This document shows, piece after piece, positions 1 to 64,000 of a stretch of DNA of 64,000 nucleotides. The notes beneath the pieces are model-generated. The model saw nothing but the letters and a program-made list of their open reading frames with translations, had not been told where the DNA came from and did not search any database. The stretch lies in NCBI RefSeq assembly GCF_902167145.1, contig NC_050097.1, positions 113,493,982 through 113,557,981 on the forward strand. The letters are read 5' to 3'. The position numbers and the translations under genes are program-made. Each line of letters starts with the position of its first letter. The first letter of the stretch is position 1. This DNA comes from Zea mays. Lineage: Eukaryota; Streptophyta; Magnoliopsida; Poales; Poaceae.

Positions 1-3000
1 GTAGATGTAAATTTTGTGCACTTTTGGACCAAAGTGCAAATACCAAAGTGTTAGAACACCACAAATCATGTGTTTTTCACACTTGAGAATTTGCAAGTTA
101 AATAGTGGAATTTGGACTTATTTGCAAAAAGTACCCCATGAACCCTATATGCTTAAGTCTGGAATTCAGTTGAATAGGGTCAACTTTGGAGCTCTATATC
201 TTTAAATCTACAAGGATTTTGCCCTAGGTCAACACATCAAATTTGTAGAGGTACTATAGGAGCATAACTTTGTTTAAGTTACAAGACATGAGTGTTGTAC
301 AAAAAATTAGAGTTAAATGGGCTCAAAGTATGGCTGTCAGTCACCAATGAGGTCTGATATTGGTCTGACAGTGAGTTTTGATAAACTTTGGACTCGATTC
401 AAGCTCGATGGATTAAGTAAATGATCAAGGTTTCTATAGTCAAATTGTAGCTGGTTTATAGAGCTACAAATTTGGTGCAGATGGATCCATAGCTCACCAC
501 ATGAAAAATGGAGAAAGAAGCTTCTCAACTCGCTTTGACAGACACACTGACGAGGGTGGCCATTGTACAGTAAATGAAGAAGATCTTAGGTACGTTGCAC
601 CACGCCGCCGGTGATTTTGCGCTCGGATTCGCGCCAGCCGCCGCGATTCGTGCCCAGCGCTAGTGGATAACTGAGGGGAGTAAAAGATCTTAGCGCCCAG
701 ATTGGCTCGAACTCGGTCACTGTTGAGCTCACTGTACCCACTTGGTCTGCGGCCGGCCGGAATGACCTTCATCTGTGTTGGCCGCTTACTGATCGTGCGC
801 CATGTGCCTGAGAGGTTTAAACACATCGCAGTGAACCCTTGTAGCAAGCCCATCTATCGCCGGTGGCCTTGCCACGGTAGCCCCTACGCCAATGACTTCC
901 CCTCTCTCCGGTCGCTAGCGCGCCATTTCAAAATTAGCCGCCACCGCTCTCGGACACTATAAATTGATGGTACCGTCGGCTCCGTTAGGTTGTCATGAAG
1001 CCAGAGCACCCACCCTTGCCTCCGATTAGCCACCACAGCGCCCGAATTTCCTTCTTCCCCCAATTCAGTTCTCTGCACCGTCGTGAGTGAACTCACCGTG
1101 GCGAGCCTTCTGCAGGTCAGTTCAAGCTTCCTTAATTGGTGTTCTAGCCTCCCTCGTGTCCCCGGTAGCTCATAGACCCATTCGATTGAACTAGATCGCA
1201 CTAGATTGACTTGAACACCATAGTTTCCTATCGATTTTCGTCGTCGTCGTGAGCAGATGTGCTCCGGGCCGGTTTAGTGCAATTGGTGGAGGGATTAGCG
1301 TCGTAGAGGGTGGAATTCGGTGACGGTCAAGTTAGGACTCTGGTTTTTGAGCATATCGGCCAATCCGAGCTTGCTGGAGGGCGTGCTCGCCGTCATTCGC
1401 CATCGAGGACTCGAGTTGTGAAGAGGAAGAAGTCTAGGGGCCTTGGTGCAGATGTCAGTGAGACAGGGGAAATAGTGGAAAGGATTCTTTACGGGTTTTT
1501 CAAACGGCCAAGGGCTTCTGTGCAAAGATGACACCGCTGGCGCGCGCGTAGCGCATTTCCCTGGACATGGGCCGACTTGGGCTGGTTTCAGCCCATTACT
1601 ATTCATTTTTCCCTTTTCTTTTTCTGCTAGACTTGGGAAATTCATAGAAAATTATAGAAAAATGATAAAAATATGAGACCAATTTTACTAGATTTCTAAA
1701 TTCCTCTAGTATTTAATAAAAATAGTTCCAATATTTTTAGTCCAAACCAAGAATTATTTAGTATTTAAAAGGGCCTAAACCTATACTTTTGGAATTTTAG
1801 AAATTACTAGATAACTCCAAAAATCATAAAACTTTTTGGGTAAGCCTAATATGGTATTTAGAGCCCATGGGTGAAGTTTGACTTGTTTTGGACATTGTTT
1901 GATCCCCAAACCCAAAACCCTACTCTTCTAGGTAGTATCTGCCTTATGATAATGAAGTACTGACTCTGAAAACCCTAGTTTCCCTGGTGTACCGTGAAGG
2001 AAAGTTGTATTTAAGATACAACTTGAAGAATCTCTATTATAATTGCATATTCATAGCATCACATGAGCATTCATGTATATGTATGGTTGTGTATAGAAAA
2101 CGAAGAAGTAAGTGTTGAAGAAGAAGAGGCTGCACCACCAGCTGAAAATCCACCTACCGAGAACTGCTTTTATTTTGATATCTGTGGAACAGATCCCAAC
2201 TCCCCTACAACATAAGGCAAGCCCCGGTGCATTTGCCACCTCCTTGCTGTTTTAAACTTTTATCACTTGAATGATGCATTAGGTGATAGGAATTGAGTGT
2301 TAAACCAATTGTTGTATTTCCTTCCTTGGAATTATTCACTCTTCCTTGATTACCTATTTTATGAAAAGGTTTTCTGATGCTTAGTCTTGCTTTAGAAAAT
2401 AAAATGTTTTGTTTTTAACAAAAGATGATGCTTCAGATGGAATGGGAAGTTTTCAAAAATAAAACTTGATGGAGGATCCATCATGGCCATGATGGGTTCA
2501 ACATCAAAAAAGATGTACCTCTGCTAGGTACCAAACTTTGGGGTTTAAATGATTAAAATGAGACCGGGCGGGTGGCTTGCACGAGAAGGAAGTCTCGGGT
2601 AGTGCCTCCGTTTGAGTCGATTAAGGACCGTACTGATGTAGGCTTGCTGATTGAGGACCTTTTAACTGGCCACATGCCTCGTCATGGGTAAGCTTTGCCT
2701 CGGGCAGACTAATACCAGAAAGGCCAACACACAATGGGAGTGGAGGGATGGCGAGAGTAGAGTGTACCCTCCATGGCAAGAGGCTGGACGGTGGTGTATC
2801 TATGTTCTCGGTTGGCGTGAACCTGGTCTGGTCTTAAGAAATCCGGTGGCGAGTTGACATATGCAAGGGTTAAGTGCTACATATGTCATGTGGTTGGAGA
2901 TCCCCAACTGGGTATTAATCGATTTGGATCGTCGTTACTTCTCGGATATGAAGACTTGGTCACTGCCCTACACGTAGCAATCCAGTGAACTGAAGGGAAG

Positions 3001-3699
3001 ATAAAAAGATGGCTAGTATAGGCCAAGTGCTTGAACTAGGATAGTAAGAACTCTAGTTACAGGTAATGACTTAACCTGATAATAAAACTGGATTTTTAAG
3101 GATCCATTATTAGTAAGCATTTTTGACAACAGAGTCTTTGATTCTTTGAGATGGCCTTACCTTGACTCCCTCAAGCCAGCATATCCTTGAGAGTCTTTTC
3201 TTTTGTCAGGTAAGACTTGCGAAAGTACACTCCGTACTCAGGGTTTTCAAACCCATGTTGTTGTAGGTGAGGAAATTGCAGACTTTTGCTGTTTTTGTTC
3301 TAAGGTGTTACCCAAGAATGAACCCTAACAGTAAAGTCCGTCGCAGGAGGATGTTGGCCTCCCACTTTAAAAACAATACTCTTTTATGCGGGAGGGTGTT
3401 TTGCCTCCCGGTCTGTAATAATAATACTTTATGCACTCCTAAGTACCCTGGTATTGTAATAATGATACTCTTCCTCTATATTTGATGAATGTAAATTAAA
3501 TTATTGTAATCTGCTTCTGCTCGTTCTTTCCTTCGATGTGATGTAATATCTACGTGACGGGTGAAGCGCTCTTGGGAAAAATGATGAGGATACGGTTACT
3601 GAACTTGCCGAGTGATTAAGTACATCTACAGGGTTGTCCAAGGTCCTTAGGACAAGGACAACTGTAGGTGGGCCTAATACCTTGGGAGGTTCCGTCACA
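1..3699 (+). repeat. 5' LTR of element A (first ~337 bp lie before the window)
   Basis: Position 1 matches position 13118 in the 3' LTR, and the two copies run nearly identical to about position 651. This copy continues through about 2.57 kb that is missing from the 3' copy and rejoins it at about 3227. It ends in TCACA just before the primer site. The full LTR would be about 4.0 kb. Small ORFs such as 14-205 recur in both LTR copies and are not genes. Confidence 0.93.
957..965 (+). promoter_or_regulatory. Candidate TATA box in the LTR of A
   Basis: The sequence CTATAAATT lies in a GC-rich part of the 5' LTR and would place the transcription start near position 990. It falls inside the segment deleted from the 3' LTR. 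The assignment rests on motif and position only. Confidence 0.4.
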
Positions 3700-3701
3700 G
3701 C

Positions 3702-3713
3702 TGGTATCGGAGC
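3702..3713 (+). other. Primer binding site of A (initiator-Met tRNA type)
   Basis: TGGTATCGGAGC begins two bases after the LTR end. It differs by one base from the usual plant iMet-complementary site TGGTATCAGAGC, where reverse transcription of the RNA genome is primed. Confidence 0.9.
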
Positions 3714-3951
3714 GAAGCCCATCTCTTCAGATATTACATAGAACTTCAAAAGTATTTGTAAACACTCACCTAAGGAATATTCCTTCATTCTTACCCTATC
3801 ACTTTCTAGTAATCTTTCACCTTGTGAAGTCAGGGTAATAGAGTGTCGTATATAGGAAGTTGGGATCAACGGAGGTTGATTCCATATTTACTCGGCTATG
3901 CATGCATCATGATTAAAATTATACTAATAAATCTTCCCCTCTTATGGAGAC

Positions 3952-4527
3952 ATGGCGCATACAAGGAAAACTGCACGCAAATCTACTGGACCTTTTGGCG
4001 TGCCTCGCCATCAGCTAGCCCCTAGACATGAAGGGAGTAGTAGTGGCTCCAATGCCCCGATTGGAGACTTGGAGGCCAAGGTGGAACAACTTCGGACAGA
4101 GCTACGTCACCGGAACAGGATATGGGCGCAGGACAGCCAACATATAGCTGAGTTGTCAGCTGACGTCAGTCACTTGCAATACGAGATATCTAAACGGGAT
4201 TCGGCCATTGATTAGGCCGTTAACTCACGTTCGATCGCTTGGGATCGCGAAGCAAAAGCTCGAGCTCGTGTGGTAGAGCTTAGCACGGCCCTTGACAGCC
4301 TGCAAGTGTACTGTAATACTTTATATGAGGAAGTACATGTATTGTATGCTCGACTGCACTCGGACGTGCCTTCCGACACAGCTGCAATGGGAGCAGGACC
4401 ATCGGGAACAGCAAATGAAGGACCTGATGAGGAGTTGGACCTTTTTAGGCCCCCTCCTTCCATGAATCTTGCTGACGAACAGTCTCCTACTGCAGGAAAT
4501 GAAGCAACAAAGGATGACGAAGACTAG
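3952..4527 (+). pseudogene. Extra ORF of A: histone H3-tail-like N-terminus plus coiled coil
   Basis: A reading frame of 191 codons runs from ATG 3952 with a single in-frame TAG at 4213-4215. Residues 1-13 read MAHTRKTARKSTG, identical to the histone H3 N-terminus at 10 of 13 positions; H3 residues T6 to G12, including K9 and S10, are all kept. Four residues later comes PRHQLAP, matching H3 PRKQLAT at five of seven positions. Residues 40-130 are heptad-like and charged, consistent with a coiled coil. The C-terminus is acidic. The ORF lies between the primer site and gag, where most gypsy elements have only leader RNA. The His at H3 position 2 (CAT) could be a decayed CGT arginine codon. The function is unknown; H3 mimicry is an inference from the sequence. 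Confidence 0.8.
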
Positions 4528-4675
4528 AATAGTATAGTTAGATATTATACTTATGTAAAATAAGTAGTGAAGTCAAGTTGTATGCTGAAGTCTGTATAAT
4601 TATTACATTTTGGTAATGTAATATGATGGTATATGTTGGCATGTTATATTTTTCCCAAATGTTTCTTTGCCTCAG

Positions 4676-5742
4676 ATGCCATCACGGACTCGCGCACACG
4701 CTGGTGCGGGGACTTCCCGTGGTCAGGAAGATACTCCCAACCCACCACCAGTACCACCAACGTTGGCCGAGGCTATCGCTGCCTTGGTCAATGCTACTGC
4801 AGATAATACACGCTTCTTGCGTGAGATGGCGGGTAATCAGTTCCAGCAGCATGGAGGTAGAGCTCCTCTGCAAGGACCGCGTGAAGCTATGTATCAGGAA
4901 TTCTTTGAAACCCGACCCCCGCTCTTTATTAAAGCTGAAGAACCTTTAGAAGAGGATGAGTGGGTAAGAGTCATGGAACAAAAGTTTAGGTTGATTCGCT
5001 GCACAGAGACACAAAAGCCATTGTTTCCTGCCCAACAACTGAGAGGGTCTGCCAGTACTTGGTGGGCAAATTTTGTAGCAGTTCAACCGGCTGGACATCA
5101 AATCACCTGGAAAGAATTCAAGTTAGCATTCCATTAGCACTATGTTCCTGAAGGAGTGCTTCATATGAAACAAGAAGAATTCATCCGGTTAAAACAAGGA
5201 GGAGATACTGTAATGCAGTATCTCAACAATTTTAATCATCTATCTCAGTATGCCATCGACCAAGTAAATACAGATCTGAAGAAAAAGAATTGTTTTATGA
5301 GGGGACTCAACGACAGGCTTCAAAGGAAAATGGCCACCTGTCTGGACCTTACTTACAGCAGAGCCGTCAGCACGGCGCTGGCAGAAGAAGCCAAGAATAC
5401 AGGCCATGGAAAAACAAAGGGATTTGGAGGTGATAGGTCTAATCAGGGACCTGAGAAGTGAACCAGGTTGGTGATCTGACCTTTTAATCAGAATCGTTCT
5501 TTGCCTCGCCCACCCTCTCCTATCCGTTCAAGCAGCTTGTTTTTATTCATCCCAATACCGCCCCTACTTCTACAAATCAACCGAGTGCCCATGGTACTCG
5601 TTTCCCCGCTCTCCCTAGTTCTTCTACTGGCTGCTTCAACTGTGGAAAGTTTGGTCATTTTATAAAGGACTATCCATACCCGAAGTAGAATAAATTCAAC
5701 ACTCAGCAGAACTCTGGGAGCTCCAATCAACGCAAAGGGAAC
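4676..5742 (+). pseudogene. gag: gag of A (capsid plus zinc knuckle), broken
   Basis: The Gag polyprotein would form the virus-like particle in the cytoplasm. ATG 4676 opens a proline- and alanine-rich N-terminus, followed by a retrotransposon gag domain with the LRGSASTWW block and a MKQEEF...LKQGG region. A TAG stop at 5135-5137 and a TGA at 5459-5461 interrupt it. The frame then shifts, because the zinc knuckle at about 5632-5670 is in the frame of the protease. That knuckle reads CFNCGKFGHFIKDY: the last ligand of the CCHC motif is Tyr, not Cys. The protein is not functional as it stands. Confidence 0.85.
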
Positions 5743-5899
5743 ATGGCTAATAATTCAACGGGCAAAAATATCAAGAAGACAGGGCAAATTTATTATACTC
5801 AAGTGGCCACTACACCGGAAGGCGAGCCGGTAATGATGGGTACGTTCCTTGTGGCCAATTACCCAGCAGTCATTCTCTTTGATTCTGGTGCTTCACATA
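5743..5899 (+). pseudogene. pol: Protease of A, 5' piece, up to the solo-LTR insertion
   Basis: This is the start of the retropepsin-like aspartic protease. The catalytic motif FDSGASH (DSG variant) is the last thing coded before the inserted LTR at 5900. The frame picks up again at 9368 with [11 protein letters not shown], so the insertion falls within the protease just after its active site. The target-site copy ACATA lies at 5895-5899. Confidence 0.88.
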
Positions 5900-7649
5900 T
5901 GAAGCGTCCCAATCCTCTGGGACTCAAATGTGATACAATTACTAGTCCCAGGAGGCTAGTAAACACATTTATACATCAGATGATTACAGATCTGCTTAAA
6001 CGACAAACCTATAAAGGTGGCGAACAACTTTAAGAGTTGGTCCACAACTCGGGACATATCATCAGAGTGGGGCTGAAGCAGCCCGATATACGCAGCGAAG
6101 CAAATCAGCGGTCCAACAGCCACAGGCAAGGTTGGGAACAGTCGTAACTCTTACCCGATCTCCTTTTTCTGAAAAAAAATTAAATAAGCAAGGGTGAGTA
6201 CAAACGTACTCAGCAGCCCACCTTCACCCACGGAATGGGGAAATCAGATATAATGCATGGAATATGTGGAGCTCAGGATATTTTGCAGAAACAACAATAT
6301 TTTATGCAGGGTTGTTTTGAAAAACATTTTGTATTTTTGCAAAGTGCATCCTCTCCAAAAGGAACAAGAAGTTTTTCAGTATTATAACAAAATCCCCTGG
6401 ACTAAACCATCCAGGTATCTCAGCAGTTTCCCACTGGTTTTCATTTCCAAAAACAGCTACTGGACTTCCCGTCCACCATAGCTCACGGCTCAACCGCCGG
6501 ACCTTTTAAAAACCATTTATCTCAAACGCACCCTTTTTCGAAAACAAAACATTAATTGCCATACCATACCAGACTCGTCCATTCCTGTGGACACGGACTA
6601 TTCGAATAGGTTTTCAAACTCTGCGCAGAGGTGTACACTTTACCCACTAGTCCGGCTCTTCGATCTCATAGCTAGTGAGACCCGAATCCGAATCTCTTTC
6701 TTTCCTCGCACGTCCTAACCTTAACGGTTATACCGGAAGGAGTCAAGCCATCGCCATGTCCAAACCGGACAAAACATTCCCCCTCCTTATCCTCCCGGTG
6801 CTCCCCAGCCTTCATAACCCTGGGGTTGGACCGTACGAGTTCAGATTGAGTGACTGCCCACACAGTCTCGAGTGGTTGTACTTATCATGAGTACAGGTAG
6901 TGAAAGATGACAAACCGGTCCTTATGTGAGGGGACAATCCTTCTGCTCACGCCTAAACCAGCTGAGCCAACACCTTAGGCCCTCCCCTAAACCAGGGAGT
7001 CCCTGATCATCCATACTCAAAGGTGATAAGGGTGAAAACCCTTCATCATACACATTTTGAAAAGCATTTTCTTTTAAAAACTCACACCTTTTCTCAAATC
7101 ATTTGTAACAAATATATTAAGGATTGATTGCGGCAAGCGGCTTGGGTGGCCATAATAACTTGTCTCAAAATCATATCATGCATAAAATAACAGGCTGAGG
7201 GTTGTGGTTGAAAAATCATAGGTAATTTATGCATCAAAGGGATCCAGTGAGCTTGTCGTGCTTATTCGGCGAAGGGGGAAGGAGAGCTCGCGGAACTGGC
7301 TTCTGGCTCCTGGCGTAGACTTGTAGATCTGGCCTCCACGAGACAGTACGAACGCTCCGATAACTATACAACATGAACAAGCAAACATACAAACAAGCAA
7401 GTATACCAACAAATATTTAGTATAGTGGTCAGAATAGAGATATATGGATGGGTAGAGTCTTGAGTAGAATCTGTGTCATGTGGTGTTGAGATACTACTAG
7501 TGGTGGAGCGGAGGTGCTTACCAGGAGGGTGGACTGGAGGCGAAGCGACACTATGCGTGTAGCCGGTAGAGTGGAGTAACTGAGTGGGTGGGCGTTTGCC
7601 TTGGCTGAGGGTGTTGAGTGTGTGTGGAGAGGGAGAGGGTAGCTGGGTG

Positions 7650-7660
7650 TATTTATAGCT
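7650..7660 (-). promoter_or_regulatory. Candidate TATA box of the solo LTR (distal)
   Basis: On the minus strand the sequence reads AGCTATAAAT. It lies about 1.7 kb inside the LTR, downstream of both tandem arrays, which would make those arrays upstream elements. There is a second candidate at 8903-8915, and the sequence alone does not decide between them. Confidence 0.35.
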
Positions 7661-8084
7661 GGGTGTATGTGGTGTAGCACAGTGAAGTTCACTGTTGGTG
7701 AGAATAGTGACGAATGAATCGTCTGACTTAGTCTGAACAGAGAGATTATAGGCAGAATATGGGATAAGAGTATTTTAGGAGTTTTCTGGATTATGAACCA
7801 TGCTTATGGGATGACATGGTTGGATAGGGAATAATTCGATAAGAATTTAGAAACGAGAATTATTGGAATCTGAGTTTGGAAGCCTGGTTCGAAGGAATCT
7901 CAAGTTAAGCGTGCTCAACTTGGAGAAACCTAGGATGGGTGTCCAGATGGGAAGTTCCCACTGGAAGGAAAATCACAGTCACCGGAGTTTGTAAAACTGG
8001 AATATGGGTCTGGCTCGTCTTAGGTGGACTGGACAGCATGATGGATGAGTAGTTGAAATTTGGGGTGATCGGATGATCGATGAA

Positions 8085-8425
8085 TAGTAACGGTGAATAC
8101 TAACGGTAAATAGTAACGGTAAAAAGTAACGGTAAAAAGTAACGGTAAAAAGTAACGGTAAATAGTAACGGTAAAAAGTAACGGTAAAAAGTAACGGTAA
8201 AAAGTAACGGTAAATAGTAACGGTAAATAGTAACGGTAAAAAGTAACGGTAAATAAGTAACGGTAAAAAGTAACAGTAAATAGTAACGGTAAAAAGTAAC
8301 GGTAAAAAGTAACGGTAAAAAGTAACTGTGAATAGTAACGGTAAAAAGTAACGGTAAATAGTAACGGTAAATAGTAACGGTAAAAGTAACGGTAAATAGT
8401 AACGGTAAATAGTGATGGTGAATAG
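8085..8425. repeat. Minisatellite of ~25 units of 13 bp (core TAACGGTAAA)
   Basis: The unit is AGTAACGGTAAAW with small variants; some units are 12 bp and some carry CAGTAAA or CTGTGAA. Each unit has TAACGG, which fits the MYB-type consensus YAACNG. The array is absent from the related F LTR, so it arose within this subfamily. Confidence 0.93.
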
Positions 8426-8429
8426 TTCG

Positions 8430-8790
8430 TATGAACGAACGATGAACGATGGATAGGAACTATGAACGAACGATGAACGATCGAATGATCGAACGAACGA
8501 ACGATCGGAATTTCGGCAGCATAACGGCAGGAAAAAGATTATTTGGACGAACGGACGGACGAACGATCGAACGATCGGACGAACGAACCATGAACGATCG
8601 GACGAACGAACGATCGGAATTTCGGCAGCATAACGGCAGGAAAAAGATTATTTGGACGAACGAACGGACGAACGATCGAACGATCGGACGAACGGACGAA
8701 CGAACCATGAACGATCGGACGAACGATCGAACGATCGGACGAACGAACGAACAAACTAAGAATAGGGGGACGAACGATCGAAGAACGACC
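8430..8790. repeat. ACGAACGATCG-rich array with a 108-bp higher-order repeat
   Basis: Short CGAACGATCGG units alternate with a longer block containing TTTCGGCAGCATAACGGC, which occurs twice with a spacing of 108 bp (about 8510 and 8618). The GATC-centred units are partly palindromic. The open frames on both strands (RTNERT- or VRSFVRSF-type peptides) come from the repeat and are not genes. Confidence 0.9.
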
Positions 8791-8902
8791 AAACGATCCT
8801 TGTGCTAGTGTGTGCTTGTGTGGAACATGGAGTGGGTGTGTGTGGGGGGGGAGAGAGTTGCCATGAGATGGCTTGGGGTGGGATGAGAGGAGGCCCTTGC
8901 CC

Positions 8903-8915
8903 CTCTATTTATAGC
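8903..8915 (-). promoter_or_regulatory. Candidate TATA box of the solo LTR (proximal)
   Basis: The minus-strand sequence GGCTATAAATAGAGG is a canonical plant TATA context about 450 bp from the LTR start. If this is the real promoter, the two tandem arrays lie in the transcribed leader rather than upstream. Confidence 0.5.
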
Positions 8916-9367
8916 CATGGTGGGGGGATTAGGGGGAGGGATGAGGGGATTAGTGGGAGGATGAGAGGATTAGTGGGAGATTAGCATGGATTTGTCTTAT
9001 ATGAGTGTAATTAGCTTGTAGAGCTCACCGTATGACACCGGAGGCATACGTATACGTATGAGCATGAGAAAAGTTATGGAGAAAATATTTGTAGGGACTT
9101 GAAAAATGATTCTGAAGGTATTTCTCAGGAAGAAAATACTTGGACATATATCGGTGGAATATTTGGGCAGTATTTCTGAAAGAGTTTGAGGGTGATCACT
9201 GGGGAAATATTTTGAGGAGGATTTTAGAGAGAATATAGACCACTATATTTTATTTGCTGATATCAACTTGCAAACAAACATTTTGAAATGAAATTTGAAA
9301 TTCATTTTGAATTTAGAGCGAGTTTGAGAAAATTTCAAGATTTGAATTTTTGGGATGCTACAACATA

Positions 9368-12300
9368 CTTTCATAAGCAAGAGTTTTGTGGAAAAGCATT
9401 GCATTCCTTGCACTGAATCAAGGGAAGGATTTATTATCCATTCACCTGGGGGACGAATATTTACTAAGGAAATAGTCTTCCATATACCAGTAACATTGAC
9501 CGGAAGGGAATTCCCTACCAACATGATTGTTTTAAAGGGCCAAGACATAGATGTAATCCTAGGCATGAATTGGTTAGCCCAGCATAGAGCTATCCTCAAT
9601 ACTAACTTAAGGACCATCAAATTGAGCCATCGTCATGAAGAGATTCAGTTGTCCATCCCTGTGGCTATCCTAGCCAGACCCACAAGACGAGTTTATGAAT
9701 CTATCATACCAGAAATCCAGAACATTCTGGTGGTATGTGAATTCTTGGATGTTTTTCCTAAAGATTTGTCTGGATTGCCTCCTGAAAGGGATGTAGAGTT
9801 TGTGATTGAACTAAAACCCGGTACGGCTCCTATTTTTAGAAGGTTGTATCGAATGCCACCTAATGAATTGGCAGAACTCAAGACTCAACTCCAAGATTTA
9901 CTTGAGAAGGGATTCATTAGGCCTAGTTCGTCACCATGGGGATGTCCAGCAATTTTTGTCAAGAAGAAGGATCAAACACTTCGAATGTGCGTGGACTATA
10001 GATGCCTTAATGAGGTCACTATTAAGAACAAGTACCCTCTTCCCTGAATCGATATTCTATTCGATCAACTTACTGGTGCTCGGGTATTCTCCATGATTGA
10101 CCTCAGGTCAGGTTATCATCAGATCCGTATTTGGCCCAAAGATATACCCAAGACTGCATTCACTACGTGTTATGGGTTATTTGAATACTTGGTTATGTCC
10201 TTCGGATTGACAAAGGCTCCAGCCCACTTCACATACTTAATGAACTCGGTGTTTATGCCCGAGTTAGATAAATTTGTGGTGGTCTTCATTGATGACATCC
10301 TGATTTATTCCAAAAATGAAGAGGAGCATGCTAAGCATTTGTGGATTGTGTTAACGCGTCTAAGGGAGCACCAATTGTATGCTAAATTCAGTAAATGTGC
10401 ATTTTGGTTGGAAGAAATCCAGTTTCTGGGACATGTATTATTTGCAAAAGGAATTGCGGTCGATCCCAGTAAGGTTAAAGATATTCTAGAATGGAAACCG
10501 CCAACAATAGTGCATCAAGTTTGAAGTTTCCTTGGACTAGCCAGATATTACCGCAGATTTATTCCGAATTTCTCCAAGATTGTTAAACCTATTACAGGTT
10601 TATTGAAGAATGATACAAGGTTTGACTGGTCCTCAAAATGCAATGAAGCCTTTGAGCAGCTGAAGATGTTACTGACCACTGCTCTGGTATTGGCTCAACC
10701 AGACATAGAGAAGCCTTTTGATGTATATTGTGACGCATCAGGAAGTGGACTCAGATGTGTCTTAATGCAAGAGGACTGAGCCATAGCTTATGCTTCAAGA
10801 CAACTATGCCGGCGTGAGGAGCATTATCCAACTCATGACTTGGAACTAGCTGCAATTGTTCATGCCCTCAAGATATGACGTCATTATCTGCTGGGAAATA
10901 CTTGGCATTTATATATAGATCATAAAAGTCTGAAATATATTTTTACCTGGTCAGAACTGAATATGAGGCAGAGAAGATGGCTTGAGCTGATTAAAGATTA
11001 TGATTTGGAAATCCACTATCACCCAGGAAAAGCTAATGTGGTGGCAGATGCACTGAGTCGTAAAGCTTCCTGTCATTGTCTTACAGTAAGGACCTCTGAC
11101 ACCACCTTATGTCAAGAAATGGAGAAGTTGAACCTAGGTATGATACAACATGGAACTTTAACCCAATTAAAGCTTGAGTCAGTTCTTCTGCAAAAGATTA
11201 TTGATGCCCAAAGAAGTGACAAGGGTATGAAACACATTCATGAGAAAATAGAAGCCGACAAAGCTAATTGCTTTAGAAAGGATGATCAAGGGATAGTATG
11301 GTTTAATGATCGCATAGTTGTGTCTAAGGATACGGAAGTCCGCCAACAAATTTTGGATGAAGCTCATCTTAGTTGATATTACATTCATCCCGGAAGTACT
11401 AAGATGTATCAAGATTTAAAGCAGAATTATTGGTGGACAAAAATGAAAATTGAGATTGCACGCTATGTGGCAAGTTGTGACACCTACAGACGTGTCAAGG
11501 CAATACATATGAAGACAGCTGGACCACTGCAATCTTTACCCATCCCAACTTGGAAATGGGAGGACAATAGCATGGATTTTATTGTGGGATTGCCCAAAGT
11601 AGCTAAGGCTTTTGATTCTATATGGGTTATAATTGATCGACTTACAAAGATTGCCCACTTTCTTCCTGTCAAAGTAAAGTATATAGTGGCCACATACGTG
11701 GAACTTTATATTGCTCGTATTCTCAGTCTGCACGGGGTTCCAAAAACAATAGTGTCGGACCGCGGACCACAATTTGTATCCAAATTTTGGGAAGAGCTCT
11801 ACAAATCCTTGGGTACTAAACTACTCCACAGTTTGGTCTATCATCCTCAAACAAGTGGGCAAACTGAGAGAGTGAATCAAATACTTAAAGACATGTTGCG
11901 AGCATGTGTCCTGGAATTCCCACAGAAATGGGATGATTGTCTGCCACTGGTAGAGTTTTCTTATAATAATAGCTATCAAGAGAGCATCAAGATGGCACCA
12001 TTTGAAGCACTGTATGGACGACGGTGCCGGACACCCTTAAATTGGTCTGAACCCGGGAAAGATGGTTTTTTAGGCCTGACATGGTTAAAGAGATGGAAGA
12101 AAAAGTTCAACGAATCATACACAACTTGAAAGAGGCACAAGCTCGGTAAAAGAATTATGCGGATAAGCGACGTCAACCTTTGGTTTTTCAAGTTAATGAC
12201 CATGTGTATCTAAAAGTATCACCAATGAAGGGTGTAAATCGTTTCGGTGTAAAAGGGAAACTGGCACCCCGATACATTGGCCTGTTTCTTATTCTTGAAC

Positions 12301-12605
12301 GATATGGACCAGTGGCTTACCAACTCCAGCTGCCAGAAACATTATCTGCGGTACACAACGTGTTCCATGTATCTCAATTAAAGAAGTGCCTTTGGGTTCC
12401 TGATCGAACCATCAATGTGGTGGATGTTGTCTTGAAACCAGATTTGACTTATTCAGAACATCCCATTCGAGTTTTGGATCAAAAGGACAGGATCACCTGA
12501 AAAAGGACTCTTAAATTCTACAAGGTACAATGGAACCAGCATACGGAAGATGAAGCCACCTGGGAGACTCAAGACTTCTTAGAAAAGAATTTTCCTAGGT
12601 TTTGA
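9368..12605 (+). pseudogene. pol: pol of A: protease end, RT, RNase H, integrase, chromodomain
   Basis: One frame carries the rest of the protease (DVILGMNWL), the RT with active site FIDDIL, RNase H ([24 protein letters not shown]) and the integrase (MDFIVGLP, DRGPQF, TERVNQ, the D-D-E residues). A frameshift in the T-run near 12067 moves it to another frame for the integrase tail (VFHVSQLKKC) and chromodomain (YKVQW...DEATWE). Stops occur at 10045, 10522, 10777, 10876, 11374, 12145 and 12498. By comparison with D and the family consensus, at least four stand at arginine (CGA) positions. The integrase zinc motif reads CDTY where CDTC is expected. Confidence 0.93.
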
Positions 12606-12767
12606 GCTTCATGTAACATGTAAGACATGTGCATTTGTTTGTAAAAGTGGAAATAAACCCCATACCACCCCCTACTCTGTAAGACAAAGAAGGAAATAAA
12701 GATGCGACATGTTTCCTTTTCCATTACTTACCCTAGAACCTTAAATCTCGAGACGAGATTCTTTTAT

Positions 12768-12780
12768 GGGGGGGGGAGGA
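12768..12780 (+). other. Polypurine tract of A
   Basis: A G-run ending in AGGA abuts the first base of the 3' LTR. It is the site that primes plus-strand DNA synthesis. A CGAGACGAGATTCTTTTA block lies just upstream and has a counterpart before the 3' LTR of D. Confidence 0.85.
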
Positions 12781-14243
12781 TGTAACACCCCTGGTGTTAC
12801 TGGCACTAAAACTTGAGCATGACATCATGTGCATTGACATTTCATATTGATTGTTACACCTAGAATGCATTCACTAGGTAAAATTTCAAAGAAGTTGTGA
12901 TGAGGTGACTTGATGGGTGATTAACCCTAGGGTAGAGTACTTAACCCTGAGTTAGGGCTTAGGTATGTAAGTGAAGCCCAAATAGGTTAAAACCTCAAAA
13001 CTCATGAGAAATATTCATAAGGTATCACATTTGATGGACTTTAGTGGCACCAGAACCCTGATGTGCCTAAAACCCTAAAAACCAACCCTAGAAACCCTAA
13101 TTGAAACCCTAAGGGGGGTAGATGTAAATTTTGTGCACTTTTGGACCAAAGTGCAAATACCAAAGTGTTAGAACACCACAAATCATGTGTTTTTCACACT
13201 TGAGAATTTGCAAGTTAAATAGTGGAATTTGGACTTATTTGCAAAAAGTACCCCATGAACCCTATATGCTTAAGTCTGGAATTCAGTTGAATAGGGTCAA
13301 CTTTGGAGCTCTATATCTTTAAATCTACAAGGATTTTGCCCTAGGTCAACACATCAAATTTGTAGAGCTACTATAGGAGCATAACTTTGTTTAAGTTACA
13401 AGACATGAGTGTTGTACAAAAAAAATGGAGTTAAATGGGCTCAAAGTATGGCTATCAGTCACCAATGAGGTCTGATATTGGTCTGACAGTGAGTTTTGAT
13501 AAACTTTGGACTCGATTCAAGCTCAAATGGAGTAAGTAAATGATCGAGGTTTCTATAGTTAAATTGTAGCTGATTTATAGAGCTACAACTTTGGTGCAGA
13601 TGGATCCATAGCTCACCACATGAAAAATGGAGAAAGAAGCTTCTCAACTCGCTCTAACAAACACACTGACGAGGGTGGCCATTGTACAGTAACTGAAGAA
13701 GATCTTAGGTACGTTGCACCACGCCGCCGGTGATCTTGCGCTCGGATCCGCGCCGGCCGCCGTGATTCGTACACTCCGTACTCAGGGTTTTCAAACCCTT
13801 GTTGTTGTAGGTGAGGAAAAGCAGACTTTTGTTGTTTTTGTTCTAAGGTGGTACCCAAGAATGAACCCCAGCAGTGAAGTCTGTCGCGGGAGGATGTTGG
13901 CCTCCCACTACAAAAACAATACTCTTTTATGCGGGAGGGTGTTTTGCCTCCTGGGTCTGTAATAATAATACTTTATGCACTCCTAAGTACCCTGGTTTTG
14001 TAATAATGATACTCTTCCTCTATATTTGATGAATGTAAATTAAATTATTGTAATCTGCTTCCGCTCGTTCTTTCCTCCGATGTGATGTAATATCTGCGTG
14101 ACGGGTGAAGTGCTCTTGGGCAAAATGATGAGGATACAGTTACCAAACTTGCCAAGTGATTAAGTACATCTACAGGGTTGTCCAAGGTCCTTAGAACAAG
14201 GACAACTGTAGGTGGGCCTAATACCTTGGGAGGTTCCGTCACA
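12781..14243 (+). repeat. 3' LTR of A with a ~2.57 kb internal deletion
   Basis: It starts TGTAACACCCC and ends CCGTCACA. It matches the 5' LTR except that bases equivalent to 652-3226 are missing, leaving 1463 bp. The deletion ends share only the two bases GT, which points to illegitimate rather than homologous recombination. Degenerate telomere-like AAACCCTAA motifs occur at 13060-13117. The candidate TATA box lay in the lost part. Confidence 0.92.
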
Positions 14244-15588
14244 GGGGCAGTCCGATTACGAAATCCATGCCTATTTCTTCCCACTTCCATTTGGGCACCG
14301 GGAGGGGTTGCAGTAGGCCCGCAGGCCTCTGATGCTCTGCCTTAGTTCGTTGGCAAGTATCACACCGGGCCACATACTAAGCTATCTCCTTCTTCATTCC
14401 TCTCCACCAGTATCTGGTCTAGGTACATTTTGGTAGTCCCATGGTGGATAGATAGGCTGAGTTATGGGCCTCGTCGAGCAGGATTCCTCGTGCCTCTTCT
14501 TTCGGCACACACAGATGGTTCCTGAACCAAAGGGCCCCTTTTTCATCTATCTTGAGATCCGGAAGTTGTTCCTTGCTAGCCTTTTCTACAAGTCCTGCCA
14601 TCTTGGTGTCCAACTTTGCGAATGAGATCTTCCAGCATCGGTTTAACTTCTATGCTACCATTTTCTCCCAAACAAGCATTTAGCTGAGCTGATTCTCTCT
14701 TCTAGTCTTCCAAGAAGTTGGTTGCTTTCTCCGCGAAAGGTATCCGGTTGAGGGCGTTTGCTACTACATTGGCCTTTCTAGGGTGGTAGTGGATCTCAAT
14801 GTCATAATCCTTAACCAGCTCTAGCCATCTTCGCTGACGGAGGTTGAAATCTGGTTGGGTGAAAATGTACTTTAGGCTCTTGTGATCTATGAATATATGA
14901 CATTTGTTTCCAACCAGGTATTGTCTCCATATCTTCAGGACATGCATTATGGCTGCTAATTCCAAATCATGGGCTGGATAATTCTGCTCGTGAGGCTTGA
15001 GTAGGCGAGATGCATAGGCTATGACTTTCTCATTCTGCATAAGTACACATCCCAAACCTTGTCTTGAAGCACCACAGAAGATGACAAAACTTTGGTGGAT
15101 GTCTGCCAGTGTCAAAACTGGCGTGGTTGTGAGTTTCTTCTTGATGACTTGGAAACTTTCTTCACACTTTGGGGTCCACACAAATTTGTTGCCTTTCTTG
15201 AGGAGCTCGGTCATGGGTCTTGCTATGCTGGAGAATCCTTTAATAAAATGATGGTAGTATCCCGCCATTCCCAAGAAGCTTCGAACTTCACTAACGTTGG
15301 ATGGCTGCTTCCATTTGGACACTGCTTCTACCTTGGATGGGTCCACTTCTATCCCTTCTGCTGTTAAGATATGCCCGAGGAAGGCTATCTTTTCTAACCA
15401 GAATTCACATTTGCTGAGCTTGACATAGAGTGGATGTGCTCTGAGTCTTTCGAGGACAACCCAGGTGATGCTCATGATCCTCACGGTTCTTGGAGTAGAT
15501 AAGGATGTCGTCAATAAAGACTACAACAAACTTATCTAACTCTTCCATAAATACTTTATTCATAAGATTCATGAAGAAGGCGGGTGCG
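14244..15588 (-). pseudogene. pol: pol remnant of chromovirus F: RT end, RNase H, integrase start
   Basis: Reading leftwards from 15588 the frame enters in mid RT ([15 protein letters not shown]), passes [10 protein letters not shown] and continues after a frameshift near 15460 with the RT thumb, RNase H and the integrase zinc region, ending at GMDFVIGLP where A inserted. The first RNase H aspartate is lost (CGAS for CDAS), and the histidine part of the integrase zinc motif is scrambled. The upstream part of this element (gag, extra ORF, 5' LTR) lies at 46661-51957. The zinc knuckle, protease and first half of RT are missing between the pieces. Confidence 0.88.
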
Positions 15589-16773
15589 TGTCACACCTGT
15601 TCCGGTGGGCAGAACCGAGCGCATAGCATATGTATGCCAAGATCCATTTCCACACATATGTTGACGTCACAAGTGTAATATATCAAAAGACAATGCAATA
15701 AAGGCGTAAAGAGAGTAGAATACTTTATTACATCATCTGAATCATTGTATCTTTAACAAGTATCACATCAAAGTAAGGTGGAATTAAATAACATGGGTAA
15801 TCTCCCACAGGAAGATGACCGGCGCATCGTTAGACTTAGAACACATCGTCGAAATCTCCATCAAAGTCTCTAGCATCACCCTCTGATCAAAATATTAGCA
15901 AGGGTGAGCTCACTTATGGTCGAGGCTCAGCAAGTGGGGGAAAATTAATGCAAGTTTAACAAGGTGAGGCTAAGGTTGAGCAGTAAGCATTTTAGTTGGT
16001 CAACATTTTATTAACAACACCTGTTTTACTAATAAGTGTGAATACCAAGTATTCCCATTGAACAAAGGTATAAGAGTATATCAAAAACACTTAAGTGAAA
16101 CCACTCAAGCAAACTATTGACAGATCATCGGATCTCGATTTATTTCCATCTTCAAGTTCAATTATCATGTGAGGAGTCCAGGTTGCTCTTAACCATGAGC
16201 ACGGCTGACATATCAGTTTTACACTCTGCAGAGGTGATACAACTTTACCCATAAGCCATGTATCCCATCTAGCCTAGGTTGATCGGACCCGTAAACACTA
16301 CCAAGGTGAATGGCTAGGGATCCATTATGAGGCTTTCACAAAATACACTTAATACAAAGCAACTTGCTAAGGTTTCTAAGTCGGTGTGGAGGCCCTCTAG
16401 GCGAGGTACCTTAGCCAAGAATATGTCCCCATGTTAACGTGAGCTGCCACCACTACTGCTCCCCCTCTTGCCCATATTTCAGGTAAGGTTGCTAGGTATT
16501 AAGCATATAAAGCTAATTACCAAAGCCAGAGCCATGATAGCACTCGTGGTTGCACTGTTATCCTAGGTGGTCACTCCATGTTCTAATTAATATGAAATAA
16601 TCTTGTTTAACCATCGGGTTAATATCATAATGCCAATTTCAATTTCGGATCATTAATATCAATTAATGAGTGATGTCAAAATTATTAAGTTGAGTGGTAG
16701 CACAAATTTGCAAAGCATAGTATTTTCCCTGGGTAATCAAGGAATACAGTTGGTAAATCTAGGAAATCCTTAA
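15589..16773 (-). repeat. Reversed fragment of a D-family LTR (3' part)
   Basis: The reverse complement matches the last ~1.2 kb of the LTR at 23420-25009 and 45064-46660, including TGTCACACCTG at its outer end. It stops abruptly at AAATCCTTAA, where the LTR of element B begins. The rest of this LTR copy does not follow B, so material has been lost or rearranged. Confidence 0.9.
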
Positions 16774-18122
16774 TGTCGGGTACCATAATTAGGGGTACCC
16801 CCAACGCTCCTAATCACGGCTGGTTAACACCCTCAGACCAACTGACGGGTGCGGTTCAAGCCAAGACTTCGTCTACCCGAAGGACGCGATCTCACCCGAG
16901 CCCAGCCTCGGGTTGGAACAGTGGTCCCAGACGAATTCACGCCTCGCCCGAGGGCCTCCTCAGACAGCAGGCGCCCCCTCGGCTCTCCCGAGGCCCGACT
17001 CGGGCAGGCTTCGTTGTGAAGCCACCTTGGCCATACTGCCTCACCAACCGACCGCCTCGCAGGCGCATTAAATGCGGGGGATGCCTGACGACGTATCCTG
17101 ACACACGCGCCTCAGTCGGCTAGGCTGAAGTGACCGCAGTCACTTCGCCCCTCCTCTTTACTGTCTGATATGACAGGAAAACAGCGCCGCTCGCTCCGCT
17201 CCGACTGCCGTGTCAGCCACCCCGGCAATGACTGACAACAAGTAACGATCAACCACCGAGTTCAAGCCTCGGGCGCAACAGGAAGCTCCGCCTCGCCCGA
17301 CCTCATGCTCCGGCCTCGGGAGGAGGACTCCGCCTCGCCCGACCTCAGGCTTCGGCCTTGGGAGGAGGTCTCCGCCTCGCCCGACCCCCGGACTCGGCCT
17401 CGACCCTGGTCTCGGGAGGAATCGCGTCCTCACCCAACCTCGGCCTCGGCCGCAAGAGAAGTCTCCGCCTCGACCGACCCTGGGCTCGGACTGACCGTGC
17501 TGATAGGGGATGCATCATTCCCCTATTCCTAGCCTGCTCAGGCTACAAGGAACAAGACCGGCGTCCCATCTGACTTATCCCGGCGACGGGTAATGATGGT
17601 GCCCCGTGTGCGCCATGACGCCGGTGGCTCTCAGCCCCTTACGACATCAAGGAGACGTCAGCAGGGTCCTCGTCGCGCTGCCAGCTGTGCTCCTACAGGA
17701 CTCAGGCGCTCCTCCGGCGGCCACGCCATCACATGTACAGCGCCCAAGCTCTCCCCCAACAGCCACGTTGGCATGTACACAGGGCTTAGGCACACCACTG
17801 TCGGACACGTTAGCACATAGCTATGCCCCCCCCGTTGTACACCTGGACTCTCTCCTTGCCTCTATAAAAGGGAAGTCCAGGGCCACCCTGAGGGGGGTTC
17901 GCGCGAGGGAAGCGGCGGACGAGCACTGTGTCCCCCTCTCTCTCTCCCTCACGCGACGCGCTTGTAACCCCTACTACGAGCGGCACCCCTGGTGCAGGAT
18001 AATACAAGGCTTGTCTCACATCTTATGTTCCATCCCGCGCCAACCCATCTGGGCAGGGACACGCAGCGACAATTTACTCGTCGGTCCAGGGACCCCCCCC
18101 CCCGGGGGTCGAAACGCCGACA
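16774..18122 (+). repeat. 5' LTR of B
   Basis: It runs from TGTCGGGTACCATAATTAGG to CCGACA just before the primer site, 1349 bp. At 17280-17400 there is a tandem repeat of about 42 bp built around CTCCGCCTCGCCCGACC. The equivalent arrays in H and G have 54- and 57-bp units. Confidence 0.9.
17862..17870 (+). promoter_or_regulatory. TATA box in the LTR of B
   Basis: CTATAAAAG is followed by GGAAGTCCAGGG. The H LTR has the same arrangement at 53941 (CTATAAAAGGGATGTCCAGG), which supports it as the family promoter. Confidence 0.75.
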
Positions 18123-18124
18123 GT

Positions 18125-18144
18125 TGGCGCGCCAGGTAGGGGCC
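18125..18144 (+). other. Primer binding site of B (TGGCGCGCCAGG type)
   Basis: TGGCGCGCCAGGTAGGGGCC follows the LTR by two bases. The same site occurs in G (minus strand) and with one change in H. It is not the initiator-Met type, so a different tRNA primes this family; I did not identify which. Confidence 0.85.
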
Positions 18145-18182
18145 TGCTGCGTGTTAATGAACACCTTCCCGTTGAGATCCAG

Positions 18183-20700
18183 ATGGGGAGTCTTCAGCAA
18201 CCTCTCTAGCCCGGGACAGCGCTCCGCTTCGGGAGTCTTGAGTTCATGTCCCTCGACGGCAGCTACGACATGGTACTCCTCCCCCCGCGGCGTGACGACA
18301 ACGACGGTCTTCGCCTCGCCCGGTGGCGGCGAGCTCTATGATAGCATCCCCCTGTGGCAAAAGAGGAGCACTCCGGTCGTCCCCGCCACCCTCCTCATCG
18401 GACGAGGCGGAGACGGGGCAACCATGGCCACGCAAGAGGCGGCACCTTGTCGGCTGTCGCACCAGAGCGAGTCGACGACGCCGGCACTCCCCCGTGGGAC
18501 ATGTCGGACATCGCCCTCGCACCTGAGGCGACGGCGGGTGTCACTTCCCCGCGACGTGTCAGCCCCAAGCGGACTGATGACGCCAGCACCCTCGCGAAGG
18601 GCGTTACCCTCGTACCTGAGACGACGGTGTGCACCGCCCCCGACGCGACTTCACTACCGTCCAACGACCAAGAGGTACCGTCCGTTTTCCATCCCATACC
18701 TTTTTGGTTCAGCTTCGATCCACCTAGCAACCCCGCTATGGTGAGCGCCTTCGTAAAGGCGTATCCAAACCTTCTGGGGAACCACATGTGGTCGACCTGG
18801 GACCGACTGACAGCCGTCTTGACTTTCGGACCGGCGGGTTCCGAGGAAGAGGACATCCCCGAGTCCGGTTGGCATTTCTCTGCCCTCAATGACCCCGGTG
18901 CCATGCGAGGCTTCATATCTGCATGTGACCACTTCCTCTCCGGTTGTTCTGACGATGGCCATGACCTTGACAATGAGGGTTATGGCCCAAGTCGCGAATG
19001 CTTCCACGTCGATCTGGGAGATCACAACAAAGGCAACCACCTCGGTATGCCAGAGGTTGACGATCCCCCTGGGCCCTCATCTCGCGTTGACATCCCGCGG
19101 GAGCTAGCTGTCGTCCCAGTCCCTGCGGAGGGTCAGGACATACAGCTCGAGCAAATCCGTGAGATGCAGGCCCAGGTCGACGGGGGGCAGGTCGGCTCGT
19201 ACAGCTCTGACAGAACATCGAACAGGAGTGGGCAGGACAATCACTCGCCAGAGAAGCCTGTCATCGGGCCCAAGACATCCGGCACCGCATCGTCGACAAT
19301 GCCAGGGCAGCGTTGCCTCCGGCCGTTAGCGGGTCCGGCCAGGACCTAGCTGCAGCGGCGATGCTGCTTCGGGCCATGCCGGAGCCATCCACCACCGAGG
19401 GACGGCGCATCCAGGGCGAACTCAGGAATCTTCTAGAGGGCGCCGCGGTTCGACGAGCCAAGAGCTCCACCTCCCGTAGGCGAGCTGACCCCTTGGAGCA
19501 TCACGCGGTGTCCTCCCGGCGCATTCGGGAAGCCTCGGTCCATCCCGAGCGTACACAGGACGAGGCGCCCATCGCTCGGGAACGCCTCGACAACGAGCAC
19601 CACCATCTCGACCATCGAGCCCGCCTCGACGAGAAGGTGCGTCGAGGCTACCATCCTAGGCGCGGGGGACGCTGCAACAGCGAGGAGGACCGCAGTCCTT
19701 CACCCGAACCACCCGGCCCGCGAGTCTTCAGCCGGGCCATACGACGAGTACTGTTCCCTGCCCATTTCCGAGCCCCGACTACTATCACCAAGTACTCGGG
19801 GGAGACGAGGCCGGAGCTGTGGCTCGCGGACTACCGACTGGCCTGCCAGTTGGGAGGGGCAGATGATGACAACCTCATCATCCGTAATCTATCCCTTTTC
19901 CTCTCCGACGCCGCCCGAGCCTGGCTGGAGCATCTGCCTCCTGCGTAGATTTCCGACTGGGATGACCTGGTCAAAGCTTTCGCGGGGAACTTCCAAGGCA
20001 CATACGTGCGCCCTAGAAACTCGTGGGACCTCCGAAGCTACCGCCAGTAGCTAGGGGAGTCCCTCTAAGAGTACATCCAGCGGTTTTCGAAGCAGCGCAC
20101 CGAGCTGCCCAACGTTACCGACTCGGATGTCATCGGGGCTTTCCTTGTCGGCACCACTTGCCGGGACCTGGTGAGCAAACTGGGACACAAGACTCCCACC
20201 CGCGCGAGCGAACTGATGGACGTCGCCACCAAGTTCGCCTTTGGTCAAGAGGCGGTCGAAGCCATCTTCCGGAAGGACGAGCAGCCTCAGGGGGAGCCGA
20301 AGACAGACGCCCCTAAGGCGTCCGCCCAGCGGGGCACGAAGAAGAAGGCCAAAAACAAGTCGCGAGCGAAGCGCGACGCCGCAGACGTGAATCTTGTCGC
20401 TGTGGCCGAGCACAGGAACCCTCGAAAACCACCTTGAGGGGCCGGCGCGTTCGACAAGATGCTCAAAGAGCCATGCCCCTATCACCAGGGGCCCATCAAG
20501 CACACCCTCGAAGAATGTATCATGCTCCGACGCCACTTCCATAAGACCGAGCCCCCGGCGGAGGATGGCAAGGGCCATGACAACGATAAGAAGGAGGGCA
20601 GCAAGGAAGAAGGATTCCCGGAAGTCCATAACTGCTTCATGATCTACGGCGGGCAGGCGGCGAATGCCTCGGCTCGGCACCACAAGCAGGAGCACCGGGA
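18183..20700 (+). pseudogene. gag: gag of B, broken
   Basis: ATG 18183 opens a frame that meets a TAG at codon 9 and further stops near 18339, runs open to about 19330, then shifts frame. The second part holds the retrotransposon gag domain (ITKYSGETRPELWLADYRLA, RAWLEHLPP). It then shows a basic region (KKKAKNKSRAKRD) and CPYHQGP..HTLEEC, the cysteine motif in place of a classic zinc knuckle. Stops lie at 19946, 20048, 20066 and 20435. The same architecture, less damaged, is seen in G. Confidence 0.85.
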
Positions 20701-23421
20701 AGTCTGCTCGGTGAAGGTGGCGACGCCAGTCTACCTAGACTGGTCCGACAAGCCTATCACCTTCGACCAAGGCGACCACCCCGACTTCATACCGAGCCCG
20801 GGAAGGTACCCGCTCGTCGTCAATCCGATCATCGGCAACGTTAGGCTCTCCAAGGTCCTCATGGACGGAAGCAGCGGCCTCAACATCATCTATGCCGAGA
20901 CCCTAGAACTCTTAGGGGTTGATCGGTCCGAAGTCCGGGCCGGTGCGGCACCCTTCCACGGGATCGCGCCCGGGAAGCGAATCCAACCCCTCGGACGGAT
21001 CGACTTACCCGTCTGCTTCGGAACCCCCTCAAACTTCCGAAAGGAAGCTCTCACCTTTGAGGTCGTCGGGTTCCCAGGAACCTACCATGCGGTGTTGGGA
21101 AGACCATGCTACGCCAAGTTCATGGTCGTCCCCAACTACACCTATCTTAAGCTCAAGATGCCGGGCCCGAATGGGATCATCACTGTCAGATCCACGTACC
21201 GCCACGCGTATGAATGTGACGTGGAGTGCGTGCAGTACGCCGAGGCTCTCACCGAGTCCGAGGCCCTCATCGCCGACCTTGAACGCCTCTCCAAGGAGGC
21301 GCCCGACGCGAAGCGGCACGCCAGCAACTTCGAACCAGTTGAGACGGTCAAGTCCGTCTCTCTCGACCCCAGCAACGACGCCAGCAAGCAAGTTCGGATC
21401 GGCTCCGAGCTCGACCCCAAATAGGAAGCAGTGCTCGTCGACTTTCTCCGCGCAAACACCGCAGTCTTTGCGTGGAGTCCCTCGGACATGCCCAGCATAC
21501 CGAGGGATGTCGCCGAGCACTCACTGGACATCAGAGCTGGAGCCCGACCCGTGAAGCAAGCCCTGCGCCGTTTCGACGAGGAAAAGCGCAGGGCCATAGG
21601 TGAGGAGATCCACAAGCTACTCGAGGCAGGGTTCATCAAAGAGGTATTCCATCCCGAATGGTTAGCTAACCCTGTTCTCGTAAGGAAGAAGGATGGGAAA
21701 TGGAGGATGTGTGTAGACTATACTAGTCTAAACAAAGCATGTTCGAAAGTTCCCTACCCTCTACCTCACATCGATCAAATCGTGGACTCCACAGCTGGGT
21801 GCGAAACCCTGTCGTTCCTCGATGCCTACTCAGGCTATCACCAAATCAAGATGAAAGTGTCCGACCAGCTCGCGACTTCTTTCGTCACACCTTTTGGCAT
21901 GTACTATTACACCACAATGCCATTTGGGTTGAGGAATGCAGGCGCCACTTACCAGAGGTGCATGAACCACGTGTTCCGAGAACACATCGGCAGAACGGTC
22001 GAGGCTTACGTCGACAACATTGTTGTCAAGATGAAGAGAGCCTCCGACCTCCTCTTTGACCTTGAAACGATGTTCAAGTGTCTGAGAGCGAAAGGCGTGA
22101 AACTCAATCCCGAGAAGTGTGTCTTCGGAGTCCCCCGAGGCATGCTCCTTGGGTTCATCTTCTCCAAGCGGGGCATCGAGGCTAACCTGGAGAAAATCGT
22201 GGCCATCACCGGCATGGGACCGATCAAAGATTTGAAAGGAGTATAGAGGGTCATGGGATGCCTTGCGGCTCTAAGCCGCTTCATCTCACGCCTTGGCGAG
22301 AAAGGCTTGCCTCTGTACCGCCTCTTAAGGAAGGCCGAGTGCTTCACTTGGACCCCCGAGGCCGAGGAAGCTCTCGGAAACCTTAAGGCGCTCCTTACGA
22401 AAACACCCATCCTGGTGCCCCCCGCCGCAGGAGAAGCCCTCTTGATCTACGTAGCCGCGACTACTCAGTTGGTCAGCACCACGTTCGTAGTCGAGAGACG
22501 AGAAGAAGGGCATGCACTGCCCATCCAGAGGCCAGTCTACTTTATCAGTGAAGTACTTTCCGAGACCAAAACTCGCTACCCACAGATCCAGAAGCTGCTC
22601 TACGCAGTGATCCTGACACGACGAAAGTTGCGACACTACTTCGAGTCTCATCCGGTAACTGTGGTGTCATCCTTCCCCCTGGGGGAGATCATCCAGTGCC
22701 GTGAGGCCTTGGGTAGGATAGCAAAGTGGGCGGTGGAGCTTATGGGCGAAACACTATCATTCGCTCCTCGAAAGGCCATAAAATCCCAGGTCTTGGCAGA
22801 CTTCCTGGCTGAGTGGACTGACACCCAGTTACCGACAACTCCAATCCAGCCCGAACTCTGGACCATGTACTTCGATGGGTCACTCATGAAAACAGGAGCG
22901 GGCGCTGGCCTGCTCTTCGTTTCACCCCTCGGAAAGCATCTCCGCTACGTCATTCGCCTCCATTTTCCGGCGTCAAACAACGTGGCTGAGTATGAAGCGC
23001 TGGTTAACGGGCTACGCATCACCGTCGAGCTAGGGGTCTGATGCCTCGACGCTCGAGGCGACTCGCAGCTTGTCATTGACCAAGTCATGAAGAACTCCCA
23101 CTGCCGTGACCGGAGGATGGAAGCCTACTGCGACGAAGTCCGGCGCCTGGAGAACAAGTTCTACGGGCTAGAGCTCAACCACATCGCCCAACGGTACAAC
23201 GAGACTGCGGATGAGCTGGCGAAAATAGCCTCGGGGCGAACGACGATTCCCCTCGACGTCTTCTCCAGAGACCTACATCAACCATCCGTCAAGATCGATG
23301 ACTCGCCCGAGCCTGAGGAAGCCTCGGCCCAGCCCGAGGCACCCTCGGCCGAGCCCGAGGTACCCTCAGCGGCACCCGAGGCACCCTCGACCATCGAGGA
23401 AGAGGCCTTGCCGGTAACTTA
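20701..23421 (+). pseudogene. pol: Protease, RT and archaeal-type RNase H of B
   Basis: The protease carries VLMDGSSGLNI and ends at a TAG at 21422-21424 that G shares. RT follows in the same frame (WRMCVDYTSLNKA, MPFGLRNAG), but its active site reads YVDN where YVDD is required, so this copy could not reverse-transcribe. A TAG at 22244 separates palm from thumb. The RNase H is the archaeal type (MYFDGS, VAEYEAL, GDSQLV, ETADELA) with a TGA at 23039. The end is a proline- and glutamate-rich linker. Integrase is absent because the element is cut at 23421. Confidence 0.9.
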
Positions 23422-25009
23422 GATCTCTTTAGTGAATTATGCAAACAAAATAAATAGTATGTCATAGCAAATATGATGATTGTTGATGTGCTTTATTTTA
23501 TATTATAGTTACAAATTAAGTTTTATTTTTGGAATGTTTTTCTTTTACAAGTATAATTTGTAAAGCGTATGTTTCATTGTTTGTTGAATGGTGTATGTGT
23601 ATTTATTGGTGTATGTTTTCTCTTTGTATGGCAATGTACGACATTATTGGAAGCTGATTGTGTGGTAGAGGATTCGAATTTGATTGAGGACGAACAGCAG
23701 GACACTTTTGAGCAAGGCAAGTGGATTCTCCCTCTGCATACTCTTTTTGTACCCAATCAATGCATATAATAATGTTTACTTTTTGATATACTCCATAATT
23801 TGATGGGTTTTACCTAATTAAGGATTTTCTAGATTTACCAACTGTATTCCTTGTTACCCTGGGAAATTATTAAGCTCTGCAAATTTGTGCTACCGCTCAA
23901 CTTAATAATTTTGGTGTCACTCATTAATTGATACTAATGTTCCAAAATTGAAATCGGCAATTATGATATTAACCCGATGGTTAAAACAATATTATTTCTT
24001 ATTAATTGGAACATGGAGTGACCCCTAGGATAACAGTGCAACCACGAGTGCTATCATGGATCTGGCTTTGGTAATTAGCTTTATATGCTTAGTGCCTAGC
24101 AACCTTACCTGAAATATGGGCAACAGGGGGAGCGGTAGTGGTGGCAGCTCACGTTAACATGGGGACGTATTCTTGGCTAAGGTACCTCACCCAGAGGGCC
24201 TCCACACCGACTTTAGAAACCTTAGCGGGTTGCTTTGTATTAAGTGTATTTTGTGAAAGCCTCATCATGGATCCCTAGCCATTCACCTTGGTAGTGTTTA
24301 CGGGTCCAATCAACCTAGGCTAGATGGGATACATGGCTTGTGGGTAAAGTTGTACCACCTCTGCAGAGTGTAAAACTAATATATCAGTCGTGCTCCCGGT
24401 TAAGAGCAGTCTGGACTCCTCACATGATAATTGAACTTAAAGATGGACATTAAATCGAGATCTGATGATCTACCAATGGTTTGCTTAAGTGGTTTCACTT
24501 AAGTGTTTAGTTATACTCATATTCCTTTGTTTAAATGGGATACTTGGGATTCACACTTATTAGTAAGACAGGTGTTGTTAATAAAATGTTGACCAACTAA
24601 AATGCTTACTGCTCAACCTTAGCCTCACCTTGTTATACCTGCATTAATTTTTCCCCCACTTGCTAAGCCCCGACCATAAGTGAGCTCACCCTTGCTAATA
24701 TTTTGATCAGAGGGTGATGCTGGAGACTTTGATGGAGATTTTGACGACAATGAATTCTAAAGTCTAACGATGCGCCGGTCATCTTCCTGTGGGAGATTGC
24801 CCATGTTATTTAATTCCACCTTACTTTGATGTGATACTTGTTAAAGATACAATGATTCAGATGATGTAATAAAGTATTCTTCTCTCTTTATGCCTTTATT
24901 GCATTGTCTTTTGATATATTACACTTGTGACGTCAACATATGTGTGAAAATGGATCTTGGCACACATATGTTATGCACTCTGTTCTGTCCTCTAGAACCA
25001 GGTGTGACA
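23420..25009 (+). repeat. 5' LTR of D, first ~1.94 kb missing
   Basis: TAGATCTCTTTAGTG at 23420 corresponds to 45064 in the 3' LTR, and the two copies align to the end (CCAGGTGTGACA). They differ by a few percent over the stretch I compared. A 66-codon ORF at 23569-23769 also survives in the 3' copy, but nothing else supports it as a gene. Confidence 0.92.
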
Positions 25010-25013
25010 AAAG

Positions 25014-25025
25014 TGGTATCAAAGC
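25014..25025 (+). other. Primer binding site of D (initiator-Met tRNA type)
   Basis: TGGTATCAAAGC lies four bases after the LTR end. It differs by one base from the standard plant iMet-complementary site. Confidence 0.9.
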
Positions 25026-25163
25026 TATGCTGACCCTAGGTCATTAGATTAGTTAGAAATGGAAAGCCTAGTTTGTTCAAAACTTGCTAATTTCATTCTT
25101 ATAAAATTATTTTATCAGCCTTACCTCTTTAAAATTTCAACTAAGTTGACATTTCTCTTGTAG

Positions 25164-26162
25164 ATGGTTCGTACTCTCCAAACTACCCGGGTCAACACCA
25201 ACTACGCCCCTCTGCCACGGCAAATCCCTGTCTACCCAGTGGTAGTCGAGGAAGTTCTGGTGGATCTCCCTCACATTCGAGTGGAGAATGGAGTCATCCT
25301 GGAGGACAGCTCGGAGGAACAGCTGCCGACGCCCACCCCGTTGGTAGAGTCACTGGCCTTCGCAGCTAGGTCATCGACATCGGCACTGCCTACACCAGCC
25401 GTCCAAGCTCCTGCACCCGGAGGCAACGACCCCAACGACTCTAGGGACGATGATGACGAGGATGACGAGGACGAAGAGGAACATGTCCATGAAGAAGCCA
25501 ACTACGCCCAGCAGGACTACTTCATGGGGTTTGGGCCTGTTGTCGAACATTACACATCGATGTTCGAGACGGGGCACTTCCCCAATCTGCTACAAGACGT
25601 GCTGCACGCGCTAGGCACCTACGTCCGCCCCCTATACAAAACAAGGCGAGTGAGCAAGCCTCCCCGGACTTGCTACTACATCACTCGCATCCACGTCAGG
25701 GTGATGGATGCAGGGGATAGGGGATTCAGGACTTTGTCTGCTCATGAGTCCCTGACACCGCTATCCACCTACACTGCCTCGGTCAGCGTCGCTGCCAGAC
25801 GGACCCTGTGGTCTCTTAGCCACACCTACCGGCAGCTGCTGTAGGACATGAGGTTCAGGCATCTTCCTCTGTGTCTGAGTGGAGGAAGCCAGACCAACAT
25901 CGTTCCAGGTGAAGCTGGTGAGGATCTCCTCAACACCCAAGCTGGTGTGGTGGCCAGTCTCAACACCGACCTGGACAGAGCCACCCTAGATCTCTCTAGG
26001 GTGCACTTGGAGCTGGAGGATGCCCATGTCAGGATTGCAGCCCTAGAAGCCCAACTTCAAGGACGGGGTCCGCCTGAAGCCCAGGTCCCCGCCATGGCGT
26101 TGTCTCCTCCCCGCAAGAGGCTTTGCTATGGGGAGCCCAGATCCGTTACCAGGCTGCTTTAG
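25164..26162 (+). pseudogene. Extra ORF of D: H3-like start, acidic run, shared domain, coiled coil
   Basis: ATG 25164 opens a frame of 332 codons with one in-frame TAG at 25842-25844. The start MVRTLQTTRVNT matches H3 at seven of twelve positions (M, R2, T3, Q5, T6, R8, T11), but K4, K9 and S10 are not kept. About residue 90 begins an almost unbroken run of Asp and Glu, like the acidic patches of histone chaperones. A globular region (HFPNLLQDVLHALG ... AARRTLWSLSHTYRQ ... RFRHLP) aligns with the extra ORF of F. The end is a heptad-rich coil (TLDLSRVHLELEDAHVRIAAL). The ORF lies between primer site and gag, as in A and F. The function is unknown. Confidence 0.78.
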
Positions 26163-26418
26163 AAATTTTAAGTTTATGTTGTAATAAGTTAGCTCTCGCA
26201 TCAGACAATGAAAACTCACTTTTTAAGTTATCTTTATATTAATAGCAATCATGTGATGGTGTTGGTTGATATGTTTGAGTTGGATTTTTGGTTGAGTGCA
26301 ATGGTCTTATGGAATGATGGCCATAAGAGCATATAAAAAAACATAAACTTAGGATATTCCCCTCTAGAATCTTTTCTACTCCTCACTTTCCTAAGGATTT
26401 CACTTTCTAACCAGTCAG

Positions 26419-27580
26419 ATGGTTAACGCTTGTCAAGGACCCAACAACAACAGGAACCAGCGTGGTCAACAGATACCACCACCACCACCGAACCCCAACA
26501 TGGAACAATTCATCGCCGCTCAGATGCAGCTTCTGCAGGGTCTCACTACAACTGTTCAACAGATTTAGTAGAACCAGCTGAATCAACAGCATCAGCAACA
26601 ACAGCAGAATGCACCCCTGGCTAGAGATAAGCACCAGGATTTTATGAGTCATCACCCGCCAACATTCTCTCATGTGGTTGATCCTTTGGACACCGATGAC
26701 TAGCTCAAGGTCATTGGAAAGAAGTTGGACATCACCCAGTGCAACGACCGGGAGAAGATCTTGTATGCCTCGGGAAGACTCGAGGGAGCCGCGTCCGATT
26801 GGTGGATGCCTTCACGGTGGCACACCCCAATACGGACACAATAACCTAGCAGGAGTTCCAAGTGAACTTCCATGTTCATCATATTCCCACGGGGATTATG
26901 AAGCTGAAGAAGAAGGAGTTCCTTTCCCTTACTCAAGGGAATATGTCTGTCAATGAGTATCATGATCGCTTCACTCAGCTTTCACGCTACGCACCAGAGG
27001 AAGTGGATACAGATGAGAAGCACCAAGAGCATTTCTTAGAAGGACTGATTGGACCCCTGAATTATCAACTTCAGAGTCATACCTTCCCCAATTTCCAGAC
27101 ACGGCTGAACAAGGCAATTGGCCTTTAAAGTAAAAGAAGGGAATTGTCTGACCACAAAAGGAAGTTCCAAGGTCAGTCTAGCAGGAACACACATCCGAAC
27201 AATGCGCAAGGTTCGCAGTTCCTCTCTAGAAATCAAGGTGGAAACAATTATCAGATGCAACGCTCTAGACAGCAAGGCCAGAGAAATAATCAAAGTCAGA
27301 ACCAGCAAAGGAGCAACTCTCAGACCAACCAGAGGTCTGGTGGGAGTTCACAGAATTGTCAAGGTGGCGCTGTGAACACGCAGGCCAGACGCAACAACGC
27401 ACTAGTCCAACCCAATGGCTGTTTCAAGTGCGGTGAGCTTGGCCATTATGCTAACAACTACCCAAGGCGCAACCAGCAGACACCTCAGAAAAGCAATAAT
27501 CAGAGAAATGACCAGAACACCCCCGCTCGTGGATCTGCTCTGAACAAAGCTCCGCAGAACCAGAGTAGAGGAAGGGTCAA
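26419..27580 (+). pseudogene. gag: gag of D, broken
   Basis: ATG 26419 starts a glutamine-rich N-terminus and the gag domain (HHPPTFSHVVDPLD, ASGRLEGAASDWW). Stops include two adjacent TAGs at about 26566 and one at about 26700. The frame shifts near 26830 and continues (KKKEFLSLTQGNMSVNEY, RYAPEEVDTDEKHQ) to a TAA at 27126. An RNA-binding basic region and the zinc knuckle [14 protein letters not shown] follow. The last zinc ligand is Tyr where Cys is expected, the same change as in A. Confidence 0.88.
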
Positions 27581-29264
27581 TCACATCACAGTGGAATCAG
27601 TGCCTGAGGATGCCGACGTGGTGTATGGTATGTTCCTTGTTAACTCCATACTTGCATCAATTTTATTTGACTCTGGAGCATCGCATTCATTTATAACTAA
27701 GTCATTTGTGGAAAAACATAACATACCAAAGTATCCCCTTAAGAAGATGTTACACATTAGATCACTAGGAGGTGACATGAAGGCCACACATTCATGCCTC
27801 CATGTTAATCTCAAGATTCAAGGAATAGATTTTTCAGTCAACCTAGTGGTCTTAGGATCCAACGATATTGATGTAATTCTTGGATGCGACTGGTTGAAGA
27901 GTTGTGATGGAGTGATACAATGTGCCAATGGAACAATTATGTTGACAAGTCCTCAAGGTGAAAGAATCCAAGTTAGCATAGACAAGTCAACAGATGCAAA
28001 AGGAAAGACAGTGGTGAATCACTTGGAAGAAAAGCCCTTGGAAAATATCAAGATAGTGTGTGAATACCCAGACGTATTTCCGGAGGAATTACCATGTATG
28101 CCACCTGACCATGATATAGAGTTTTCTATTGAATTATTACCTGGAACTGCACCTATCTTGAAAATACCTTATAGAATGGATGTCAAGGATTTAGTAGAAC
28201 TGAAGAAACAAATAGAAGAATTACTAGAAAAAGGTTTTATTCACCCAAGTTCATCCCCTTGGGGAGCCCCAGTTCTATTTGTGAACAAGAAGGATGGTTT
28301 GAGGAGAATGTGTGTTGATTATAGAAGTTTGAATGAAGTAACCATCAAGAATAAATACCCATTACCTCGAATTGAAGATTTATTTGATCAGATGAAGGGA
28401 GCTAAGATATTCTCGAAAGATAGATCTGAGATCGGGATATCATCATTTAAAAATTCGAGTAGAAGATGTACCCAAGACAGCCTTCACAACGAGATATGGA
28501 TTATATGAATTTTTGGTCATGTCGTTCAGACTGACTAATGCACCAGCATACTTTATGAACTTGATGAATAAAGTATTCATGGAATATCTGGATCAGTCTG
28601 TGGTCGTATTCATTGACGACATACTGATATATTCTCTGAATGAAGTAACACATGAAGATCATCTAAGGCTAGTCCTACAAAAGCTTCGTGACAACCAACT
28701 GTACACAAAGTTCTCGAAGTGTGATTTTTGGCTAAAGGAAGTTGCTTTCCTAGGACATATCGTTATTGATGGTGGAATTAAAGTGGACCCAGGAAAGATA
28801 AGTGAGATACTAAATTGGAAGCAACCAAAGGATGCGTCCAAGATCAGAAGTTTTCTTGGATTGGCAGGATACTATAGAAGATTTATTGATGGTTTTTCCA
28901 TGTTAGTGAAACCTCTTACCTCACTACTGGAGAAAGGTAAAGAGTTCAAGTGGGATGATGCGTGCCAGAATTGTTTTGAGGAACTCAACAAAAGGTTAAC
29001 CACTGCACCAATATTGGTAATGCTAGACATCCACAAGGGATTTGATGTGTATTGCGATGCATCACATCTTGGACTTGGATGTGTGCTAATGCAAGAAGGA
29101 AAAGTAATAGCCTATGCTTCAAGACAGTTGAGGAAGCATGAGAAGAATTATCCTACACATGATTTGGAACTAGCTGCCGTAGTGCATGCTTTGAAGATTT
29201 GGAGGCACTATATGATTGGAAACAAGTGCAAAATCTTCACGGATCACAAAAGCTTGAAATATAT
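27581..29264 (+). pseudogene. pol: pol of D, first part: protease, RT, start of RNase H
   Basis: The protease has [10 protein letters not shown] and DVILGCDWL, and RT begins with [18 protein letters not shown] and [13 protein letters not shown] one-base frameshift near 28425 scrambles the IDLRSGYHQ region. The second frame holds [14 protein letters not shown], the active site FIDDILIYS and the RNase H start ([23 protein letters not shown]). The code is cut at DHKSLKY by element G and resumes exactly at 41412. Confidence 0.92.
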
Positions 29265-31004
29265 TGTCGGCGTTTCGAGACCGGGGGGTCCCTAAGCCGA
29301 CGAGTGAGTGTGCTGCGTGCCCCAGCCCAGATGGGTCGAGCGCGTGGGCGAGCGCGAAGGGGGGAGAGGCGAGGTGGCCGGAGACGGGCGTGAGAGAGGT
29401 GGAAGTCCCGCGGCCTTCGTGTTCGTCCCGCGCCCAGGTCAGGTGCGCTTGCAGTAGGGAGGTTACAAGCGTCCACGCGGGCGAGGGAAGCGAGCGGCCA
29501 CAAGAGAGCGCCTGTCCCGTCCTCGGTCCCGCGCGGCCAACCTTCTCTAAGAAGGCCCTGGTCCTTCCTTTTATAGTCGTAAGGAGAGGATCCAGGTGTA
29601 CAATGGGGGTGTAGCAGAGTGCTACGTGTCTAGCGGAGGGAGAGCTAGCGCCCTAAGTACATGCCAATGTGGCAGCCGGAGAGATCTTGGCACCCTGCTG
29701 GTGTGATATCGTGGCTGTCGGAGGAGCAACGGAGCTTGGCGGAAGGACAGCTGTCGGAGCGGTCGAGTCCTTGCTGACGTCCACCGGCTTCCGTAAGAGA
29801 GCTGAGAGCCGCCGCCGTCATAGAGCTTGGGAGGCGCCATCATTGCCTATCTGGCGGAGCTGGCCAGATGGGACACCGGTCTTGTTCTCTGCGGCCCGAG
29901 TCGGCTCGGGGTAGAGTGGTGATGGCGCTCCCTGTTGACGTGGCGGGCCCGCGCCCTAGGCCGGGCGACGTGGGGGCTCCTCCGAAGCTGGGGTCGAATC
30001 TGTCTTCCGTTGCCGAGGCCGAGTCCGAGCCCCTGGGTCGGGCGAGGCGGAAGTCGTTCGGCAGAGGCCAGGGCGGAGTCCGAGCCCTGGGGTCGGGCGA
30101 GGCGGAGTTCGTCGTCTTCCGGGGCCGAGCCTGAGTCCGAGCCCTGGGGTCGGGCAGAGCGGAGTTCGCCGTCTTCCGGGTCTTAGCCCGAGTCCGAGCC
30201 CTGGGGTCGGGCGGAGCGGAGTTCGCCGTCTTCCGGGTCTTAGCCCGAGTCCGAGCCCTGGGGTCGGGCGGAGCGGAGTTCGCCGTCTTCCGGGTCTTAG
30301 CCCGAGTCCGAGCCCTGGGGTCGGGCGGAGCGGAGTTCGCCGTCTTCCGGGTCTTAGCCCGAGTCCGAGCCCTGGGGTCGGGCGGAGCGGAGTTCGCCGT
30401 CTTCCGGGTCTTAGCCCGAGTCCGAGCCCTAGGGTCGGGCGGAGCGGAGTTCGCCGTCTTCCGGGTCTTAGCCCGAGTCCGAGCCCTGGGGTCGGGCGGA
30501 GCGGAGTTCCCTATGGCGCCCCTGGCGAGGCCTGACTGCCTGTCAGACTCACTCTGTCGAGTGGCACCGCAGTCGGAGTGGCGCGGGCGGCGCTGTCCTT
30601 CTGTCAGACCGGTCAGTGGAGCAGCGGAGTGACGGCGGTCACTTCGGCTCTGCCGGGGGGCGTGCGTCAGGATAGAGGTGTCAGGCCACCTTTGTGTTAA
30701 ATGCCCCTGCAACTCGGTCAGTCGGTGCGGCGATTTAGTCAGGGTTGCTTCTTAGCTAAGCCAAGGCCTCGGGCGAGCCGGAGATGTGTCCGCCGTTAAA
30801 AGGGGGGCCTCGGGCGAGACGGAAGTCCCTCGAGGTCGGCTGCCCGAGTCCGAGGCTAGGCTCGGGTGAAGCGTGATCGAGTCACTCGTATGGACTGATC
30901 CCTGACTTAATCGCACCCATCAGGCCTCTGCAGCTTTATGCTGATGGGGGTTACCAGCTGAGAATTAGGCGTCTTGAGGGTACCCCTAATTATGGTCCCC
31001 GACA
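29265..31004 (-). repeat. 3' LTR of G (left end)
   Basis: It is the same length as the LTR at 39667-41406, with about 15 substitutions by hand count. The polypurine tract reads on the minus strand as GGCTCGGGGGCTAC at 31005-31018, directly against it. An array of 57-bp repeats occupies 30060-30510. The TATA box lies near 29571 on the minus strand. Confidence 0.95.
30060..30510. repeat. 57-bp tandem repeats in the 3' LTR of G
   Basis: About seven to eight units, the last six near-perfect, carry AGTCCGAGCCCTGGGGTCGG and GTTCGCCGTCTTCCGGGTCT. Because 57 is divisible by three the array stays open as a 19-residue peptide repeat on both strands. This explains the long ORFs at 29840-30712 and the like; they are not genes. 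Confidence 0.95.
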
Positions 31005-31018
31005 GTAGCCCCCGAGCC

Positions 31019-32290
31019 TCGAAGGGAGTGTTAGCACTCGCTTGGAGGCTTTCGTCGCACTTTTTTGCAAGGGGACCAGCCTTCCTCGGTTGCATTTCAT
31101 TCCGGTGGGTGCGCGCGAGCGCACCCGCCGGGTGTAGCCCCCGAGGCCTCGGAGGAGTGGTTTCACTCCTTCGAGGTCTTAATGCCTTGCGTAACGCTTC
31201 GGCTGGTCTGGTCGTTCCCTCATGCGAACTGGCCGTAGCCCGGGTGCACGGTCGGGGCCCAAGTTCTCGGGCTGGTATGTTGACGCTGTCAACGGTTCGG
31301 CCGGAGCCGGGTTTGCGAGAGCAGCCCCCGAGCCTCCGCACAGGGCGAGAGGACGATCAGGGACAGACTCGACTTTTTACATACGCCCCTACGTCGCCTT
31401 TCCGCAAGGAGGAGGGGGGAGTGCGCCATGTTACCCTCGATGGGCACCGAACATGGTGTCTCCGGTGAGCTGCAAGCGGGTAATCCGAGTGGACGTCCGT
31501 GCCCCGTTCGTTGGGGGTCGGCTAGGGGCCCAGAGGCACGCCCAAAAGTACCTGCGGGTGATCTGCCGGACCCGGTCCCCTGGCGACGGGGTCCGAGGGC
31601 TCGATGCCTCCCTCCGATGGGATTCCGTTACAAGATCGCTCCCGCTGGTCTCGGAAATGTCCTAGGGTACCTCGGGAGCGCAGCCCGAGCCTCGGTTATG
31701 TATCGAACGTACCCCTGGTCATCCCTCGCTCGGCGTCTGAGGCGACTGTGAACCCTTCGGGGGCCAGCCTTCGAACCTCTGATCAGTAATGGGCGCGGAG
31801 CCCGAGTAGCCTGAGGCGGCCATGGAGCCCTTCGGGGGGCCGACCTTCGAACCCCTGACCAGTAGTGGGTGTCGGGCCCACGCGATCTGAGGTGACTGTT
31901 GAACCCTTCGGAGGGCCAGCCTTCGAACCTCTGATCAGTAGGGGGGCTCGGAGCCCGGTTCCTTCACAGGGAAGGATCCTTTTCGGGGTATCCCCCTTTC
32001 CTGGTCCCTGTTGCAAGAGATAGAGAAAGGGGAAAAAGGGAAAAGGATACGAAATCGAACAACGTGGCGTACCTCTTTTGGCGCGGTTATTACGGCGAAG
32101 GCGAAGCGTCGTCCGCTTCTCCTGCCAGAAGCGCCGCCTGTCCCGCCGCGGAGTTAATGCGACGGGGCGAGTGGTTGGCGGGGTGGCCGTTGCGCGTGCG
32201 CGAGCCATTCGAGGGACGGCTATTTTGCATCGCGCCTTTTGAATCCCGCGTCCGGTCCGGGCGGAGCGCTGGAAACGGTTTCGCCCTGGT
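31019..32290. other. G: GC-rich spacer upstream of the antisense gene, with three ~75-bp repeats
   Basis: No gene is recognisable. Between about 31745 and 31965 a unit with CCCTTCGGGGGCC and CTTCGAACCTCTGATCAGTA occurs three times at a spacing of 75-76 bp. The repeats end some 330 bp before the TATA box of the antisense gene, a position that would suit upstream promoter elements; this role is an inference. Confidence 0.7.
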
Positions 32291-32291
32291 C

Positions 32292-32299
32292 TTTATATA
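32292..32299 (+). promoter_or_regulatory. TATA box of the antisense gene in G
   Basis: TTTATATA lies about 145 bp upstream of ATG 32439, leaving a plausible leader of about 115 bases. Element I has a comparable TATA box upstream of its own antisense gene. Confidence 0.6.
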
Positions 32300-32438
32300 C
32301 TCGGGAGAGAACCCGGCGATGGTTCTTCGCTCCGCTTCCTGCCTCTTTCTTTAGGTTTTCGCAACCCGAGAGGCTTTGACCAGAGGAGAGGAAAACGCCC
32401 TTCCTGCCCCTTGCGCCGCCATCCCTTCCGCCTTGCTG

Positions 32439-35400
32439 ATGGCTGACCGAGTGACCATCATCTCCCCGCGCGATCCGTGGCCATTTTCCACGGTGACGGC
32501 GAGCGATCTGAAGGAGCTGGTTGGCGAAGGTTTGCTTCGCCCCCTCACCGACGGGCAGCGACCTGAGTGGATTCCTCCCACGGGCGGAGTCGCTCCATCC
32601 CCACCGTCGGGGTACGTCGTGAGCTTCATCTCCTTCCACGAGCGGGGATTCGGCGTGCCGACTGGCCGCTTCATGCGGGCAATCCTGTTCCACTATGGGG
32701 TGGAGTTGCACAACCTCTCCCCCAATTCTATCTCGCAGGCCGCTATCTTCGTAGCGGTGTGCGAAGGGTATTTGGGGATCGCTCCCCATTGGGATTTGTG
32801 GACCCATCTCTTCCTCGCTGAGCCATTCGCCTTGCCGACGGGGGAGAGAAGGGTTCGTGCAGCGGTGCGGGCCGGCGGCTGCACTCTCTTGTTGAGGCAG
32901 TCGCGGGCGTCGCAGTACATTCCTGCCATCCTTGCGTCCTCGAACAAGGGGTGGCAGCGCCGGTGGTTCTACCTCCGGAATGACGGTGAGTTTCTCCCAC
33001 CATTCTCCCAGCGGGTAGTCACCGCCGCCACCGACGCCTGGCGCCACGGGACCCCGCACGAGAGACAGAAGAATCTCGAACCTCTTCTCCAGGCCCTGAA
33101 GGAGTTGCGGGAGGGGAGACTCACCGCTGCGGGAGTGGTCGCCGCCATCCATCGTCGGAGGGTGCTTCCTTTGGCGGAGCGGCGGCTGCCGCTCTGGGAG
33201 ATGACTCCGGAGGCTGACTGGGAGGGCTCGCAAATGTCCCCTGATCCTCTTCCCTTCGACGCCCTCCAATGGCGAGTGTCGGCTGCGATGGGGAAGCTGG
33301 ACCCTCATGCCTACTCCCAGCTTCGGATGCGCCCCGACCAGGGGTGCGTAACTCTGGTGAGTACTCACCCCCTCCTTCTTCATACATCGGGTTGCTCCGG
33401 GCTCTTACAATCGGGTTTCTTTCTCCCCTTCTTTTAGGAGGTGGGATGGCACAAGCCCTCCCTACCACGGGTCCCGGAGGACGCGGTGGATCGAGCAGCG
33501 CGGCGGGTCGCCGCAGAGGAGAAAAAGAAGAAGAAGGACGCGGAGAAGGCCCGGGCCCGCGAGCGGAGGCAGGCTCGGGACGCCTTGGAGAAGCGCCGCC
33601 GCCAGCAGGAGAGGGAAGGGCTCCCGAGGGAGCCATCGCCAGAGACGCCCGACGACGACGATGACGACGATGATGAAGAGGAGGATGACATGGCCGCCCG
33701 TCTCGGCCTCAGCCCCGGCTTGGGGTGTGGCCAGGAGTCATCGGGCTAGCCCCCGAGCGGGCAGACGCCGTCAGCCCCCGGAGTTGGGGTGTCGGGGTCC
33801 CGGCCCGAGGCGCGGGGGCGACCCGAGAAGTCACCTGACCCCTCAGCCGGAGGAGCTGAGGTGGCTCCGGAAGGCCAGATCAGGGCGTCTGCTCCCCAGG
33901 GGCCGCCGCTCGTGCCGGTGGCGCATGGGGGTGACCCTCAAGTCATCGCGGCTGTGCCCGGGCAATCTGCTCCCCGGGCGTCCAAAACAAGGGTGGCGCC
34001 GAAGGTGCCGGTGAAGCGGACCTCGGCGGCTGTTCCGGGAGCCGGGATCCAAGAAGGCTCCCCCCAGGCGCGGTGGATCATGGCCCGAAGTGGGTGAGTA
34101 TCTCGGAACGTCTTCGTCTTGGCTTCCCATTCGTGTGTCTCGGCTGTGATCTTCCCTTTCTTTCTCTCTCTTCTTTTTTTTTATCCAGCAAGCGAAGCCA
34201 TGGCCAGACCGACCTGGCACCCCGGAAGGTCCTCAAGACGGCACCGGACTGCGCGGTCAGCGCCGCCTCGGGTCTTGTCGTTCAGCCGACCCTTTCGCAG
34301 GGTGTTCCGTCGCAGGGGGCTCGGGTGTCGCCCGTCTCTGGGGAGCGGGCTCCCAAGGCTGGCTCTTCTGCCGAGGTGGCCATTGTGATAGGGGAGGCGG
34401 CCGACGCTGACGTGGCCCCGAGCCTGCCCGTCGTGCCGGCCACGCCGGCGCCGGTTGCTGCCGAAATCACCGCCGTCCCAGTCGGGGAGCGACCGGTTGC
34501 TGCCAGCGTCAGGATGGCCGACGCGTCGGCGCCCAGTGCCTCAGAAGAGGTGGGTGTGGGCGCGCGATCCGTCCAGCCGAGTGGCAGCCTTATCGCTGTG
34601 CAGCGGAGCCCCGAGGCCCGGCGCCCGTCGCTCCCCCCGGACCCGCGAGGCCTCGAACCCTGTCTTCGTCCTCGACGATGAACGGGAGGACCAGTCCTGG
34701 GATGAGCTTCGCGAGTGTGCTGAAGCAACGGTGGGGTCGCTCCGGTCGTCGCTGGAGGTTCTCTGCAGGGATGTCCCCAAAATCCTCCAGGTAACGGTTT
34801 CAGGCATACCTTTTCCTTTCTGCGAGCGAGGCGTTCGTCGTGACGCCCTGTCTCCTTCCTCTAGGACCTGACAGATCGGAGCGCCGCCAAGTCATCATTC
34901 ATCCGCCGTGAGGCCGATGTCTGGGGCTCGCTGCGATCCCTGAGGACCTCGCTTGCCGGGGCTACTGCGCGCCTTTCTCAGCAGGACGCCAAGGTTGCGG
35001 ACCTCCAGTTGCTTTGCGCTGACCTGAGGGCCGAGGCGGCAGCAGCGCGCGCGGAGGCGCAACGGCAGCGGTCGGAGTTCGCCCAGGTTGTCGAGGAGCG
35101 GGACCAATCTCGGGGCCGAGCTGCCGAGGCTGAAGGCCGGGCTGAGACCCTCACGGCCGACCTAGCCGCAGCCCAGGTCGTGGCCTCGAAGCAGCGTGCC
35201 CGAGCCGGAGGTACGCCATGGCCGTCCCTGATTCTTGTTTTTGTCGGTTTCCTCTGCTTGTGCTTGAGGTCTTTCTTCTGGTTGTTCGCAGAGCTTGAGT
35301 CCGCCCTTGACGAGTCCGCCAAGGCGCTCGCCGAGGCGCTTGCCAGAGCTGCCGAGCAGAGGGAGGCTGACCTCGCGGCCATGTCTGAGGCCGTCTCGGA

Positions 35401-35782
35401 CGTTTATCGTAACCTCGGCTCCGGCGACGTCCCGTCAGGAAGCTCCCCTCAAAGCCGCCTTCAAGCCTTGGGTGATCACGCGCGCGGCAGAGTCCGCGAG
35501 GCGCTACACCACGGCGTCAGACGAGCCTTCGCCGTGCTCGCTTCCCACTACGTTGTGGACCTGGAGCGGGTTAGTGAGGGGTACTGTCTTCCTGACGAAG
35601 ACGAAGCTGCCCTGGCAGAAGTCCAGCGGCTCGACGCGGTCGCCGCGGGTCCGAGCACGGCGCTGGCGACCACCTTTGAGGTGGAGATCCTTCCCCCTGT
35701 GCCGTCACCGGAGGCCGAGATGGACCTTACCAACGGCGGGGATGGTGCTGAGGGCGCGGCTCCTTCCCAAGGCGGCGCCTAA
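32439..35782 (+). pseudogene. Antisense five-exon gene of G ('putative gypsy type transposon' domain, coiled coil)
   Basis: Five exons are read by eye: 32439-33356, 33438-34093, 34189-34790, 34865-35210 and 35292-35782. The four introns of 74-95 bp all have GT-AG ends (three start GTGAGT or GTAACG, all end in pyrimidine-AG), and the phases agree, giving about 1000 residues. Exon 1 holds the domain with GRFMRAILFHYGVELHNLSP, like Pfam 'putative gypsy type transposon' (Transposase_28, assigned from memory). Exon 2 has a Lys/Arg/Glu-rich coil and an acidic run. Exon 3 is low-complexity, and exons 4-5 are coiled coil and a helical C-terminus. Lesions are one TAG at 33747-33749 and a one-base shift near 34635. 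It runs opposite to gag and convergent with it. The function is unknown; despite the domain's name I see no transposase motif. Confidence 0.82.
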
Positions 35783-36240
35783 TTTTTGTTGGAATAATTT
35801 CTTGTTGGATGTGCGTCTCACCGCGGCCGCTGAGGCCTGAACACTTTGTCTTTCTTGCATGAAGTCGTACTCTCCTTTCTTCCCATTTGCGTGTCCGTCC
35901 TAGCTCGTCAATAATAGGGTGGCTTCCCGAGTTGGGTCATTCTTCGTGGCAGGTGATGAGTGAGGTATCCTTAACCCGGAGGCGCAGGAGTTCCTCGGCT
36001 CAGTCGGCCTCGCCATTTACATGTACCCACGTTCGCTCCCCGAGACCCTGCTTCTGGCATAGCCGGGAGAACGCGAGAGGCCCCTTTTTTGATTGAAAAT
36101 TTTTTACGCGGAGAAGTACGCCCAATCTTGACGCAGAGGGGTTCCCCCTTTTTAGCCCCCGAGGGAGGGTCGGGCTCTGCCGAGGCGAGGCCGACTCTCC
36201 CTTGATGACCGAGGCGCAGAGGCTGCCTGATGGGTCGGAC
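35783..36240. other. G: spacer between the antisense gene and the RT stump
   Basis: These 458 bp hold no recognisable gene. This is where RT, RNase H and integrase would follow in the minus-strand reading, and no trace of them is seen. The antisense gene and gag-protease converge here, so it may hold both 3' ends; I see no clear poly(A) signal. Confidence 0.55.
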
Positions 36241-36357
36241 TCAGGCCCGAACATCCAGCGAGTGCTCGGCGACATCCCTCGGTATGCCGGGCATGTCCGA
36301 GGGACTCTACGCAAAGACGTCGGCGTTTGCGCGGAGAAAGTCGACGAGCACTGCTTC
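36241..36357 (-). pseudogene. G: stump of the RT region
   Basis: After the protease's TAG the same frame continues with FAWSPSDMPGIPRDVAEHSL, the stretch that precedes RT in B, and ends at a TGA. Nothing of the RT catalytic core follows. The stump shows that G derives from a pol-bearing element. Confidence 0.85.
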
Positions 36358-39300
36358 CTATTTGGGGTCGAGCCCGGAACCGATCCGGATCTGCTCGGAG
36401 GTGTCGCCACTGGGGTCGAGTGGGACGGCCTTAACCGTCTCCGCTGGCTCGAAGTTGCCGGCATGACGCTTCACATCTGGCACCTCTTTGGAGAGGTTCT
36501 CCAGGTCAGCGATGAGGGCCTCGGACTCGGCGAGGGCCTCGGCGTACTCCACGCACTCCACGTCGCATTCGAATGCGTGTTTGTACGTGGGGCCGACGGT
36601 GATGACCCCGTTGGGGCCCGGCATCTTCAGCTTCAGGTAGGTGTAGTTGGGGACGGCCATGAACTTCGCGTAGCATGGCCTTCCCAGTACCGCGTGGTAG
36701 GTTCCTCGGAACCCGACCACCTCGAACGTCAAGGTCTCCCTTCGGAAGTTGGAGGGTGTTCCGAAGCAGACGGGGAGGTCGAGTTGTCTGAGGGGCTAGA
36801 CGCGCTTCCCAGGGATGATCCCGTGGAAGGGTGCAGCGCCTGCTCGGACGGAGGACAGATCGACGCGCAGGAGCTTGAGGTTCTCGGCGTAGATGATGTT
36901 GAGGCAGCTGCCCCCATCCATCAGGACCTTGGTGAGCCTGACGTCGCCGATGACGGGGTCGACGACGAGCGGGTATTTCCCCGGGCTCGGCACGTGGTCG
37001 GGGTGGTCAGCCTGGTCGAAGGTGATGGGCTTGTCGGACCAGTCTAGGTAGACTGGCGCCGCCACCTTCACCGAGCAGACCTCCCGGCGCTCTTGCTTGT
37101 GATGCCGAGCCGAGGCATTCGCCGCATGCCCACCGTAGATCATGAAGCAGTCGCGGACCTCGGGGTATTCTCCTGCTTGGTGATCTTCCTTCTTGTCGTC
37201 GTCGTGGGCCCTGCCACCCTCCGCAGGTGGCCCGACCCTGTGGAAGTGGCGCCGGAGCATGGCGCACTCCTCGAGAGTGTGCTTGACGGGCCCCTGATGG
37301 TAGGGGCACGGCTCCTTGAGCATCTTGTCGAAGAGGTTTGCACCTCCGGGGGGCTTCCGAGGGTTCTTGTACTCGGCGGCGGCGACAAGGTCCGCGTCGG
37401 CGGCGTCGCGTTTCGATTGCGACTTCTTCTTGCCCTTCTTCTTAGCGCCGCGTGGAGTAGATGCCTCGGGAGCCTCTTCCGATGGGCGGCCCTGGGGCTG
37501 CTTGTCCTTTCGGAAGATAGCCTCGACCGCCTCCTGGCCAGAGGCGAACTTGGTGGCGATGTCCATCAGCTCGCTCGCCCTGGTGGGGGTCTTGCGACCC
37601 AACTTACTCACCAGGTCACGGCAGGTGGTGCCGGCGAGGAACGCGCCGATGACATCCGAGTCGGTGAGGTTGGGCAGCTCGGTGCGCTGCTTCGAGAATC
37701 GCCGGATGTAGTCCCGGAGCGACTCTCCCGGCTGCTGCCGGCAGCTTCGAAGGTCCCAGGAATTCCCGGGGCGCACGTATGTGCCCTAGAAATTGCCGGC
37801 GAAGGCTTGGACCAAGTCGTCCTAGCTGGAGATCTGCCCCGGAGGCAGGTGCTCCAACCAGGCGCGAGCAGTGTCGGAGAGGAACAGGGGGAGGTTTCGG
37901 ATGATGAGGTTGTCGTCGTCCGTTCCACCCAGTTGGCAGGCCAGGCGGTAGTCCGCGAGCCACAGTTCCGGTCTCGTTTCCCCCGAGTACTTTGTGATGG
38001 TAGCCGGGGGTCGGAACCGGGTCGGGAACGGCGCCCGTCGGATGGCCCGACTGAAGGCCTGCGGACCGGGTGGTTCGGGCGAGGGACTCCGATCCTCCCC
38101 GCTGTCGTAGCGCCCCCCACGCCTGGGGTGGTAGCCTCGGCGCACCCTTTCATCGAGGTGGGCCCGACGGTCACGTCGATGGTGCTCGTTGCCGAGGTGG
38201 CCCGGGGCCGCAGGCGCGGTGTTGCGCGTGCGTCCGGTGTAGACCGAGGCTTCCCGCATGAATCAGGAAGTCGCGGCATGAGGTTCCGAGGGGTATCCCT
38301 GCCTTCGGGAGGCAGTGCTCTCGGCCCGTCGGGCCGCAGCGCCTTCCAGGAGATTCTTGAGCTCTCCCTGGATCCGCCGACCCTCGGTAGTTGATGGCTC
38401 CGGCATCGCGCGGAGGAGCATCGCTGCGGCTGCCAGGTTCTGACCAACCCCGCTGGATGCGGGCGGCGGCCTGACCCTGACATCGTTGGCGACGCAGTGC
38501 TGGAGACCTTGGGGCAGGTGACGTATTTCTCCGACCGGGGGTTGGCCCGCCCATACCTGTCCGACGTCCCGACGGATCGGCTCAAGCGCTCCTGTTCCCT
38601 CGTTGAGCCTGGCCTGCGCCCCGCAGACTTGCTCGAGTTGTGGGTCATGACCCCCCGCCGGAACGGGGACCACAGCTAGCTCCCGCGGGATGTCGGCGCG
38701 AGGCGCCGGCCTAGGAAGATCACCGTCCTCCGGCATGCCGAGATGGTTGCCTTCGGAGGGATCCCCTAGCTCGATGTGGAAACATTCGCGGCTTGGGCCG
38801 CAGCCCTCGTCGTCAAGGCTGCGGCTTCCGTCGGAACAGTCGGAGAGGCAGTAGTTACATGCGGTCATGAAGTCCCGCATGGCACCGGGGTTGCCAAGTC
38901 CAGAGAAATCCCAACAGATGCTGGAATCGTCATCTTCCTCGGACCCAAAGGGCCCATAGGTTGAGACGTCCGTCAACCGGTCCCAAGGCGACCGCATACG
39001 AAACCCCAGTGGGGTTGCACTCGCCTCAATGAGGGCGCCCGCCAAAGCAAGGTTGCTAGGCGGGTTGAGGCCGAGTCGAAATGACATAAGATGGGAGTTA
39101 GTCAGTACCTTTTGGTCGACGCGGAGCGACGTAGTCACATCGGGGACTGGTTGCGCCGTCATCTCAGGTACAAGGGCGACGCCCTGCAAGCTTTCCGCGA
39201 GCGCGCTGGCGTCGTCTTCTTGCTCGGGATCAGCGTGTCGCGGGGGGACGGCGCTTGCCTTTGTCTCGAACGCGAGGTCGACGCCCGGCGTGCCTTCCGT

Positions 39301-39606
39301 CTGGGCGTCGGGGGCGTCGATTCGCTCGACGGCCGACGAAGCGCGGCCTCCCGCTTGGCCTTGGTTGCCCCGCCTCCTCCTCCGTTGGCGGGGGAGAGGA
39401 CGGAGCGAGCTCGAATGTTGTTCTTCCACCACGCGGGAAAGATGTCGTCGATTCCGCCGCCGGCGGGCGGGTTGTCGGCCGCCATTGTCGTTGTCACACG
39501 GCGGTGGAAGGAGTATCATGTCGTAGCTGCCGTCGAAGGACATGAACTCGAGACTCCCGAAACGGAGCACCGTCCCGGGCCGGAGAGGTTGCTGGAGACT
39601 GCCCAT
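36358..39606 (-). pseudogene. gag: gag-protease of G, one frame with few stops
   Basis: ATG 39606 starts MGSLQQPLRPGT and the whole stretch stays in one frame. Stops are TGA at 38263-38265, TAG at 37822-37824, another TAG shortly after, and a TAG at 36796-36798. The gag domain (ITKYSGETRPELWLADYRLA), a basic tract (KKKGKKKSQSKR), CPYHQGP..HTLEEC and the protease (VLMDGGSCLNI, HAVLGRPCYAKF) follow in order. The final TAG at 36358-36360 is shared with B at the same place. In a young element the three gag stops suggest that its proteins were also supplied in trans. Confidence 0.88.
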
Positions 39607-39644
39607 CTGGAGCTTGACGGGAAGCTGTTCGTCAGCACGCAGCA

Positions 39645-39664
39645 GGCCCCTACCTGGCGCGCCA
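39645..39664 (-). other. Primer binding site of G
   Basis: On the minus strand it reads TGGCGCGCCAGGTAGGGGCC, two bases inside the 5' LTR at 39667-41406. It is identical to the site in B and fixes the orientation of G. Confidence 0.9.
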
Positions 39665-39970
39665 ACTGTCGGCGTTTCGAGACCGGGGGGTCCCTAAGCC
39701 GACGAGTGAGTGTGCTGCGTGCCCCAGCCCAGATGGGTCGAGCGCGTGGGCGAGCGCGAAGGGGGGAGAGGCGAGGTGGCCGGAGACGGGCATGAGAGAG
39801 GTGGAAGTCCCGCGGCCTTCGTGTTCGTCCCGCGCCCAGGTCGGGTGCGCTTGCAGTAGGGGGGTTACAAGCGTCCACGCGGGTGAGGGAAGCGAGCGGC
39901 CCCAAGAGAGCGCCTGTCCCGTCCTCGGTCCCGCGCGGCCAACCTTCTCTAAGAAGGCCCTGGTCCTTCC

Positions 39971-39978
39971 TTTTATAG
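39971..39978 (-). promoter_or_regulatory. TATA box in the 5' LTR of G
   Basis: The minus-strand sequence ACTATAAAAGGAAGG lies downstream of the 57-bp array, as CTATAAAAG does in B and H. It would drive the gag transcript leftwards. Confidence 0.7.
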
Positions 39979-40469
39979 TCGTAAGGAGAGGATCCAGGTG
40001 TACAATGGGGGTGTAGCAGAGTGCTACGTGTCTAGCGGAGGGAGAGCTAGCGCCCTAAGTACATGCCAATGTGGCAGCCGGAGAGATCTTGGCACCCTGC
40101 TGGTGTGATATCGTGGCTGTCGGAGGAGCAACGGAGCTAGGCGGAAGGACAGCTGTCGGAGCGGTCGAGTCCTTGCTGACGTCCACCGGCTTCCGTAAGA
40201 GAGCTGAGAGCCGCCGCCGTCATAGAGCTTGGGAGGCGCCATCATTGCCTATCTGGCGGAGCTGGCCAGATGGGACACCGGTCTTGTTCTCTGCGGCCCG
40301 AGTCGGCTCGGGGTAGAGTGGTGATGGCGCTCCCTGTTGACGTGGCGGGCCCGCACCCGAGGCCGGGCGACGTGGGGGCTCCTCCGAAGCTGGGGTCGAA
40401 TCTGTCTTCCGTTGCCGAGGCCGAGTCCGAGCCCCTGGGTCGGGCGAGGCGGAAGTCGTTCGGCAGAGG

Positions 40470-40905
40470 CCAAGGCGGAGTCCGAGCCCTGGGGTCGGGC
40501 GAGGCGGAGTTCGTCGTCTTCCGGGGCCGAGCCCGAGTCCGAGCCCTGGGGTCGGGCGGAGCGGAGTTCGCCGTCTTCCGGGTCTTAGCCCGAGTCCGAG
40601 CCCTGGGGTCGGGCGGAGCGGAGTTCGCCGTCTTCCGGGTCTTAGCCCGAGTCCGAGCCCTGGGGTCGGGCGGAGCGGAGTTCGCCGTCTTCCGGGTCTT
40701 AGCCCGAGTCCGAGCCCTGGGGTCGGGCGGAGCGGAGTTCGCCGTCTTCCGGGTCTTAGCCCGAGTCCGAGCCCTGGGGTCGGGCGGAGCGGAGTTCGCC
40801 GTCTTCCGGGTCTTAGCCCGAGTCCGAGCCCTGGGGTCGGGCGGAGCGGAGTTCGCCGTCTTCCGGGTCTTAGCCCGAGTCCGAGCCCTGGGGTCGGGCG
40901 GAGCG
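40470..40905. repeat. 57-bp tandem repeats in the 5' LTR of G
   Basis: This is the same array as in the other LTR of G, with the same number of units. Equal copy number in both LTRs fits a recent common template. The long ORFs of both strands here (such as 40270-41034) are by-products of the three-divisible unit. Confidence 0.95.
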
Positions 40906-41411
40906 GAGTTCCCTATGGCGCCCCTGGCGAGGCCTGACTGCCTGTCAGACTCACTCTGTCGAGTGGCACCGCAGTCGGAGTGGCGCGGGCGGCGCTGTCC
41001 TTCTGTCAGACCGGTCAGTGGAGCAGCGGAGTGACGGCGGTCACTTCGGCTCTGCCGGGGGGCGTGCGTCAGGATAGAGGTGTCAGGCCACCTTTGCGTT
41101 AAATGCCCCTGCAACTCGGTCAGTCGGTGCGGCGATTTAGTCAGGGTTGCTTCTTAGCGAAGCCAAGGCCTCGGGTGAGCCGGAGATGTGTCCGCCGTTA
41201 AAAGGGGGGCCTCGGGCGAGACGGAAGTCCCTCGAGGTCGGCTGCCCGAGTCCGAGGCTAGGCTCGGGTGAAGCGTGATCGAGTCACTCGTATGGACTGA
41301 TCCCTGACTTAATCGCACCCATCAGGCCTCTGCAGCTTTATGCTGATGGGGGTTACCAGCTGAGAATTAGGCGTCTTGAGGGTACCCCTAATTATGGTCC
41401 CCGACATATAT

Positions 41412-43066
41412 ATTCACTCAGAAAGAACTCAACCTAAGACAGAGATGATTGCTTGAGTTGATCAAAGACTACGATTTAGAAATACAATATCACCCAGGAA
41501 AAGCAAATGTAGTGGCTGATGCTTTGAGCCGTAAGGGTCAAGTGAACAACATCACTACTCATTTGATGTCACAGGAATTGTGCTAGGAAATGGAACAACT
41601 CAACCTTGGTATGCTCAATAATGTAGAAGCAACGGTTATGGAAGTTGAAACTACTTTGGAAGAAGAGATTTGTAAAGGACAAGAGTCCGATGAGAAAATC
41701 AAGGAAATTAAAACATTGATTGGGTTGGATAAAGCCCCAGAATTCACGAAAGATGATCAAGGCACAGTATGGTTTAAGAAGAGAATCTGTGTACCGGAAA
41801 TTGAACACCTACGCCAACTTATTTTGAGAGAAGCTCGTGATTCGGCTTACTCTATTCACCCTGGTAGTACAAAGATGTACCAGGATCTTAAGGAAAAGTA
41901 TCGGTGGTACGGTTTGAAAAGAGATGTTGCTACTCATGTTGCATTGTGTGATGTGTGTCAGCGAGTTAAAGCCGAACACCAAAGACCAGCAGGATTACTA
42001 CAACCTCTCAAGGTACCGGAATGGAAATGGGAAGAAATCGGTATGGATTTCATAGTCGGACTACCCCATACTCGAGATGGTTATGATTCAATATGGGTCA
42101 TAGTAGACAGGTTAACTAAAGTGGCACACTTTATACCTGTGAAGACAACTTACTCAGGAGCCCAATTAGCAGAACTATACATGTCAAGGATTGTTTGTCT
42201 GCATGGAGTACCGAAGAGGATCGTATCAGATCGAGGAATCCAATTTACCTCGCGTTTTTGGAAAAGATTACATGAGTCCATGGATACCAAGCTAAACTTT
42301 AGTTCAGCTTATCATCCGCAAACGGATGGACAAACGGAAAGGACAAACCAAGTGCTAGAAGATATGCTAAGAGCTTGCGCTCTAAAGCATGATAGAAGCT
42401 GGGATAAAAGTTTGCCTTATGCAGAATTCTCATATAACAATAGTTATCAATCAAGTCTAAAAATGGCACCATTTGAAGCAATTTATGGACGAAAGTGTAA
42501 CGCTTTATTGGAATCAGACCGGAGAAAGTCAAGTATTTGGTCCAGAAATTCTTCAAGAAGCGGAAAAGCAAGTGCAGATTATTAGAGAAAAATTGAAGAC
42601 AGCACAGTCAAGACAGAAAAGCTATGCTGATAATAGAAGAAGAGAGTTGATGTTCGAAGTAGGAGACTTTGTATACCTTAAATTTTCACCAATGAGAGGA
42701 ATGAAAAGGTTTAAGGTTAAGGGAAAATTATCTCCTCGCTATATCGGCCCATTCAAGATTTTGAAAAGAAAAGGTGAAGTAGCCTACCAGTTAGAGCTAC
42801 CCGATAGTTTATCGGACATGCATGACGTATTTCACGTGTCACAACTCAAGAAGTGCTTCAGAGTACCGGAGGAACAGTTACCCATGGAAGAACTGAATGT
42901 CAATGGGGATTTGACTTATTCGGAGTACCCTGTCAAAATTTTGGAAACATCTCGCAGAATTACGCGGAGTAAAGTCATTAACATGTGCAAAGTTCAGTGG
43001 AGTCATCAATCGGAAGATGTGGCCACTTGGGAAAGAGAAGATGAACTCAGAGCAGAATTTCTCTAG
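41412..43066 (+). pseudogene. pol: pol of D, second part: RNase H end, integrase, chromodomain
   Basis: The frame resumes with FTQKELNLRQR, meets a TGA at 41446 and a TAG at 41584, then is open through the integrase. The zinc motif (HPGSTKMY ... CDVCQR) is intact, and so are the D-D-E residues (MDFIVGLP, SDRGIQF, TERTNQ). A frameshift near 42505 leads to the integrase tail (KFSPMRGMKRFKVKGKLSPR, VFHVSQLKKC) and the chromodomain (VQWSHQSEDVATWE), which would bind a methylated histone tail and guide insertion to heterochromatin. Confidence 0.93.
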
Positions 43067-43108
43067 TTATTCTCGGAAGTTTCTTAATCTCGAGGACGAG
43101 ATTCTTTT

Positions 43109-43122
43109 AAGAGGGGTAGGTT
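43109..43122 (+). other. Polypurine tract of D
   Basis: AAGAGGGGTAGG lies directly before the 3' LTR, after the CGAGGACGAGATTCTTTT block also seen in A. Confidence 0.85.
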
Positions 43123-46100
43123 TGTAACACCATAAAAGCCATCAACTAAAAATGATGAAGTTAGTTATTACAATAAATAGGGTAATAAATTTTTCAAGTG
43201 TTTATTACTTATTTGCATTTGTAACAATTTTTTTATTGCGCATGATTGATTTGTGGGTATTTAATCGCAATTCTTCTTAAAAGAAAAATCCTAGGAAAAC
43301 ATAATAATTAAATAATATAATAATTATTAGTCTAAAAATAAATATTTTATTTATAAATAGTTTTGATTTAATTATTATGAAAATTTGGAGTTATTTAAAA
43401 TTGTATTTTCGAATTTAAAAAAAAACAAAAGACCCTCCCTAACCCTAAGGCTCACCAGGGCCCAACTATCTGAAACCCTAGGCACCCTGGCTTCTCTCCT
43501 GCCCAAGCCACCGTCGCCCCTGTCTCTCTCCTTCTCTCCCCTACTCTCTCTCCTCCCCTTGCTCTCCCTCATGCGCGCACAGGAAGACAGGAAGCCGCCG
43601 AGCCGCCCTCCCCCGACCGCGCCGCAGCCGCACGCGCCCTGCGCACGCCGCCCTGTGTCGACCGCGCGCCCTGCACCGCCCTACCAGCGCGTCGCGCCCT
43701 GCACCGAGGAGCACGACACCGACCGCGACGAGCCCCGAAGCGCCGAGGCCAAGCCTGACCGGCCCCAAGCCGCGACGCCCAGGCGGACCGGCCGAGCCAG
43801 GCAGCATCGACCGTGCCCAAGCGCCATGCACCGTCGTCCGTTTCTTCTTCGTGAATTAAGGAGCATCAACTTCTCTGTTTCTTCTTCTCCCCCATCACTC
43901 CCTTGGTAACCATCGGCGCCATTGATGGCACTTGAAGCCCCACCGGCCATCTCTTCATCTCTCGGCGCCCCTCGTTGTCCCTGCTTGCCCTATAAAACGC
44001 AGCCACACCTCACCTCGCCTCTCTGCCCACTCGCTCAAGCTCTTCTTCCTTGCCTGCTGCTCGTCGCACCACCGTCCACGCCTGCCGTGCAGCGAAGCCG
44101 TGACCCGCAACCCCGCCGTGCCCTGCACCTAACGCCCAGGGACGCGAACCGACCCCGCCAGGAGACCCTGCGACGACCCTGCGCGACCAGACGGACCGAC
44201 CGACCGAGCATGCGCCCAGGAAGCCGAGCGCTGCCCATACAAACGTCGCCAGCCCCTCTACTCGCCTCGACGTCGTTGTGCCCCATTCGTCCCCTGCGCC
44301 AGTACAGCAAGGTAGAAGATGAACATGATTCATTCTAGCTAGCCCCGGATTCTATATAAAAATTAATTAGACAATTTTTCGAGCTCCGAAAGAAAGTGAA
44401 AATAAGCCCCTGCAAATTTTATATGCTATCACGATCTAATTTTTTTATCGTTACGTAATTTTAGTTGTATATTTTCTTTTAGTGTGAAAATCATGTTTAT
44501 ACTGAACGATTAATTTCATATGTATGTGCTGGTCTATTTTAATTAGTGTATGTTGTCTTTCGCTCTTGTGTATTTTATTTTGATTATGATTGTTGACATT
44601 AATTTAAATATAGTTTGTTAGAGTAAAAGATTAAGGGATAGGTAAACCATATATTTGTAGCAATAATACTAGATGAATAATTCTACGGTTGTCTTTGCTC
44701 AGGATGAACTATAGATTTTTAGTCACACTGTATGAGTTCGTATGTGCGATTATATACAAATTGTTAGTCATGCTAGAGTCTCGATTAATAAAATAATATA
44801 GCGACTATGTCCACTATAAATAGTAGAATTAAATTGGTACATTAATTTAGTTCTCTTAAATATCAAGGTTATATGACTTTTTAAATAATATTGTAATGTC
44901 TACTATAATTTTCTTTTAGAAAGAAATAATAAAATATACCCCACATACTCTCCGGTAGAAATAATTATTAGCTAATTAAACTAACTCCATAGAGTTTGGT
45001 TTAGCGCTATATCGATATTAATGAATTTATATAGTACACACTTCCATAGTCAAATTGGCCACATAGATCTCTTTAGTGAATTATGTAAACAAAATAAATA
45101 GTATGTCATAGCAAATATGATGATCGTTGATGTGCTTTATTTTATATTATAGTTACAAATTAAGTTTTCTTTTTGGAATGTTTTTCTTTTACAAGTATAA
45201 TTTGTAAAGCGTATGTTTTATTGTTTGTTGAATGGTGTATGTTTATTTATTTGTGTATGTTTTCTCTTTGTATGGCAACGTACGATGTTATTAGAAGCTG
45301 ATTGTGTGGTAGAGGATTCGAATTTGATTGAGGATGAACCGCAGGACACTTTTGAGCAAGGCAAGTGGATTCTCCCTCTGCATACTCTTTTTGTACCCAA
45401 TCAATGCATATAATAATGTTTACTTTTTGATATACTGTATAATTTGATGGGTTTTACGTAATTAAGGATTTCCTAGATTTACCAACTGTATTCCTTGTTA
45501 CCCTGGAAAATTATTAAGCTCTGCAAATTTGTGATATTGCTCAACTTAATAATTTTGATGTCACTCATTAATTAATATTAATGTTCCGAAATTGAAATTG
45601 GCAATTATGATATTAACTCGATGGTTAAAACAATATTATTTCATATTAATTGCAACATGGAGTGACCCCTAGGATAACAGTGCAACCACGAGTGCTATCA
45701 TGGCTCTGGCTTTGGTAATTAGCTTTATATGCTTAGTGCCTAGCATCCTTACCTGAAATATGGGCAACAGGGGGAGCGGTAGTGGTGGCAGCTCACGTTA
45801 ACATGGGGACATATTCTTGGCTAAGGTTCCTCACCCAGAGGGCCTCCACACCGACTTTAGAAACCTTAGCAGGTTGCTTTGTATTAAGTGTATTTTGTGA
45901 AAGTCTCATAATGGATCCCTAGCCATTCACCTTGGTAGTGTTTACGGGTCCGATCAACCCAGAGTCCCAGACTAGATGGGATACATGGCTTGTGGGTAAA
46001 GTTGTACCACCTCTGCAGAGTGTAAAACTGATATATCAACCGTGCTCCCGGTTAAGAGCAGTCTGGACTCCTCACATGATAATTGAACTTAAAGATGGAC

Positions 46101-46660
46101 ATTAAATCGATATCCGATGATCTTCCAATGGTTTGCTTAAGTGGTTTCATTTAAGTGTTTTTGTTATACTCATATTCCTTTGTTTAAATGGGATACTTGG
46201 GATTCACACTTATTAGTAAGACAGGTGTTGTTAATAAAATGTTGACCAACTAAAATGCTTACTGCTCAACCTTAGCCTCACCATGTTATACCTGCATTAA
46301 TTTTTTCCCCACTTGCTGAGCCCCGACCATAAGTGAGCTCACCCTTGCTAATATTTTGATCAGAGGGTGATGTTGGAGACTTTGATGGAGATTTTGACGA
46401 TAATGAATTGTAAAGTCTAACGATGCGCCGGTCATCTTCATGTGGGAGATTGCCCATGTTATTTAATTGTGCCTTACTTTGATGTGATACTTGTTAAAGA
46501 TACAATGATTCAGATGATGTAATAAAGTATTCTACTCTCTTTACGCCTTTATTGCATTGTCTTTTAATATATTACACTTGTGACGTCAACATATGTGTGA
46601 AAATGGATCTTGGCACACATATGCTATGCGCTCGGTTCTACCCCCTGGAACCAGGTGTGA
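43123..46660 (+). repeat. 3' LTR of D, complete
   Basis: It runs from TGTAACACCATAAAAG to CCAGGTGTGA; the terminal CA found in the 5' copy is missing. At 3538 bp it is long. The AT-rich start is followed by a GC-rich promoter-like part (43430-44340), then a long AT-rich R-U5 of more than 2.3 kb. ORFs in the CT-rich part (43385-43909, 43922-44338) lack domains and conservation and are not called. Confidence 0.93.
43991..43998 (+). promoter_or_regulatory. TATA box in the LTR of D
   Basis: TATAAAAC in a GC-rich context, preceded by CTTGCCC, would place the transcript start near 44020. The 5' LTR of D begins only at the equivalent of 45064 and has therefore lost this promoter. Confidence 0.7.
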
Positions 46661-47447
46661 AACTGTCCTGCTGCTGAGCTCAGAGAACTTGAAACTTCCT
46701 CTTGAGGTGACCCTTTTCTTCTTCTCGAGCTCTTTCCACCTGGATGGCCTTGTTTGAGAGGTGCGAGAAACTGAGAAAATCTTGGCTGGCGAGGATGGTC
46801 TTGAGTTCTGGTCTCAGCCCCTTCAAGAAACGGGCCATCTTCTTGGCTTCCATGCTGACATCATCAGGCGCATAGCGAGCCAGTTCCATGAATTTGTGAA
46901 CGTATTCACTGACAGATCTCCCTCCTTGAGTTAACTCCCGAAATTCTTCTTCTTTGAGCTAGACGATCCCTAGGGGCACATGATGCTCTCGGAAAGCGGC
47001 TTCAAATTCTGCCCAGGTAGCATCTCTGACGGCGTCGCTGAAAGTATCCCACAAGGATAGGACCATCCCGGAGAGTTGATGAGCAGCTAGATGAACACGT
47101 TGGTTTTCAGGGCATCCGATGGCCTCTAACTTCCTCTTTACTATGCGCAGCCAGTCATCAGCATCGAGCGGGTTGCTGGATCCGGCGAATGTGGGAGGCT
47201 TGAGCCTTAGGAACTCTCCCATTCTGTTCTGAGGCCTTCCTCCATTTGGATGCTGGTTCTCGAGGCTTCTAGTGAGGACCTCAATGAGTCGGGTTTGGTT
47301 GGCCAGAACTTGGGCTAGGTCTAATGGCAGCTCTGGAGGTGCGGGGAGGTGGGTCTCACTCCCTTCTCCACCGACTTCTCAATCAGCACCTAGGGGAGAC
47401 CTTGCTCCAATCCCTGAGGCGGTAGGCGTGGTTTTATCCGAGGCCAT
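46661..47447 (-). pseudogene. gag: gag of chromovirus F, broken
   Basis: ATG 47447 starts a frame with a TGA at about codon 23 and a TAG at 46959-46961. The gag domain is clear: FLRLKPPTFAGSSNPLDADD, RVHLAAHQLSG, LKEEEFRELTQGG, YAPDDVSMEAKKMARFLKGL. It is cut at 46661 by the end of D, before any zinc knuckle. Its pol continues, after a gap, at 15588. Confidence 0.9.
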
Positions 47448-47559
47448 CTGCTAGAGGGGAGAAAGGATTACTACTATGCATATGCCATATTTTTTCTCAA
47501 ACATGTTATTTTATTCAGCACTCTAGTTCATTACAAGCCTACAATCACCACAGATCACA

Positions 47560-48389
47560 CTACGCACGAGAGTTTTCTAAGGTGTCCCGAAACTCCTTGA
47601 GAAGATCGTCAAGGCTAACCAGGGACACTTCCTCAATGTCAGAAAAATTCTCTATCCCTAGGGGAGGTAGTGTTGGCGGGGCTTCCTCCTTTGGGTCAGT
47701 TTGGCATCCTTGGCTTTTGAACCGTTTTCGGATCTTCTTGATGGGGGCGAGCTTCTTTAACTTCTTAGCATAGTCCATCCTAAGGGTCCAGTATGCCTCA
47801 CGAGTGTTGGCTTCTTCGCCTTCCGCCATCTCGAGACTGTCTTGTAGAGACGCCTTTTCTTCCTTCAGTTCCTTGATTTGTTGCTCTAGGCTTTCCACCG
47901 AGAATTTAGGTGGGTGCAGTGGGAGAAAAGGCCGTCATAGTGGTTGTCAAGGGTGTGGAGATATCCGGCCATGTAGACTATGGTAGGGTCATCTTCATTA
48001 GGATCTCTCTCTGACAAGGCCTGGAGTCTTTTCCTCCAAGCAAGAGTATTTTTGTTGCTGGGTGGAAAGTAGCGAAGGGCTGTCTCAGAGACTTCCCTGC
48101 TGTAGTTTTGACATAGCTGGCGGAGGGCTTTTTGGGTAGCATTCTGGCAGGTGTCTGGGAAGTGGTGGCCAGTAGCGGTGATCTGAAAGGGAGGGTGATT
48201 TGGGTACTTTCGGCTTTCTCCCAGGTAGACTGTCATAAAGCATTTCTCAATCCCGTTCTTGCGGTATTCTTTCTAGACATACTCTGGCTTCTTGCGGATC
48301 CCCATGCGAAGCGCGTAGCTCCGAAGAAGGTGAGGGAATCCTTCCACCTCCGAGCAGTAGGATGTCCTAATGACAAAGGAGCCTTCCAT
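47560..48389 (-). pseudogene. Extra ORF of F upstream of gag
   Basis: ATG 48389 opens a frame with a TAG at 48273-48275, then runs clear to about 47886, where a frameshift leads into the coiled-coil part ending at 47560. The globular part carries GFPHLLRSYALRMG, HHFPDTC and ALRQLCQNYSREVSETALRY. The motifs FPxLL, the L..LC/S..Y block and R-F/Y-x-P recur in the same order in D. The C-terminal half (LEQQIKELKEEKASLQDSLEM) is a coiled coil. No H3-like start is visible upstream, so either it was lost or this subfamily lacks it. The position next to gag matches A and D. Confidence 0.75.
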
Positions 48390-48518
48390 CTGATAGCAAG
48401 AGAAGAAGGGTTGTTGATATCGAGGGAAGGAAGAGAAGGTTCTTTTAGAGGTTAAGAGGTCTTTTCTTTTAAGGAAAGCTTTTTAGGTCAGGACTGCGGT
48501 CTACGGCCAGTCCTATGC

Positions 48519-48529
48519 CTTTGATACCA
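48519..48529 (-). other. Primer binding site of F (initiator-Met tRNA type)
   Basis: The minus strand reads TGGTATCAAAG two bases after the LTR end. It fixes the orientation of F and its class as a chromovirus-type element. Confidence 0.85.
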
Positions 48530-49358
48530 CCTGAAGCGTCCCGATCCTTTGGGACTCAAATGTGAAACAATTACTAGTCTTAGGAGGCTAGTAAACACAT
48601 TCCTTTCTTCAAATAGTACAAAGTTTCGGATAACAGTTATTACAATACCAAAATACAAGCTCTAGCGAGCCTGGAAACAAAGGCACAGTGGAAGATCATC
48701 TAGCCCAAGCCACAAGCAGATTGGGTGTAGACACAGCCCCCTTCTAGTCAAACATAGCGGAAAAGAATTCTTCAGCTGCTGAAAAACATAAATAAATCTA
48801 GATGAATACACTAGGTATTCCGCAAGCCCATACCGCCCGTAAAGAGATAGAGACCTATACCATACATGCTTGGTATGGTGGAGTTGAAGTCACTCTTTTC
48901 TTTTTCAGAGAAAGGCTATACTTTGATGGTTTACACCAGAGAGAGAAGTAGCACATTTTCACACTCAACCACCACTAAGCTTCCCGCTCCCGTGGTATTA
49001 CTTTTATTTCCAAAAACACCCACGCACACTTCCCTGTTTACGGAGATCAAAAACACTAATTGCCATACCACACCAGACTCGTCCATACCAGTGGACACAG
49101 ACTATTCGAATAGGTTTCAAACTCTGCCTAGAGGGGTACACTTTACCCACTAGTCCGGCTCTGCGGTCTCATGGCCAATGAGACCCGAATCTGAATCTCT
49201 TTCCTTCCTTGCACGTCCTTACCTTAACGGTTATACCGGAAGGAGTCAAGCCACCACCATGCCCAAACCGGACAAAACATTCCCCCTCCTTATCCTCCCG
49301 GTGCTACCCAGCCATCGTAACCTAGGGATTTGGACCGTACAAGTCCGAATTGAGTGAC

Positions 49359-49965
49359 TAGGGATGAAAACGGATGGAAACGGATGGAAAAACCCCTCTC
49401 CCGTTTCCGTATCCGCATTTTATCATCGAAAACGGGATCGGGTCCGGAATAGTCGAGAACGGAAACGGGAGCGGGATAAACGGAATTGTGAAAACGAACG
49501 GAAACTCATAATTTAATACAAATAGAAATGTTATTAATGTTTGACTAGTGATTGATTGGCAGAACAATAACATAAAATAAATAGATATAGAGAGGCAACA
49601 TTCTATTGTTGTTTGGTTGCTAAATGTGTACATTTAGCTACATTCGATGTTTTCTAAGTCTTTAGATCACTTGTCATTTGAAAAGAGTCGGTGGTTACAA
49701 TGTCCAATTGTGCTATAATTTGTCACCTAAATACATGAGGATTTAGTTTATATACTAACGCATATTAGGCTTGTCCCATATTTATCAAATACGGAATAAA
49801 TACGGGTTCAATCCGAAAAAAAAGGATCCCGCAAAAACGGACGGAATAAGTCCTCTCCCACTTCTGTCCCATTTCCATATTTTTTCGTACATACGGAAAC
49901 GGTCGGTCAAATGTAGAAAACGGTACGGGTCGGGACGGGATTTTTTCCGTTCGTTTTCAACCCTA
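49359..49965. mobile_element. Ac/Ds-like non-autonomous hAT element, 607 bp
   Basis: The ends are TAGGGATGAAAACGG and, inverted, TAGGGTTGAAAACG; the first eleven bases equal one terminal repeat of maize Ac/Ds. The 8-bp duplication TGAGTGAC flanks it at 49351-49358 and 49966-49973. Both subterminal regions are full of AACGG/CCGTT motifs, resembling the AAACGG sites bound by Ac transposase. It encodes no transposase. Precise removal restores the LTR sequence seen in the related solo LTR near 6850. Confidence 0.93.
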
Positions 49966-51233
49966 TGAGTGACTGCCCATACAGTCTCAAGTGGTTGTAC
50001 TTGTCATGAGTACAGGTAGTGAAGGATGACAAACCGATCCTTATATGAGGGGACAATCCTTCCTGCTCACACCTAACCCGGCTGAGCCAACACCTGAGGC
50101 CCTCCCCTAAACCAGGGAGTCCCTGACTATCCCACTCAAAAGGTGATAAGGGTGAATACCTTCATCATACACTTTTGAAAACATTTTCCTTTTTAGAAAA
50201 ACCACCATTTTCCTCAACCCACATTTTGTCCTCAAAAGATATTCTTTAATGCAGGCCATCTCTCGACTCACAATGCAAAGGACCCAACCCTTATTCCCGG
50301 CTTAGGTAGTGGTAGAAAGAGTAGGTAATTCATGCATCAAGGGAAGAATGGACTTGCCTTCGTCGAAGTTCTCTTGGCACGAAAGGTCTATTTCTGAGAG
50401 GTCGGGCTCCTGCCCTTCTTCCGGAGTTACGATTTCCGAAGGGTCGGATCCCTCTTCGCCTAGCACAAACAGGCAATAAACACTACATCAACCATTGTGG
50501 CTTAGCAAAGTGTGTCAAGTTCTAAATATTATTATTATGTGGCCTAGAAAATATTTGGACTATTTTTGGTGCATAAAATATCAACATATATACATATATA
50601 TATGAAAAATAAGAAAAGAAAAAGGGAAAAGGAAAAAGGTTTCCTGGTTAGCTGGGCCCGGAGGCGGGGATTTTGGCCCAGCAAGCGCACTCGCGCGCGT
50701 GGCCACGCGGGCGGTCGACCCAACTCGGCCTGCCAGCGGGAGCAGCACGGGGATGGTGCCATGGGCGTGGGCCCACGTGCCAGTGAGGGGAGGGGAAAAC
50801 GATGTTAGGGGCGAGACGGGGTCCGACCGGGAGGGAAAACCGCTCACCGGAGCTCGATGGTGGTTCTCCGCCGGTATCCTGTTCTGGGTGGTTGGGGAGG
50901 TGGCGAAGCACGTGTAGGGGGTCATGGTGGAGGGGTCAAATTTGACCGATAGGCGCTTTTGGGATGGTCGGTCCATGGCGAGGTGGCGGGTTCACGCGGC
51001 GGCGAGGTCGGCGGTGGGGTTTCTAGGCGCGATAGGTGAAGGAGAAGGGCGCGCTGTGTTTGTGGCGAAGTGGTGGAGCTCATGAACTATAACAATTAGA
51101 CTTGAAGCCACCAGAGAGGGGAGAGAGAGGCTCACCGGAGAGGGGAAAGACGACAGCACCGAGCTCGATTGGGCCCAGGGAAGTGGAGGGAGTGGCTAAG
51201 GCTGGTGTGAGGAGATGAAGGGCTCGGGGCGGT

Positions 51234-51243
51234 CCTTTTATAG
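51234..51243 (-). promoter_or_regulatory. TATA box in the 5' LTR of F
   Basis: The minus strand reads CTATAAAAGG in a GC-rich context about 715 bp from the LTR start, a usual U3 length. It would drive F leftwards. Confidence 0.65.
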
Positions 51244-51957
51244 GCGACCGAGGAGAGGGGGGAGGAGGAGGTGGCATGCACTGGCGAGGCACGCTTGCGA
51301 CGGCGATGATGGTGCACAGTGGTGGCGATGGGATGGCTCGGGCAGGCGGTGGTGACGGGATGGCTCAGTCACAGGCACGGGGACGCATGGCGCCAAACCT
51401 TGCTGGTGGGTGAGTAATGGCGAGGAGACGGGGCGGGTGATGGTCGGCGACGATCGTGTAGTTGGCCGATCATGGGCGAGAGAGAGGGGGCTGACGAGCG
51501 GGACCGAGTTGTCAGCGGAAGAGCGGGTGCGAGGGAGAAAGAGAGAGTGCGGCTGACGGGTGGGGTCGGGCGGTCAGCGGGGGAGGGGCGGGCGTGGTGT
51601 GCAGGCGGGCGTGTGGAAGATGGGTCGCGTGGGCCGGGCGGGGGAGGAGTGGGCGCGCGGGAGAGAGAGAGAGAAGGGGAGAAGGCTTGGGCCAGATTCG
51701 GCCCAGCCAAGGGGGGAATTTCCCTTTTTTTCTTTTTCTTTTCCTATTTCTTTTTACTTAACCCCTTTTTCCTTTAAACAAAAATTCATATAAATTTCCT
51801 AGATGTCCAAAATGAAATATTCTATGTGAAGTGGTACTAGAAATCATGGTGCATGCATATGATGAGTAAGATGTTGCATGAGATGGGGTCTTAGGAGATA
51901 ATAAGGGGGGTAGGAGTTTAGGGTTTCTAACCTAGGGATCAAAATTGGGATGTTACA

Positions 51958-52754
51958 TGAAGGCAGGAGTTGTGCCATTCTCGATATACTCTTTCGTTGG
52001 GGGTCTCCCCCATTTTTGAGGCTTCGTCCCGAGAGACGGGCTGTGCCAGGTCCCGTTCTCCGGCTTTGTGATGTCGCCGCACGTTACGACGCATGTTTCT
52101 CCGTCGCTGAACATCGCGCTGGGGAGGTTCCTCCCCCAGCACAATGGGTTCATCATCAGAGATGGACGATAACTCCAGTCTCCCTAGGATGAAGAGGATG
52201 TTGGGGAAGAAAGGAGCTGGTACAACGATGTGCTTCTTCTCATCCTCCTTTGAGGGCGGAGGTGTTAGGATGGTTGCCCGTTGTGCTTTCCTTCCTTGGT
52301 ATGGAATATCCATTTCCCTTCTCCGGGTGATCCGTGTGCACTCCTTAGTAGGTGAGGTGGACAACGGAGTTCGCCGGGTTGGGGAGGTCGTGGTTGACTG
52401 GCCTTCAACCCTTTGGGACTTCTGAGCCCAGACTTGTGCGGGACCATGCCCTGTCGCGCTGTGAGCCGGGGCACGGCTCGTGGTTTCACTCTAGCTTTCT
52501 GTGGAATTCCTGAGGAGGATTTCTTCTTGGGTGGAGTCGCTATGCGGTGCAGAGTTCCCTCTACATCCGCTATGCATGAGATGGTCCTGAAGCAGAAAAT
52601 AGCTCCTGGGCTGAAGGTGATCTTGCTCTTGAAGATGATGGCCATGGAGTTAGCGTTGATCGACAACACACCCCCTACCTGGTGCGCCAGCCGTTGGTGT
52701 TTTGTCTCCGACCGCACATCCGGGGTACCCTCGTGGTGCTTTTGGGTAAGACGG
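51958..52754 (-). mobile_element. Fragment of Tat-like element J (LTR end, primer site, start of gag)
   Basis: Read leftwards, about 65 bp of LTR end (cut at 52754 by H) are followed by a primer site at 52672-52689 (TGGCGCACCAGGTAGGGG) and a leader. ATG 52645 then begins MAIIFKSKITFSPGAIF. The frame shifts once; the second part (SSISDDEPIVLGEE, RRRNMRRNVRRHH) ends at 51958, where F inserted. The primer site and the arginine-rich N-terminus suggest a Tat-lineage gag, but I do not recognise the family. Confidence 0.7.
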
Positions 52755-54099
52755 TGTCGGGGACCGTAATTAGTGGTACCCAATGCACCTTAATCCGGCT
52801 GGAAAATATCTTCAGAACAAACCATAAATGACCGATAAAGCGCGGGCTTCGTCTATCAAGGGACGCGACCTCATCCGAGCCCAGCCTCGGGCAAGGGCAG
52901 TAGTCCCGGACGAATTCACGCCTCGCCCGAGGGTCCCCTCAGTCAGCAGACGCACCCTCGGCTCGCCCGAAGCCCAGCTCGGGCAAACTTTGTCATGTAG
53001 CGACCTCGTCTGAATCGCCTTACCAACCAACCGTATCGCATGCGCATTTAATGCGGGGATCGCCTGACACCTTATCCTGACACGCGTGCCTCAGTCGGCA
53101 AGGTCGAACTGACCGCAGTCACTTCGCCCCCCCTTTACTGACCATTCTGACAGGAAAACAGCGTCGTTCACTCCACTCTGGCAACTGTGCCAGCCACCAG
53201 GTAAAGACTAACAATAGTCGCAGCCTTCCCCGAAGTTCGGGCGCAGCAGCGAGCTCCGCCTCGCCCGACCCCAGGCCTCGGTCTCAGCCTCTGCCTCGGG
53301 AGAAGGACTCCGCCTCGCCCGACCCCAGGCCTCGGTCTCAGCCTCGGCCTCGGGAGAAGGACTCCGCCTCACCCAACCCCAGGCCTCGGTCTCAGCCTCG
53401 GCGTTGGGAGAAAGACTCCGCATCGCCCGACCTCAGCCTTGGCCTCAGAGGAGTCGTCGCCTCGCCCGACCTCAGCCTCGGCCTTGGAGGAGTCGCCGCC
53501 TCGCCCGACCTCGGCCTCGTATTAGCTGCGCTACTAGGGATCCATCATTACCCTACCCCTAGCTGGCCGCCTCGGACTATGAAGGAACAAGACCGGTGTC
53601 CCATCTGAGTTACCCCGGTAACAGGTAATGATGGCTCCCCGCGTACGCCCATGACGTCGGGTGCTCTCAAACCCCCTACGGAAGCAGGGAAACGTCAGCA
53701 GGATCCATGTCGCACCGCTAGATATGCGTCTACAGGGCTCAAGGCGTTTCTCCGACAGCCACGTTGGTACACCTACAGGGCTCAAGGCACCCCTCCGACG
53801 ACCACGTCGGTGCATCTACAGGGCTCAAGGCACTTCCCCGACAGCCACGTTATTACCTGTATAGGGCTCAGGGCACTTCCCTACCAGCCATGTTAGCTCA
53901 TAGCTACACCCCCATTGTACAACTGGGCATCTCCTTGCATCTATAAAAGGGATGTCCAGGGCCCCGGGAAGGGGGGCGGATAGGCGAACGTGCAACGTAC
54001 GAACACACGGACGCACGACACAGACGAGCGGAGGTAGGCAGAGTAGGAGAGACGCGGTAGGGGCAGCCTCATACGGCTCGCCTCAAGGCCGAACCCTCT

Positions 54100-54139
<40 letters not shown>

Positions 54140-54316
54140 CTCGCTCTCTCGCAACGCTTGTAACCCCTACTGCAAGCGCCCCCTGGTGCAGGATAATATA
54201 AGCCATATCCCATCGCTTGTGTTCCATCTTACATCAACCCATCTGGACAGGGGCACACGACACTAAAATTCACTAGTCGGTCCGGCTGAGGGCCCCCCGG
54301 GTCCGAAACACCAACA
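52755..54316 (+). repeat. 5' LTR of H
   Basis: It runs from TGTCGGGGACCGTAATTAG to CCAACA, 1562 bp. It holds four 54-bp units around CTCCGCCTCGCCCGACC (53254-53430). A repeat with CTACAGGGCTCAAGGC follows (53710-53880), and a (CT)n run lies at about 54095-54150. Confidence 0.92.
53941..53949 (+). promoter_or_regulatory. TATA box in the LTR of H
   Basis: CTATAAAAG followed by GGATGTCCAGGG equals the arrangement in B at 17862, in the same LTR position downstream of the tandem repeats. Confidence 0.75.
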
Positions 54317-54318
54317 GT

Positions 54319-54338
54319 TGGCGCGCTAGGTAGGGGGT
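54319..54338 (+). other. Primer binding site of H
   Basis: TGGCGCGCTAGGTAGGGGG lies two bases after the LTR. It has one change (C to T in GCGCC) compared with B and G. Confidence 0.85.
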
Positions 54339-54376
54339 TGCTGCGTGTTAACGAATACTTTCCCGTTGAGTTCTAG

Positions 54377-54864
54377 ATGGGTAGCTTTCAGCAGCCTCTT
54401 TAGCCCGGGACGGTGCTCCGCTTCAGAAGTCTCGAGTTCATGTCCCTCGACGGCAGCTACGACATGGTACTGCTCCCTCCGCAGAATGACAACAATGACG
54501 GTCAACGGCTCGCCCGGCAGAGGCGAACTCGACGACGACATCTCCCCGTGATAGAAGAGGAATACCCGGGTTTACCCTGCCACCCTCCTCGCCGGAGGAA
54601 ACGGAGACGGGGCAACCGTGGCCAGGCAGGAGGCGGCACCTCATCGGCTATCAAACCAGAGCGAGTCGACGACACCGGCACCCCTGCGGGGGACATGTTA
54701 GGTGTTGTCCTCGCACCTGAGGCAACGACGGATGTCGCCTCTCCGCAACGGGCCAACCCCAAGCGGACTGATGACGCCAGCACCCTCACGAAGGACTTGC
54801 TGGGCGTTAGCCTCGTACCTGCGATAACGGTGCAGTCCGTCCCCGACGCGACTTCACCACCGTC
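54377..54864 (+). pseudogene. gag: gag N-terminus of H
   Basis: ATG 54377 starts MGSFQQPL and meets a TAG at codon 9 (54401-54403), exactly as in B; G has CGG there. The rest (SLEFMSLDGSYDM, KRTDDASTLTKDLLG) is open up to the insertion of I after DATSPPS. The stretch is the Tat gag leader region without the capsid domain. Confidence 0.85.
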
Positions 54865-55477
54865 TGTTGGGGGTATGCTTTGTAGCCGAAGATCCTAAAA
54901 AGAACACCTTCGAAAGGTCTTCTCAGAAGCAAGCGCTGAAGCTATTATCTATAAAGCTTCGGCATGAAGACAGATCCCAAGACGAAGGGTCGAACCGACT
55001 TAAAGATGGATTGACTTAAAGACCCATGATGTTTCGTGTCATTGCTGTAATCGATTGTAAAGGACATAAATGTAATTTTGCGCAGGTTGCACTCTGTGCC
55101 TATAAATAGGTGAACAGTACCTCGACACTGTTCATGCACTCCTGTAATCACGGACTTGGCATTTGTTTTTGCGTCACGCTTGTACTTTCGCTTTTCTTCA
55201 AGTCGAAGGTACACTTGTAATTTGTTATCATTTCTATAATAATGAAATATAAATAAGCTAATAATAATGGTTAAGTATTTGTATTATTTCTTATACTTTA
55301 TGTGAATCCTTCTTCATTGTTTACTATGCCGATGAAGGTATGTCCTTCATGACCTTCGTCCGAAATTCATTATATCCCAAGGGAAATAATGTTTCGAAGG
55401 ACGAAGGACTTTAACATTTAACAATTTTTGTGTTGCCTTGTTCTTAATTCATAACAGTTAAGAACAAGTCCCCAACA
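54865..55477 (+). repeat. 5' LTR of I
   Basis: It runs from TGTTGGGGGTATGC to CCCCAACA, 613 bp. Its flank in H is CCGTC at 54860-54864, the expected target duplication; the other flank is outside the window. Confidence 0.93.
55101..55108 (+). promoter_or_regulatory. TATA box in the 5' LTR of I
   Basis: TATAAATAGG follows CTCTGTGCC, about 240 bp into the LTR. The same sequence occurs at 63977 in the 3' LTR. Confidence 0.8.
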
Positions 55478-55478
55478 T

Positions 55479-55495
55479 TGGCGCCCACCTCCGGT
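55479..55495 (+). other. Primer binding site of I (TGGCGCCCACC type)
   Basis: TGGCGCCCACCTCCGG lies one base after the LTR. The TGGCGCC start is that of the Tat/Athila group and differs from the sites of B, G and H. Confidence 0.85.
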
Positions 55496-55520
55496 GAACT
55501 CACATCCACTTGCTGAGTTG

Positions 55521-57224
55521 ATGGCTTCATTCAAAGCTGGAGTTGCTTCGGCTCTGAAGCTTGTGCTCCCGATAACAGGCGGTTCATGCTCAGAGCCGGC
55601 TAACAAGAAGCAGAAGGAGGCACAGAGAAGGGCACAGCATGTAGGGGTGCAAGGACCCTTCATCAAGTCAAGATGGTCTCACACCCCGATTACCTTCTCC
55701 CAAGAGGATCTTCAGCTCAAGGACTACCCTCACAATGATGCTATGGTTATCTCTTGTGTTATCAAAGGATTTCTAGTCCATAATGTTTTGGTTGACACAG
55801 GCAGTGCAGCAGATATTATATTTGCTAAAGCCTTTAGACAGATGCAAGAGCCCGAAGACAAGATCCATGATGCCACGCATCCTCTTTGTGGCTTCGGAGG
55901 AAGGCAGATTGTAGCACTAGGCAAGATCACGATGCCAGTAACCTTCGGATTTATCAACAACACAAGGACTGAACAAGTTGTGTTTGATATTGTTGACATG
56001 GAGTACCCTTACAACGCAATCATTGGTCGTGGTACTCTCAATGCTTTTGAAGCAATTCTTCATCCAGCATATCTTTGCATGAAGATACCTTCGGACCAAG
56101 GGCCCATTGCTATTCATGGAAGTCAGGAAGCTACCAGGAAGGCCAAAGGAAACTGGACAGATTCAAAAGCAATCCATAACATAGATGGAGCTGAAGCTTG
56201 TGAGCAATACAAGTACAGAAGGGAGAATGTTGCTTTGGCCGATCAGCCGAAGCCCATGCTCTTATGTGATGACATAGCAGAGCAGAAGGTGCTAGTGGGA
56301 TCTCAATTGTCCGAGGAACAGGAGAAAACCTTGATAAGGTTTCTGTTCAACAACAAAGATGTTTTTGCATGGTCAGCTAATGATCTCTGCGGAGTCAACA
56401 GGGATGTTATTGAACACTCACTCAATGTTGATCCATCCTTCAGACCCAGAAAGCAGAGGCTTTGGAAGATGTCTGATGACAAGGCCGAAGGTGCTCGGAA
56501 TGAAGTGAAAAGACTCCTTAGTGCCGGAGTCATTAGAGAAGTGAAATACCCAGAATGGCTAGCCAACACTGTTATGGTAAAAAAGGCCAATGGCAAATGG
56601 AGAATGTGTATTGATTTTACTGATCTCAACAAGGCTTGTCCGAAAGATGAGTTTCCACTACCAAGGATAGATTCCCTAGTTGATGCAGCAGCTTCATCAG
56701 AGCTTATGAGTCTGCTAGATTGTTATTCAGGGTATCATCAAATTTGGATGAAGAAGGAGGATGAACCAAAAACCAGGTTCATAACCCCTAGTGGAACATA
56801 TTGTTATCTTCGGATGCCTGAGGGGCTTAAGAATGCTGGAGGAAGCTTCAACAGAATGACAGCGAAGGTTTTTCATTCTCAGATAGGCATAAATGTGCTA
56901 ACTTATGTTGATGATATCATTGTAAAAAGCACGAAGCAAGAAAATCACATTGCTGATCTGCAGGAGACCTTCGCCAATTTTAGACAAGCCGGTCTAAAGC
57001 TGAATCAAGAAAAGTGCGTTTTCGGAGTAAAGAAGGGGAAATTCCTTGGCTGCCTAGTCTCAACAAAGGGGATTGAGGCTAATCCAAATAAAATCGAAGC
57101 TATTCTTCGAATGGAACCACCAAGCACAAAAAAGGGGGCTCAGCGACTGACAGGAAGACTTGCATCTCTGAATCGATTTATATCTAGATCAGCAGAGAGA
57201 AATTTACCATTTTTGAGGTCCTGA
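55521..57224 (+). pseudogene. pol: Protease and RT of I, one open frame
   Basis: The frame is open from the primer site; the first ATG is 55521. About 75 residues resembling the end of gag precede the protease, which has the catalytic LVDTGSAADI. RT follows with KWRMCIDFTDLNKACP, MPEGLKNAG and the active site YVDDIIV near residue 460, then the thumb. The frame ends at 57224 through a one-base loss in the T-run near 57212, after which RNase H is in another frame. The catalytic residues are intact, unlike those of B. Confidence 0.93.
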
Positions 57225-59458
57225 AGTCAGCCAAAGTTTTTCAATGGGGACCAGTTTAGCAGAAAGCCTTCGACGAGCTGAAGCAGTATTTGATAGATCT
57301 AACAACATTAACTCCACCAACGCCAGGGGCTCCTCTGTTGTTATATGTGGCAGCTTCGCACTCAGCGGTAAGTGCGGCACTTGTCCAAGAGAAGCTTGAA
57401 GGGCAAACCAAAAAGCAAGCCCCAATATACTTTGTCTCCGAAGTCCTTAGTTTATCAAAGAAAAATTATACAGAATTGGAGAAGGTGCTGTATGCTGTTT
57501 TGATGGCTTCCAGGAAGCTTCGGCATTATTTTCAAGCATACCATATAATTGTTCCTTCTTCACAGCCATTGAAGGATATTATGAGAAATAGAGAAGCTAC
57601 TGGAAGGGTTGGAAAGTGGGCTGCGGAACTCAATGAGTTCTACATTGATTGTGTGCATAGATCTTCGATTTAGTCCCAGGCGTTAGCAGATTTCATTGCT
57701 GACTGGACGCCAGGGGCTAAGGAAGAAGAAGCAAGTAAAGATACCGAAGCTTGGACAGTATTCTGCGATGGTTCTTGGGGAACCTTCGGGGCAGGTGCAG
57801 CTGCCGTTTTAATTGCACCTTCTAAAGTTAGAACATGCTACGCAGTGAAACTTGATTTTAGTTGTACAAATAATATTGTTGAATATGAAGCTTTGCTTTT
57901 GGGCCTTCGGAAGTTGAAAGCAATGGGGATGAGAAGGGCGGTCTTAAAAACTGATTCCCAAGTTATTTCTGGCCATGTTGACAAAAGTTGCAAAGCAAGA
58001 GATCCGAAGCTTGAAAAATATCTCGATACAGTTCGAAGACTTGAAGCCTCCTTCGAAGGGTTCTCTGTTAAGAATATTCCACGAGGAGAAAATGAACATG
58101 CTGATCTATTAGCCAAGTCAGCGGCATAGGGGCTGCCATTACCTTCGGATGTTTTCTTTGAAACAATAAAAGCACCTTCGGTTGACCTTCTTGAAAGAGC
58201 AGTGCTCAATATATCTCTTGTTTACAGCGAAGATTGGAGAACTGAGATCATGTCTTTTCTCCAGGGCAATTTCCTTTCAGATGACGAAGCTTATCAAAAG
58301 AGAATAGCGGCAAGAGCCTGTCCATATGTAATAATAGAAGGGGAGTTATACAAGCGTGGAGTCTGTTTACCATTGCTCAAATGTTTATCCAGAACTGAAG
58401 GTATAGAGCTAATGAAAGAAATACATGCAGGCCTGTGTGGATCTCACATCGGATCTAGGCCTTTATTGGGTAAAGTTTTTCGTTAAGGATTCTATTGGCC
58501 GAAGGCAGCTTCGGATGCAACAGAATTAGTCCAAAAATGCGAAGGTTGTCAAAAATGTGCAAGAGATCAAAAACAACCTTCGTCTCTAACTCAATTAATA
58601 CAGCCCCCTTGGCCATTGCAAAGATGGGGCCTTGATTTGCTAGGCCCACTTCCACCACCACAAGGGAATTTAAAATATGTTGTAGTGGCAGTTGAATATT
58701 TCTCTAAATGGATTGAGGCAAAGCCTTTAGCCACAATAACTTCGGTTACGGTTCAAAAGTTTTTCTGGCAAAATATTGTTTGTCGCTTCGGAGTGACGAA
58801 GGCCATTACCGTGGACAATGGAACGCAGTTTGATTCTGAAGCTTTCAGAGAGTTTTGTGAACAAATTGGCACGAAGATCCATTTTGCATCAGTTCGGCAT
58901 CCGGAGTCAAATGGACTTGTCGAAAGAGCTAATGGCATCATAATGACAGGAATAATGAATTTAATCTTCAATCAGCCTATGGGGAAGTGGACGGACGAAT
59001 TAATCAAAGTGGTGTGGAGCCACAACACAACAATATCAAGGTCAACAGGTTTTACACCATTTAAATTGTTGTTTGGTGACGAAGCAATAACCCCAGAAGA
59101 AGCTAAGGCAGGATCAATAAGAACAGTGGCTTCGGCAAAAGACGAAGCTGATTACTCTGTGGACAAAGATGCTATAGAAGGGATCAGGCTTCAGGCTGTG
59201 GAAAACATCAATAAGTACCAAGCCGAAACAATAAAATGGCATGATAGAAAGATTCAGTTGAAGAACATTAAGCCAGGACATTTGGTGCTTCGAAGAGTGG
59301 CCAACCCGAACACAGTAGGCAAGCTACAGCTGAAGTGGGAAGGACCTTTTCTGGTACCATCTTTGTCAAGACCCGGTTCCTATAGGTTAAAGGATATGGA
59401 CAGCAACAACATTCCTATATCTTGGAATGCGGATGAGCTTCGGCGGTATTATGTGTAA
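57225..59458 (+). pseudogene. pol: RNase H and integrase of I, one frame with three stops
   Basis: It begins with the RNase H-connection region (PIYFVSEVLS, VLYAVLMASRKLRHYF). Next comes an archaeal-type RNase H (VFCDGSWGTFG, IVEYEALLLGL, KTDSQV, NEHADLLA) and the integrase: zinc region H..H and CEGCQKC, then GLDLLGPL, DNGTQFD and LVERANG as the D-D-E triad. Stops are TAG at 57671, TAG at 58127 and TAA at 58484. The C-terminal tail (GPFLVPSLSRPGSYRLKD) shows no chromodomain, as usual in Tat elements. Confidence 0.92.
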
Positions 59459-60345
59459 CCTGATGTAATCTTTTTTATTTTATTTTTTCCTATGACACCC
59501 TTTTCCTTTCCAAAGGGGAAGAAAGGTTTTTAATGGGGCCATAGCATGTAATTTCCCTTTTCTTATATCGGCTCTACAAGAGCAGTATCCCCCGAAGATG
59601 TAAATGTAAAAACTGGGCATGCACCATCGAGTGCAGCGAGAAAAGAAAAAACACGGAGAAGCTCGAAATACGTCCCTAAGGGGATGCAGAGCACGACCAA
59701 GCTACAAAAAAGTCGTTCTTAAGGGAGCGCAGTGTAAGTTTTCTGCTCAAAAGTCGTTCCTAAGGGAATGCAGAGCTTACAGCGAAAAGTCAACGCTGAT
59801 TCCGCCGAAATATAAGGCGAAGAAGCTCCTAAGGGAGGCTTACAGCGAAAAGTCAACGCTGATTCCGCCGAAATATAAGGCGAAGGAGCTCCTAAGGGAC
59901 GCTTACAGCGAAAAGTCAGCGCTGATACACCGAAAAATAAGCGGTGAAGCCAAAAAATAAACGGCAAAGATTTGTTATTATGGTTTCATATGTGTCTTCA
60001 AACATTCATTTGCACAATACATTACATCATACATTTGCATTCATAAACATTCACTTAGACATACATAGGATCATCATCAGCATAACATACAAACTTGTTT
60101 CGGTTTCAAAAGAGAAGGCAATTCTATGCTTCGTTGTGTACGCAAAGAAGGGAAGGTGTTTTTCGCCTATGGCTCAAAAGTATTAATTTCGTCCACACCA
60201 AAGCATTTCATACATGGACAGAAAAGTAAGATTATATTACAAAGTGAAACTCAATTATATCATACTTCATACAAGTTATCGCAGGAGTTTTTTGAGTTAT
60301 TTTTACAGATAATTCAAGCTTCGACAGCATCTCTGGGGCTTCGTC
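59459..60345. repeat. I: untranslated spacer with three 63-bp tandem repeats
   Basis: Three units with AGCGAAAAGTCAACGCTGAT and CTCCTAAGGGA lie at a 63-bp spacing (59781, 59844, 59907). They are preceded by less regular copies of GTCGTTCCTAAGGGAATGC. The rest is AT-rich with no gene. The repeats stand between the end of pol and the end of the antisense gene. Confidence 0.85.
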
Positions 60346-60348
60346 CTT

Positions 60349-63261
60349 TTACTCTGCAGCTTCAACTTCGGCTTGGTCAACCTGTATGAAAGTATCATAA
60401 GCAAAATTCGAAATTCAAAGGAAAAGGTAAGCATAAGGTATGATTTTGTTACCAGCAAAAGGTGGCTTCGAGCTTCGTCACCAGCTTTGCTCCGTCCACC
60501 CTTCGTCCACACTAACTTTATAAATCTATTTGCAATACTTCGAGCCAGACTGGGAATATTATCTAGGTCTGCTGGTGAAAGGCTGAAGTTGGGTCTATTA
60601 ACAATCTTGTCGTGTTCACAGCCAGACTTCAAAAAGGCAACAGTTGTGCCCTGAGAAGCTACCAGGGCACAGAAGTCGCCATGCCCAGCTATAACTTCGT
60701 CAAGATCATTAATTTCACCTTCAATATGCTCGAAGGCACCAGGCAGGTCTTCAGCCGAAGGAGTAAACTCTTCACTACTGGCTCCAACAAAATGGAACAC
60801 CTGCTTCAACTGTTGAATGCATCGAGTGCTGAACTCCACGCACTTATTCTGAAGATTTTTCAAAGAGTCTTTCAGCTCCGAACTTCTTTGAACTTCGGCT
60901 TCAAGCTTTGCATCAAGTTTCAGCTTTTCTTGTCCAAAATTTTTTGATTGGGAAAGAAGCTTCGAATTTAATTCTGCTATTTTTGCTTCAGCATCCGCTA
61001 ATAAGCCTTCGGCTGTTTGAAGCTCGAAGTCTTTCTTTTCGATGGCAGCTGATTACTCTTTTATCTTGTTTTCTAAGTTCTCAACTATAACTTCGTGCCT
61101 TTTATCCTCTAAGTCCTGCTGCATTTTTAAGGCCTTGCTCAAAAGCATACTCTGTGGACAAATAACCTTCGTTAGAAAATATTTCTGTTATTACAAATAA
61201 TAAGAGTTAGACACAAGATGTTTACCTTAAAATTGGAATAGAACAAACTACCGACAATGTGTTGTCGTCGGTAGCGGCTGATATCTGCTTCAAGCTTTAG
61301 GAAACTGATACTCTTTGATAGAGTACCAATAACCTTCGCACCGGACTGATCTCGTATGCAGTTTAATCCTTCATCATCAATGCCACCGAAGAGAAGCGCC
61401 CCCGGCCGGTACCCGCAAGATATAGCATACTCTTTTAATTCCTCTTTTTCAGCTTCTGTTAGCTCTTGGCCAACTAAGTTTCGGAAGTCAAAAGTTTTAT
61501 CTTCCGAAGTTTCTTCGGTTATTTCTTCCTTCTCGGGTTTTGCGGCCGTGGTCTCTTCGGTGGCTGCAGCAGCTTCTTCCGCGGCCATGTTTTGCAGCAT
61601 TTTATCTATATCAGCAGCTATGTTTTCTGAATTAATATCTTCGGATTTGGCATCTTCGGCTCTGGCCTCTTCTGCGGCAGCCTTCGAAGGTACAGCTTCA
61701 GTAGCTGTCGTTCTTTCAATTGCTGGCACTTTCGGAGCTGAACCCCTTGGTGGTGTTGCATCAATCACTTCTATCACAGTAACAATCCTTTGCCTCTTTG
61801 GCCTAGGTGCCTTTGTTTTTGTCGGCTCCTTTCCCTTATGAAAAAGTTTCGTCAGATGCAGCCTCAGTGGACTTAGTTTGACAGGCAAAGTTTCAGTCAT
61901 TACCTTTAGGATTTCCTCTATTTCAGTAGCAGAAGATGTCGCAGAAGTCTTCTCTTTTTCATCAATTGATTTTTGCTTTGGAGTCGACGCCCTTCTTTTC
62001 TTCGAAGCAATTTCTTTCGCCTCATATTCTTGTTTCTCCTTCTTTGATTGATCTTCGTCGCCCTTATTTAAAGCACTAGCCACTCTTTTTCTTTTTTGCC
62101 CTTCGGCACCCTTATCCAGTCGCTCATAGTCAGGATATTCAAAGCCTATAGCATCCATCACTCGGTTTAACCTTCGTTTCGGGCGGGTGCCGAAGGCTGC
62201 TGTCATCAATTGATCTTCTTTTTTGGAATAATTTCCAAGAATTTCGTTACACATTACTTCGATTGTTTCCATCCATTCTTGGCAGGGTACTTTGAAATGT
62301 CTCTTGAACTTGTAGTGGTAGGGCAGTCGGATAAGTTCCCCTCCTTCTTTCCTTCAAGCTTCGGCATGGCCCACTCTTTCATAGTTGGAAATATTTTGAA
62401 AGCCAAAATTTCCTGCACTAAGTCCCTAGTGCCAATGTGCTCTGCGATAATCCTGAATTCAGTCAGCGCAGTTTGGGTTGGACCCTCTGGTGTCATATTA
62501 CATTGGGGTCTGGTCTCTCCGAAGATCAGCTCTAGCGGGCTCTAGACCAGCTTCTCCCTATCATCGCCAACTTTGACGTAGAACCATTCCGATTTCTAGC
62601 CTGCCGGCCACTTGCTTCGATAGCTGATCACAGGAAATTTTGTAGTCTTCCGGTAAGCAAAATTGTAACAGCCAAAGTTTTCATGTAATCCATCCTTTCT
62701 GGCCTTGGTTTGGTAATGCAGCTCGTGCACCCGGCAAAAACCTTCGGCAAACGGTTCCACCCCCTGGCTTCGGAGAGCCCAAATATAAACACTAAGCCTA
62801 ACGATAGCGTTAGGAGTTAGCTGATGAAAGTGGATCCCAAACTTCTTTAGCACATCGGCAATCATCTTATTTAAAGGGAATCTCAAACCAGCTTTGAAGA
62901 AACTCTTAAAAACTACTATTTCATCTTTTTCTGGCTTCGGAGTAGTTTCTTCTCCACCGAAGCGAATCAGCTCTTTCTTATCTTTATTGAAATAGCCCAA
63001 TTTCAGCATCTTCGGAAAGTCACCTTCAGAGACTGTGGATTTTCCAAAATCCAGGTGGCTGGGTTTGCTCGGCACCGAGCTGCTATAATCATCTTCAGAA
63101 TCGATCTCTTCAACACCAGCTTGTTCTGCTTCAGCAGCCGGGATGTCCTCTGGTGTTACCAACCCAGAGCGCTTCATTGCTTCCGAAATAGGAACAGACT
63201 CAGCAGCTTCGGTCTCATCTCCCTCACGATCGACCCTTGCAGTAGAGCGAACTCTGGCCAT
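60349..63261 (-). pseudogene. Antisense three-exon gene of I (same type as in G)
   Basis: Exons by eye are 63261-61226, 61151-60453 and 60381-60349. Both introns have GT-AG ends (AAG/GTAAAC ... CCACAG; CTG/GTAACA ... TACAG) and are in phase 0. The N-terminus is acidic; a domain with FPLNKMIADVLKKFGIHFHQ and LTPNAI aligns with exon 1 of the antisense gene in G. A long charged Ala/Glu/Lys region follows, then coiled coil (IAELNSKLLSQ) and a helical C-terminus ending EVEAAE. Lesions are TAG at 62596-62598 and another near 62545, a one-base shift near 62330, and a TAA near 61053. It resembles the antisense ORF known from maize Grande (gene 23). The function is unknown. Confidence 0.8.
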
Positions 63262-63456
63262 TTGATTATGGCTTACTTGAAATTTCTGGTGTTGACTTTT
63301 TTGTTTTTTCCGAAGCTCCTACTCTTTTGCCGAAGCATAATCACAAGCAAGGTTTCGTCTGAGCACGATGATTAAGCTTCGGCTATGACTAAAAATTTGG
63401 CAGCAAAACAGTGCAATAGCAATGAATGTTGTGGTAACTTCACACCTACCCGTCTG

Positions 63457-63465
63457 TTTATATAG
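63457..63465 (-). promoter_or_regulatory. TATA box of the antisense gene in I
   Basis: The minus strand reads CACTATATAAACAG about 190 bp upstream of ATG 63261 and outside the LTR. This fits a promoter of its own rather than LTR-driven expression. Confidence 0.6.
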
Positions 63466-63740
63466 TGCCACATGTGAGAAGGTGAATCGGCAAGGTCTCC
63501 AGCACCGAACAAACAGTCACCCGCACTCACTGAACGGTGGGCCATAGGGTCCGAGAAGGTGAATCGCTGGCGCGCGTGTAATTGGTGCAAGATGGAGCGC
63601 GCGCGATGATTATTTTAATCGTTTCTCGCCAACGAGCTCAGGGAAGGTGTTTTTTGGATCTTCGGCGTCCCGAAGCCTAGAAGACTTTTTCACGGATCAA
63701 GCTCGTTACGAAAAACGATCTAGCACCGTGAAGGGGCTAC

Positions 63741-64000
63741 TGTTGGGGGTATGCTTCGTAGCCGAAGATCCTAAAAAGAACACCTTCGAAAGGTCTTCTC
63801 AGAAGCAAGCGTTGAAGCTATTATCTATAAAGCTTCGGCATGAAGACAAATCCCAAGACGAAGGGTCGAACCGACTTAAAGATGGATTGACTTAAAGACC
63901 CATGATGTTTCGTGTCATTGCTGTAATCGATTGTAAAGGACATAAATATAATTTTGCGCAGGTTGCACTCTGTGCCTATAAATAGGTGAACAGTACCTCG
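63741..64000 (+). repeat. 3' LTR of I, first 260 bp
   Basis: TGTTGGGGGTATGC follows the purine tract GAAGGGGCTAC. It matches the 5' LTR with about four substitutions in 260 bp by hand count (1.5%), so the insertion is fairly recent. A TATA box is at 63977-63984. Confidence 0.93.

Follow-up and report, generated by a model that had tools for sequence, protein, structure and literature searches.

An accessory ORF in a chromodomain retrotransposon of maize

The window, that is, the whole stretch of 64,000 nucleotides of Zea mays DNA that was analysed, contains a retrotransposon with gypsy-type pol domains (RVP_2, RVT_1, RT_RNaseH and Integrase_H2C2) and a chromodomain (Chromo) after the integrase. 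The features of this element, referred to below as the first chromovirus, are collected in Table 1 together with two accessory ORFs from elsewhere in the window. Comparison of its 5' and 3' LTRs gave 41 mismatches over 1130 alignment columns, and we take its primer-binding site to be of the tRNA-Met type. An array of 13-bp tandem repeats, with GAACGATCG-type repeats adjacent, was found between the gag and pol pieces (8034-8450).

On the same strand as pol, between the primer-binding site and gag and about 240 bases past the 3702 site, lies an ATG-started frame with the translation MAHTRKTARKSTGPFGVPRHQLAPRHEGSSSGSN... and a stop codon at 4525-4527. We refer to it as ORF0, the published term for ORFs in this slot (PMC3485330). 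The copy in the window is broken by an in-frame TAG at codon 88, a feature absent from an earlier note on this DNA that had been made from the sequence alone. The labels ATG16 and SlyX were rejected for ORF0; these matches fell under the Pfam cut-off and probably reflect coiled-coil likeness.

The chromodomain was compared by eye with published ones. Its residues at the aromatic cage positions are H, W and H, such that Y24 and Y48 are lost and W45 is kept, as in group II. Plant group II chromodomains have been reported to lack Y24 and usually Y48 (PMC3350952), and the aromatic cage motif is reported to be confined to clades other than Tekay (PMC6317226). Where the published motif is EEXTWEXE the element has DEATWETQ, in which E, T, W and E agree and both ends differ.

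Table 1. Features of the first chromovirus and two further accessory ORFs (positions in the window)
Feature	Position	Strand	Domains and remarks
5' LTR	1..3699	+	Cut by window edge; insertion at about 652-3224
Primer-binding site, TGGTATCGGAGC	3702..3713	+	
ORF0, accessory ORF upstream of gag	3952..4527	+	Broken by TAG, 4213-4215
H3-like N-terminal tail of ORF0, MAHTRKTARKSTGPFGVPRHQLAPR	3952..4026	+	Residues 1-25
Second conserved stretch of ORF0, ELDLFRPPPSMNLAD	4432..4476	+	In disordered C-terminus
gag start	4676..5137	+	Separate frame, ends at stop; later gag interrupted; Ty3_capsid and Retrotrans_gag, both below Pfam cut-off
Protease and reverse transcriptase pieces	9346..10524	+	RVP_2, RVT_1
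RNase H and integrase pieces	10879..12129	+	RT_RNaseH and Integrase_H2C2 above cut-off; rve below
Chromodomain	12489..12599	+	PF00385, 27.0 bits (cut-off 25.1); in-frame stop
3' LTR, TGTAACACCC...CCGTCACA	12781..14243	+	1463 bp; purine tract before
Accessory ORF of second chromovirus, MVRTLQTTRVNTNYAPLPRQ...	25164..25844	+	Same slot as ORF0; H3-like start without K9
Transposase_28 accessory ORF, MARVRSTARV	62596..63261	-	PF04195; start weakly H3-like, without K9

The N-terminus of ORF0 resembles the histone H3 tail

The H3 tail is the tag that plants use in silencing jumping genes. The earlier note had described ORF0 as beginning with a copy of this tail, and comparison of the ORF0 translation with H3 reproduced its observations: ten of the first thirteen residues are those of H3, the block from T6 to G12 is unbroken, the likeness starts at the exact N-terminus, and a second match, PRxQLA, aligns with H3 past a one-residue insertion. 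The H3 reference used for this comparison agrees with the top H3 chain in the PDB over the first 24 residues, up to one residue. ORF0 of the window thus contains TARKSTG, in which the modifiable lysine of the H3 tail is flanked by its H3 neighbours.

The claim that a chance match is unlikely also held, as the scores of shuffled tails and of Markov-shuffled windows stayed below those observed. The local alignment score of the tail against H3 was 61, and 5000 shuffles of the first 26 residues gave 21.1 ± 4.2 with a maximum of 48. The ungapped score of 45 was the highest among the 1259 ATGs of the window that are followed by 12 open codons. When the window was shuffled 60 times by a first-order Markov model, the shuffled sequences contained 70,033 such ATGs, of which two scored at least 27 and none at least 32. 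Both shuffle tests thus disfavour chance and basic composition as the source of the likeness. We also compared the 28-residue tail in its family form with PDB chains using phmmer, which returned 133 distinct sequences at E ≤ 10 (best E 0.002); the 60 of these that were listed were all H3, H3 peptides, H3 variants or H3-type proteins such as Cse4. That a short basic N-terminus converged on H3 by chance is most improbable: the block of 13 residues is short and MxRxxxTxR-type starts recur within the window, but none of the 70,033 shuffled starts reached 32, against 45 for ORF0, and the second block comes nearly in register.

The tail is found throughout a family of ORF0 proteins

A protein search with ORF0, its internal stop replaced by X, returned 1760 matches, of which the best 120 were listed, nearly all from the source 'jgi'. 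Among the best 120 the usual start was MARTRKTARKSTGP[F/I]GVPRHQLAPRHE, which in the form MARTRKTARKSTGP[F/I]GVPRHQLAPRHEG agrees with H3 at 11 of 13 positions. The tail was left out of a second search, whose query was residues 60-192 of a distant member and which returned 1504 matches. By a permissive pattern, half of the best 120 of these (60) carried the tail, most often in the form M(P)PRTRKTARKSTGPIGVPRHQLAP; among the other 60, 10 began inside the tail, 5 past the K9 block and 38 in the helix, and 7 were of other kinds. Taking both searches together, the permissive pattern was present in 162 of the 236 proteins fetched (107/120 from the search with the tail and 60/120 from the search without it), and the remainder began inside the tail (18), after the K9 block (10), in the helix (38) or otherwise (8). 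The exact sequence TARKSTG occurred in 36 of the 107 and 27 of the 60 tail-bearing proteins; the majority of copies are thus altered somewhere in this block.

Retention of individual residues was counted after aligning the best 120 of the 1760 matches. With no added tail filter, albeit in proteins from a search that had included the tail, K9 was kept in 109, S10 in 110, T11 in 108 and G12 in 101 of 115 proteins. The A7 position was A in 67 of 115, and the T22 position was P or S in 118 of 120. Position 3 was R in 88 of 107 proteins and C or H in 17; as R is the prevailing residue, the H in the window appears to reflect decay of this single copy. Further counts come from 156 tail-filtered proteins, which, like the sets of 157 and 151 proteins, were chosen by near-tail patterns such that retention is overstated. 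In these 156, K4 was replaced by R in 149, and the non-R states at the R2, R8 and R17 positions were mostly C, H, Q or W, as would be expected if a methylated element decays by C-to-T changes.

The earlier note had named a differing start in intact relatives as evidence against the motif. The outcome of this check was mixed, and a few relatives do start differently (P0149, P0159 and P0217); three others look out of frame (P0135, P0136 and P0140), and in P0235 the tail is shifted. Five proteins of the type MA[R/H]TKT retain K4, and one subfamily begins with MPP, so A1 is not strict. From these alignments we conclude that the H3-like tail is a real, family-wide motif, and the tail is on the same sequence grounds a family feature and no accident of the window copy.

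ORF0 starts were fused in frame to RT or integrase pieces in P0231, P0232 and P0235, probably by internal deletions of elements. Searches of viral contigs confirmed no DNA relative for ORF0, the integrase, the protease/RT pieces or the ORF of the second chromovirus, and searches of genome contigs confirmed none for ORF0 or P0236.

Evidence for constraint on the tail

Copies were compared with the consensus of their subfamily. The tail differed at 275 of 3169 residues (8.7%) and the helix at 1243 of 14033 (8.9%), i.e. there was no difference, even though 79 of the 236 proteins had been left out as short, fused or without a full tail, a bias in favour of the tail. Equal decay of tail and helix within subfamilies is as expected for dead copies. 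We also compared the six subfamily consensuses (151 proteins) with each other. Three of 21 tail columns varied, compared to 32 of 93 helix columns (p 0.11) and 20 of 54 when all other columns of the disordered C-terminus served as the control (p 0.09). Only when the conserved ELDLF stretch was excluded from the disordered control (19/39) did the difference reach p 0.011. The block from K9 to G12 was identical in all six consensuses. On drift of the tail, which the earlier note had also named as contrary evidence, these comparisons give a mixed answer.

A distant relative, P0236 (247 aa, MAHTRQTARKKTGPKGVPRHQLAPR...), gave a different picture. Profile comparison supported its homology to the ORF0 family over 149 columns (98% probability), and it kept 21 of 26 tail residues as compared to 44 of 156 aligned positions elsewhere. 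Where H3 has S10 this relative has K, and it retains Q5 and K14 of H3. It was the sole distant relative found, in a search that included the tail (7 matches, the other six in ORF0's own family), and was thus chosen for having a tail. The case for constraint therefore rests mainly on this one sequence, and we regard the evidence from these sequence comparisons as moderate.

Other H3-like starts in the window

The earlier note had carried an impression that similar starts occur in other grass retrotransposon proteins, and this was borne out within the window by the accessory ORFs at 25164 (+) and 63261 (-). When 260 long frames were ranked by the H3 likeness of their starts, these two came second and third. 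The first of these begins about 140 bases past the primer-binding site of a second chromovirus with MVRTLQTTRVNT. This start gave an ungapped H3 score of 32, and 1 of 5000 shuffles was as good against H3; R2, T3, T6 and R8 of H3 recur in it. Homology of this ORF to ORF0 was not established by hhalign (probability 0.4), and BLASTP with P0236 gave no N-terminal alignment. We offer the H3 likeness of its start as a suggestion only. The sequence TTTCTCTTGTAG directly precedes the 25164 ORF and looks like a 3' splice site.

The start of the Transposase_28 ORF scored 27; 49 of 5000 shuffles were as good against H3 and 4 of 5000 against the ORF0 tail. Fourth among the 260 frames was MARARATATPPT at 32208 (-), with a score of 26 and no recognisable belonging. 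The start of gag in the first chromovirus (MPSRTRAHAG) was rejected as H3-like, as its score of 16 was under the mean of its shuffles. The accessory starts without K9 may reflect a role of the motif that does not depend on K9, or be diverged remnants, or be coincidences.

Predicted structure of ORF0

An AlphaFold model of the family member P0001, made with 39 sequences, predicted unstructured residues 1-35 at low confidence, a single helix spanning residues 36-135 (about 100 in all), and disorder at the C-terminus. P0236 folded alone gave a similar layout with a helix at 42-188. No histone fold was found: the Pfam matches of P0001, P0116 and P0236 at E ≤ 1 included no histone family, and AlphaFold predicted long helices. 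The helix of ORF0 would probably oligomerise, and the position of a conserved stretch within a predicted disordered region suggests a linear motif. The ELDLFRPPPSMNLAD stretch is strongly conserved, was not seen in P0236, and is possibly another linear motif.

Possible functions of the tail

The reading that we favour, tentatively, is that writers or readers of H3K9 take the tail for that of H3, and that ORF0 is an accessory protein displaying it on a long helix. The initiator methionine of ORF0 would be removed; residue 2 was A, P, S or T in 146 of the 156 tail-filtered proteins, and these residues permit such removal. The tail (A/P/S-R-T-R-K-T-A-R-K-S-T-G...PRHQLA) would then be handled like H3 by the H3K9 writers (SUVH4-6) and readers of the host, and ORF0, probably as an oligomer, would titrate or redirect these proteins. 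The element is unlikely to read the tail with its own chromodomain, because two of the cage residues of that domain, Y24 and Y48, appear by eye to be replaced by H.

The residue pattern points most to the CMT3/ZMET2-SUVH feedback loop. The BAH domain of ZMET2/CMT3 binds residues 1-10 of H3, and residues 14-23 lie along an allosteric loop with contacts to R17, K18, L20 and T22; activation of ZMET2 requires readout of K18, and a 1-17 peptide did not activate it appreciably (PMC9256654). The ORF0 tail contains both of the H3 segments that ZMET2 contacts. Among the 156 tail-filtered proteins, in which retention is overstated as above, R17 was kept in 123 and L20 in 150, and H took the place of K18 in 152. 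Retention of the ZMET2 contacts together with replacement of the activating K18 suggests that the tail could be a competitive decoy of ZMET2/CMT3 that does not activate. Methylated at K9, it would bind ZMET2/CMT3 without activating it, and the element would be spared non-CG methylation. Contacts of ADCP1/AGDP1 with R2, K4 and K9me2 of H3 have been described as well (PMC6318295, PMC6208443), and the R at the K4 position of ORF0 may or may not fit this reader.

Several observations speak against reading of the tail as H3 with K9. P0236 has K in place of S10, the inserted residue alters the spacing between K9 and R17, T22, K4 and A7 of H3 are often replaced in the family, and the two other accessory ORFs of the window start alike without K9. 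The equal decay of tail and helix in single copies, and the lack of a significant difference in constancy between subfamilies against the helix or all other disordered columns, count against it as well. A fuller version of the imitation hypothesis is unlikely as a whole. It would have a captured H3 tail antagonise the H3K9me2-CMT3 loop: SUVH enzymes would methylate its K9, its two conserved blocks would fill the BAH site and the allosteric groove of CMT3/ZMET2, the H found at K18 would let it bind without activating the enzyme, and CHG methylation would be blunted, the H3-like starts of the other accessory ORFs being diverged versions of the same trick.

Alternatively, the tail could serve as a chromatin tether, recruiting or being held by heterochromatin readers and steering the particle or integration complex to H3K9me2 chromatin, a task that a chromodomain lacking the cage may no longer perform. 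The H, W and H at the cage positions and the cage loss reported for group II (cited above) agree with such a role, as does the presence of chromodomain and tail in one element, and the long helix, if the models are correct, could render the display multivalent. As nothing links ORF0 to the integrase or the particle, however, and a free H3 mimic would bind readers rather than chromatin, tethering seems somewhat unlikely.

A basic N-terminal signal for nuclear import or nucleic-acid binding, with the H3 likeness due to a histone import route or to basic composition, is another rather doubtful possibility. Residues 1-28 of H3 are themselves an import signal (PMC5677370), and the recurrence of R2, T3, T6 and R8 without K9 in the ORF of the second chromovirus would suit this role. 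So would the K23 position: among the best 120 of 1760 matches, 111 have R there and 7 have K. Kap123 reads K14 and K23 of H3 and ignores the sequence of residues 15-22 (PMC5677370). In the family the K14 position was I or F in 144 of the 156 tail-filtered proteins and K in 1, and residues 16-21 apart from K18 were kept. Given this loss of K14, we consider import of the Kap123 type less likely, although R at K23 may partly serve, P0236 has K at the K14 position, and replacement of K14 by R had a minor effect (PMC5677370). Basic composition is likewise disfavoured as the source of the likeness, as shuffles of the same basic residues reached at most 48 against H3 and the observed score was 61.

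The tail might also be a relic of capture, in which an ancestral element took the N-terminus of H3 and the tail persisted by descent or in an unrelated role. The likeness runs in order across 25 residues, and different H3 residues were kept in different relatives (Q5 and K14 in P0236, K4 in the five MA[R/H]TKT proteins); in addition, decay at the copy level equals that of the helix and constancy between subfamilies was not significant against all other segments. Persistence without current mimicry is nonetheless quite unlikely, considering that the tail of P0236 is far better retained than the rest of that protein and that K9-G12 is the same in the six consensuses.

Relation to known systems

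Imitation of H3 by ORF0 would have counterparts in viruses. ORF8 of SARS-CoV-2 (PMC10208167) and NS1 of influenza virus are parasite proteins with a short H3K9-like motif that has been reported to engage host histone enzymes. In contrast to these mimics, the ORF0 match lies at the exact N-terminus, extends over about 25 residues with a second block, belongs to a plant retrotransposon and is known from sequence. VANC of the Vandal DNA transposons is likewise encoded by the element and counters host DNA methylation, as is proposed here for ORF0; however, VANC recognises DNA motifs in related elements (PMC13317346), whereas ORF0 would act via histone readers or writers.

Histone mimicry is thus known from viruses, and anti-silencing proteins are known from plant transposons. 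Among the matches listed from the open-licence PMC literature, as judged from titles and starts of abstracts, none describes a retrotransposon protein of plants with a tail resembling that of H3. The words 'plant' and 'transpos' were absent from the main text of a review on histone mimics (PMC10208167), as was 'histone' from that of the article on ORF0 (PMC3485330) and of one on additional ORFs (PMC7264820). As far as this search reaches, the H3-tail-like motif of a chromovirus ORF0 is new. If the tail acts as H3, the long-blank function of chromovirus ORF0 proteins becomes testable with one peptide. Imitation would then provide a self-contained example in which a parasite copies its silencing mark, in an element whose chromodomain is without the usual cage for that mark.

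ORF0 proteins of Retrosat2, RIRE3, RIRE8, ZMsat2, Sorsat2 and Brasat2 are likewise encoded by an extra ORF on the same strand between the 5' LTR and gag-pol (PMC3485330, Gao et al. 2012), and Retrosat-2 has been placed among the Tekay/Del chromoviruses (PMC6317226). At about 3 kb, the LTRs of Retrosat2, RIRE3 and RIRE8 differ from the 1.46-kb LTR found here; the ORF0s themselves were compared by description only. Published ORF0s were reported only from grasses and as fast evolving (PMC3485330). Hydrolase-like and other enzymes were proposed for them from models (PMC3485330), whereas the AlphaFold prediction obtained here consists of a tail and a single long helix.
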